Assembly (NCBI GenBank): GCA_019683805.1 | Contig: JADGHQ010000014.1 | Span: forward strand, 1 to 44,602 | Origin: Thermoleophilaceae bacterium | Lineage (GTDB): Bacteria; Actinomycetota; Thermoleophilia; Solirubrobacterales; Thermoleophilaceae | Reading direction: 5' to 3' | Length of the DNA stretch: 44,602 bases | Shown: positions 1-44,602 of the stretch, piece by piece | How the letters are laid out: every line of letters begins with the position of its first letter | Position numbering within the stretch: the stretch's first letter is position 1 | Program-made: the position numbers and the translations under genes | Notes under the pieces: model-generated | Databases searched by the model: none | Seen by the model: only the letters and a program-made list of their open reading frames with translations | What the model was told of the DNA's origin: nothing

Positions 1-1
1 G

Positions 2-826
2 ATCGTGATCGCGGCGAGCTCCGCGAACGTCCTGCTCGAGCTCGGGCTCGTCTACGGGCTCGGCTGGGGCATCGCAGGGTCGGCGTGGGGGACGGTGATC
101 GCCCAGCTCGGCATGGCGGCGGCGTTCTGCGCCGAGCTCGTGCGCGCGCCCGCCGACAGCCGTCGGCCGCGGCTCGACCACCTGCGCCCGCTCGTGCGGA
201 TGGGCGGCGACATCGCCGTCCGCACCGCGGCGCTCTATGCGTCGTTCCTGCTCGCGAGCGCGATCGCCGCCCACATCGGCGCCGCCGCGCTCGGCGCGCA
301 CCAGATCGCCTTCCAGCTCTTCATCTTCCTCGCGCTCGTGCTCGACGCGATCGCGATCGCGGGCCAGGTGATCGTGGGCCGCGCGCTCGGGGCCGGCGAG
401 GGCGCGCGCGCCCGGCGGTCGGCGCGGCGGATGATCGGCTGGTCGGTGGGCGTCGGCGCGCTCTTCGCGCTCCTGCTCGCCGCTCTCGCGGGGCCGCTTC
501 CGCACGCGTTCACGGACGACCCGCGCGTGATCGAGCGCGCCCACGCCCTCTGGCCGCTGCTGGCGCTGATGCAGCCCGCCGCCGGCGCCGTGTTCGCGCT
601 CGACGGCATCCTGATCGGCGCGGGCGACACCCGCTACCTGAAGTGGGCGATGGTGCTCGCGTTCGCGTGCTTCGCGGCCGCCGCGCTCGCCGCCTACGAG
701 GCTCGCCTCGGCATAGCGGGGCTGTGGGGCGCCCTGCTCGTGCTGATCGGGGCACGTCTGGCCGCGCTCGCGGCCCGCTTCCGGAGCGGGCGCTGGGTCG
801 TGACCGGGGCGACCGCCCCGGGCTGA
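2..826 (+). CDS. MATE-family multidrug/Na+ efflux transporter, C-terminal part
   Basis: The reading frame is open from the first bases of the window, so the gene starts upstream and only about 274 C-terminal residues are visible. The translation is almost entirely hydrophobic helices separated by short Arg-rich loops, with the repeated helix layout of the second half of a MATE transporter. The stretch GAAALGAHQIAFQLF and the later AGAVFALDGILIGAGDTRYL are typical MATE signatures. Members are inner-membrane antiporters that export cationic drugs or metabolites using H+ or Na+. The gene ends 39 bases before thrS, which has its own promoter-like element. The family call is good; the substrate cannot be inferred. 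Confidence 0.85.
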   Translation: MVIAASSANVLLELGLVYGLGWGIAGSAWGTVIAQLGMAAAFCAELVRAPADSRRPRLDHLRPLVRMGGDIAVRTAALYASFLLASAIAAHIGAAALGAHQIAFQLFIFLALVLDAIAIAGQVIVGRALGAGEGARARRSARRMIGWSVGVGALFALLLAALAGPLPHAFTDDPRVIERAHALWPLLALMQPAAGAVFALDGILIGAGDTRYLKWAMVLAFACFAAAALAAYEARLGIAGLWGALLVLIGARLAALAARFRSGRWVVTGATAPG

Positions 827-850
827 GCGCCGCAACGTTGACATCCCCGC

Positions 851-856
851 TACCGT
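851..856 (+). promoter_or_regulatory. -10 element (TACCGT) for thrS
   Basis: TACCGT lies 9 bases before the thrS ATG. With normal -10 to start-site geometry, transcription would begin at or within a base or two of the ATG, giving a leaderless mRNA. No Shine-Dalgarno sequence is present. Confidence 0.45.
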
Positions 857-865
857 GCAGCCTCC

Positions 866-2827
866 ATGAACGTATTCCTGCCGGACGGGACCCCTCTCGA
901 GCTGCCGGAAGGCGCCACCGGCGCCGACGCCGCGCGCGCCGTCGGCGAGGGCCTCGCGCGCGCCGCGCTCGCGGTCCGCATCAACGGCGGCCCCTACCGC
1001 GACCTCGCCACGCGGCTGCGCGACGGCGACCGCGTCGAGATCGTGACCAGGGACAGCCCGCCGGCCGACGGGATCGACCCGCTGTGGCTGATCCGCCACG
1101 ACGCCGCCCACGTCATGGCGACCGCGGTGACCGAGCTCTGGCCCGGCACCAAGGTGTCGATCGGCCCGCCGATCGACAACGGCTTCTACTACGACTTCGA
1201 GTTCCCCGAGGGCGTGACGATCTCGGACGCCGACTTCGAGCGCATCGAGCAGAGGATGCGCGAGCACATCAAGGCGGACGAGCCGTTCGAGCGCACCGAG
1301 GTCCCGGTGGCCGAGGCGCTCGAGCGCTTCCGCTCCCAGGAGCAGCCCTACAAGGTCGAGCTGATCGAGGACCTCGTGCGCAACGAGGGCGTCGAGACCG
1401 TGTCGCTCTACCGCAACGGCCCGTTCGTCGACCTCTGCCGCGGCCCGCACGCCCCGAGCACCAAGCGCATCAAGGCGTTCAAGCTGATGTCGACAGCCGG
1501 CGCCTACTGGCGCGGCGACGCGAGCCGCCAGATGCTCACGCGCATCTACGGCACCGCGTTTTTCTCGAAGGAGGACCTCGACGAGCACCTCGAGCGGCTC
1601 GAGCAGGCGCGCGCCCGCGACCACCGCAGGCTGGGCAAGGAGCTCGGCCTGTTCATGTTCAGCGAGCTCTCGCCGGGATCGCCGTTCTGGCAGCCCGCCG
1701 GGATGGCGATCTGGAACGAGCTCTCGGACCTCTGGCGCTCCGAGAACCGCCGCCGCGGCTACCGCGAGGTCAAGACCCCGATCCTCTACGACGTCGAGCT
1801 CTGGAAGCGCTCGGGGCACTGGGACAAGTACCAGGACAACATGTACTTCACCGAGGTGGAGGGGCGCCCGATGGGTCTCAAGCCCATGAACTGCCCGGCG
1901 CACATCCAGCTCTACAGGGACCAGCGCCGCTCCTACCGCGACCTTCCGATCCGCTACTCCGAGCAGGGCCTCGTGCACCGGCACGAGCCGGGCGGCACGC
2001 TGCACGGCCTGCTGCGCGTGCGCCACATCACCCAGGACGACGCGCACATCTTCTGCGCTGAGGAGCAGATCGAGGACGAGGTGATCGGCTGCCTCGAGTT
2101 CGGCTTCTTCCTCTACGACATCTTCGGCTTCGAGCCGCGGCTCGAGCTCTCCACCCGCCCCGAGAGCCGCATCGGCAGCGACGAGATGTGGGACCGCGCG
2201 GAGGGCGCGCTCGAGGCCGCGCTGCGCCGTCAGGGGCTCGAGTACCAGGTCAACGAGGGCGACGGCGCCTTCTACGGCCCGAAGATCGACCTCCACATGA
2301 CCGACTCGATCGGGCGCTCGTGGCAGCTCGGCACCGTGCAGCTCGACTACTCGATGCCGGAGCGCTTCGGGCTCGAGTACACGGGCGCCGACAACGCCGA
2401 GCACCGACCGGTGATGATCCACCGCGCCCTGCTCGGCTCGTTCGAGCGCTTCATCGGCATCCTCATCGAGCACTACGCCGGGGAGTTCCCGCTCTGGCTC
2501 GCGCCCGTCCAGGCGATCGTGCTGCCGATCGCCGACCGCCACCTGGACTACGCGCGCCGGGTCGAGGCGGAGCTGCGCGGGGCCGGGCTGCGCGTGGAGG
2601 TCGACGACCGCAGCGAGTCCGTGGGCAGGAAGATCCGCGACGCGGAGCTGCGCAAGGCGCCCTACATGCTCGTCGTGGGGGACAAGGAGCAGGAGACCGG
2701 CCAGGTCGCGCTCAGGCGCCACCGCGAGGGCGACGCGGGCGCGGTCGCGGTCGAGGCCTTCATCGAGCGCGCGCGCGAGGAGATCGCCGCCCGAGGTCGG
2801 GCCGAATCAGGGACCCGCGGGGGTTAG
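866..2827 (+). CDS. thrS: Threonine-tRNA ligase
   Basis: Charges tRNA-Thr with threonine in the cytoplasm. The 653-residue length is normal for the bacterial enzyme. Domains in order: N-terminal TGS domain (about 1-62), editing domain with the HxxxH metal motif (H78, H82) and the later VDLCRGPHAPST segment, class II catalytic core from about 250, and the anticodon-binding domain at the C-terminus (APVQAIVLPIADRHLDYA). The catalytic zinc Cys is C343 in MKPMNCPAH; motif 2 is VHRHEPGGTLHGLLRVRH and motif 3 is HRALLGSFERFIGIL. The ATG start fits the TGS beginning MNVFLPDG. No T-box leader precedes it. It heads a translation-gene region with infC-rpmI-rplT just downstream. Confidence 0.98.
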   Translation: MNVFLPDGTPLELPEGATGADAARAVGEGLARAALAVRINGGPYRDLATRLRDGDRVEIVTRDSPPADGIDPLWLIRHDAAHVMATAVTELWPGTKVSIGPPIDNGFYYDFEFPEGVTISDADFERIEQRMREHIKADEPFERTEVPVAEALERFRSQEQPYKVELIEDLVRNEGVETVSLYRNGPFVDLCRGPHAPSTKRIKAFKLMSTAGAYWRGDASRQMLTRIYGTAFFSKEDLDEHLERLEQARARDHRRLGKELGLFMFSELSPGSPFWQPAGMAIWNELSDLWRSENRRRGYREVKTPILYDVELWKRSGHWDKYQDNMYFTEVEGRPMGLKPMNCPAHIQLYRDQRRSYRDLPIRYSEQGLVHRHEPGGTLHGLLRVRHITQDDAHIFCAEEQIEDEVIGCLEFGFFLYDIFGFEPRLELSTRPESRIGSDEMWDRAEGALEAALRRQGLEYQVNEGDGAFYGPKIDLHMTDSIGRSWQLGTVQLDYSMPERFGLEYTGADNAEHRPVMIHRALLGSFERFIGILIEHYAGEFPLWLAPVQAIVLPIADRHLDYARRVEAELRGAGLRVEVDDRSESVGRKIRDAELRKAPYMLVVGDKEQETGQVALRRHREGDAGAVAVEAFIERAREEIAARGRAESGTRGG

Positions 2828-2846
2828 CGGATCTCAGCGGCGCAGG

Positions 2847-2852
2847 TATACT
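2847..2852 (+). promoter_or_regulatory. -10 element (TATACT) of the infC operon
   Basis: TATACT is the closest match to the housekeeping -10 consensus in the window. It sits just after the thrS stop and ends 9 bases before the ATG of a 26-codon ORF. A weak -35-like TTAGCG lies 17 bases upstream at 2824-2829. Transcription would start near 2859-2862, giving a leader of about 105 bases before infC. Confidence 0.6.
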
Positions 2853-2861
2853 CGGTCGCGA

Positions 2862-2942
2862 ATGGAGGGCACCCACCTGAAGCGAAGCACGACCTCGCGC
2901 GCGCCCTTCTGCGATCCCGACCTCACCGTCGCCCGCCTTTGA
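2862..2942 (+). CDS. 26-codon leader ORF upstream of infC
   Basis: A short ORF starts with ATG at 2862, 9 bases after a strong -10 element, and stops at TGA 2940-2942, 22 bases before the infC start in a different frame. The predicted peptide is basic in its first half ([16 protein letters not shown]) and has no recognisable domain or run of one amino acid. Its position matches the start-codon position of leaderless genes elsewhere in the window, so it is probably translated. It could couple or attenuate expression of the IF3-L35-L20 operon, which is regulated through its leader in other bacteria. That role is inference; the ORF could also be chance in a non-coding leader. Confidence 0.4.
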
Positions 2943-2964
2943 CGTCCAGCCGCCTCTCCGCCTA

Positions 2965-3681
2965 GTGCCGATCCCTCGCAGGTTCGATCGGCGCCCGCCC
3001 GAGCGGGATCAGACGCGCATCAACGAGCGCATCCGCGTTCCGGAGGTTCGACTCATCGGCGCGGACGGCAAGCAGATCGGAGTCGTCTCGCGCGACGAGG
3101 CGCTCCGCTACGCGCGCGAGCGCGACCTCGACCTCGTGGAGGTCGCCCCCGACGCGCGCCCGCCCGTCTGCCGCGTGCTCGACTACTCGAAGTACAAGTA
3201 CGAGCAGGAGCAGAAGGCGAAGGCGGCGCGGCGTCACCAGAAGTCGATCACGATCCGCGAGATCAAGCTGCGGCCGAAGATCGCGGCGAACGACTACGCG
3301 ACCAAGCTCGGCCATGTCCGGCGCTTCCTCAAGGGCCAGGACAAGGTGAAGGTCACGATCATGTTCCGCGGCCGCGAGACCACGCACCCCGAGCGCGGCG
3401 AGCAGCTGCTCATGAGGCTCGCCGAGGACGTGCAGGACCTCGGCGTGATCGAGCAGAGGCCGAACCTCGACGGGCGCAACATGACCATGCTGCTCGGCCC
3501 GGTGAAGCCGAAGCCCGGCGAGGAGCCGGACCAGTCCGCGGGCCGGCCGGCCGAGCGCGCGCCGAAGCGCGAGCGCCGCCAGCAGCGCCAGGAGCGGCAG
3601 GCGGCCGCCCAGGGCGCCGCGCAGCAGCCGGGCTCGAACGGCGGCCAGGCGCCCGCCGAGGCCCAGCGCGCGGGCGCCTGA
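2965..3681 (+). CDS. infC: Translation initiation factor IF-3
   Basis: IF3 binds the 30S subunit, prevents premature 50S joining and monitors start-codon/tRNA-fMet pairing. The N-domain starts at [19 protein letters not shown] and the linker and C-domain follow ([19 protein letters not shown], then [23 protein letters not shown] in two adjoining stretches). The core ends near residue 180. A further 55-60 residues form a low-complexity tail rich in Pro, Arg, Gln and Ala, which makes the protein 238 residues against about 170-180 in most bacteria. The GTG start is the first start codon in frame after the leader ORF; a later start cannot be excluded. First full gene of the infC-rpmI-rplT operon. 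Confidence 0.95.
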
Positions 3682-3731
3682 GCGCTCGAGCGGCACGCTC
3701 GCGCGCGCGTCTGCTTGAATACGTCGCCGCC

Positions 3732-3926
3732 ATGCCGAAGATGAAGACCCACTCGGGCGCGAAGAAGCGCTTCAGGCTGACCGCCAAGGGGAAGGTCCGC
3801 GGCCGTCACGCGATGACGAGCCACATCCTCGGCAAGAAGAGCTCCAAGCGGAAGCGGCGGCTGCGCCAGCCGGTCGGCGTCTCCGGCCACGACGCTCCCC
3901 GGATTAAGGATCTGCTGGGGAAGTGA
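3732..3926 (+). CDS. rpmI: 50S ribosomal protein L35
   Basis: A 64-residue, very basic protein beginning [14 protein letters not shown], the classic L35 N-terminus, with the conserved [15 protein letters not shown] stretch. It is a structural component of the large ribosomal subunit. It lies 50 bases after infC and its GTGA stop/start overlap with rplT suggests translational coupling. A TTGAAT sequence at 3715-3720, 11 bases before the ATG, could be an internal promoter, but it is only a partial match. Confidence 0.97.
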
Positions 3927-4282
3927 GCCGGGTCAAGCGCTCAGTCCACGCCCGCAAGAAGCGCCGCTCGGCCCTTGAGCGCGCGAAGGGCTACCGCGGC
4001 GAGAAGCACTCGAGCTACCGCCGCGCGAAGGAGCAGCTGCTCAAGTCGGACACCTACGCCTACCGCGACCGGCGCAACCGCAAGCGCGACTTCCGCCGCC
4101 TCTGGATCACCCGCATCAACGCGGCCGCCCGCCGCGAGGGCCTGACCTACGCTCAGTTCATGCACGGGCTGCGCGTCGCCGAGATCGAGCTGGACCGCAA
4201 GGTGTTGGCCGACATCGCCGTGCGCGAGCCCGAGACGTTCCGCCGATTCGCCGAGCGCGCCCGGGAGGCTGCCGGGGCCTGA
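3923..4282 (+). CDS. rplT: 50S ribosomal protein L20
   Basis: A 119-residue basic protein with the L20 hallmarks: an N-terminal helix ([21 protein letters not shown] in overlapping pieces), then [21 protein letters not shown] and [12 protein letters not shown]20 is needed early in 50S assembly. In several bacteria it also represses its own operon by binding the leader or intergenic mRNA. The GTG start overlaps the rpmI stop by four bases. The operon ends at an intrinsic terminator about 30 bases downstream. Confidence 0.98.
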
Positions 4283-4314
4283 CGAGCGAAGGCCCATACA
4301 GCCGACGACTCCCG

Positions 4315-4343
4315 GGGCGCCCAGCGAGGCGCCCTTTCTTTTT
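4315..4343 (+). terminator. Intrinsic terminator of infC-rpmI-rplT
   Basis: A perfect 7-bp inverted repeat (GGGCGCC, loop CAGCGA, GGCGCCC) is followed directly by TTTCTTTTT. This is the clearest rho-independent terminator in the window and it closes the ribosomal-protein operon before the methylase gene. Confidence 0.85.
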
Positions 4344-4362
4344 CGGAGCTTCCGAGCTTGCC

Positions 4363-5052
4363 TTGATCACCTCGCCCCACAACGAGACGCTGAAGACGAT
4401 CCGCAGGCTCCACGGCAGGCGCGGCCGGGAGCGCAGCGGCCTGTTCATCGCCGAGGGCGAGGACCTCGTCGAGGCCGCGGCGGCCGCCGGCTGGGAGCCC
4501 GCGGCGCTGCTCGTCGCGGGCGAGAACGTGGAGCCGGAGCTGCTCGCGAAGGTGAGCTCCCTCGGCTCGGGCACGCGCGTGCTCGGCGTCTACCGGCAGC
4601 GCTGGTCCGAGCCCGGCGGGGAGCTGTCGGTCTACCTCCACGGCGTCCACGACCCCGGCAATGTCGGCGCGGTGATCCGCTCGGCGCACGCGCTCGCCGA
4701 CGGGCCGGTGACGCTCGGGCCCGGGTCGGCCGACCCGTGGTCGCCCAAGGCCGTGCGGGCGAGCATGGGATCGGTGTTCGCGCGGCCGCCCGCGCGCGCC
4801 GCGTTCGAGGAGCTCGCGGGCGCGCGGGTCGCGCTCGCGCGCGGCGGGCGGCCGCTGTGGGAGGTAGATGTCGAGCCGCCCGTCGTGCTCTGCCTCGGGG
4901 CCGAGCGCGAGGGGCTGCCGCCCGAGCTCCGCGCAGCCGCCGACGAGGTCGCCGAGATCCCGCTGCGCCCCGGCGGGCCGGACTCGCTCAACGTCGCGAT
5001 GGCGGCCACCGTAGCGTTGTACGAGCGCACTAGGATGGCGCGCCATGCCTGA
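4363..5052 (+). CDS. SpoU/TrmH-family RNA 2'-O-ribose methyltransferase
   Basis: Predicted SAM-dependent methyltransferase of rRNA or tRNA, 229 residues. The N-terminal substrate-binding part begins ITSPHNETLKTIRRL, typical of TrmH/RlmB-like proteins. The SPOUT knot motifs follow in order: HDPGNVGAVIRSA (motif 1), LGAEREGLPPEL (motif 2) and PDSLNVAMAATVALYE (motif 3). The start is TTG at 4363, since no ATG or GTG fits the conserved N-terminus. A homologue is commonly found between rplT and pheS in actinobacteria. The 3' end overlaps pheS by 8 bases. The exact target nucleotide cannot be told from sequence. Confidence 0.9.
   Translation: MITSPHNETLKTIRRLHGRRGRERSGLFIAEGEDLVEAAAAAGWEPAALLVAGENVEPELLAKVSSLGSGTRVLGVYRQRWSEPGGELSVYLHGVHDPGNVGAVIRSAHALADGPVTLGPGSADPWSPKAVRASMGSVFARPPARAAFEELAGARVALARGGRPLWEVDVEPPVVLCLGAEREGLPPELRAAADEVAEIPLRPGGPDSLNVAMAATVALYERTRMARHA
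5031..5036 (+). promoter_or_regulatory. -10 element (TAGGAT) for pheS, inside the methylase gene
   Basis: TAGGAT ends 8 bases before the pheS ATG and lies within the last codons of the upstream methylase gene. It fits the leaderless pattern of the window and would let pheST be expressed separately from the methylase. Confidence 0.4.
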
Positions 5053-6112
5053 CGCCCCGGGAACCGATCGCCTCGAGGAGATCCGCCGCGCGGGCGAGTC
5101 GGCGATCGCCGGCGCGCGCTCGGCGGCCGAGCTCGAGGAGCTGCGGGTCCGCTACCTCGGCCGCAAGGCCGAGCTCACCGGCGTGCTGCGCTCGATCAAG
5201 GATCTGCCGCCCGAGCGGCGCGGCCCAGTCGGGCAGGCGGCGAACGCTGTGCGGACGGCGCTCGAGCAGCGACTCGAGCAGCGCGGCCGCGAGCTCGAGG
5301 CGGCGGAGCTCGAGCGCTCCCTGGCCGAGGATCGCGTGGACGTCACGCTCCCCGGAGACCCGGCGCGCCCGCCCGGCCACCTGCACCTGATCAGCGCGAC
5401 GCGCCGCGAGATCGAGGACATCTTCATCGGGCTCGGCTTCTCGGTCGTGGAGGGCCCCGAGGTCGAGCTCGACTTCTACAACTTCACCGCCCTCAACCAC
5501 CCGCCCGGGCACCCGGCGAGGATGCTCCAGGACACCTTCTACTTCTCGCCGGAGGTGCTGCTGCGCACCCACACCTCGCCGATGCAGACTCGCTCGATGG
5601 AGCAGCAGTCGCCGCCGATCTACATCGTCGTGCCGGGCAAGACCTACCGGCGCGACTCGGACGCGACGCACACGCCCATGTTCCACCAGGTCGAGGGCCT
5701 CGCGATCGACGAGGACATCACGCTCGCAGACCTGCAGGGCGTGCTGCTCGAGTTCGCGCGGGAGATGTTCGGGCGCGAGCGCCGGGCGCGCCTGCGCCCG
5801 CACTACTTCCCGTTCACCGAGCCGAGCGTCGAGCTCGACATCGACTGCTTCAACTGCGGCGGCTCTGGCCGCCTTCAGGACGCCTCGCGCGACCCGCTCT
5901 GCAAGGGCTCGGGCTGGATCGAGATCCTCGGCGCGGGGATGGTCGACCCGAACGTCCTCGGCTTCGTCGAGGACATGGGCTACGACAACGAGCGCGTGCA
6001 GGGGTTCGCGTTCGGCATGGGGATCGAGCGCATCGCCTTCCTCAAGCACGGCGTGCCCGACCTGCGGCTGTTCTTCGAGAACGACCTGCGGTTCCTGGAG
6101 CAGTTCGGATGA
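5045..6112 (+). CDS. pheS: Phenylalanine-tRNA ligase alpha subunit
   Basis: Catalytic subunit of the (alpha-beta)2 PheRS, which charges tRNA-Phe. The 355 residues comprise an N-terminal coiled-coil tRNA-binding arm (about 1-95) and a class II core. The core carries HTSPMQTRSM, RRDSDATHTPMFHQVEG (motif 2 region), the CFNCGGSG/CKGSGWIEILGAGMV segment and motif 3, GFAFGMGIERIAFLKHG. The gene overlaps the upstream methylase by 8 bases and the downstream pheT by four (ATGA). Confidence 0.98.
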   Translation: MPDAPGTDRLEEIRRAGESAIAGARSAAELEELRVRYLGRKAELTGVLRSIKDLPPERRGPVGQAANAVRTALEQRLEQRGRELEAAELERSLAEDRVDVTLPGDPARPPGHLHLISATRREIEDIFIGLGFSVVEGPEVELDFYNFTALNHPPGHPARMLQDTFYFSPEVLLRTHTSPMQTRSMEQQSPPIYIVVPGKTYRRDSDATHTPMFHQVEGLAIDEDITLADLQGVLLEFAREMFGRERRARLRPHYFPFTEPSVELDIDCFNCGGSGRLQDASRDPLCKGSGWIEILGAGMVDPNVLGFVEDMGYDNERVQGFAFGMGIERIAFLKHGVPDLRLFFENDLRFLEQFG

Positions 6113-8559
6113 GGGTCCCGCTCTCCTGGCTGCGCTCCTACTGCGACCCCGGCCTCTCGGCCGAGGAGCTCGCCGAGCGCCTCAACATGACCGGCACCGA
6201 GGTGGTGCGGGTGGAGCGCGTGGGCGTGGGGGACCCCGCGCGGTTCGTGGTCGGGAAGGTCCTGTCCGCCGAGCGGCACCCGAACGCCGACCGCCTGCGG
6301 GTATGCGAGGTCGACGCGGGCGACGGGCCGCGCACGATCGTCTGCGGGGCGCCGAACGTGGCAGCGGGGCAGACCGTCGCGGTGGCGCTGCCGGGCGCGG
6401 TGATGCCGGACGGCCAGGCGCTCGGCGAGGCCACGCTGCGCGGCGTGCGCTCGAGCGGCATGATCCTCGCCGAGGACGAGGTCGGCATCGGCGGCGACCA
6501 CGCCGGGATCATGGTGCTGCCCGACGAGCTGCCGCCCGGGGCGCCGCTCGCCGAGCACCTCCCGATCGCCGACGAGGTGCTCGAGGCGGAGATCACCCCC
6601 AACCGGCCGGACTGCCTGGGGGTGTACGGGATCGCGCGCGAGGTGCACGCGGTCACCGGCGCCGAGCTTGCCCCCGACCCGACGCTCGAGGACGCGCAGC
6701 CGGCGGGCGACGACGATGTGCAGCAGCACGTCTCGATCGAGATCGACCCCGAGGTCTGCCTGCGCTTCACCGCGCGCGCCTTCGAGGGCGTGCGGATCGG
6801 CCCCTCGCCGCTGTGGCTCAAGCAGCGCCTGATGGCGGCCGGCCAGCGGCCGATCTCGAACGTGGTCGACGTCACCAACTACGTGATGCTGCTCACTGGG
6901 CAGCCGCTGCACGCGTTCGACCTCGACGCGGTGCGCGGCGGGCGCATCTCCGTGCGGCGCGCCGAGCCGGGCGAGCGGCTGACGACGCTCGACGGCGTCG
7001 AGCGCGAGCTCGACCCCTCGATGGCGGTGATCTGCGACGCCGAGGGGACGACGAGCCTCGCGGGCATCATGGGGGGCCAAGTCTCGGAGGTCTCGGATGG
7101 CACGACGCGCGTGCTGATGGAGGCAGCGACCTGGGTCGGCCGCAACATCCTCGAGACCTCCAAGCGGCTCGGCCTGCGCTCCGAGGCGAGCGCGCGCTTC
7201 GAGAAGCAGCTCCACCCCGACCAGGCGGCCGCGGCCCAGCGGCTCGCCGCCCGCCTGATGGTGGAGATCTGCGGCGCGCGGCTCGTGCCGGGGACGATCG
7301 ACCTCTACCCGTCGCCGCTGCCCGAGCGGGTCGTGCGGCTGCGTCACGCGCGCGTGCGCAAGCTGCTGGGCGAGGACATCCCCGAGCAGGAGATCGTGCG
7401 CATCCTCGTCAGCCTCGGCTTTGAGGTGCAGCCCTCCTCGGCAGCCGACGGGGTCGCGTGGGAGGTGACCGTGCCCGGGTTTCGCGACTCCGACGTCCAG
7501 CGGGAGGCGGACCTGATCGAGGAGGTCGCGCGCGTCTACGGCCTCGAGAAGCTCCCGACGACGCTGCCCGCGCGCAAGGGCGGGGCGGCGGCGCTCACGA
7601 GGGCGCAGCGCGTGCGCCGGCGCGCCGAGGACGCGCTACGCGACCGGGGGCTCTCGGAGATCGTGGCGTGGAGCTTCACCTCGCCGGCCGCGCTCGAGCG
7701 GGCGCGCCTGGGGGACGTTCCGGTGCTGCGGCTCGAGAACCCGCTCAGCGAGGAGCAGAGCGTGATGAGGCCGCTGCTTCTGCCCGGGCTGCTCGACTCG
7801 GCCCGCCACAACACCGCGCGCGGCCGGCCGGGGCTCGCGCTGTTCGAGTCCGCGCACGTGTACCGCCCCTCCGGGCCGCTCACGGGCGTCCACGACGAGT
7901 CGGGCCGCGTGCCGCGCGGGGCCGTCCCCGCCTCCGAGCGGCACCACATCGGCGCGGTCATGACCGAGGCCGTGCCGGGGAGCTGGCGGCGCGCGCCCGA
8001 GCCCGCCGACTTCTTCGCGGTGAAGGGCGTGCTCGCGGGCGTGCTCGACTCGCTGCGGGTCGAGTGGCGGGTCGAGCCGGCCGAGCGGCCGTTCCTGCAC
8101 CCCGGCCGCGCCGCGAGCGTGGTCGCCGGGGCGGACGAGCGCAAGCTCGGCTGGGTCGGCGAGCTGCACCCGCTCGTCGCGCGCGCATGGGACCTCGAGC
8201 GCGTGGCGGCTTTCGAGATCGACGCCGACCTGCTCGCAGAGCTCGTGCCCGAGCGGCTGCGCCACCGCGAGACGGGCGCCTTCCCGGCGGTCGTGCAGGA
8301 CCTCGCGGTCGTGGTGGCCGAGGACGTGCCCGCCGACCAGGTGCGGGCGGCGGTCGCCGCCGGGGGCGGCGAGCTGCTCGAGCGGATCGAGGTGTTCGAC
8401 GTCTACCGCGGCGAGCAGGTCGGCCCAGGCCGCAAGTCGCTGGCGCTGCGGCTCGAGTTCCGCGCGCCCGACCGCACGCTCACCGACGCGGAGGTGGCGG
8501 AGCGGCGCGCGGCGATCGAGCGCGAGCTGGCCCCGATCGGAGGGCGGCTGCGTGGCTAG
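6109..8559 (+). CDS. pheT: Phenylalanine-tRNA ligase beta subunit
   Basis: Second PheRS subunit, carrying the editing site and tRNA-recognition modules. The 816 residues are the usual bacterial length. Domains in order: tRNA-binding OB fold (about 40-150, FVVGKVLSAERHPNADRLRV), B3/B4 editing domain (about 205-380), B5 (about 400-470, LRHARVRKLLGEDIPEQEI), catalytic-like core, and the C-terminal ferredoxin-fold anticodon-binding domain (about 720-815, AFPAVVQDLAVVV). Its start overlaps the pheS stop, and its last 8 bases overlap argC, so arginine synthesis is physically joined to pheST. Confidence 0.97.
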   Translation: MRVPLSWLRSYCDPGLSAEELAERLNMTGTEVVRVERVGVGDPARFVVGKVLSAERHPNADRLRVCEVDAGDGPRTIVCGAPNVAAGQTVAVALPGAVMPDGQALGEATLRGVRSSGMILAEDEVGIGGDHAGIMVLPDELPPGAPLAEHLPIADEVLEAEITPNRPDCLGVYGIAREVHAVTGAELAPDPTLEDAQPAGDDDVQQHVSIEIDPEVCLRFTARAFEGVRIGPSPLWLKQRLMAAGQRPISNVVDVTNYVMLLTGQPLHAFDLDAVRGGRISVRRAEPGERLTTLDGVERELDPSMAVICDAEGTTSLAGIMGGQVSEVSDGTTRVLMEAATWVGRNILETSKRLGLRSEASARFEKQLHPDQAAAAQRLAARLMVEICGARLVPGTIDLYPSPLPERVVRLRHARVRKLLGEDIPEQEIVRILVSLGFEVQPSSAADGVAWEVTVPGFRDSDVQREADLIEEVARVYGLEKLPTTLPARKGGAAALTRAQRVRRRAEDALRDRGLSEIVAWSFTSPAALERARLGDVPVLRLENPLSEEQSVMRPLLLPGLLDSARHNTARGRPGLALFESAHVYRPSGPLTGVHDESGRVPRGAVPASERHHIGAVMTEAVPGSWRRAPEPADFFAVKGVLAGVLDSLRVEWRVEPAERPFLHPGRAASVVAGADERKLGWVGELHPLVARAWDLERVAAFEIDADLLAELVPERLRHRETGAFPAVVQDLAVVVAEDVPADQVRAAVAAGGGELLERIEVFDVYRGEQVGPGRKSLALRLEFRAPDRTLTDAEVAERRAAIERELAPIGGRLRG

Positions 8560-9538
8560 GGCGAGGGTGGCCGTGGTCGGCGCGAGCGGATTCGCGGGCG
8601 CGCTCGCGGCGGCGATCGTCGAGCGCCACCCCGAGCTCGACCTCTGCGCGGTCACGGCGCGCTCGGAGGCGGGCGCCCGTCTCGACGAGCTCTACCCGCG
8701 CTACCGGGTTCCCCGCCGCCTCGAGGAGTTCGAACCCGACGCCATCGCCGAGCGCGCCGACGCGGCGATCGTCGGCTACCCGCACAAGGCGGCCGCCCCG
8801 GCGGTCAAGGCGCTGCGCGAGCGCGGCCTGAAGGTGGTCGACCTCTCCGCCGACTTCCGGCTCGACCGCGAGCGCTACGAGCGCTACTACCAGCGGCACG
8901 AGGCGCCCGAGCTGCTCGACGGCGCGGTCTACGGGCTCCCCGAGCTGCGCCGCGACGAGATCCGCGGCGCCGACCTCGTCGCCGCGCCGGGCTGCTACCC
9001 GACCGCCGCGCTCCTCGCGCTCGCTCCGCTGCGGGAGCTGATGACCGACGCGATCGTCGACGCGAAGTCGGGGGTCTCCGGCGCCGGCCGCGAGCCCACG
9101 CACACCACCCACTTCGTCTCGGTGGACGAGAACGTCAACGCGTACAAGGTCGAGGGGCACCGTCACCGCGCGGAGCTCGAGCAGGAGCTCGGCGAGGAGG
9201 TGCCGATCACCTTCACGCCGCACCTTGTGCCGGTCGACCAGGGGCTGCTGGCGAGCTGCTACGTGCGCACGCGCACCGAGCTCGCCCCCTCGGAGCTGCG
9301 CGAGCTGTTCGCCGAGCGCTACGCGAGCGAGCCGTTCGTGGAGCTCGCGCCCGGGCCGCCGGGGGTGCGCGAGGTGCGCGACACCAACTTCTGCCGCATC
9401 CACGCCACTGTCGAGCCGGCGACCGGGCGCGTGCTCGTCTTCAGCGCGATCGACAACCTCTGGAAGGGCGCGGCCGGGCAGGCGGTGCAGGACCTGAACC
9501 TGATGCTGGGCCTGGAGGAGACGGCGGGGCTGCGGTGA
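8552..9538 (+). CDS. argC: N-acetyl-gamma-glutamyl-phosphate reductase
   Basis: Third step of arginine synthesis: NADPH reduction of N-acetylglutamyl phosphate to the semialdehyde. The N-terminal nucleotide-binding loop is VVGASGFAGA and the active-site Cys is C148 in APGCYPTAALLAL. SGVSGAGREPTHTTHF is a further family signature. At 328 residues it is close to the usual length (about 340). The GTG start lies within the last codons of pheT, and the stop overlaps argJ (GTGA). It opens an argC-J-B-D block in which every junction overlaps. Confidence 0.96.
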   Translation: MARARVAVVGASGFAGALAAAIVERHPELDLCAVTARSEAGARLDELYPRYRVPRRLEEFEPDAIAERADAAIVGYPHKAAAPAVKALRERGLKVVDLSADFRLDRERYERYYQRHEAPELLDGAVYGLPELRRDEIRGADLVAAPGCYPTAALLALAPLRELMTDAIVDAKSGVSGAGREPTHTTHFVSVDENVNAYKVEGHRHRAELEQELGEEVPITFTPHLVPVDQGLLASCYVRTRTELAPSELRELFAERYASEPFVELAPGPPGVREVRDTNFCRIHATVEPATGRVLVFSAIDNLWKGAAGQAVQDLNLMLGLEETAGLR

Positions 9539-10785
9539 CCTCCCTGCCCGCCACCTTCTTCCGTTCGCGCTGGGTGGAGCGCCCCGGCCATGTGGCGGAG
9601 CTGCCCCCGACGGCGCTGCCGCGGGGGTACCGTGCCGCGGGCGTGGCGGCGGGGATCAAGCGCGAAGGGCTCGACGTCGGGCTGCTCGTCTCCGACGAGG
9701 AGGGGACGGTCTCGGCGGCGCGCTTCTGCAGCAACGCGCTGGTCGGCGCGCCCGTCGCCGTATCGCGCGCCTCTCACCTCGACCGCCTGCGCGCGGTGCT
9801 AGCCAACTCCGGGAACGCGAACGTGGCCGACGGCGAGCGCGGCATCGAGACCGCGCGCGCGTCCCAGGCGGCGGCCGCCGAGGCGCTCGGCCTCGAGCCC
9901 GCGGCTATCGGGCTGGCATCGACGGGCGTGATCGGCCGCGAGCTGCCGCGGGACCGGCTGATCGCGGGCGCACGCGCCGCGGCCGCGGCGCTCACCAACG
10001 AGGCGGGCTCGTTCTCGGAGTCGATCCTCACCACCGACCGCGCCCCCAAGCGCGCCTGCCTCGAGGTCGACCTGCCGTCGGGCAGCGTGCGCCTCGCGGC
10101 GCAGGCGAAGGGCGCCGGGATGATCTCGCCGCGCTTCGCGACCATGTTCTGCTTCGTCGAGACGGACGCCGAGCTCGAGCAGCACACGCTCGACCTGCTC
10201 ACGGGGGTGTGCGTGAAGCGCTCGTTCGACCGCATCAGCGTGGACGGACAGCTCTCGACGAGCGACACCGTGTTCGCGTTCGCGAACGGCGCGTCGGGCG
10301 TGCGCGTCGAGCCCGAGTCAGACGACGAGCTCGCGCTCGGCGAGGCGATGGACGCCCTGATGCGTCAGCTCGCGCTCGAGATGGTGGCCGACGGCGAGGG
10401 CGCCACGCGCGTCGCGCGCGTCATCGTGCGCGGTGACCCCGAGCTCGTCGACCCGGTGGCGCGGGCGGTGGCGGACTCCCCGCTCGTCAAGACCGCGCTG
10501 CTCGGCGCCGACCCGAACTTCGGCCGCATCCTCCAGGCCGCCGGCCAGGCGCTCGCCGGGCGCGCCCCCTTCTACGTCGACCTCGCGATCGAGGGCACGC
10601 CGTGCGTGTCCGCCGGCGCGGTCGTCGACGTGAGCGGGGAGGCGCTGCGCGAGCTCGAGCGGCTCGTCTCCCGCCGGGAGGTCGAGCTCGAGCTCGCGAT
10701 TCCCGGGAGCGGCGGGGAGACCGAGGTGTTCTTCTCGGACCTCGGCCACGACTACGTGTCCCTCAACTCGGAGTACTCGACCTGA
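9535..10785 (+). CDS. argJ: Bifunctional ornithine acetyltransferase / N-acetylglutamate synthase
   Basis: ArgJ recycles the acetyl group from N-acetylornithine to glutamate and in the bifunctional form can also use acetyl-CoA. The 416-residue precursor has the Ala-Thr self-cleavage site in RFATMFCF; Thr203 would become the N-terminal nucleophile of the beta chain. Other landmarks are LANSGNANVADGERG, LASTGVIGRELP (oxyanion-hole region) and the C-terminal SEYST. Having ArgJ with no ArgA or ArgE nearby implies the cyclic pathway. Start GTG overlaps the argC stop; the stop overlaps the argB ATG by one base. Confidence 0.96.
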   Translation: MTSLPATFFRSRWVERPGHVAELPPTALPRGYRAAGVAAGIKREGLDVGLLVSDEEGTVSAARFCSNALVGAPVAVSRASHLDRLRAVLANSGNANVADGERGIETARASQAAAAEALGLEPAAIGLASTGVIGRELPRDRLIAGARAAAAALTNEAGSFSESILTTDRAPKRACLEVDLPSGSVRLAAQAKGAGMISPRFATMFCFVETDAELEQHTLDLLTGVCVKRSFDRISVDGQLSTSDTVFAFANGASGVRVEPESDDELALGEAMDALMRQLALEMVADGEGATRVARVIVRGDPELVDPVARAVADSPLVKTALLGADPNFGRILQAAGQALAGRAPFYVDLAIEGTPCVSAGAVVDVSGEALRELERLVSRREVELELAIPGSGGETEVFFSDLGHDYVSLNSEYST

Positions 10786-11623
10786 TGCGCGACATCGCGA
10801 CCCTGCTCGAGGCGCTGCCCTACATCCGCGAGTTCCACGGCAAGACGATCGTGATCAAGTACGGCGGCGCGGCGATGACCGACCCAGCGCTCAAGGAGGA
10901 GTTCGCCCGCGACGTCGTGCTGCTCAAGTACGTCGGGATGAACCCGATCGTGGTCCACGGCGGCGGCCCCGAGATCACGCGCTACATGGAGCGGCTCGGC
11001 ATGCCGGTCGAGTTCGTCGGCGGGCTGCGCGTGTCCGACGCGGCCACGGTCGAGGTGGCGAAGATGGTCCTGGTCGGCAAGCAGAACAAGGACATCGTGC
11101 TGCTCATCAACCGCCACGGGCAGCCGGCGGTGGGACTCTGCGGCGACGACGGGCTGCTCTTCCGCGTGCGCAAGCAGCTCGGGCCGGGGGACCGCGACAT
11201 CGGCTTCGTCGGCGAGATCGAGAGCGTGCGGGTGGACGTCCTCAACCACATCGCCGAGGACTACATCCCGGTGATCGCGTCGGTGGGCGCGGACGCCGAG
11301 GGCAACTCCTACAACGTCAACGCCGACGCCGCGGCCGGCGCGGTGGCCCGCGCCCTGCGCGCCCACAAGGTGGTCTTCCTCACGGACGTGGCGGGCTGGC
11401 TGCGCGACCCCGACGATCCGGACAGCCTCGTCTCCGAGGCGAGCGCGGACGAGGTGCGCGCCGCCCTCGACGGGGTGGCGGGCGGGATGCGGCCGAAGCT
11501 CGAGGCCTGCCTCGACGCCGTCGACGGCGGCGTGGGGGCGGCGCAGATCGTGGACGGGCGCGTTCCCCACTCGCTCCTGCTCGAGCTGTTCACCGACCGC
11601 GGCATCGGCACGAGGATCCGCGC

Positions 11624-11627
<4 letters not shown>
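10785..11627 (+). CDS. argB: Acetylglutamate kinase
   Basis: Phosphorylates N-acetylglutamate, usually the arginine-inhibited step in organisms using ArgJ. The 280-residue protein starts MRDIATLLEALPYIREFHGK, followed by IKYGGAAM (ATP site) and VHGGGPEITRYM. The N-terminal EALPYIREF helix is of the type linked to arginine feedback in other NAGKs; that it acts so here is inference. The ATG at 10785 was chosen because it gives the family N-terminus and the TGATG overlap with argJ; longer frame extensions upstream lie inside argJ and are spurious. Confidence 0.95.
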
Positions 11628-12781
<1,154 letters not shown>

Positions 12782-12805
12782 GGTTGAGGGTGCAGACTGG
12801 GTGGG

Positions 12806-13402
12806 ATGGACCACCCGGTCGTGCACGCCCTCAACCAGCTCTTCCTGCGCCACGACGCGCTGGAGGACCCGGTCGTCGCCTACGTGAACGTCTCGGCGCC
12901 GGTCTTCGCCGCCGTGCTCGTTGTGCTGTTCGTGGCGGCGCGCGGGTCCGCGCGCCACGCCGCGCGGCGCGTCGCGGTCGCGGCGGCGGCGAGCGCCGGG
13001 GTGGCGCTGCTCGTCGCGAACGTCCTGGCGGGGATCGTCGACCGCGCGCGCCCCTTCGCCGCCGACCCGCGCTCGGTCCACCTCTTCTCCCATCACGCCG
13101 CCGACCCCGGCTTCCCGAGCGACCACGCCACCGGCGCCTTCGCGATCGCCGTCGCGATCTTCCTGCGCCACCGCCGTCTCGGCTCGCTGCTGCTCGTCGC
13201 CGCCGCGCTGCTCTCGGTCGGGCGTGTCGCGATGGGCGTCCACTGGCCGACGGACGTGATCGCGGGCGCGGCGCTCGGGGCTGCGACGGCGATCGCCCTC
13301 GACCGGGGGGCGGTCCGGCGCGCGCTCGACCGCGTCGCCGACGTCGCGGGGCGCGTGCTCGACCACGCGCTCGGCCGGGTGCTCGGCTCGACGCGCGCGT
13401 AG
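12806..13402 (+). CDS. PAP2-family membrane phosphatase
   Basis: A 198-residue membrane protein with several hydrophobic helices and the PAP2 catalytic motifs R82-P83 (RARPF), PSDH at 104-107 with its catalytic His, and R140-x5-H146-x3-D150 (GRVAMGVHWPTD). Such proteins dephosphorylate lipid substrates, for example undecaprenyl pyrophosphate in cell-wall carrier recycling; that substrate is a guess. The first motif is usually KxxxxxxRP, but the Lys position is Ala75 here. The gene sits between argD and argG without overlap. A CAGACT sequence ending 7 bases before the ATG may be its promoter. Confidence 0.85.
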   Translation: MDHPVVHALNQLFLRHDALEDPVVAYVNVSAPVFAAVLVVLFVAARGSARHAARRVAVAAAASAGVALLVANVLAGIVDRARPFAADPRSVHLFSHHAADPGFPSDHATGAFAIAVAIFLRHRRLGSLLLVAAALLSVGRVAMGVHWPTDVIAGAALGAATAIALDRGAVRRALDRVADVAGRVLDHALGRVLGSTRA

Positions 13403-13433
13403 GGGCCGCGCGTCCCGATGCGCGTGGGCGTGT

Positions 13434-13439
13434 TAGGTT
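13434..13439 (+). promoter_or_regulatory. -10 element (TAGGTT) for argG
   Basis: TAGGTT ends 11 bases before the ATG at 13451. It also argues against starting argG at the upstream ATG at 13418, because that start would lie outside the transcript. Confidence 0.45.
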
Positions 13440-13450
13440 CCCGCGCCGAC

Positions 13451-14731
13451 ATGGCCGAGCGCGGGGACCGCACCATCCTCAGGAAGATCGCCTCCTACGA
13501 GGCCGAGCCCGGCGAGGTCGGGCGCGTGCTGCTGCTCTACTCGGGCGGCCTCGACACGAGCGTGATGCTCAAGTGGATCCAGGACGAGTACCAGGCCGAG
13601 GTCGTCGCGCTCACCGTCAACCTGGGCCAGCCGGGCGAGGAGTTCGAGGTCGTGCGGGGGAAGGCGCTCCAGCTCGGCGCGCTCGACTGCCACGTGGTCG
13701 ACGCGCGCGAGGAGTTCGCCGAGGACTACGTGCTCCCCGCGATCAAGGCGAACGCCCTCTACGGGGGCGGCTACCCGCTGTTCACGGCGCTCGGGAGGCC
13801 CCTGATCGCCAAGCTCGCCGTCGAGTACGCGCGCAGGTCCGGCTGCGACACGATCGCCCACGGCTGCACCGGCAAGGGCAACGACCAGGTGCGCATCGAG
13901 GCGAGCGTGGCGGCGCTCGCGCCGGAGCTGAAGATCATCGCCCCGGTGCGGGGCTGGCAGATGGGCCGCGAGGAGGAGATCGCCTACGCGCGCGAGCACG
14001 GCATCCCCGTGAAGGGCGGCACCGAGACGCCCCCCTACTCGATCGACGACAACCTCTGGGGCCGCTCGTCGGAGGGCGGGGCGATCGAGGACATCGAGGA
14101 GCCGCCGCGCGAGGACGTCTTCACCCTCGTCACGCGTCCGGAGGACGCTCCCGACGAGCCGCAGCTCGTCGAGATCGAGTTCGAGCGCGGCCGTCCGGTC
14201 GCGATCGACGGCGAGCGGCTCGGGCTGGTCGAGCTGCTCGAGCGCGCGGGGGAGATCGGCGCGCGCCACGGCGTCGGGATCGTCGACCACATCGAGGACC
14301 GGATCGTGGGCCTCAAGGTGCGCGACCTCTACGAGGTCCCGGCCGCCGATATCGTGCTCACCGCGCACAAGGAGCTCGAGAAGCTCGTCGGCACGATCCA
14401 CCAGAACCAGTTCAAGCCGCAGCTCGACAGCCAGTGGGCGTTCCTCGTCTACGCGGGGCTCTGGCACGAGCCGCTGCTGTCGGACCTGAACGCCTACATG
14501 GACGCGGTCAACGAGCAGGTGACCGGCGCGATCACGCTCAAGCTCTACAAGGGCAAGGTCACGCCGGTGGCGCGCCGCTCTCCGAACGCGCTCTACGACC
14601 CGAGGCTCGCCGGCTTCGGCGAGTCGGGCGGCCTCTTCTCCCAGCAGGCGAGCCCCGGCTTCATCGAGCTCTGGAGCCTCCAGTCGCGCATGGCATGGGC
14701 GATCCGCAACCGGGGTAGGGAGGGCTCATGA
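13451..14731 (+). CDS. argG: Argininosuccinate synthase
   Basis: Condenses citrulline and aspartate with ATP cleavage, the penultimate step of arginine synthesis. The ATP pyrophosphatase loop is LLLYSGGLDTSVMLKW; other landmarks are HGCTGKGNDQVRIE and ETPPYSIDDNLWGRS. The protein has 426 residues from the ATG at 13451. An in-frame ATG at 13418 would add 11 residues but is upstream of the probable -10 and does not match the family. argF and argH must lie elsewhere. The stop overlaps a following 54-codon gene (ATGA). Confidence 0.96.
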   Translation: MAERGDRTILRKIASYEAEPGEVGRVLLLYSGGLDTSVMLKWIQDEYQAEVVALTVNLGQPGEEFEVVRGKALQLGALDCHVVDAREEFAEDYVLPAIKANALYGGGYPLFTALGRPLIAKLAVEYARRSGCDTIAHGCTGKGNDQVRIEASVAALAPELKIIAPVRGWQMGREEEIAYAREHGIPVKGGTETPPYSIDDNLWGRSSEGGAIEDIEEPPREDVFTLVTRPEDAPDEPQLVEIEFERGRPVAIDGERLGLVELLERAGEIGARHGVGIVDHIEDRIVGLKVRDLYEVPAADIVLTAHKELEKLVGTIHQNQFKPQLDSQWAFLVYAGLWHEPLLSDLNAYMDAVNEQVTGAITLKLYKGKVTPVARRSPNALYDPRLAGFGESGGLFSQQASPGFIELWSLQSRMAWAIRNRGREGS

Positions 14732-14892
14732 TGTACAGGGCGCTCGGTTGGGCGGTCTGGCGGATCGGCCGGCGTGCGCTGGCCTACACGGCCGCCCGCA
14801 AGCGCACGCGGCTCGCCGCCGCCGGCGTGATCCTGCTCGTGCTCGCGACCGGGGCGGCCGCGGCAGCGGCCCGTTCCGGCAGGAACGCGTAG
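14728..14892 (+). CDS. 54-residue single-span membrane peptide
   Basis: A small ORF begins at ATG 14728, overlapping the argG stop by four bases, and ends at TAG 14890-14892. The peptide has a basic N-terminal half (MMYRALGWAVWRIGRRALAY, then KRTR) and one hydrophobic segment (AAAGVILLVLATGAAAAAA), suggesting an N-in single-pass inner-membrane peptide. The start overlap implies translational coupling to argG. I recognise no family. It is supported by the overlap, the tidy basic-then-hydrophobic layout and the end exactly abutting the convergent gene. Confidence 0.55.
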   Translation: MMYRALGWAVWRIGRRALAYTAARKRTRLAAAGVILLVLATGAAAAAARSGRNA

Positions 14893-15354
14893 TCAGCGCG
14901 GCGTCGTCGGCGGTCGCCGCCTGCCCGCCGACGGGTCGAGCTCGGGCGCGTCGCCGTGGCGCCCGCGCCGCGCGCGCCGGCCGCCCCGCTCGCGGGGCTG
15001 GGGAGCGAAGCGGGTCGCGATCGCGAGCAGGATCCACATCACCCCGGCGACGATGAAGAAGGCCGTCGGCGCCGTCTCGTCGGAGACGTCGAGGATGAAC
15101 GGCATCGCCACCAGCACGATCCCGAGCAGGTAGTCGATCAGCACGTGCAGCGGCAGCGGCAGCGACTTCGCGATCCCGGTCGCCATCTGGCTGAACCCCG
15201 CGAACACCAGGACGAGCAGGCCGATCGCGATCGACGCGGCGGTCGCGGCGTCCGAGTCGAAGCCGAAGAGGAACGGGGCGGCGATGAAGAGGATCGCCGC
15301 GCCGTACTCGAGCAGCCCGTGCACGACGGCCGGAACGGGACCCTTGCGGACCAT
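14893..15354 (-). CDS. Four-helix membrane protein with charged tail (SPW-repeat-like)
   Basis: A 153-residue protein with about four transmembrane helices between residues 7 and 115 (for example GAAILFIAAPFLFGF and FIVAGVMWILLAIATRF). A basic, Pro-rich cytoplasmic tail of about 35 residues follows. The helix pattern, with paired halves of similar design, resembles small SPW-repeat proteins of actinobacteria, but the match is by eye and function is unknown. It is convergent with the argG-linked small gene and its stop is directly adjacent. It is divergent from dnaE across a 130-base gap. Confidence 0.7.
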   Translation of the reverse strand: MVRKGPVPAVVHGLLEYGAAILFIAAPFLFGFDSDAATAASIAIGLLVLVFAGFSQMATGIAKSLPLPLHVLIDYLLGIVLVAMPFILDVSDETAPTAFFIVAGVMWILLAIATRFAPQPRERGGRRARRGRHGDAPELDPSAGRRRPPTTPR

Positions 15355-15468
15355 CGCTGGGAGGTACCCGCTGCCGCTCGGCGCTTAACGCTCGCTCGGC
15401 CCTGCGAGGGCCCCGCTCGTTGCGGAAGGACTCCGCCGCGACGGCCGCTTGCCATCTGCCCCCGACCC

Positions 15469-15474
15469 TAGACT
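15469..15474 (+). promoter_or_regulatory. -10 element (TAGACT) for dnaE
   Basis: TAGACT ends 10 bases before the dnaE ATG at 15485. The same hexamer precedes the Rrf2 gene at 24259. A CTTGCC at 15448-15453 is only a weak -35 candidate. Confidence 0.5.
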
Positions 15475-15484
15475 GGCCTTCCGC

Positions 15485-18400
15485 ATGCCTTCCCCCGCCG
15501 TACACCTGCACGTCCACAGCGAGTACTCGCTGCTCGACGGGGCCTGCAACATCGAGAGCCTCGCGGCGCGCGCCGCCGAGCTCGGGCAGCCGGCGCTCGG
15601 CCTCACCGACCACGGCGTCATGAACGGCGCGATCGAGTTCTACAAGGCGTGCCGGAAGCACGGCGTCAAGCCGATCCTCGGCTTCGAGGCGTACCTCGTC
15701 GACGACATCCGCTCCGAGGCGGTCCGCTACGAGCGCAACCACCTCACGCTCCTGGCGGCGACGAGCGAGGGCTTCCGCAACCTCGTGAAGCTCACCTCGG
15801 CCGGCTTCCTCGAGGGCTACAGGCGCGGGAAGGCGAACGTCGACCTCGACCTCCTGGCGCGCCACGCGAAGGACGTGATCGTCCTGACGGGCTGCCTCCA
15901 GTCGCGCTTCTGCCGGCGGCTCGTCGAGGACAACCCCGCCGAGGCGCGCGCGCACGTCGACGACCTGCTGCAGATCTTCGGCCCCGAGAACGTCTACTTC
16001 GAGATCCAGAAGAACGGCCTCGCCGAGCAGGAGAAGGCGAACGAGGGGATCGTGCGCGTCGCGCGGGAGGTGGGCAGGCCGCTGGTCGGCACGGCCGACG
16101 TGCACTACCTGCGCCGGGAGGACTACGACAACCACCGCGCGCTCCTCTGCGTCCAGACGAAGTCGACCCTGGCGGCGCCGAAGCTCAGCTTCGACACCAA
16201 CGAGTTCTACCTCAAGAGCTCCGAGGAGATGGCGGCCGCGTTCGCGGAGTGGCCGGAGGCGATCGCGACGACGCTCGAGATCGCCGACCGCTGCGACGTG
16301 GAGATCGAGCTGGGCAGGATGTTGATCCCGCGCTATCCGACGCCGGACGGCTCGAGCGAGACCGAGTACCTGCGCCGGCTCGCCGAGGAGGGGCTGCGGC
16401 GCCGCTACGGCGATCCGCCGCCCGCCGAGGCCGTCGAGCGGCTCGAGATGGAGCTCGACGTGATCGACCGGATGGGCTTCAGCGGCTACTTCCTGATCGT
16501 CTGGGACTTCGTCAAGTTCGCGAAGGACAACGGGATCGCCGTGGGACCCGGCCGCGGCTCGGCGGCCGGCTCGATCGTCTCCTACACGCTGAGCATCACC
16601 GACGTCGACCCGCTTCGCTACGGGCTGCTGTTCGAGCGCTTCCTCAACGCGGAGCGCGTGTCGATGCCGGACATCGACATCGACTTCTCGGTGAAGGGGC
16701 GCGACCGCGTGATCAAGTACGTGTCCGACAAGTACGGGCAGGAGTCGGTCGCGCAGATCATCACCTTCGGCCGCATGTTCCCGCGCGCGGCCACGCGCGA
16801 CGCGGCGCGCGTGCTCGGGCTCGAGTACGGGATCGGCGACCGCCTCGCGAAGATGATCCCGGACCCGATCATGGGCCGCCCGCCGTCGTTCGAGGACTGC
16901 CTGAAGCCGGGGGAGGAGCTCGCGCGAGCGTACGCCGAGGACGCGCAGGCGAAGCAGATCATCGACGTGGCGCGCGGGCTCGAGGGGACGGTGCGCAACA
17001 ACTCGATCCACGCGGCGGCGGTCGTGATCGCGGACCGGCCGCTAACGGACATCGTGCCGCTCCAGCTCGCCGAGGACCGTGGCGCGGTCGACGAGGAGGG
17101 CAACCGCTCGTTCAAGACGGTCACCCAGTACTCGATGAAGCCGATCGAGGAGATCGGCCTGCTGAAGATGGACTTCCTCGGGCTGCGGAACCTCGACGTG
17201 ATCGAGTCCGCGCTCGACATCATCGAGCGCTCGACCGGCGAGCGCCCGGACATGGCGACGCTGCCGCTCGACGATCGGACGACCTACGAGATGCTCGCCC
17301 GTGGCGACTCGATCGGCGTGTTCCAGTTCGAGTCCGAGGGCATGCGCGAGGCGCTCAAGAAGGTGGGGCCGACCGAGTTCGAGGACCTCGTCGCGCTCGT
17401 CGCCCTGTACCGCCCCGGCGCGATGCGCCACATAGACACCTACGCGCGCAACAAGCGCAACCCCGAGGCGATCACCTACATCGACGAGCGCCTGCGCCCC
17501 ATCACCGAGTCGACCTACTCGGTGATCCTCTACCAGGAGCAGTCGATGCAGATCGCCAAGGCGATCGCGGGCTTCTCCGGCCCCGAGGCCGACGACCTCC
17601 GCAAGGCGATCGGCAAGAAGGACCGGGAGAAGATGGCCTCGCTCAAGGAGCGCTTCGTCGAGGGCGCGCGCGCCACCGGCACCTCCGAGCGCGTGATCGA
17701 GGAGCTCTGGTCGGTGAACGAGGCGGCCGCCGACTATTCCTTCAACAAGTCGCACGCCGCCTGCTACGCGCTGATCTCGTACCGCACCGCCTGGCTGAAG
17801 GCGAACTACCCGGCCGAGTACATGGCTGCGCTGATCTCGTCGGTCATGTCCACCAAGGACAAGGTGCCGTTCTTCGTCTCGCGCTGCGAGGAGATGGGGA
17901 TCGAGGTGCTTCCGCCGGACGTGAACGAGTCGCAGCACGACTTCGTGGTCGTCGACGGCAACATCCGCTTCGGTCTCGACGCGGTCAAGAACGTCGGGGC
18001 CTCGGCGGTGGACGCGATCCTCGAGGCGCGCGAGAAGGGCGGTCGCTTCACCTCGATCTGGGACCTCTGCGAGCGCGTGGACTGCCGCGCGGTGAACAAG
18101 AAGGCGATCGAGGCGCTCATCAAGTGCGGCGCGCTCGACTCGACCGGCGCCTCGCGCAGTGGCATGCTCGAGGTCATGCCGCAGGCGCAGGCCGCCGGGC
18201 AGAAGGCGCAGGAGGACGCGCTGCTCGGGCAGGGCTCGATCTTCGACCTCGACGAGCCGGTGTCGGGGGGCACCGGCGCGCCGCCGCCGTTCCAGCCCGT
18301 GCGTCCCGTGCCCGACCTGCCGGACGAGCGCTCGCAGGTGAACGCATGGGAGAAGGAGACGCTCGGCCTCTTCCTGTCGAGCCACCCGCTCAGGGATCTG

Positions 18401-18994
18401 CGCGCGGCGCTGCGCGCCCGCTGCGACTGCTCGATCCCCGAGCTCGCCGACAAGAAGGACGGCGAGTGGGTCACCGTCGGGGGCATGATCGCCGACGCCA
18501 AGCGCATCCGCACCAAGAAGGGCGACCCGATGATGTTCGCGACCCTCGATGACCTCGAGGGCCAGATCGAGATCCTCGTCTTCAACTCGGCCTACCAGGC
18601 GAACGCCGACAAGATCGACGTCGACTCCGTCGTGATCGTCCGCGGTCGCGTCGACCACAAGGAGCAGGGCGACACGAAGCTCGTCGTGCAGGACGTCGAG
18701 CTGTTCGACCCGACGCCCGAGGAGATCGAGCGGGCGGCGGAGGCGGAGGCGGCCCGCGCCGCCGCGCCGACCGTGGCGAAGCGTGTCGAGGTCGACGTGC
18801 CGGGGAGCGTTACCGAGACCTTCCTCGACGACCTCATCGACGTGGTCCGCCACAACCCCGGCGACCACGAAGTGCTCGTCCGGGTCGGCTCGCGCTCGCT
18901 CCTGCTCGGGCCGGAATACAGGGTGTCGGGCTCGAGCGCCTGCCGGGCGGAGCTCGACAACCTGGTGCTCGCGGCGACCGCCCAGGCGGCCTGA
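15485..18994 (+). CDS. dnaE: DNA polymerase III alpha subunit
   Basis: Replicative polymerase subunit, 1169 residues. The PHP domain opens the protein (HLHVHSEYSLLDG) and the polymerase palm carries GPGRGSAAGS and the catalytic Asp pair D396 and D398 in MPDIDIDF, with D563 in MDFLGLRNLD as the third carboxylate. Fingers and the helix-hairpin-helix region follow (NKKAIEALIKCGALD). An OB fold lies near residues 970-1060 (EWVTVGGMIADAKRIRTKKG) before a C-terminal tail-binding domain. The ATG at 15485 gives the family N-terminus. The gene stands alone, divergent from the small membrane protein. Confidence 0.98.
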   Translation: MPSPAVHLHVHSEYSLLDGACNIESLAARAAELGQPALGLTDHGVMNGAIEFYKACRKHGVKPILGFEAYLVDDIRSEAVRYERNHLTLLAATSEGFRNLVKLTSAGFLEGYRRGKANVDLDLLARHAKDVIVLTGCLQSRFCRRLVEDNPAEARAHVDDLLQIFGPENVYFEIQKNGLAEQEKANEGIVRVAREVGRPLVGTADVHYLRREDYDNHRALLCVQTKSTLAAPKLSFDTNEFYLKSSEEMAAAFAEWPEAIATTLEIADRCDVEIELGRMLIPRYPTPDGSSETEYLRRLAEEGLRRRYGDPPPAEAVERLEMELDVIDRMGFSGYFLIVWDFVKFAKDNGIAVGPGRGSAAGSIVSYTLSITDVDPLRYGLLFERFLNAERVSMPDIDIDFSVKGRDRVIKYVSDKYGQESVAQIITFGRMFPRAATRDAARVLGLEYGIGDRLAKMIPDPIMGRPPSFEDCLKPGEELARAYAEDAQAKQIIDVARGLEGTVRNNSIHAAAVVIADRPLTDIVPLQLAEDRGAVDEEGNRSFKTVTQYSMKPIEEIGLLKMDFLGLRNLDVIESALDIIERSTGERPDMATLPLDDRTTYEMLARGDSIGVFQFESEGMREALKKVGPTEFEDLVALVALYRPGAMRHIDTYARNKRNPEAITYIDERLRPITESTYSVILYQEQSMQIAKAIAGFSGPEADDLRKAIGKKDREKMASLKERFVEGARATGTSERVIEELWSVNEAAADYSFNKSHAACYALISYRTAWLKANYPAEYMAALISSVMSTKDKVPFFVSRCEEMGIEVLPPDVNESQHDFVVVDGNIRFGLDAVKNVGASAVDAILEAREKGGRFTSIWDLCERVDCRAVNKKAIEALIKCGALDSTGASRSGMLEVMPQAQAAGQKAQEDALLGQGSIFDLDEPVSGGTGAPPPFQPVRPVPDLPDERSQVNAWEKETLGLFLSSHPLRDLRAALRARCDCSIPELADKKDGEWVTVGGMIADAKRIRTKKGDPMMFATLDDLEGQIEILVFNSAYQANADKIDVDSVVIVRGRVDHKEQGDTKLVVQDVELFDPTPEEIERAAEAEAARAAAPTVAKRVEVDVPGSVTETFLDDLIDVVRHNPGDHEVLVRVGSRSLLLGPEYRVSGSSACRAELDNLVLAATAQAA

Positions 18995-18998
18995 CGCT

Positions 18999-19023
18999 CC
19001 GCCGCGGCGCTTGCGCGCGGCGG
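18999..19023. terminator. GC-rich hairpin after dnaE
   Basis: CCGCCGCG and CGCGGCGG form an 8-bp perfect inverted repeat with a 9-base loop, starting 5 bases after the dnaE stop. There is no T-run, so it is only a candidate terminator or pause site. Confidence 0.35.
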
Positions 19024-19055
19024 CGCGGGGGTCGCTCGGCGCGAGTCGGCGAGGC

Positions 19056-19061
19056 TACACT
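19056..19061 (+). promoter_or_regulatory. -10 element (TACACT) for the Cys-rich protein gene
   Basis: TACACT ends 6 bases before the GTG at 19068. It helps fix that GTG as the start of the Cys-rich gene rather than any of the longer in-frame extensions into dnaE. Confidence 0.45.
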
Positions 19062-19067
19062 GGCCAG

Positions 19068-19457
19068 GTGGGCGGAACTGTCCAACAGCCGATCGCGCAC
19101 GAGTGCCGGCAGTGCTGCGCGTTCTGCGACCGCCTCGTCGAGCCGGCGGGCTGCATCGAGGCGGGCTGCCCCTACCTGTACGTCTACGACGACGAGACGG
19201 GCAGCCGGTACATGGGCTGCCTCAACAAGGTCTTCCGCAGCGAGATCGACGTCGCGCTCTTCGAAGAGGCGCAGAAGACACGGCAGGGGTTCGGCGGCGT
19301 GAAGATGACGGGACGGCCGACCTCGCTCTGCCGCGTCACCGTCGAGCGCGCCTACCGGGGCGAGGGCGAGCCGTTCGAGTGCGTGAACCCGGGCTTCCTC
19401 GATGGCCCCGAGCCGCTAGACGGGCTGCACTCCTTCGACGTCCGCGACCGGCTCTAG
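19068..19457 (+). CDS. Cys-rich protein of unknown function (possible metal or Fe-S binding)
   Basis: A 129-residue protein with a dense N-terminal cysteine cluster: C13, C16, C17, C20, C29, C34 and C51 (CRQCCAFCDRL, CIEAGCPYLYVY, YMGCLNKVF). Two more Cys lie downstream (LCRVTV, FECVNPGF). No signal peptide or membrane helix is present, so it is probably cytoplasmic and may bind zinc or an iron-sulfur cluster. The C-terminal half is regular and acidic, with GGVKMTGRPTSLCRVTVE. I do not recognise a named family. It lies between dnaE and the convergent nfo, with its stop abutting the nfo stop. Confidence 0.75.
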   Translation: MGGTVQQPIAHECRQCCAFCDRLVEPAGCIEAGCPYLYVYDDETGSRYMGCLNKVFRSEIDVALFEEAQKTRQGFGGVKMTGRPTSLCRVTVERAYRGEGEPFECVNPGFLDGPEPLDGLHSFDVRDRL

Positions 19458-19461
19458 ACGG

Positions 19462-20358
19462 CTACGCGCCGCGTGCGCGCCGCGAGCCGCGCCCGCCCGC
19501 GTCCCGCGCCCGTAGGCCCGCCTCGCGCAGCTCGCGCGCCTTGTCGATGTCCTGCCGCGTCGGCGCCTTCCCCGCGACCCCCGGGCCCTCGAAGATCGCC
19601 GGCAGCCCCTCGAACCGCGGCTCGGACAGGAACGCGGCGCAGCCGCCGTCGCCCAGCTCGCCGGCGCCGAGCGGGGCGTGGCGGTCGCGGTTCGAGCCGA
19701 GCGCCGTCTGCGAGTCGTTTACGTGCAGGCAGGCGAGCCGCTCGAGGCCGAGCGTCCGGGCGCACTCGTCGACGACCTGCTCGAGCCCCTCGGCGCTGCG
19801 GATGTCGAAGCCGCTCGCGAGCAGGTGGCAACTGTCGAGGCAGATCCCGATGCGGCCGTCCCCGCCGCCCAGCTCCACGAGCCGCGCGAGCTCGTCGAAC
19901 GAGCGGCCGATGGTGCCGCCCGCGCCCGCGGTGTCCTCGAGCAGCAGCTTGCAGCGGTCCGACTCGGCGAGCGCGTGCCGCATCGCCTCGCCCACGCGGG
20001 CGAGCGACTCCTCGAGCGGCTCGCCGACGGTCGAGCCTGGGTGGACGACCACCCCGTCCGCCCCGATCGCGTCGCCCATCCGGAGCGCGTGCGCGAGCGA
20101 GCGGAGCGACTTCTCGCGGATCTCCCCGTCGCGCGAGGCGCAGTTGATCAGGTAGACGGCATGGATCACGACCGACCTGATCGGCCCCTCCGCCATCAGC
20201 CTCCTGAACGCGGCGATGTCGTCTTCCTTCCAAGCGGTCGGCCGCCACATCCGCGGGGACTGATTGAACACCTGGATCGCCTCCGCTCCGATCTCCACCC
20301 CGCGCGCGTGCGCGTTCACGAGACCGCCGGCCGTCGAGACGTGGCCGCCTATTAGCAT
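19462..20358 (-). CDS. nfo: Deoxyribonuclease IV (AP endonuclease)
   Basis: Endonuclease IV-type enzyme that cuts 5' of abasic sites during base-excision repair, using a trinuclear zinc centre in a TIM barrel. The 298-residue protein starts MLIGGHVSTAGGLVNA, the standard Nfo N-terminus. Metal-site segments include VVHPGS, LLLEDTAGAG, GICLDSCHLLASGFD, LHVNDSQTALGSNRDRH and FEGPG, where LETPG is common. The ATG at 20358 fits the family. Its start codon is separated by only 6 bases from the divergent gltX start, so each promoter must lie within the other gene. Confidence 0.95.
   Translation of the reverse strand: MLIGGHVSTAGGLVNAHARGVEIGAEAIQVFNQSPRMWRPTAWKEDDIAAFRRLMAEGPIRSVVIHAVYLINCASRDGEIREKSLRSLAHALRMGDAIGADGVVVHPGSTVGEPLEESLARVGEAMRHALAESDRCKLLLEDTAGAGGTIGRSFDELARLVELGGGDGRIGICLDSCHLLASGFDIRSAEGLEQVVDECARTLGLERLACLHVNDSQTALGSNRDRHAPLGAGELGDGGCAAFLSEPRFEGLPAIFEGPGVAGKAPTRQDIDKARELREAGLRARDAGGRGSRRARGA
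20353..20358 (+). promoter_or_regulatory. Candidate -10 (TAGCAT) for gltX, inside the nfo start
   Basis: TAGCAT ends 6 bases before the gltX GTG and overlaps the first two nfo codons on the other strand. It fits the spacing rule of the window but is the least certain of the set; TATTAG, starting three bases earlier, is an alternative. Confidence 0.3.
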
Positions 20359-20364
20359 CGAGGC

Positions 20365-21642
20365 GTGTCCGATTCCATGAGGGTGAGGTTCGCTCCGTCG
20401 CCGACCGGGGCCCTGCACATCGGCGGCGCGCGGACGGCACTCTACAACTGGCTTCTGGCGCGCGGCAGCGGCGGCGCCTTCGTGCTGCGCATCGAGGACA
20501 CCGACCGCGAGCGCTCCACGCCCGAGAACGTCGCGCAGATCATCGACGCCCTTGAGTGGCTCGAGCTCGACTGGGACGAGGGTCCGTTCTCCCAGGCCGA
20601 GCGCCGCCCGCGCCACGAGGAGGCGATCCGGCAGCTCCGTGAGTCGGGCCACGCGTACGAGCACGAGGGCGCCACTCGCCTGCGCGTCCCGGACGAGGGC
20701 CGGACCGTGGTGCGGGACGCGATCCGCGGCGAGATCGTCTTCGAGCACTCGGCGATCGACGACTTCACGATCGCGCGCTCGGACGGCAGCCCCCTCTACA
20801 ACCTCGCCGTCGCGGTGGACGACATCGACATGCGCATCACGCACGTCGTCCGCGGCGACGACCACATCTCGAACACCCCGCGCCAGCTCATGATCATGCG
20901 CGCGCTCGGCCACGAGCCGCCCGCCTACGCGCACCTGCCGCTGCTGCACGGCCCCGACGGGAAGAAGCTCTCGAAGCGCCACGGCGCCGCGTCGGTGCAG
21001 GCGCTGCGCGAGGCGGGCTACCTGCCCGAGGCAGTGCGCAACTACCTCGCCCTGCTCGGCTGGGGCTACGACGACACCACCACCTTCTTCACGACGGAGG
21101 AGCTGATCGAGCGGTTCTCCCTCGAGCGCGTGTCCAAGTCGCCGGCGGTCTTCGACGAGCAGAAGCTCCGCTGGATGAACGGGCGCTACCTGCGCGAGCT
21201 CGACGTGGGCGAGCTGAGGCGCCGGCTCGAGCGGCTGCTGGGGCGCGAGCTGCCGCGCGAGGCGGTCGCCGTCGCGCAGGAGAAGATGCAGACGCTCGCC
21301 GACTTCTGGCCGCTCGCCGGCTTCCTCGTCGAGCGCCGCGACTACGACGAGAAGGCGTGGGGGAAGGTCATGCGCGACGGCGCCGTCGAGAACCTGGCGC
21401 GGGCGCGCGAGGCGCTCGCCGGCACCGAGCCTTTCGACACGAAGCACGTGGAGGAGACGCTGCGGCGGCTCGTCGACGAGCTCGGCGTGAAGCCGAAGGA
21501 TGTCTTCCAGCCGATCCGCGTGGCGATCAGCGGCACGACCGTGTCGCCCGGCATCTTCGAGTCGGTGGCGACGCTGGGCCGCAGCGAGACCCTCGCGCGC
21601 GTCGACGCGGCGCTGCGGCGGGCGGGCGCCGATCAGGCTTAG
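20365..21642 (+). CDS. gltX: Glutamate-tRNA ligase, compact form
   Basis: Charges tRNA-Glu and, since GatCAB is encoded nearby and no GlnRS is seen, probably also tRNA-Gln for transamidation. Class I signatures are HIGGARTALYNWLLA (residues 18-32) and KLSKR at 201-205; the helical anticodon-binding half follows. The length, 425 residues, is short for the family (about 460-490). The gap falls between HAY at 96-98 and RLRVPDEG at 105-112. There, typical enzymes carry about 40-50 extra residues, including the Cys-x-Cys part of the zinc site in zinc-containing forms. The start is GTG 20365; ATG 20377 would also give a good N-terminus. Confidence 0.95.
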   Translation: MSDSMRVRFAPSPTGALHIGGARTALYNWLLARGSGGAFVLRIEDTDRERSTPENVAQIIDALEWLELDWDEGPFSQAERRPRHEEAIRQLRESGHAYEHEGATRLRVPDEGRTVVRDAIRGEIVFEHSAIDDFTIARSDGSPLYNLAVAVDDIDMRITHVVRGDDHISNTPRQLMIMRALGHEPPAYAHLPLLHGPDGKKLSKRHGAASVQALREAGYLPEAVRNYLALLGWGYDDTTTFFTTEELIERFSLERVSKSPAVFDEQKLRWMNGRYLRELDVGELRRRLERLLGRELPREAVAVAQEKMQTLADFWPLAGFLVERRDYDEKAWGKVMRDGAVENLARAREALAGTEPFDTKHVEETLRRLVDELGVKPKDVFQPIRVAISGTTVSPGIFESVATLGRSETLARVDAALRRAGADQA

Positions 21643-21737
21643 CACAGCTTTCGCGGCCGATTCCGCTCGACTTGCGCAGGGCGCCGAAACTGGCGCGCGT
21701 TCCATCTCAATCTTTCGTCCACTCCTGCCGATAGCCC

Positions 21738-21753
21738 AGGTGCGAGCACACCT
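21738..21753. promoter_or_regulatory. Inverted repeat AGGTG-N6-CACCT upstream of the HDOD-LuxR gene
   Basis: A 5-bp inverted repeat with a 6-base spacer lies 34 bases before the ATG at 21788, inside the 145-base gap after gltX. Its size and position would suit an operator for a LuxR-type dimer, possibly autoregulatory. That is conjecture from position only. Confidence 0.25.
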
Positions 21754-21787
21754 CGCCGACTCCGCAGGAAGCGAAGACTTGGAAGCC

Positions 21788-22858
21788 ATGACCACCACCG
21801 CCCGGCGGCGCACGGAAGCGCCCGGGCGCTCTCCCGATGGGCAGGAGGGCCACGGCCGCAGGCTGACCGCGGCCTTCGAGGCCCTCGAGAGCTTCCCGGC
21901 GCTCGTCGAGTCCCGCAACCGCCTCCTTCGCGTGGTGCGCGAGGAGCGCTCCTCGGTGGGCGACCTGGTCGCCGCCGTGGAGTCCGACGTGTCGCTCGTG
22001 ATCGCGGTCCTCCGCGTCGCCAACCGAGTCGCCGGCCCGAAGAACGGCAAGATCACGAGCATCCCGAAGGCGATCGAGGTCCTGCGCCCGGCGGGCGTCG
22101 AGGCGCTCGCGAGCCGCGCGGCGGTCTTCGACTTCTTCGAGCGCACCCCCGGCTGGGACGCCCAGCCCGAGCGCTTCCGCCTGCACGCCGTCGCCACCCA
22201 GCGCGCCGCCGAGCGGGTGGCGCGCGAGGTCGGCTTCGAGGACCGCGACGAGCTGCTCGTCTCGGCGCTGCTCCACGACATCGGCCAGCTCGTGCTCGTG
22301 CACGCCTACCCGGGCTTCCCCGCGCAGGTGCACGGCGAGGCGCGCACCCCTGAGGAGCGCGTGCATCGCGAGCGGCGCGAGCTGGGCGTCGACCACGCGC
22401 TCGTGGGCGGCGTGCTGGCCCGCCGCTGGGGCCTGCCGAACCGCCTCGCGACGGCGATCGAGCGCCACCACGCCGACGACGTCGAGGGCGAGGCCGCGAT
22501 CATCCGCCTCGCCGACATGCTCGCCCACTACGCGCACGGGCAGCCGGTCGAGCCGGCCGAGCTGCTGAAGGTGGCGCGGGGGGTCGGGCTCGCCCCGGAC
22601 TCGCTGCGCGCCGTGATGTACGAGCTGCCGTACGGTGGCGTCGGCGCGCGCCGCAACGTCGAGCCGTGCCCGCTCTCGGCGCGCGAGATCGACGTGCTCA
22701 AGCGGCTCGCCGAGGGCAAGGTCTACAAGCAGATCGCGCTCGAGCTGAACCTCTCGACGAGCACGGTGCGCACGCACCTGCACAACACCTACACGAAGCT
22801 CGGCGCGGTCGACAGGGCCCAGGCGGTGCTGATCGCCACCGAGCGCGGCTGGATCTAG
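21788..22858 (+). CDS. HDOD-domain protein with C-terminal LuxR-type DNA-binding domain
   Basis: A 356-residue probable transcription factor. The HDOD/HD-like region spans about 30-280 and retains an HD pair at H163-D164 (SALLHDIGQL) with H227-H228 further on. The C-terminal 294-356 is a LuxR/NarL helix-turn-helix (PLSAREIDVLKRLAEGKVYK, then STSTVRTHLHNTYTKL). HDOD domains usually serve signalling rather than hydrolysis; joining one to a LuxR output with no receiver domain is uncommon. The ATG is preceded by a weak GGAAG. Its stop shares a CTAG with the stop of the convergent histidine kinase gene, its natural candidate partner. Confidence 0.85.
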   Translation: MTTTARRRTEAPGRSPDGQEGHGRRLTAAFEALESFPALVESRNRLLRVVREERSSVGDLVAAVESDVSLVIAVLRVANRVAGPKNGKITSIPKAIEVLRPAGVEALASRAAVFDFFERTPGWDAQPERFRLHAVATQRAAERVAREVGFEDRDELLVSALLHDIGQLVLVHAYPGFPAQVHGEARTPEERVHRERRELGVDHALVGGVLARRWGLPNRLATAIERHHADDVEGEAAIIRLADMLAHYAHGQPVEPAELLKVARGVGLAPDSLRAVMYELPYGGVGARRNVEPCPLSAREIDVLKRLAEGKVYKQIALELNLSTSTVRTHLHNTYTKLGAVDRAQAVLIATERGWI

Positions 22859-23883
22859 CCGCGCGCCTCGGCGTCGCGCAACGGCACGCGCAGGCTGACC
22901 AGCGAGCCGTCGGGCGAGCTCTCGATCGAGAGCCGCGCGTCGATCAGGGCGGCGCGCTCGCGCATGCTCGCGAGCCCGATGTGGCCGGGCGCGCTCGCAG
23001 CGTGCGGGTCGACCGTGCCGAAGCCGTGGCCGTCGTCGCGCACGCGCAGCTCGACGCCGCTCTCGCATCCGGCGAGCGAGATCTCGACGCGCTCCGCGCC
23101 TGCGTGGCGGCCGGCGTTGACCACCGCCTCCTGCGCAATCTGGAGGAGCGTCCTGCCGACATCGGGCGGCAGCTCGACGGGCGCCAGGTCCACCTCGACC
23201 GCGATGCCGTAGCAGCGCGACCAGGCGGCGGCGCGCTCGCGCATCGCCGCCTCGAACGACTGCCCCTCGCGCGCGCGGGGGGCGAGGGCGATCAGCTCGG
23301 CGCGCAGCGCCTCGACGTCGCGCGCCGTGATCGCGCGGGCCTTGTCGAGGAGCTCGCGTGCCCGAGCGTGGTCGGCGCGCGCGGTCGCGGCGGCGGCGCG
23401 CAGCATCATGTCGACGCTCGTGAGGTCCTGCAGCGGGCCGTCGTGGATCGCCTCGGCCACGCGGCGGCGCACGTCCTCCTCCGCCGCGACGAGCCGGCGC
23501 GTGAAGTCTCGGGCGCGCAGCCGCGCGGCGGTCTTCGCCGTGTGGAAGCTCGCGCCGACCCACGCGGAGGCGAACGCGCAGACCGCGAAGACCGACTCGT
23601 CCAGGGCGAGCAGCGGCCCGTCGACCGGCCCGTCGGAGAGCGCCGCGACCGGGACCAGCAGCGCGACGCAGCCAGCCGCCGCCCACATGCCCTGCCGCAG
23701 GCCCTGAAGCCGGCCGTGCGCGGCGACCAGGAACAGCGCGAGGAAGCGCACGGCGCCGTAGGTCGCGGGCGCGAGCGCCTCGACGGCGGCGAGCGCCACC
23801 ACGGCGATCGGCAGCCGGATCGCGGCGAAGGCGACGATCGGCTCGCGGGAGGCGATCGATGGCCTGCGCCCGAGGTGGCTCAT
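22855..23883 (-). CDS. NarL/DesK-type sensor histidine kinase
   Basis: A 342-residue membrane histidine kinase. About four transmembrane helices lie within residues 16-115. A HisKA_3 dimerisation domain follows with the phospho-acceptor H147 in AEAIHDGPLQDL, then a GHKL ATPase domain (about 245-335; QIAQEAVVNAGRHA N-box, VRDDGHGFG G1 box, HIGLASMRERA G2). There is no extracytoplasmic sensor domain, so the signal is probably perceived within the membrane. The start overlaps the VanZ-like gene stop (ATGA), making a two-gene operon. No receiver-domain regulator is adjacent; the convergent HDOD-LuxR protein lacks one. Confidence 0.9.
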   Translation of the reverse strand: MSHLGRRPSIASREPIVAFAAIRLPIAVVALAAVEALAPATYGAVRFLALFLVAAHGRLQGLRQGMWAAAGCVALLVPVAALSDGPVDGPLLALDESVFAVCAFASAWVGASFHTAKTAARLRARDFTRRLVAAEEDVRRRVAEAIHDGPLQDLTSVDMMLRAAAATARADHARARELLDKARAITARDVEALRAELIALAPRAREGQSFEAAMRERAAAWSRCYGIAVEVDLAPVELPPDVGRTLLQIAQEAVVNAGRHAGAERVEISLAGCESGVELRVRDDGHGFGTVDPHAASAPGHIGLASMRERAALIDARLSIESSPDGSLVSLRVPLRDAEARG

Positions 23884-24254
23884 CTGCGTCGGCGGCGGTG
23901 GAGGTAGAGGGCGCAGAGCGCGGCGCCCGACGCGTCGATCAGCACGTCGACGGGCGTGCCGTGGCGGCCCGTCACGAAGGTCTGGTGGAACTCGTCCGTG
24001 CCGGCGTAGCCGATCGCGAGCGAGAAGGCGACGAGCGGCGCGATGGTCCGCAGCGAGGTCGTGACGAGCGCGCGCCACCACAGGAACGTGAGCAGCGCGT
24101 ACTCGGAGGCGTGCACGAGCTTGCGGCCGATGAGGTCTGCGACGCCCAGCCCCGAGTTGAGGTTCGGCTGCGCCGAGAGCGCGAAAATCACCCCCATCAG
24201 CACAAGGGGCGGCAGCCAGAGCGCGATCGTGCGGGCCGTCAGCGTCACAGGCAT
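23880..24254 (-). CDS. VanZ-like membrane protein
   Basis: A 124-residue protein with about four membrane helices and VanZ-family signatures: an early conserved FALSAQPNL, then KLVHASEYALLTFL, and the loop GYAGTDEFHQTFVTGRHGTP before DVLIDASGAA. VanZ relatives are linked to cell-envelope or glycopeptide responses, but most are functionally undefined. It is translationally coupled to the kinase, suggesting that it assists sensing or is a housekeeping envelope protein. It starts 20 bases from the divergent Rrf2 gene. Confidence 0.85.
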   Translation of the reverse strand: MPVTLTARTIALWLPPLVLMGVIFALSAQPNLNSGLGVADLIGRKLVHASEYALLTFLWWRALVTTSLRTIAPLVAFSLAIGYAGTDEFHQTFVTGRHGTPVDVLIDASGAALCALYLHRRRRR

Positions 24255-24258
24255 AACC

Positions 24259-24264
24259 TAGACT
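24259..24264 (+). promoter_or_regulatory. -10 element (TAGACT) for the Rrf2 gene
   Basis: TAGACT ends 9 bases before the GTG at 24274. It lies in the 19-base gap between divergent start codons, so binding there by the Rrf2 protein could affect both directions. Confidence 0.5.
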
Positions 24265-24273
24265 CGCGCGCGG

Positions 24274-24675
24274 GTGCTGACCATAACGACGAAATCTCCC
24301 TACGCCGTCAGCGCGCTGGTCGAGCTCGCCAAGTGCGGCGCGTCCGTGCCGGTGCCGATCGGCGAGCTGGCCAGGCGCCGCGACATCCCGGTGCAGTTCC
24401 TCGAGAGCCTGTTCGCGACGCTGCGCCGCGCCGGGATCCTGCGCAGCCAGCGCGGCGTGCGCGGCGGCTACCTGTTCGCGCGCTCGCCATCCGAGGTGAC
24501 CGTGCTCGAGGTGGTGGAGACGCTCGAGGGCGACCTCGGCGGCGCCGCGGCCGAGGCCGGTGAGCCCTGGGACGAGGCGGCGGGGGCGCTGCGCGGCGCG
24601 CTCGGCTCGGTCACGATCGCCGACCTCGCCGAGCGCGAGGCCCGGGCGAGCGGCGCGCTGATGTACCACATCTAG
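24274..24675 (+). CDS. Rrf2-family transcriptional regulator (no Fe-S cysteines)
   Basis: A 133-residue winged-helix regulator. The N-terminus (LTITTKSPYAVSALVELAK) and the HTH/wing (IPVQFLESLFATLRRAGILR, RGVRGGYLFARSP) match Rrf2. The only Cys is in the first 30 residues; the three-cysteine motif that holds the cluster in IscR/NsrR near residues 90-110 is absent. This makes it more like CymR or other cluster-free members. CymR controls cysteine synthesis in firmicutes, and a cysK-tusA-thiF-cysE cluster begins 1.4 kb downstream. A role there is plausible but inferred. Confidence 0.88.
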   Translation: MLTITTKSPYAVSALVELAKCGASVPVPIGELARRRDIPVQFLESLFATLRRAGILRSQRGVRGGYLFARSPSEVTVLEVVETLEGDLGGAAAEAGEPWDEAAGALRGALGSVTIADLAEREARASGALMYHI

Positions 24676-24683
24676 GCTGCGAG

Positions 24684-24924
24684 CTACGCCCGCAGCCCCA
24701 CGGCCTCGAGGGCTCGGCCTGCCTCCCACCGGCAGTCGTCCCACGCGGCGAGCGAGGCGCGGGTGCTCGCGGTGACCGCGGCGATGCCGCGGTCGGCGCC
24801 CGCGGCCCCCGGCGCCTCCCGCGCCCACATCGCCTCGACGTCGGGCTGAAGATGTCCGGCGTCCAGAGTCGCCGGCGCCCCGGCGGGCGTACACGGCCTT
24901 CACCGCCTCGCTCGCCGCGCCCAA
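24684..24924 (-). pseudogene. Decayed SnoaL-like (NTF2-fold) gene remnant
   Basis: On the minus strand, two adjacent frames together resemble the first half of a SnoaL/ketosteroid-isomerase-like protein. One frame reads SEAVKAVYARRGAGD from about 24912. After a one-base shift near 24866-24872, the next reads TLDAGHLQPDVEAMWAREAP, then DRGIAAVTASTRASLAAWDD, then a stop at 24684. Family members typically run ENVEVVRRIYEAW..GD..ALDLLDPDVEW..., which fits both parts. The frameshift and early stop, with the second half missing, indicate a pseudogene. The match is by eye only. Confidence 0.45.
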
Positions 24925-24953
24925 AGGGGTAGAACTCCGTCCCGGGAGGATGC

Positions 24954-26021
24954 GTGCCTGAGACCCCGCTGATCAGCCTCGACCACGAGGAGCTCGTGAT
25001 CCGCAAGGGTCGCCGCACCGGGGTCTACACGATCGTGGCCGTGCACTCGACCACGCTCGGGCCGGCGCTCGGCGGCTGCCGGATGTGGCGCTACGAGAGC
25101 TCGGCCGACGGCGCGCGCGACGCGCTCCGGCTCTCGCGCGCCATGACCTTCAAGGCGGCCGCCTGCGGGCTCGCCCTCGGCGGGGGCAAGGGCGTGATCT
25201 GCCTCGAGCCGGGCGACGCGCCGACCGGCGGCAGGCGGCGCGAGCTCCTGCTCGACTTCGCCGACACGGTCGACGTGCTGCACGGCAGCTACATCATCGC
25301 CGAGGACGTGGGCACGAGCGCGGCCGACATGGCCGTGATCCGTGAGGTGACGAAGTGGGTCAGCGGGCTTCCGCGCGAGCTCGGCGGCAGCGGCGACCCG
25401 AGCCCGTTCACCGCGCTCGGCGTCGTGATGGCGATGCGCGCCTGCTGCGCCCACCGCTTCGGCTCGCCCGAGCTCACGGGCCGCACGATCTCCGTCGTCG
25501 GCGCAGGCCGCGTCGGCTCCGAGCTCGCGAAGCTGCTCGCGGGCGCGGGCGCCGAGCTGACGCTCTCCGACATCGACGGCTCGAGGCGGGGGCTCGCCGA
25601 CGAGCTCGGCGCCCGCTGGACCGACCCCTCGAGCGGGATGCTGGCAAAGGTCGACGTCCTCGCGCCCTGCGCGCTCGGGGGCGTGATCGACCAGGTGAAC
25701 GTCGACCGCCTGCGCTGCCGCGTGGTCTGCGGGTCGGCGAACAACCAGCTCGCCCACGAGGGCCTCGCGGAGGACCTCGCGGCGCGCGGCGTCCTCTACG
25801 CCCCCGACTTCATCGCCAACGCGGGCGGCCTGATCAACGTCTCGCTCGAGCTCGGCGAGTACGACCCCGGCGACGCCCGCAGGCGCGTCGAGGGCATCGA
25901 AGAGACGATGGCGGAGCTGCTCCGCCGCGCCGACGCCGAGGGGATCACGCCGCTAGCCGCCGCCTACGAGCTCGCCCGGCAGCGGCTCGACGCGGCGAGG
26001 CGCGTCGCCCGGAGCCGGTAG
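24954..26021 (+). CDS. Glu/Leu/Phe/Val-type amino-acid dehydrogenase
   Basis: NAD-dependent oxidative deaminase of the leucine/valine/phenylalanine dehydrogenase group, 355 residues. The dimerisation/catalytic domain has [13 protein letters not shown]67 in [17 protein letters not shown] and the catalytic K79 in the GGGKG glycine loop. The Rossmann domain has [15 protein letters not shown] and [11 protein letters not shown]. It probably feeds branched-chain or aromatic 2-oxo acids; substrate preference is not readable. The GTG start follows GGGAGGA with a rather short spacing of 3. Its TAG stop forms part of the -10 element of the next gene. Confidence 0.9.
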
Positions 26022-26024
26022 TTT
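26019..26024 (+). promoter_or_regulatory. -10 element (TAGTTT) for cysK
   Basis: TAGTTT ends 8 bases before the cysK GTG. Its first three bases are the stop codon of the upstream dehydrogenase gene. Confidence 0.45.
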
Positions 26025-26032
26025 CACGGCCT

Positions 26033-26980
26033 GTGATCGCTCCCGGGCGCGACGGCCGCATACCCTCGAGCCTCGCCGACATCGTCGGGGGCACGCCGCT
26101 CGTGCGCCTCAGCCGCGTCGCGCCCGACCTGAAGGCCGAGCTGATCGGCAAGCTCGAGGTCTACAACCCGGCGGGCTCGGTCAAGGACCGCATCGGGGTC
26201 GCGATGATCGAGGAGGCGGAGCGCGAGGGCCGCATCGAGCCGGGCCGCACAACGATCGTCGAGGCCACCTCGGGGAACACCGGTATCGCGCTCGCGTTCG
26301 TCTGCGCCGCCAAGGGCTACGAGCTCGTGCTCTCGATGCCCGAGGGCATGAGCCGCGAGCGCGAGGGCCTGCTGCGCCTCTACGGCGCGCGCGTGCAGCT
26401 CACCGAGTCGCTCGGCGGGATGACGGAGGCCGTGCAGGAGGCGGAGCGCCTGGCGCGCGAGCGCGACGACGTCTGGATCCCCGACCAGTTCTCGAACCCC
26501 GCCAACCCCGAGATCCACCGCCGCACCACCGCCGAGGAGATCTGGCGGGACACCGGCGGCAAGGTCGACGTGCTCGTGGCCGGCGTCGGCACGGGCGGCA
26601 CGATCACGGGGACCGGGGAGCGGCTGAAGGAGCGCAACCCGAGCCTGCACGTGGTGGCGGTCGAGCCGAAGGCCTCGCCCGTGCTCTCCGGGGGCCGGCC
26701 GGGCCCCCACAAGATCCAGGGGATCGGCGCCGGGTTCGTGCCGAAGGTCCTCAACCGCGAGATCATCGACGAGGTGATCGCGGTCGACGACGAGGACGCG
26801 CTCGAGACGGCCCGGCTCGTGTCGCGGCGCGAGGGGGTGCTCTCCGGCATCTCGGGCGGCGCGGCCATCTGGGCGGCGATCGAGGTGGGCCGCCGCCCCG
26901 AGTTCGAGGGCAAGCGGATCGTCGCGATCGTCCCCGACTCGGGCGAGCGCTACGTCTCGACCCCCTTCTTCGCGCCGTGA
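26033..26980 (+). CDS. cysK: Cysteine synthase (O-acetylserine sulfhydrylase)
   Basis: PLP enzyme making cysteine from O-acetylserine and sulfide, 315 residues. The PLP lysine is K51 in [12 protein letters not shown]. The substrate loop [11 protein letters not shown] and the phosphate-binding [10 protein letters not shown] are intact, and the C-terminal part has [12 protein letters not shown] 26033 was chosen because of its position after the -10; longer upstream frames overlap the dehydrogenase gene and are spurious. Its stop overlaps tusA (GTGA). Some relatives use O-phosphoserine or thiocarboxylated carrier proteins as substrate or donor, and the neighbouring sulfur-relay genes leave that open. 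Confidence 0.94.
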
Positions 26981-27183
26981 GCTCGGCCCTCGACCTCACC
27001 GGCGTGCCCTGCCCGCTCAACTGGGTGAGGACGAAGCTCGCGCTCGAGCGGATGCGCGCGGGCGAGGAGCTGCGCGTGCTGCTCGACCCCGGCGAGCCGC
27101 TCGCGTCGGTGCCGCGCTCGGCGCGCGAGGACGGGCACGAGGTGAGGGTGGAGGGCACTACCGTGGTGATCGTCAGGCGATGA
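26977..27183 (+). CDS. TusA/SirA-family sulfur-carrier protein
   Basis: A 68-residue protein of the TusA fold with its sulfur-accepting Cys at C12 ([18 protein letters not shown]). The canonical motif is CPxP; the CPLN variant is shared by TusA-like proteins found beside ThiF/MoeB genes, from general knowledge. TusA relatives pass persulfide sulfur between donors and acceptors in the cytoplasm. It overlaps cysK upstream and thiF/moeB downstream by four bases each, so the three proteins are almost certainly made together. Confidence 0.85.
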
Positions 27184-27953
27184 GCCTCAACGAGGAGGAG
27201 ATCGAGCGCTACTCGCGACAGCTCGCGCTGCCCGAGTGGAGCGGGGAGGCGCAGGAGCGCCTCAAGTCGGCGAGCGCGATCGTGATCGGGCTCGGCGCGC
27301 TCGGCTCGCCCGCCGCGACATATCTCGTGGCGGCGGGCGTCGGCCGCGTCGGGGTGGTCGACCCCGACCCCGTCGAGCTCTCGAACCTCTCGCGCCAGCC
27401 GCTCCACTTCACGCCCGACATCGAGCAGGGCAAGGCGGAGAGCGCGGCCGCGAAGCTCTCCTTCATCAACCCGAACGTGCAGGTCGACCCCTACCCCGCG
27501 CGCGTGGAGGAGGACAACGCCGAGGCGATCGTCATGGGCGCCGACGTGGTCGTGGACTGCACCGACAGCTTCGAGACGCGCTACGTCGTGAACGACGCCT
27601 GCTGCGCGCAGCGCGTCCCGCTCGTCGAGGGCGGCGTGCTCGGGCTCTCGGGGCAGGTGATGTCGATCCGGCCGGGCGAGAGCGCCTGCTACCGCTGCGC
27701 GTTCCCGACAGCGCCCCCGGAGGGCTCCGTGCCCGCCTGCCGCGACGCCGGCGTGCTCGGCCCGGTGGCCGGCGTGGTCGGCTCGATCCAGGCGCTCGAG
27801 GCGCTGAAGCTCCTCACCGGGTTCGCCGAGCCGCTCACCGACCGCATCCTCCAGATCGACGAGGGCGGGATCGCCCGGACGCTCGTGCGCACGAGCCGGC
27901 TCGAGGGCTGCCCGGCGTGCGCGCGCGTCCCCGCCGCGCCACAATCTCCGTGA
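27180..27953 (+). CDS. ThiF/MoeB/HesA-family E1-like adenylyltransferase
   Basis: Activates the C-terminal Gly-Gly of a ubiquitin-like sulfur carrier (ThiS, MoaD or CysO type) by adenylation, 257 residues. It has [18 protein letters not shown], the nucleotide loop [14 protein letters not shown], the Arg finger region [25 protein letters not shown] and two zinc CxxC pairs (CYRC and CPAC). A Cys in [11 protein letters not shown] matches the ThiF catalytic-Cys position. There is no C-terminal rhodanese domain. No ThiS/MoaD/CysO gene is in the window, so the carrier must be elsewhere, or TusA serves as partner. Confidence 0.9.
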
Positions 27954-28693
27954 TGCTTGGGCTGCGCACCGTCACGCGCGTGATGCGCGAGCTGCGCCAG
28001 GACCTCGCGGCGGCGCAGGAGCGCGACCCCGCGGCGCGGGGGATCGGCCGCGTCGAGATCCTGCTCACCTATCCGGGCGTGCACGCGCTGCTCGCGCACC
28101 GCGTCGCGCACGCGCTCCACGAGGCCGGCGTGCCGCTCGTCCCGCGCGCGATCGCCTTCGCGAGCCGCGCGCTCACCGGCATCGAGATCCACCCCGCGGC
28201 TCGGATCGGGGAGGCGCTCTTCATCGACCACGGCTCGGGCGTGGTGATCGGCGAGACCGCCGAGATCGGCGACAACGTCACGCTCTACCAGGGCGTCACG
28301 CTCGGCGGCACGGGCTTCGCCCGCGGCAAGCGTCACCCGACCGTGGGCGACGACGTCGTGGTGGGCTCGGGCGCGAAGCTGCTCGGCCCGATCACCGTCG
28401 GCAGGGGCGCGAAGATCGGCGCCAACTCGGTCGTGATCCACGACGTGCCGGAGGACTCGACCGTGGTGGGCAATCCCGGGCACCCGGTGCGCGTGCGCGG
28501 CGAGAAGCCGCGCGGCCCGGACGCCGACTGGGCCCACCTCCCCGACCCGGTGTACGACGCGATCAGCTCGCTCAGCTCGCGCATCTCCGACCTCGAGGCG
28601 CTCCTGTCGGAGGTCACCGGGCGCAAGCCCCCGGGACAGGCCGAGGTGCGGCCGCTGCGGCGCCGGAGCGGGCAGGACCCCGCGGGCGGCTGA
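27953..28693 (+). CDS. cysE: Serine O-acetyltransferase
   Basis: Makes O-acetylserine for CysK. The 246-residue protein has an N-terminal helical part, [20 protein letters not shown], then left-handed beta-helix repeats ([57 protein letters not shown]). The catalytic DHG and the GGTG cofactor loop are present. A C-terminal tail of about 60 residues with a predicted helix ([17 protein letters not shown]) goes beyond the core. ATG 27953 shares a base with the upstream stop; GTG 27950 is an equally possible start one codon earlier. CACAAT ending 7 bases upstream may be an internal promoter. Confidence 0.93.
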
Positions 28694-29352
28694 TGGCGAT
28701 CCTCGACCCCCGGATCGACGAGTACCTGCGCGGCCTGCGGCCGGAGCGGTCCGCGGTGATGCGCGAGATGGAGGCGGTGGCCGAGCGCGACGGCGTCCCC
28801 ATCGTCCACTGGGAGACCGGCCGCTTCCTCGCCACGCTCGTGGGCGCGCTCGGCGCGCCGCGGGTGCTCGAGGTGGGCACGGCGATCGGCTACTCGACGC
28901 TCCACATGGCGGAGGCCCTGGGCGAGGGCGGGTCGATCGTGACGCTCGAGATCGACGAGTCGCGCGCGGCGCAGGCGCGCTCGTTCCTCGAGCGGGCGGG
29001 GGTGGCCGACCGCGTCGAGATCGTGCTCGGCGACGCGCGCGAGACGATTCCGACGCTCGCGGGTCCGTGGGACGTGATCTTCGTCGACGCGGCGAAGGAG
29101 CAGTACCGCGAGTACATCGCGCTCGCGGAGCCGCAGGCCTCCGAGCGCTGCGCGCTCGTGGTCGACAACCTGCTGATGGGCGGCGAGGTCGCCGCCGCGG
29201 ACGGGGCGGGGACGCGCTGGCGCCCCGAGTCGCTCGCCGAGGCGCGCGCGCTCAACCGCGAGCTCACCTCGGGCGGGAGCTGGATCGGGTCGGTGCTGCC
29301 GGTGGGCGACGGCGTCGGCTTCGCCACCAGGTTCCGCCGCGCGCCCGCTTAG
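28693..29352 (+). CDS. Class I SAM-dependent O-methyltransferase
   Basis: A 219-residue methyltransferase of the small catechol/caffeoyl-CoA O-methyltransferase family. The SAM loop is LEVGTAIGYSTLHMAEAL, the metal-binding Asp lies in DVIFVDAAKEQYREY, and the second metal segment is VVDNLLMGGEV. Substrates in this family are catechol-like phenols, but many bacterial members are uncharacterised. It starts on the last base of the cysE stop, so it is transcribed with the sulfur cluster. A link to cysteine metabolism through SAM is only a guess. Confidence 0.88.
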   Translation: MAILDPRIDEYLRGLRPERSAVMREMEAVAERDGVPIVHWETGRFLATLVGALGAPRVLEVGTAIGYSTLHMAEALGEGGSIVTLEIDESRAAQARSFLERAGVADRVEIVLGDARETIPTLAGPWDVIFVDAAKEQYREYIALAEPQASERCALVVDNLLMGGEVAAADGAGTRWRPESLAEARALNRELTSGGSWIGSVLPVGDGVGFATRFRRAPA

Positions 29353-29355
29353 ATT
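29350..29355 (+). promoter_or_regulatory. -10 element (TAGATT) for the lipoprotein gene
   Basis: TAGATT ends 7 bases before the ATG at 29363 and includes the TAG stop of the methyltransferase gene. Confidence 0.45.
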
Positions 29356-29362
29356 CGCGGCC

Positions 29363-29899
29363 ATGAGGACGACCCTGGGCGCGTCGGCGCTCATCGCCGC
29401 GCTAACGCTCTCGGGCTGCGGCGACTCGCACAGCGGGCCGCGGAGCGCCGTGGCCTCCGCCTACCGCGACTGGGTGCGCCAGGCCGTGGCGTTCAACTCC
29501 GTCAAGCGCGGCTGCCAGGGCGCGATCACGCCGCGCGGCGACCTCTCGGGCGCGTGCCTTGCGCGGGCGCTCAGGCGCTTCCACCGGCAGACCGAGATCA
29601 CTCTCGTCCTGCTCGCGCGCGCGATGGTCGCCTCGCCGGGCTGCGCGCAGGCCGCCGAGGACGCGGAGCGGACGCTGATCGCCACACGCTCGATCTACGA
29701 CGAGAACGTGCGCGCCTGGCGGGCGGTTTTCCGGGCGCTCGACCGCAGGCGCGCCCCGCGCGGGGAGCCGCCGTCGCTCTTTGACGATCGCTCCCAGGCG
29801 CTCGCGGCGCGGCTCGAGCGCACCTGGGAGAGCGATGTCTCGCGGCTGGGCCGCGCCTGCCCGGACCCGCCGGCGCCGGCCGACGCCGACGGTCAGTAG
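29363..29899 (+). CDS. Predicted lipoprotein of unknown function
   Basis: A 178-residue protein with a type II signal: basic start MRTT, hydrophobic core and lipobox LSGC with lipid-carrying C19. The mature part is largely helical and has four further Cys (GCQG, GACL, GCAQ, ACPD) that could form two disulfides. I recognise no domain. It ends seven bases inside the convergent queuosine-salvage gene. Anchoring to the outer face of the cell membrane is predicted from the lipobox. Confidence 0.8.
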   Translation: MRTTLGASALIAALTLSGCGDSHSGPRSAVASAYRDWVRQAVAFNSVKRGCQGAITPRGDLSGACLARALRRFHRQTEITLVLLARAMVASPGCAQAAEDAERTLIATRSIYDENVRAWRAVFRALDRRRAPRGEPPSLFDDRSQALAARLERTWESDVSRLGRACPDPPAPADADGQ

Positions 29900-30765
29900 T
29901 GGACCGTGCGCGTCCGGTGCCGCGGGCGCGCCTTGTAGCACGGCTGCTGGCCGCGGTTCCAGAGCCACACGTCGAGCGCGCGCGGCGGCACGCCGACGCG
30001 CTCCGCGAGCAGCTCGCAGGCGTGCACCGCGCAGGCGCGGATCTCGCGCTCGGCCTGCCCTGGCGGCAGCAGGCGCTCCGCGTCGATCAGCGCGGCGAGC
30101 CACGGCTCGTAGACGAGCACGCCGTCGACGCGCAGCACGTGGGGCACGAGGTTGTCGGCGAAGATCGTCAGCCGGTCGAGGTCGTCGAACTCGGCCACGC
30201 CGGAGAGCGCCAGGTCGTTGGGCGTGATCTGCGCGCGCTTGTAGAAGCCGGGGTCGCGGAACAGCTCCATCCCGCGCGCGAGCTGCTCGGCGAGGCGCTC
30301 TGCCGAGCCGCCGGCGGCCTCGATCGCCTCGAGCGCCGAGCGCTCCCCGAGGAAGCGGCCGAGCTGGCGGAGCGCCTCGGCGTAGAGCGCCATCAGCTCG
30401 TGGCCCGGGTCCTGGCCGAGCACGCGAGCGAGCTCGCGGGCGTCGAGGCGGCGCAGCTCGGCCGGCGTCCACGGACCCTCGGCCCGGAAGCGGTCGGCGA
30501 GCGACCACGCGACCGTGTAGTAGCCCGAGCAGCCCGGACGCTTGCGCAGCGTCGGGAACCAGCCGGAGCCGAAGTTGATCGCGTCGAGCGTGAGCGTGTA
30601 CATGGCCACGTCCTCGCGCGAGCCCTCGAGGTAGTGGCGCTCGGGGTCGAGCGGCGGCGGCGGGCCCGGCTCGATCTCGCCCAGCCTGTCGAGGTCGATG
30701 CGCACGTGGCGCGCGTGCGCCGCGATCTCGGCGCAGGCGGCTCGGACTCGGTCGCAGAGGCCCAC
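29893..30765 (-). CDS. Queuosine-salvage protein (queuosine 5'-phosphate N-glycosylase-like)
   Basis: A 290-residue protein of the Q_salvage family (DUF2419), related to eukaryotic QNG1. Characterised members release queuine from queuosine nucleotides so that it can be reused for tRNA modification. Signatures are LDAINFGSGWFPTLRKR (about 60-76), GYYTVAWSLADRF, ITPNDLALSGVAEFDDLDRL, IFADNLVPHVLRVDGVLVYE and REIRACAVHACELLAE. The GTG start lies 46 bases from the divergent helicase gene. No queuosine synthesis gene (queC/D/E/F, tgt) is in the window. The family call is strong; activity is inferred. Confidence 0.88.
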   Translation of the reverse strand: MGLCDRVRAACAEIAAHARHVRIDLDRLGEIEPGPPPPLDPERHYLEGSREDVAMYTLTLDAINFGSGWFPTLRKRPGCSGYYTVAWSLADRFRAEGPWTPAELRRLDARELARVLGQDPGHELMALYAEALRQLGRFLGERSALEAIEAAGGSAERLAEQLARGMELFRDPGFYKRAQITPNDLALSGVAEFDDLDRLTIFADNLVPHVLRVDGVLVYEPWLAALIDAERLLPPGQAEREIRACAVHACELLAERVGVPPRALDVWLWNRGQQPCYKARPRHRTRTVHY

Positions 30766-30773
30766 GGCGGGGC

Positions 30774-30779
30774 AGGGTA
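30774..30779 (-). promoter_or_regulatory. -10 element (TACCCT) for the queuosine-salvage gene
   Basis: Read on the minus strand, TACCCT ends 8 bases before the GTG at 30765, matching the spacing of the plus-strand examples. Confidence 0.4.
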
Positions 30780-30798
30780 GTCGGACCGCGGGCGTCTC

Positions 30799-30804
30799 TA
30801 TCGT
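30799..30804 (+). promoter_or_regulatory. -10 element (TATCGT) for pcrA
   Basis: TATCGT ends 7 bases before the GTG at 30812. With the minus-strand TACCCT it forms a compact divergent promoter pair in a 46-base gap. Confidence 0.45.
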
Positions 30805-30811
30805 CTAGCCG

Positions 30812-32989
<2,178 letters not shown>

Positions 32990-32996
32990 CCGGGCC

Positions 32997-33027
32997 GCGC
33001 ACACGCCGGACCCGCGAGCGTGCGCGC
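32997..33027. terminator. Hairpin between convergent pcrA and the DUF3618 gene
   Basis: GCGCACACGC and GCGTGCGCGC pair with one mismatch across an 11-base loop, filling most of the 51-base gap between two convergent genes. It lacks a T-run on either strand, so it is at most a weak bidirectional terminator. Confidence 0.4.
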
Positions 33028-33040
33028 TTCCCGTCGGAGC

Positions 33041-33550
33041 TCAGCCTTCCGTGCGCTGCTGCGCGCTCTCCGCGAGCTCCTGACCCTGCTCGCGGCCGCT
33101 CTCGCGCGCGGTCTCCGCCGCGCTCTGCGCCGCCTCCTGGGCGACCTGCCGGCCCCGCTCGACGGCCTCCTGGCCGGTCTCCCTCGCCTGCTCCTTGGCA
33201 TGGTCGGCCAGCGGGCCGATGCGCTCGTCCTCCATGCGCGTCGACGGCAGCGCGAGGCCCGCGATGAAGCCGAGCGCCATGGCGCCGACCCCGAGCCCGA
33301 TCGGGTTCTCCTGCGCGAGGCCGGCCGCTTGCCGGGCGCCCTGGCGCACCTCGTCGGCGTCGGGCGCCGCGTCGCCGACGCGCGTCGCCCCGCCCATGAC
33401 GCTCGAGCGGACCTTCCCCGCCTTCTCGCGCACCGACTCCTTGGCCCGCTCCTTCACGTTGGCCTTGTAGCCGATGGCCTCGACCGTCTCGCCCATCTCG
33501 CTGCGGGTCCGCTCTATCTCCTCACGGATCGTGTCTGGCTCTTCGCCCAT
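33041..33550 (-). CDS. DUF3618 membrane-associated protein
   Basis: A 169-residue protein with the DUF3618 N-terminus (DTIREEIERTRSEMGETVEA), one short hydrophobic segment (PIGLGVGAMALGFIAGLALP, about 82-101) and a long, highly charged Gln/Glu/Ala-rich helix to the C-terminus. That tail probably forms an amphipathic coiled coil. DUF3618 proteins typically follow Holin-X genes in actinobacteria; the function is unknown, though an envelope role is suspected. The start lies inside the upstream holin-like gene (37-base overlap), so translation is coupled. Confidence 0.85.
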   Translation of the reverse strand: MGEEPDTIREEIERTRSEMGETVEAIGYKANVKERAKESVREKAGKVRSSVMGGATRVGDAAPDADEVRQGARQAAGLAQENPIGLGVGAMALGFIAGLALPSTRMEDERIGPLADHAKEQARETGQEAVERGRQVAQEAAQSAAETARESGREQGQELAESAQQRTEG

Positions 33551-33933
33551 TCCACGTCCTCCTTGATCGTCTCGACTGTCTGCTCCGGTGCTGCCGGCGT
33601 CGCCTGGCGAACCCGCGCGCGGCCGCGCAGCGCCAGCAGGCCGGCGGCCGCGCTCCACAGCAGCGCCGGGATCAGGGCGGCGAGCCAGGTGGCGACGGCC
33701 AGGTCGAGCGCGGCGATCGCGCAGGCCGTGAGCGCCCCGAGCGCAAGCAATCCCGCGACTCCGGCGCCGCCGAACATGCCGGCGCCGACGCTCGCCTTGC
33801 GGCCCTTCTCCGTCATCTCCGCCTTCGCCAGCTCGATCTCCTGACGCACGAGCTGGGTCGTCTCCTGCGAGAGCTGCCTGAGCAGCTGTGGGACCGACCT
33901 GTCGCGGAGGTCGCCTCCGCCTTCGACCGTCAC
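33514..33933 (-). CDS. Putative actinobacterial Holin-X family protein
   Basis: A 139-residue protein of the Holin-X (phage_holin_3_6-like) family. A soluble N-terminal helix (VPQLLRQLSQETTQLVRQEI, then ELAKAEM) is followed by two adjacent membrane helices (about 49-75 and 80-103) with a short basic tail. Despite the family name these genes are chromosomal and are usually not phage lysis genes. Middle member of a three-gene minus-strand operon, overlapping its upstream neighbour by four bases. Confidence 0.85.
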   Translation of the reverse strand: MTVEGGGDLRDRSVPQLLRQLSQETTQLVRQEIELAKAEMTEKGRKASVGAGMFGGAGVAGLLALGALTACAIAALDLAVATWLAALIPALLWSAAAGLLALRGRARVRQATPAAPEQTVETIKEDVEWAKSQTRSVRR

Positions 33934-34400
33934 AGCGGCCTCTCACGAGCCTCGCTGCGATAGCGGCGGCTGCTCGACGCCTTAAGGAACCGTGATGCCG
34001 CGAACCCGACCGCTAGCCCGCCGAGCATGACCGCCATCGGCTGGCGGCGCCCGAAGCTCTCGACGTCCCCGAGCATGCGGTCCGCGTCGGACTCGCTCAG
34101 GTAGCTGCCGAGCCGCTCCGCCCGCTCGGCGGCCTGGTCGGCCAGCTTCGCCGGCGCCTCCTTGCCCTGGCGCCGCAGCTCCTCGCTCACGCTGCGCGCG
34201 TCGCCGGCCATTCCCGTGACCCGCTCCCCGGCCTCGCTCGTGCGCTTGTCGAGCTGCTCGCGCAGGCGGCCGCGCGCCTGGCCGGCCGCCTCCTGGACCT
34301 TCTCCTGCGCCTGCCCTGCCGCCTGCCGGGCTTCGTCCTTCGCGCCCTGGGCGGCGCCGCCGCCCGTGCGCGGCGTGGTGGACTGCGAAGCACCCACCAT
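33930..34400 (-). CDS. LEA/YtxH-like helical protein with C-terminal membrane anchor
   Basis: A 156-residue protein, mostly Ala/Gln/Arg/Glu-rich amphipathic repeats (GAKDEARQAAGQAQEKVQEA and onward) like late-embryogenesis-abundant or apolipoprotein-type helices. One hydrophobic segment near the C-terminus (PMAVMLGGLAVGFAASRFL) precedes a basic tail. It leads the operon with the Holin-X and DUF3618 genes. ATG 34400 was chosen because AAAGGGGG precedes it by 6 bases; an upstream in-frame extension has no such site. A TATCCG on the minus strand at 34438-34433 could be its -10, giving a short conventional leader. Confidence 0.75.
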   Translation of the reverse strand: MVGASQSTTPRTGGGAAQGAKDEARQAAGQAQEKVQEAAGQARGRLREQLDKRTSEAGERVTGMAGDARSVSEELRRQGKEAPAKLADQAAERAERLGSYLSESDADRMLGDVESFGRRQPMAVMLGGLAVGFAASRFLKASSSRRYRSEARERPL

Positions 34401-34488
34401 GCGTACCCCCTTTGGTGATGGCATGAGCGAGTCGGATACCCGTGCGCTCCACCGCATAACGCCGAAGCAATGGATCCGCTCCGCTCGC

Positions 34489-34494
34489 TACGCT
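34489..34494 (+). promoter_or_regulatory. -10 element (TACGCT) for folD
   Basis: TACGCT ends 7 bases before the folD GTG at 34502. The hexamer is GC-rich, so it is weaker evidence than the TAGANT examples. Confidence 0.35.
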
Positions 34495-34501
34495 CGCGCG
34501 G

Positions 34502-35368
34502 GTGGGCGCACGGATCATCGACGGCAGGGCGGTCGCGGCGGAGGTCCGCGAGCGCGTGCGCCGGCAGGTGCAGGAGGTGGTCGAGCGCCACGGCGTGCGC
34601 CCGGGGCTCGCGACTGTGCTGGTGGGGGAGGACCCCGCCTCGCAGATCTACGTCCGCAACAAGCGCCGCCTGAGCGAGGAGGCCGGCATGGTCTCGATCC
34701 ACCACGACCTTCCCGCCGAGGCGACGCAGGCGGAGGTCGAGGAGCTGATCCGCTCGCTCAACGCGGACGAGTCGGTCCACGGCATCCTGCTCCAGCTTCC
34801 CGTGCCGCCGCAGATCGACGGCGACGCGATGACGCGCCTGATCGACCCCGCCAAGGACGTCGACGGCCTCACGCCGCTCAACGCCGGGCTGCTGCTCCAG
34901 GGTCTCGACGGGCTCGTGTCCTGCACGCCCGCGGGGGTGATGGAGCTGCTGCGCGCGCACGACGTCGAGCTGGAGGGCGCCGAGGCGGTGGTGGTCGGCC
35001 GCTCGAAGCTCGTCGGGAAGCCGCTCGCGGCGCTGCTGCTCGCCGCGAACGCGACGGTCACCCAGGCGCACTCGCGCACGCGCGACCTGGCCGAGGTCTG
35101 CCGCCGCGCCGACGTCCTGATCGCCGCCGTGGGCGTGCCGCGCCTCGTGACGGCGGAGATGGTGAGGCCGGGCGCCGTCGTGATCGACGTCGGGGTGAAC
35201 CGCACCGCCGACGGGCTTGCCGGCGACGTCGACTTCGAGGCCGTGAAGGAGAAGGCGTCGCTGATCACCCCGGTTCCGGGCGGCGTCGGCCCGATGACGA
35301 TCGCGATGCTGCTGCAGAACGCCGCGACCGCCGCGGAGCGGCAGCTCGCCGCCCGCTCGCCGCGCTAA
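34502..35368 (+). CDS. folD: Methylenetetrahydrofolate dehydrogenase / cyclohydrolase
   Basis: Bifunctional enzyme interconverting 5,10-methylene-, methenyl- and 10-formyl-THF, 288 residues. Signatures: VGEDPASQIYVRNKRRLSEE with the catalytic Lys in YVRNK, HGILLQLPVPPQID, DVDGLTPLNAG, the Rossmann loop VVGRSKLVGKPLAALLL and the C-terminal PVPGGVGPMTIAMLLQNA. It provides formyl-THF for purines and fMet-tRNA. This links it functionally to glyA 7 kb downstream, whose riboswitch responds to formyl-THF shortage. Confidence 0.96.
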   Translation: MGARIIDGRAVAAEVRERVRRQVQEVVERHGVRPGLATVLVGEDPASQIYVRNKRRLSEEAGMVSIHHDLPAEATQAEVEELIRSLNADESVHGILLQLPVPPQIDGDAMTRLIDPAKDVDGLTPLNAGLLLQGLDGLVSCTPAGVMELLRAHDVELEGAEAVVVGRSKLVGKPLAALLLAANATVTQAHSRTRDLAEVCRRADVLIAAVGVPRLVTAEMVRPGAVVIDVGVNRTADGLAGDVDFEAVKEKASLITPVPGGVGPMTIAMLLQNAATAAERQLAARSPR

Positions 35369-35371
35369 CGT
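35366..35371 (+). promoter_or_regulatory. -10 element (TAACGT) for the 35.4 kb membrane protein
   Basis: TAACGT begins with the folD stop codon and ends 7 bases before the ATG at 35379. Confidence 0.4.
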
Positions 35372-35378
35372 GCGCGCC

Positions 35379-35864
35379 ATGAGGCTGTCGCGGACGCGCC
35401 CCACGGACTGGGTCGTCGGGCTCGCCGGCGCGGCTCTGATCGGGCTGCTGTTCGCGGACTGGTACGGCGGCGAGAGCGGCTGGTCCGCGCTCGCCGTGAC
35501 CGACGTGGTCCTCGCGCTGCTCGCGCTGCTCGCGATCGCGGTGCCGATCGTCACCGCGGCGCAGGCCGCCAACGCGATCCCGATCGCGCTCGTGTCGTTT
35601 GCCACGCTGGCGGGCGTCGTGGCGACGGTGGCGATCGGCGTCCGGCTCGCCGCGCCGCCGAACGGCGCCGGGGTCGACACGGGCGCCTGGCTCGGCCTCG
35701 CGGCGGGGCTCGTCTGGACCGTCGCCGGCGCCCTCGACCTGCGCGACGAGCGGCGTGGCCACCCGCCGCCGCCGGACCCTGAGTCGATCCCCGTGCTGCC
35801 CGCGCCGCCCCGGGGCGACGGCGGGGACGCGCAGCGGCAGCTCGGCGAGTCGTCGGTAGGCTAG
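35379..35864 (+). CDS. Small integral membrane protein, unknown function
   Basis: A 161-residue protein with about four hydrophobic helices (WVVGLAGAALIGLLFADWYG; VVLALLALLAIAVPIVTAA; ALVSFATLAGVVATVAIGV; GLAAGLVWTVAGALDL). A Pro-rich, charged cytoplasmic tail ends in SVG. The WYGG motif after the first helix is common in small actinobacterial membrane proteins of no known role. ATG 35379 was preferred to an alternative start three codons upstream because of the -10 spacing. It ends abutting the convergent GMC oxidoreductase gene, the two stops sitting in CTAGCTAG. Confidence 0.75.
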   Translation: MRLSRTRPTDWVVGLAGAALIGLLFADWYGGESGWSALAVTDVVLALLALLAIAVPIVTAAQAANAIPIALVSFATLAGVVATVAIGVRLAAPPNGAGVDTGAWLGLAAGLVWTVAGALDLRDERRGHPPPPDPESIPVLPAPPRGDGGDAQRQLGESSVG

Positions 35865-37814
35865 CTAGCCGAGCCGATCGGCCAGCCCGCCCGCGATCCT
35901 GCGCGCCACGGCGCAGATCGTCACCATCGGGTTCACCCGCGTCGAGGTGGGAAAGAGCGAGGCGTCCGCGACGTAGAGGCCGGGGAGGTCGTGCGTCTCC
36001 CCGGTCGGCGCGACCACCCCGGCGCGCGGGTCGGCGGCCATCCGCGCGCTGCCCAGCGGGTGGAAGCCCTCGACTCGGTAGTCGCCAGCGGCGAAGCGGC
36101 CGCGCTCGACCAGCGCTGCCTGCTCCCCGGGCAGCAGCACGGCGACCCGGCCGAGCTGCGGGTAGACCTCGCGCGCGCCGGCGGCGAAGTGCACGTCGGC
36201 GGCACGGGCGATGCCGAAGCGCAGCGCGTCGCGATCCGGGCGCGAGAGCGAGTAGCGGATGCGCAGCCGCCCGCCGCTCAGCCGCAGGCGTCCCTCCGAG
36301 CGGTCCGAGATGTGCACGCCGAGCATCGCGACGCGGCCCCAGCGCTCGAGCCTCTCCTTGAACGCGGGGCCGGCGCCGCGCATCCAGTGGCCGCCGAAGG
36401 TGAGCGGCGTGGCCGTCGCCTCGAGGAGCACTCCGCGCTCCGCCCACTCGTCCACGAGCCAGCTCTGCATCACGCCGTCGGAGGCGTCGACCTCCTCGTC
36501 GAACAGCGCGCCCACCCAGCAGGCCGGGTGGATGCGCAGGTGGCGTCCGAGGTGGCCGGACGATCCGCACAGCCCCTGGCCCATGAGCAGCTCCGGCGTG
36601 CCGAGCGCGCCGGCGGCCAGCACCACCGCCCGGGCGCGCACCTCGTAGCGGCCGCCCCAGCGCGTGCGGCACTCGACCCCGGCGGCGGCGCCGCGCTCCA
36701 CGATCACGCGCCGCGCCCGCGCGCCGGCGCGTATCCGCGCGCCGGCCGCCGCGGCGCGCGGCAGCTCGGACACGTGCATCGCCTGCTTGGCGTCGAGCTC
36801 GCAGCCCGTGGGGCACGTGCCGCAGCACACCACCTCGCGCGCGTTGCGGCAGAGCGGCGCGTTCGAGGCGCCGAGCCGCTCGGCGCCGAGGCGGGCGAGC
36901 TCGGCGTTGCGCCCGGCGGAGGCGGCGTCGAGCCGCGTGACCGAGAGCGCGCGCTCCACCTCCTCGAGCTCGCGCTCCAGCTCGCCCGCCCACGCGATCC
37001 CGAACTCCGAGCGCCAGCGGGCGAGCACGTCGTCGGGCGGGCGCAGGCAGGTGCCCGAGTTGACCACCGTCGTGCCGCCCACGCAATGGCCGACGGGCAG
37101 CGGGATCGCCGGCCGCCCCTCGCAGACCGTCAGGCCGCCGTCGCGGTAGAGCCGCGGGAGCGCCTCGAGCGGGTCGCGAGAGTAGGTCGAGGCGTCGTGG
37201 TAGTCGCCCGACTCGACGACGATCACCGACAGCCCGCGCTCGGCGAGCACGCGCGCCGCCGACGCCCCGCCCGCGCCCGAGCCGACCACGACCACGTCGC
37301 AGCGCTCGACGTCCTCCGGCGGGACGAGCGCGACGGGGTCGAGCGGCGGGACGGCCCGGGCGGGCGCGGCGCCCGACTCCGTGCGGCACGCGGGGACCGA
37401 GCCGACCGCCTCCTGCACGGACGGGTCGCGCGTGTAGCCGAGCGAGGCGAGCGTCTTCAGCCCGAGCACGAGGTCGCGGAAGGGGCGCAGGCGGCTCTGT
37501 TCGAGCCGCTCGATCCAGGCGCTGCGGCGCTCGAGCGGGAGGGCCGTGAAGCGGCGCGGGAAGGGGGTAAGGTCGAGCGCGCGCAGCGCGACCCGCAGCA
37601 GAGCGCGCGGCTGCGGCGGGATGCAGGCCACGTACTCGGACACGGGCTCGGCGACGCTCACTCCGTCCGCGCCCTCGGCCGCGGGCAGGCGGCCGCCCGC
37701 GGGCGCGAGCGCCTCGCAGAACGCCCGGAAGATCGCGAGCTCCCGCGCCGACAACGCTCCCGCCCCGCCACGGCGGCGGCTGCGAGTGGACCGCGCGCGC
37801 TCCGCCGTCGTCAT
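35865..37814 (-). CDS. GMC-family FAD oxidoreductase with N-terminal gluconate-dehydrogenase-subunit-3-like region
   Basis: A 649-residue flavoprotein. Residues about 20-130 (LSARELAIFRAFCEALAP...) resemble the small helical gluconate 2-dehydrogenase subunit 3. The FAD site VVVGSGAGGASAARVL is at about 175-190, and GGTTVVNSGTCLRPP and CCGTCPTGCELDAKQAM follow. The GMC C-terminus has the active-site His in GFHPLGSARM and NPMVTICAVARRIA. Members oxidise alcohols, sugars or sterols. No Tat signal is visible despite the Arg-rich start, and no cytochrome subunit gene is adjacent. Substrate unknown. It is divergent from gatC. Confidence 0.88.
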   Translation of the reverse strand: MTTAERARSTRSRRRGGAGALSARELAIFRAFCEALAPAGGRLPAAEGADGVSVAEPVSEYVACIPPQPRALLRVALRALDLTPFPRRFTALPLERRSAWIERLEQSRLRPFRDLVLGLKTLASLGYTRDPSVQEAVGSVPACRTESGAAPARAVPPLDPVALVPPEDVERCDVVVVGSGAGGASAARVLAERGLSVIVVESGDYHDASTYSRDPLEALPRLYRDGGLTVCEGRPAIPLPVGHCVGGTTVVNSGTCLRPPDDVLARWRSEFGIAWAGELERELEEVERALSVTRLDAASAGRNAELARLGAERLGASNAPLCRNAREVVCCGTCPTGCELDAKQAMHVSELPRAAAAGARIRAGARARRVIVERGAAAGVECRTRWGGRYEVRARAVVLAAGALGTPELLMGQGLCGSSGHLGRHLRIHPACWVGALFDEEVDASDGVMQSWLVDEWAERGVLLEATATPLTFGGHWMRGAGPAFKERLERWGRVAMLGVHISDRSEGRLRLSGGRLRIRYSLSRPDRDALRFGIARAADVHFAAGAREVYPQLGRVAVLLPGEQAALVERGRFAAGDYRVEGFHPLGSARMAADPRAGVVAPTGETHDLPGLYVADASLFPTSTRVNPMVTICAVARRIAGGLADRLG

Positions 37815-37824
37815 GCCGGCGGAT

Positions 37825-37830
37825 GGTATA
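37825..37830 (-). promoter_or_regulatory. Candidate -10 (TATACC) for the GMC oxidoreductase gene
   Basis: On the minus strand TATACC ends 10 bases before the ATG at 37814. It lacks the final T of the pattern; CTATAC, one base upstream, is an alternative register. Confidence 0.35.
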
Positions 37831-37884
37831 GAGCGAGCGGGCCGGCACGGCGGGCTCCGCGGCGCGCCGCGCCGCGCTCCTACC

Positions 37885-37890
37885 TAGAAT
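37885..37890 (+). promoter_or_regulatory. -10 element (TAGAAT) for gatCAB
   Basis: TAGAAT ends 10 bases before the gatC ATG, with no Shine-Dalgarno sequence between. It is one of the strongest matches in the window. Confidence 0.55.
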
Positions 37891-37900
37891 CGCCAGTCGA

Positions 37901-38188
37901 ATGATCGCCCGCGAACAGGTGCTGCACGTCGCGAGGCTCGCGCGCCTCGCCCTCACCGAGGAGGAGGTCGAGCGCATGACCGAGGAGCTGTCCTCGATCC
38001 TCGAGCACATCGAGCGCATCGGCGAGCTCGACCTCGACGACGTGGAGCCTACCTCGCACGTCGTGGATGTCGAGAACGTGCTGCGCGCGGACGTGCCGCG
38101 GCCGAGCCTGCCGCGCGAGAAGGCGCTCGCGCCGGCGCCCGACCCGGGTCCGGCCGGCTTCCGCGTCCCGAGCCCGGGGGCGTCGTGA
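37901..38188 (+). CDS. gatC: Asp/Glu-tRNA(Asn/Gln) amidotransferase subunit C
   Basis: Small 95-residue subunit that wraps and stabilises the GatA-GatB pair. Family landmarks: VLHVARLARLALTEEEVERM, ELSSILEHIERIGELDLDDV, then EPTSHVVDVENVLRADVPRP, with the usual extended C-terminal tail. First gene of the gatC-gatA-gatB operon; its stop overlaps gatA by four bases (GTGA). Confidence 0.96.
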   Translation: MIAREQVLHVARLARLALTEEEVERMTEELSSILEHIERIGELDLDDVEPTSHVVDVENVLRADVPRPSLPREKALAPAPDPGPAGFRVPSPGAS

Positions 38189-39594
38189 GCGAGCTGCTCG
38201 AGCTGAGCGCCGCCGCGGCGGCGGAGCGCGTCCGGGCGGGCGAGTTGTCGGCCCGGGAGCTCTTCGAGCTCTACCGCGAGCGCGCCGCCAACGAGGACCT
38301 CGGCGCCTTCCTGTGGGTCGCGGACGAGGCGCCGGAGGTGCCCGCGGACGCCCCGCTCTGCGGCGTACCGGTGGCCGTGAAGGACCTCTTCTGCGTCGAG
38401 GGCGTGCCCAGCACCGCCGCCTCGCGGATCCTCGAGGGGTATCGGCCCCCGTACACGGCCACCGCCGTCGAGCGCCTGATCGAGGCGGGCGCGCCGGTGC
38501 TCGGGAAGACGAACATGGACGAGTTCGCGATGGGTTCGTCGAACGAGAACTCGGGCTACGGCGTCGTGCTCAACCCGTGGGACCGCGAGCGGGTGCCGGG
38601 CGGCTCGAGCGGCGGCAGCGCGGCGGCGGTCGCCGCCGGCCTCGCGCCCTGGGCGATCGGCACCGACACCGGCGGATCGATCCGCCAGCCCGCCGCGCTC
38701 TGCGGGATCGTCGGGCTCAAGCCCACCTACGGCGCGGTCTCGCGCTACGGCATGATCGCGTTCGCCTCCTCGCTCGACCAGTGCGGCCCGCTCACGCGCG
38801 ACGTCACCGACGCGGCGCTGCTGCTGCGCCACCTTGTCGGCCGGCGCGACCCGTGCGACTCGACCCACCTCGAGTTCCCGGGGGAGGTGAGCCTGCCCGG
38901 CGCCGAGTCGCTCACGGGGCTGCGCTTCGGCGTCTGGGGGCTCGAGGAGGAGGGTGTCGAGCCGGGCGTCGCCGCCGCCTGCCGCGCGGCGCTTGCGCGC
39001 ATCGAGGAGCTCGGCGGCGCGGTCGAGGAGATCGAGCTGCCCTACGCCGAGCACGGGCTCTCCGCCTACTACGTGATCGCTCCGGCCGAGGCGAGCGCCA
39101 ACCTCGCCCGCTACGACGGCGTGCGCTACGGCGCCCGCTCGCTCGACGGCGACCTCACCTCGATGTACGAGCGGACGCGCGCCGAGGGCTTCGGGGCCGA
39201 GGTCAAGCGCCGCATCATGATCGGCACCTACGCCCTCTCGTCCGGGTACTACGAGGCCTACTACGGGCGCGCTCAGAAGGTGCGCACGAAGATCGTGGAG
39301 AGCTTCCGCGCGGCCTTCGAGAAGGTCGACTTCGTCGTCACGCCGACCTCGCCGACCGTCGCCTTCAAGCTCGGCGAGCGCACGGCGAACCCGCTCGCGA
39401 TGTACCTCTCCGACTACTTCACCGTGCCGATGTCGCTCGCGGGGATTCCGGCGATCTCGATCCCGGCCGGGCTCTCCGACGGCCTCCCGGTCGGGCTGCA
39501 GATCGCCGGCCCGCCGTTCAGCGAGAGCCGCATCCTCGACGCCGCCCACGCGCTCGAGCAGGCCATCGGGTTCGAGGGAAGGAGGTGGCGGTGA
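38185..39594 (+). CDS. gatA: Glu-tRNA(Gln) amidotransferase subunit A
   Basis: Amidase-signature subunit that releases ammonia from glutamine for the transamidation, 469 residues. The catalytic Lys-Ser-Ser triad lies in [11 protein letters not shown] (Lys), [14 protein letters not shown] (first Ser) and [14 protein letters not shown] (second Ser). The C-terminal part has [20 protein letters not shown]. With the gltX product it gives the indirect route to Gln-tRNA(Gln); it may also serve Asn-tRNA. Start GTG overlaps gatC. The last bases contain the Shine-Dalgarno sequence of gatB. Confidence 0.97.
39579..39585 (+). promoter_or_regulatory. Strong ribosome binding site of gatB
   Basis: AAGGAGG lies within the gatA 3' end, 5 bases before GTG 39591. 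It selects that GTG over the in-frame GTG at 39585, which overlaps the site itself. Confidence 0.7.
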
Positions 39595-41051
39595 CGCAGC
39601 GCGCGGCCGGCGCCGGCGACGAGCTCGCCGAGCGCCGCTACGAGCCGGTCATCGGGCTCGAGATCCACGTGCAGCTCAAGACGCGCACGAAGATGTTCTG
39701 CGGCTGCGAGCTCGCGTTCGGCGAGGAGCCAAACACGCTCACCTGCCCGGTCTGCCTCGGCCACCCTGGCACGCTCCCCGTCCTCAACGCGGAGGCCGTG
39801 CACTTCGGCCTCATGATCGGCCTGGCGCTCGGCTGCGAGATCGCGCCGCGCTCGATCTTCCACCGCAAGAACTACTTCTATCCGGACCTGCCGAAGGGCT
39901 ACCAGATCAGCCAGTACGACATCCCGCTCGCCACCGGTGGGCGGCTGGGCGACGTCCGGATCCACCGCGTCCACCTCGAGGAGGACGCCGCGAAGCTCGT
40001 TCACGCCGGGTCGTCCGGCCGCATCCACGGCGCCGAGGCGAGCGCCGTCGACTTCAACCGCGGCGGCACTCCGCTCGTCGAGATCGTGACCGAGCCGGAC
40101 ATCCACTCGCCCCAGCAGGCGGGCGAGTGGCTGCGCCTGCTGCGCGCCACGCTCAAGCGGCTCGGCGTGTCCGACGTGAACATGGAGGAGGGGTCGCTGC
40201 GCTGCGACGCCAACGTGTCGATCCGCCCGGCCGGCACCGCGACGCTCGGCACCAAGACCGAGCTCAAGAACATGAACTCGTTCCGCTTCCTCGAGCGCGG
40301 CATCGAGGCGGAGATCGCGCGCCAGGAGGAGATCCTCCGCGGCGGCGGCGCGATCGAGCAGGAGACGCTCCACTTCGATCCGGCCACGGGCTCGCTCTCG
40401 TCGCTGCGCTCGAAGGAGGAGGCGCACGACTATCGCTACTTCCCCGAGCCCGACCTCGTGCCGATCGCGCCCACCGACGAGATGCTCGCGCGGGCGCGCG
40501 AGGCGCTGCCGGAGCTGCCGGCTGCGCGCGCCGAGCGCTTCGAGCGCGACCTCGGACTGCCAGCCGCCACGGCGAAGCTGCTCGCCTTCCGCTCCGAGCT
40601 CGGCGACTACTTCGAGGAGGCGCTCGCCGCCGACTCCGCCGACGCCCCGGCGCTCGCGAACTGGGTCACGGTGGAGCTCGTGCCGCGGCTCGAGGACGAG
40701 GATCCATTCGCCTCCAAGGTGAAGCCGCGCGCCCTGGCGCGGCTCGTGGCGATGGTGAGCGAGCGGTCGGTGTCGCAGTCCGCCGCCAAGGAGGTCCTCG
40801 ACGTGCTCGCGGCCGAAGGCGGCGAGCCGGCGGCGATCGTCGAGCAGCGCGGGCTCGGCATGGCCGGCGCGAACGAGCTCGGCGCGATCGTCGAGCGCGC
40901 GATCGAGGCGAACCCGAAGGCGGCGGAGGAGTTCCGCGCGGGCAAGCAGAAGGCGATCGGCGCGATCGTCGGCTTCGTCATGCGGGAGACCCAGGGCCGC
41001 GCCGACGGGGGCGAGGTCAACCGACTGATCCGGGAGAAGCTCGGCGCCTGA
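39591..41051 (+). CDS. gatB: Asp/Glu-tRNA(Asn/Gln) amidotransferase subunit B
   Basis: tRNA-binding and kinase subunit of GatCAB, 486 residues. The catalytic cradle has EPVIGLEIHVQLKTRTKMFC, CPVCLGHPGTLPVLN with zinc-type Cys, FYPDLPKGYQISQYD and NRGGTPLVEIVTEPD. The helical and YqeY-like tail domain runs to the C-terminus (AIGAIVGFVMRETQGRADGG). The start at GTG 39591 is set by a good Shine-Dalgarno sequence and overlaps the gatA stop by four bases. Confidence 0.97.
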   Translation: MTQRAAGAGDELAERRYEPVIGLEIHVQLKTRTKMFCGCELAFGEEPNTLTCPVCLGHPGTLPVLNAEAVHFGLMIGLALGCEIAPRSIFHRKNYFYPDLPKGYQISQYDIPLATGGRLGDVRIHRVHLEEDAAKLVHAGSSGRIHGAEASAVDFNRGGTPLVEIVTEPDIHSPQQAGEWLRLLRATLKRLGVSDVNMEEGSLRCDANVSIRPAGTATLGTKTELKNMNSFRFLERGIEAEIARQEEILRGGGAIEQETLHFDPATGSLSSLRSKEEAHDYRYFPEPDLVPIAPTDEMLARAREALPELPAARAERFERDLGLPAATAKLLAFRSELGDYFEEALAADSADAPALANWVTVELVPRLEDEDPFASKVKPRALARLVAMVSERSVSQSAAKEVLDVLAAEGGEPAAIVEQRGLGMAGANELGAIVERAIEANPKAAEEFRAGKQKAIGAIVGFVMRETQGRADGGEVNRLIREKLGA

Positions 41052-41192
41052 GCTCGGCCGCATCCGCACGGCGTGGACGCTGCGCCGCGTCCCGCCGGCC
41101 GTGATCCGCTTCCACCTGCGCGCGCACCGGCGACGAGTTCAGCCTGCGCTCCGCCACGCGCGCGGACGGCCAGGGCGGCGCCCCGCGCCCAG

Positions 41193-41207
41193 GTGCCGGG
41201 TCGGCAC
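41193..41207. terminator. Short hairpin between convergent gatB and glyA
   Basis: GTGCCG-GGT-CGGCAC forms a perfect 6-bp stem with a 3-base loop in the 168-base gap between two convergent genes, near the glyA end. No T-run follows. The rest of the gap, 41052-41192, shows no gene or other signal. Confidence 0.35.
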
Positions 41208-41219
41208 GACCCGAGGCGA

Positions 41220-42470
41220 TCACGTGCCGGGCACCGGGAAGGCCTCCGCGAGCTCCGAGACCCGGTCGCGGATCCGCTCGATCGAGCCCTCGTCGCCGCG
41301 GCGCGCGGCGTCGACCACCTCGTCGACGCAGCGCGCGATCTCCACCATCTCGGCCGGACCCATGCCGCGCGTCGTGACGGCCGGGGTGCCGAGGCGGATG
41401 CCCGAGGGGTCGAGCGGCTTGCGGGGGTCGAAGGGCACGGTGTTGCGGTTGCAGGTGAGCCCGGCGCGGTCGAGCGCCTCGGCGGCCTGGCCGCCGGTCA
41501 CGCCCTTGGCGGTGAGATCGATCAGGATCAGGTGGTTGTCGGTGCCGCCGGAGACGAGGTCGAAGCCGCGCTCTGCGAGCTCCTCGGCGAGCACGCGCGC
41601 GTTCGCGACCACGGCGTGCGCGTAGTCGCGGAAGGCGGGCTGCGCCGCCTCGTGCAGCGCGACCGCGATCGCCGCGGTCGTGTGGTCGTGCGGACCGCCC
41701 TGCAGGCCGGGGAACACGGCGCGGTCGATCGCCTGCGCGCGCCGTGCGTCGCACATGATCATCGCGCCGCGCGGGCCGCGCAGCGTCTTGTGCGTCGTGG
41801 TGGTGATCACGTCCGCGTGTCCGACCGGCGAGGGATGCGCCCCACCCGCGATCAGCCCGGCGATGTGCGCCACGTCGGCGGCGAGCAGCGCGCCGACCTC
41901 GCGCGCGACCTCCGCGAAGGCGGCAAAGTCGATCATGCGCGGGATCGCCGTTCCGCCGCACCAGATCAGCTTCGGCCGCTCGCGCAGCGCGAGCTCGCGC
42001 ACCTCGTCCATGTCGACCGTGCCGGTGTCGCGGCGCACGCCATAGCGCACCGGGCGGAACCACCTGCCGGTCGCCGACACCCCCCAGCCGTGCGTGAGGT
42101 GGCCGCCCGCCTCGAGCGACATCCCCATCACGGTGTCGCCCGGCTCGAGGAACGCCAGGTAGACGGCGAGGTTGGCCGGCGAGCCCGAGTAGGGCTGCAC
42201 GTTCGCGTGGTCGACGCCGAACAGGTCGCAGGCGCGCTCGATCGCGATCCGCTCGATCACGTCGACCACCGCCTGGCCCTCGTAGTAGCGGCGGCCCGGG
42301 TAGCCCTCGGAGTACTTGTTGGTGAGGACCGAGCCGGTCGCCCGGAGCACCGCCTCGGAGACGTGGTTCTCGGACGGGATCAGCGAGAGCGAGCGGCTCT
42401 GGCGCCGCTGCTCGCGGCCGATCAGGTACTCGATCCGCGTGTCCCGGCTGGTGAGCGCTGCAGTGGCCAT
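41220..42470 (-). CDS. glyA: Serine hydroxymethyltransferase
   Basis: PLP enzyme converting serine and THF to glycine and 5,10-methylene-THF, 416 residues. Signatures: SLIPSENHVSEAVLRATGS, NKYSEGYPGRRYYEG, VQPYSGSPANLAVY, VADVAHIAGLIAGG-type (ADVAHIAGLIAGG) and the PLP Lys in ITTTTHKTLRGPRGAMI. The C-terminus has GTPAVTTRGMG. ATG 42470 is fixed by GAGGAGG six bases upstream; a longer frame reading upstream runs into the riboswitch. Expression is probably controlled by the ZTP-type riboswitch in its leader. It acts with FolD in the one-carbon pool. Confidence 0.97.
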   Translation of the reverse strand: MATAALTSRDTRIEYLIGREQRRQSRSLSLIPSENHVSEAVLRATGSVLTNKYSEGYPGRRYYEGQAVVDVIERIAIERACDLFGVDHANVQPYSGSPANLAVYLAFLEPGDTVMGMSLEAGGHLTHGWGVSATGRWFRPVRYGVRRDTGTVDMDEVRELALRERPKLIWCGGTAIPRMIDFAAFAEVAREVGALLAADVAHIAGLIAGGAHPSPVGHADVITTTTHKTLRGPRGAMIMCDARRAQAIDRAVFPGLQGGPHDHTTAAIAVALHEAAQPAFRDYAHAVVANARVLAEELAERGFDLVSGGTDNHLILIDLTAKGVTGGQAAEALDRAGLTCNRNTVPFDPRKPLDPSGIRLGTPAVTTRGMGPAEMVEIARCVDEVVDAARRGDEGSIERIRDRVSELAEAFPVPGT

Positions 42471-42475
42471 GGGAA

Positions 42476-42493
42476 CCTCCTCGGAGTTCCGAG
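42476..42493 (-). promoter_or_regulatory. glyA ribosome binding site with adjoining small hairpin
   Basis: On the minus strand GAGGAGG (42482-42476) precedes the glyA ATG by 5 bases. CTCGG and CCGAG (42493-42489 and 42484-42480) form a small hairpin whose 3' arm overlaps the start of this site, so folding here could modulate ribosome access. Confidence 0.55.
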
Positions 42494-42519
42494 CCCGTCC
42501 GTCGAGGCGGGCGGACACG

Positions 42520-42597
42520 GTGCCCAGGCGCGCGGCTCTTTGCTTGCGAACGTCGCTCCCCGGTGGTCGATTCCACCTCAGGCGCCAGTCGCGACGG
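42520..42597 (-). ncRNA. ZTP (pfl-type) riboswitch upstream of glyA
   Basis: On the minus strand the leader shows the ZTP aptamer layout. P1 is CGTCGC/GCGACG (42596-42591 with 42556-42551), enclosing the conserved GACTGGCG. P2 is GGTGG/CCACC closed by AATCGA, followed by the invariant CGGGGAGCGAC. After a linker, the 3' conserved block GCCTGGGCA (about 42529-42521) can form the pseudoknot GGCG/CGCC with the first part. A TATGCT -10 places the transcript start at its 5' edge, and glyA is a classic ZTP-regulated gene. ZTP/ZMP accumulates when 10-formyl-THF is short, and binding normally raises expression. Confidence 0.88.
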
Positions 42598-42602
42598 GGC
42601 CG

Positions 42603-42608
42603 AGCATA
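42603..42608 (-). promoter_or_regulatory. -10 element (TATGCT) for the riboswitch-glyA transcript
   Basis: Minus-strand TATGCT lies 7-12 bases before the start of the ZTP aptamer. Unlike most promoters in this window it gives a long leader, of about 125 bases. Confidence 0.55.
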
Positions 42609-42748
42609 CCGCGCCTGCCGGCGCCCTCGCCAGCGCTCTCCGCGGCCCGCGCTGCGCCTGAGCGAAATCGGCGGGTCGTTCGGATCACCCGGAGGCGGCT
42701 CGCGGAACGACGCCGAGGGCGTCGCGGAGACGCTGCCCGCGCTGGGCG

Positions 42749-42754
42749 TATGAT
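42749..42754 (+). promoter_or_regulatory. -10 element (TATGAT) for the 42.8 kb gene pair
   Basis: TATGAT is followed by a leader of about 27 bases that contains GAGGAGG (42775-42781), 6 bases before the ATG. This is a conventional leadered arrangement, in contrast to most genes here. Confidence 0.55.
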
Positions 42755-42787
42755 CGCCGGAAGCAGCCGACCACGAGGAGGTCCGCG

Positions 42788-43012
42788 ATGGCGCGACTGA
42801 TCCGCATGGACTCGACCGGTCACTCCACGATCGCGGAGTGGACCGCGGGCGACGACGCCGCCTACGCGCGCGCGGTGGAGGCCTTCCACCGTGAGCTGGA
42901 CGAGGGCTACGTGGCCGTCGTCAGCGAGGGCGAGGGGCAGGCGGTGCAGGTGCGGGAGCTGCCGGTCGACGCCGATCTCGTGATCATGCGCCGCCCGATC
43001 GCGGGTGGCTGA
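42788..43012 (+). CDS. Small protein of unknown function
   Basis: A 74-residue soluble protein beginning MARLIRMDSTGHSTIAEW, with an acidic helix (DDAAYARAVEAFHRELDEGY), then beta-strand-like segments (VAVVSEG, AVQVREL, LVIMRRPI). The compact beta-alpha-beta-beta composition suggests a small folded domain. The strong Shine-Dalgarno sequence and good promoter suggest high expression. I do not recognise the family. It overlaps the next gene by eight bases, so the two are coupled. Confidence 0.75.
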   Translation: MARLIRMDSTGHSTIAEWTAGDDAAYARAVEAFHRELDEGYVAVVSEGEGQAVQVRELPVDADLVIMRRPIAGG

Positions 43013-43700
43013 TCGCGCCCTGACGGCGGACGCGCCCGCCCTGCGCGAGCTCGCCGCGGTGCCGTGGCGAGAGCTCGCCGGCGAGCGGACGCTCGCGCGG
43101 CGCGCGCGGCTGTGGAAGTGGTGGACCGTCGCGCAGACGGTCCCGTTCCTCGTCGCCGCCGCGGCGCTGCTCGCGCTCAACCCGCTCGCGGCGCCGGTCG
43201 CCGCGCTCGCGCTCGTGCACGCCTGGGTGATTCCGGAGCTGTACGCCCAGCGCGGGGCGAACGTGGCGCGGCCGCGCCCGCGCGCTCGCGGCCTCGGCGC
43301 CGGGGAGGAGGTGGCGCAGGGCCTGCTCGGCGACCTCCTCGACCACGAGCCGCGCGAGCTGCGGCGGCGCACCGGGCTGGCGCTCGAGCGCGGACGCCTG
43401 GGCGTCTGGCTCGTGGGCGAGGCGGGCGCCCTGCTCGTCCCGCCGGGCGGCTCGACCGTGCACTGCTTCTGCGTGCGGGCGACGGATTCCGAGCTGCCGC
43501 CGTCCGACCGGGTCGCGCACCTGCTGCTCGCGCTGCGCACCGACGAGCGCGGTTTCGCGACCGTCGCGAACCACGCCTTCGCGGGCGCCCCCTGGCGGCT
43601 GCGGCGGCGGCTCCACGAGCGCGCCCGACCGGCGCTCGACGAGGCCCGCCGTCAGAGCGCGCCGCGCTCGCGGCTTCGCGTCCTCGCGCGCTCGCGCTAG
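43005..43700 (+). CDS. Membrane protein of unknown function
   Basis: A 231-residue protein. A basic N-terminal region (RTLARRARLWKWWTVAQTVP) leads into two closely spaced membrane helices (about 42-80), then an Arg-rich linker. A soluble domain follows (GEEVAQGLLGDLLDHEPREL; GRLGVWLVGEAGALLVPPGG; HLLLALRTDERGFATVANHA). The stretch VGEAGALLV with the later VAHLLLALR suggests a defined fold, but I cannot name it. The GTG start lies within the upstream small gene. The pair probably works at the membrane; no function can be given. Confidence 0.75.
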   Translation: MADRALTADAPALRELAAVPWRELAGERTLARRARLWKWWTVAQTVPFLVAAAALLALNPLAAPVAALALVHAWVIPELYAQRGANVARPRPRARGLGAGEEVAQGLLGDLLDHEPRELRRRTGLALERGRLGVWLVGEAGALLVPPGGSTVHCFCVRATDSELPPSDRVAHLLLALRTDERGFATVANHAFAGAPWRLRRRLHERARPALDEARRQSAPRSRLRVLARSR

Positions 43701-43770
43701 GCCCGGAGCGGATCCGACCGGTGGACGGTGTTTCATTGCGCCGACGCTCGGGCATGGGGCCTGGGCGTGG

Positions 43771-43777
43771 AAGGAGG
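43771..43777 (+). promoter_or_regulatory. Ribosome binding site selecting a TTG start
   Basis: AAGGAGG lies 7 bases before TTG 43785, a near-ideal spacing. It identifies this TTG as the sigma-factor start despite the absence of ATG or GTG. Confidence 0.7.
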
Positions 43778-43784
43778 GAGCTCG

Positions 43785-44602
43785 TTGGAAGCGTCGGTCG
43801 CGGGTCGGCCGCCCGCGCCGCTCGGCGCCGGCCGGGCCGCGCTGCTGCGCCTGCGCGGCGACGAGTGGCTCGTCGCCCAGGTTCGCCGGGGCAGCGACTC
43901 CGCGTTCGAGGCGCTCGTCGAGCGCTACCGGCCGCGTCTGCTCGCCTTCTGCCGCCACATGCTGCACTCGCGCGAGGACGCCGAGGACGTCCTCCAGGAC
44001 GTCTTCGCGAACGCCTACCGGGCGATCCTCGCCGACGACCGCGAGCTGAACGTGCGGCCCTGGCTCTACCGGATCGCGCGCAACATGTGCCTGAAGCAGC
44101 TCGCCCGGCACCGCGTCGACGCTGGTGGCTCGCTCGCGGAGGTCGACGTCGCCGGGCTCGCCAGCACGATCGACGCCGTCCGCCTGCGCGAGCAGCTGCG
44201 GCAGGTGGTGGCAGACGTGCACGCGCTGCCGGAGAGCCAGCGCACCGCCCTGCTCATGCGCGAGATCGAGGGCCTCTCCTACCACGAGATCGCCGAGGCG
44301 ATGCAGACGACGGTGTCGAGCGTGAAGTCGCTGCTCGTGCGCGCCCGCGTCTCGCTCGCGGAGAGCGCCGAGGGTCGCCTGCTCGCCTGCGACGCGGTCC
44401 AGGTCGAGCTGCGCGAGGCGCGCGCGAGCGGGCGCAGGCCGTCCGCGCCCGTGCGGCGGCACGTCCGCGCCTGCGCGGCCTGTTCCGCGCGGGCGCCCGC
44501 TCACGCTCGGGCCGCGGCGGTGGCGCTGCTGGCGCCGCTCGCCCCGCTCCGCGACCTGCTCGGCAAGCTCGGCGTCGGCGCGGCGGCGGGAGGGGGCGGC
44601 GC
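43785..44602 (+). CDS. Sigma-70 family (ECF-like) sigma factor with C-terminal zinc-finger tail, 3' truncated by the window
   Basis: The frame runs from TTG 43785 to the window end without a stop (272 codons seen). Region 2 spans about 37-105 (ALVERYRPRLLAFCRHMLHS, EDVLQDVFANAYRAI, WLYRIARNMCLKQL). Region 4 spans about 140-195 (ALPESQRTALLMREIEGLSY, HEIAEAMQTTVSSVKSLL). There is no region 1.2 or 3. Beyond region 4, C202 and H226-x3-C230-x2-C233 form an anti-sigma-type (ZAS/zf-HC2) zinc motif, then an Ala/Leu-rich hydrophobic stretch. Sigma and anti-sigma-like elements thus appear fused. Total length is unknown. Confidence 0.88.
   Translation, partial: MEASVAGRPPAPLGAGRAALLRLRGDEWLVAQVRRGSDSAFEALVERYRPRLLAFCRHMLHSREDAEDVLQDVFANAYRAILADDRELNVRPWLYRIARNMCLKQLARHRVDAGGSLAEVDVAGLASTIDAVRLREQLRQVVADVHALPESQRTALLMREIEGLSYHEIAEAMQTTVSSVKSLLVRARVSLAESAEGRLLACDAVQVELREARASGRRPSAPVRRHVRACAACSARAPAHARAAAVALLAPLAPLRDLLGKLGVGAAAGGGG

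Follow-up and report, generated by a model that had tools for sequence, protein, structure and literature searches.

An earlier note, made from the letters alone, read a ZTP riboswitch controlling glyA on the minus strand of the present stretch of DNA (44,602 nucleotides, called the window here). The locus raises two questions: whether the element belongs to the ZTP class, and how it would act on the gene that follows it.

The aptamer, its promoter and its gene

The covariance search that the earlier note had suggested as a check gives a clear match to the Rfam model RF01750 (ZMP-ZTP): 60 bits against a gathering score of 39 bits, with an E value of 2.1e-7 and coverage of model positions 1-86 (cmscan, Rfam 15; Table 1). 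It is the sole gathering-level match to any Rfam family within the window and the sole ZTP match in a scan of the whole genome (2.56 Mb). These Rfam scans of window and genome found no further ZTP riboswitch, including upstream of folD. Alignment and sequence together give a complete conserved core, consisting of RACUGGCG, P2, CGCCUGGGCA, and the J1/2-L3 pseudoknot GGCG/CGCC. On the minus strand, GACTGGCG lies at 42590-42583 and GCCTGGGCA spans the P3 loop and 3' strand. All core motifs are found where the earlier note had placed them. Judged by its sequence, the element truly belongs to the ZTP riboswitch class and stands before glyA; Kim et al. 2015 is reportedly the validation paper for the class.

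The aptamer is co-oriented with a one-carbon gene, glyA, which starts 45 nt 3' of it on the same strand. GlyA is a full-length match to its families (PF00464, E 3e-150, 500.7 bits; PRK00011, 572.5 bits), and the former upholds the identity that had been read for the controlled gene. The reported presence of folD in the window also holds. The 2010 description of the pfl motif lists both glyA and folD among its genes (PMC2864571), so pfl/ZTP RNAs before these genes have been known since then and the arrangement here is ordinary. On the far side of the riboswitch, an ECF-type sigma factor gene (43728-44600, plus strand) runs divergently from glyA to the window end, with a frame at 43005-43700 between the two genes.

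Table 1. Positions of the riboswitch parts, the leader and the genes in the window
Feature	Position	Strand	Description	Basis
Probable -10 element	42603..42608	minus	TATGCT	Sequence; TANNNT clustering in 82 ZTP-glyA leaders
ZMP/ZTP (pfl) riboswitch aptamer	42515..42602	minus	Full length	Rfam RF01750
P1	42596-42592/42555-42551	minus		Alignment and sequence
P2	42577-42573/42566-42562	minus	GGTGG/CCACC	Alignment and sequence
P3 core	42536-42534/42524-42522	minus		Alignment and sequence
Pseudoknot	42586-42583 with 42530-42527	minus		Alignment and sequence
Pseudoknot strand and P3 3' strand	42519..42530	minus	CGCCTGGGCACC; proposed anti-start strand without ligand	Free folding; relatives
Linker	42481..42518	minus	~38 nt, internal hairpins	Terminator scan negative
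Shine-Dalgarno and spacer	42471..42480	minus	GGAGG (42480-42476), TTCCC	Sequence
glyA	41220..42470	minus	Serine hydroxymethyltransferase, 416 aa	Pfam PF00464; NCBIfam PRK00011
folD	34502-35368	opposite to glyA		

The hexamer TATGCT begins 18 nt 5' of the conserved GACUGG, i.e. at -18. Across 82 ZTP-glyA leaders, TANNNT starts mostly between -22 and -17 from the conserved RACUGGCR, and its density is 5.1 matches per position in the interval -30 to -15 versus 0.25 per position farther upstream. Because the motif clusters at the matching place, TATGCT is very probably a real -10, as had been claimed for the element on account of its expected place, and the transcript very likely begins at the base of P1, about the aptamer 5' end. 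No sigma-70 type -35 passes the consensus scan.

The genome encodes three serine hydroxymethyltransferases (SHMTs), and only the glyA of the window carries the riboswitch. The other two genes (L195, G000:C97:21315-22535; L200, G000:C65:15646-16854) encode proteins 54% and 50% identical to the window GlyA; neither the whole-genome scan nor their upstream sequence places a ZTP aptamer before them. The GlyA tree groups the window protein with those of other ZTP-controlled genes and puts the other two SHMTs in a separate deep branch, where one adjoins, but stays outside, a second ZTP-controlled clade. A matching split is seen in another genome of the window's family (G212), with one SHMT gene behind a ZTP riboswitch and one without.

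Predicted pairing of the aptamer 3' strand with the glyA start region

The 3' strand GGGCACC (42525-42519) pairs with GGTTCCC (42477-42471) at -10.4 kcal/mol with one C/U mismatch, and both sequence and duplex computation agree with the complementarity first described. Taken alone, the window duplex is unremarkable: against the same strand, 12% of riboswitch-free glyA start regions equal or better it. The control set consists of 49 glyA start regions in which no riboswitch was recognised, used in place of a genome-wide Shine-Dalgarno spacer background; a few diverged riboswitches may hide among them because recognition was by motif pattern. The case for a start-region duplex is carried by the relatives and by folding, not by the window duplex alone.

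The relatives nearest in the GlyA tree fall into a clade of four (SH-aLRT 99) and a neighbouring clade of six. Those that share the window's GlyA type show GGAGGTGCCC or a close variant directly before the start codon, the complement of the aptamer TGGGCACC. The match of GGGCACC to GGTGCCC is perfect in several of these relatives and nearly so in others. Where TGGGCACC or a one-base variant faces GGTGCCC(A), the duplexes reach -16.6 (L008), -15.7 (L041), -14.5 (L027), and -14.2 kcal/mol (L046), and L033 reaches -17.5 kcal/mol with TGGGCACTTC. For a 9-nt strand, six relatives give duplexes of -12.9 to -16.6 kcal/mol, a strength attained by 0 of the 49 control regions. Likewise, the strands of L008, L041, L046, L031, L027, and L033 each pair more strongly with their own start region than with any of the 49 ZTP-negative ones. 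In the class set, pairing is stronger with a leader's own partner than with a swapped one (permutation p 0.005); the same comparison in the named actinomycete set is not significant (p 0.77). Covariation is weak because the relatives share ancestry and their pairing changes are, by inspection, mostly one-sided rather than compensatory. The distance from TGGG to the start codon is 56 nt in the window versus 30-34 in near relatives.

The unconstrained fold of the window leader recovers the pairing unprompted, as a longer helix. It joins GCCUGGGCACC with GGUUCCCAUGGC, except for the C/U mismatch and a bulged U of the AUG, while an upstream UCC pairs over the 5' part of the Shine-Dalgarno. The predicted helix covers the Shine-Dalgarno, spacer, AUG, and start of codon 2, and recruits the pseudoknot strand CGCC besides GGGCACC. 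Since it uses the pseudoknot strand and P3, it excludes the ligand-binding fold. In silico, the leader thus has the property expected of a translational ON switch, with CGCCUGGGCACC paired to the start region in the free fold and that pairing exclusive with the bound fold.

Imposing the P3 and pseudoknot strands raises the mean unpaired fraction of the Shine-Dalgarno from 6% to 42%, and start-region accessibility goes from 0.16 in the free leader to 0.52 with the aptamer imposed. No change this large is seen among 300 shuffled leaders, and most of the window leader's change disappears when either strand is altered in silico. Twelve class leaders with the window's GlyA type show a mean change of 0.20 versus 0.04 in shuffles (p 0.005). 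The signal does not exceed the control in the other glyA subfamily of the class or in the named actinomycetes as a group, and is not supported in ZTP-serC leaders (p 0.14), which makes it lineage-specific. Two ideas were rejected: anti-start pairing as a general property of ZTP-glyA leaders, which is weak over the whole set and missing from the named actinomycetes, and an anti-start model for the serC leaders. Folding energy was discarded as evidence of structure, the leader being GC-rich and no lower in energy than its shuffles. The computed switching is support rather than proof, because these energies are ordinary, the calculations take in neither pseudoknot nor ligand energies nor the order of folding during transcription, and the relatives are not independent of one another.

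Proposed control of glyA and competing explanations

The ZTP riboswitch of the window probably activates translation of one SHMT gene out of three when 10-formyl-tetrahydrofolate runs low. In the unbound state, the 3' part of the aptamer would pair with the Shine-Dalgarno, spacer, and AUG and block the ribosome. P3 and the pseudoknot could not coexist with this pairing; accumulating ZMP or ZTP would stabilise them and keep the 3' strand occupied. The start region would then be more open, therefore more GlyA would be made, and one-carbon units would be supplied. Binding of the ligand, the activating effect in the cell, and action at the level of translation are inferred; gene activation is the usual outcome for ZTP riboswitches (PMC9481103). 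The presence of three SHMT genes suggests a reserve enzyme that the riboswitch controls during folate stress. Plausibly, one or more SHMTs serve in housekeeping, and the reserve copy comes into use when ZMP/ZTP reports that formyl-folate is scarce.

This is largely the translational switching model of the earlier note. Complementarity in the relatives, in-silico switching, and a negative terminator scan speak for it, and its helix has to be lengthened to reach the AUG and the beginning of codon 2. For ZTP-glyA or ZTP-serC leaders at large the model does not hold.

Control could instead fall on transcription and not on ribosome access, if the linker or the early part of the gene held an unrecognised intrinsic terminator or a Rho-dependent one. 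The best-studied ZTP mechanism, that of the C. beijerinckii pfl RNA, is control of transcription termination (PMC10907184), many pfl RNAs are overlapped by terminators (PMC2864571), and the linker here has GC-rich hairpins. However, the terminator scan finds no hairpin with a U tract in 42400-42800 or between aptamer and start, and no intrinsic terminator overlaps or follows the aptamer end as it would in a transcription-terminating riboswitch. The negative scan agrees with the absence of a terminator that had been stated from the letters. In close relatives, moreover, only about 18-22 nt separate the aptamer end from the start codon, too short for a separate terminator, and transcriptional control is unlikely. 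It is quite improbable that the aptamer is real but its control weak or lost, with the mismatch and longer linker having loosened an ancestral switch and local hairpins setting ribosome access. The aptamer scores well over the cut-off, and the predicted opening of 0.36 is among the larger of 81 leaders and above all 300 shuffles, although the mismatched duplex is weaker than those of several relatives (-10.4 versus -14 to -17 kcal/mol), the window linker is longer than theirs, and the Shine-Dalgarno is only about 42% unpaired even with the aptamer imposed.

Translational activation is the preferred reading. A wider proposal is evenly balanced: a lineage of actinobacterial glyA genes may have a compact ZTP switch whose pseudoknot/P3 strand also serves as the anti-Shine-Dalgarno and anti-AUG strand without a separate expression platform, one accessory SHMT being controlled and the others left free.

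Distribution and comparison with known systems

ZTP riboswitches occur in 67 of 299 genomes of the class and in only 5 of the 31 genomes of the window's family. The genes behind the 90 class loci read include serC (40), glyA (29), an oxidoreductase gene (13), and a purH-like AICAR formyltransferase gene (5). Commonest among them is serC, for phosphoserine transaminase (L005, L014, L019, and 37 others), and no paper met in a literature search explicitly mentions a ZTP riboswitch in front of it. The oxidoreductase of the 13 loci (L051 and 12 more, mostly in family f9) resembles the small subunit of NADPH-dependent glutamate synthase and has an iron-sulfur domain; how it would connect to one-carbon metabolism is not evident. 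Among 80 named glyA relatives, most of the actinobacterial ones have a ZTP riboswitch, and those labelled myxobacterial and deltaproteobacterial are without one. The named relatives suggest that the genome belongs to Actinomycetota. Three loci from one genus of the window's family (L173, L174, L193; genomes G166, G299, G280) encode a GlyA ~72% identical to that of the window and have no ZTP riboswitch, which was therefore lost there or never gained.

The element is an ordinary known one, correctly recognised in a blind reading of the raw sequence, and its proposed translational ON mechanism is reasonably supported. Compared with the pfl motif RF01750, it is a full-length match with all conserved elements before a one-carbon gene, and the aptamer shows no difference. 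The published mechanism work that was found centres on transcription termination, whereas the platform predicted in the window acts on the start codon region. Other actinobacterial ZTP-glyA leaders (Streptomyces, Actinomadura, Nonomuraea, and others) share the gene and the order -10, aptamer, glyA; their 3' strand is often TGGGT, their linkers are often longer, and as a group their start-region pairing is not above chance. The ZTP-serC leaders of the class carry the same kind of aptamer before a gene whose product makes the serine used by GlyA but, unlike the window, have no general start-region pairing. The relatives in the window's lineage, with very short leaders (~20 nt between aptamer end and start codon), are suited to a clean test of a translational version of the ZTP riboswitch.
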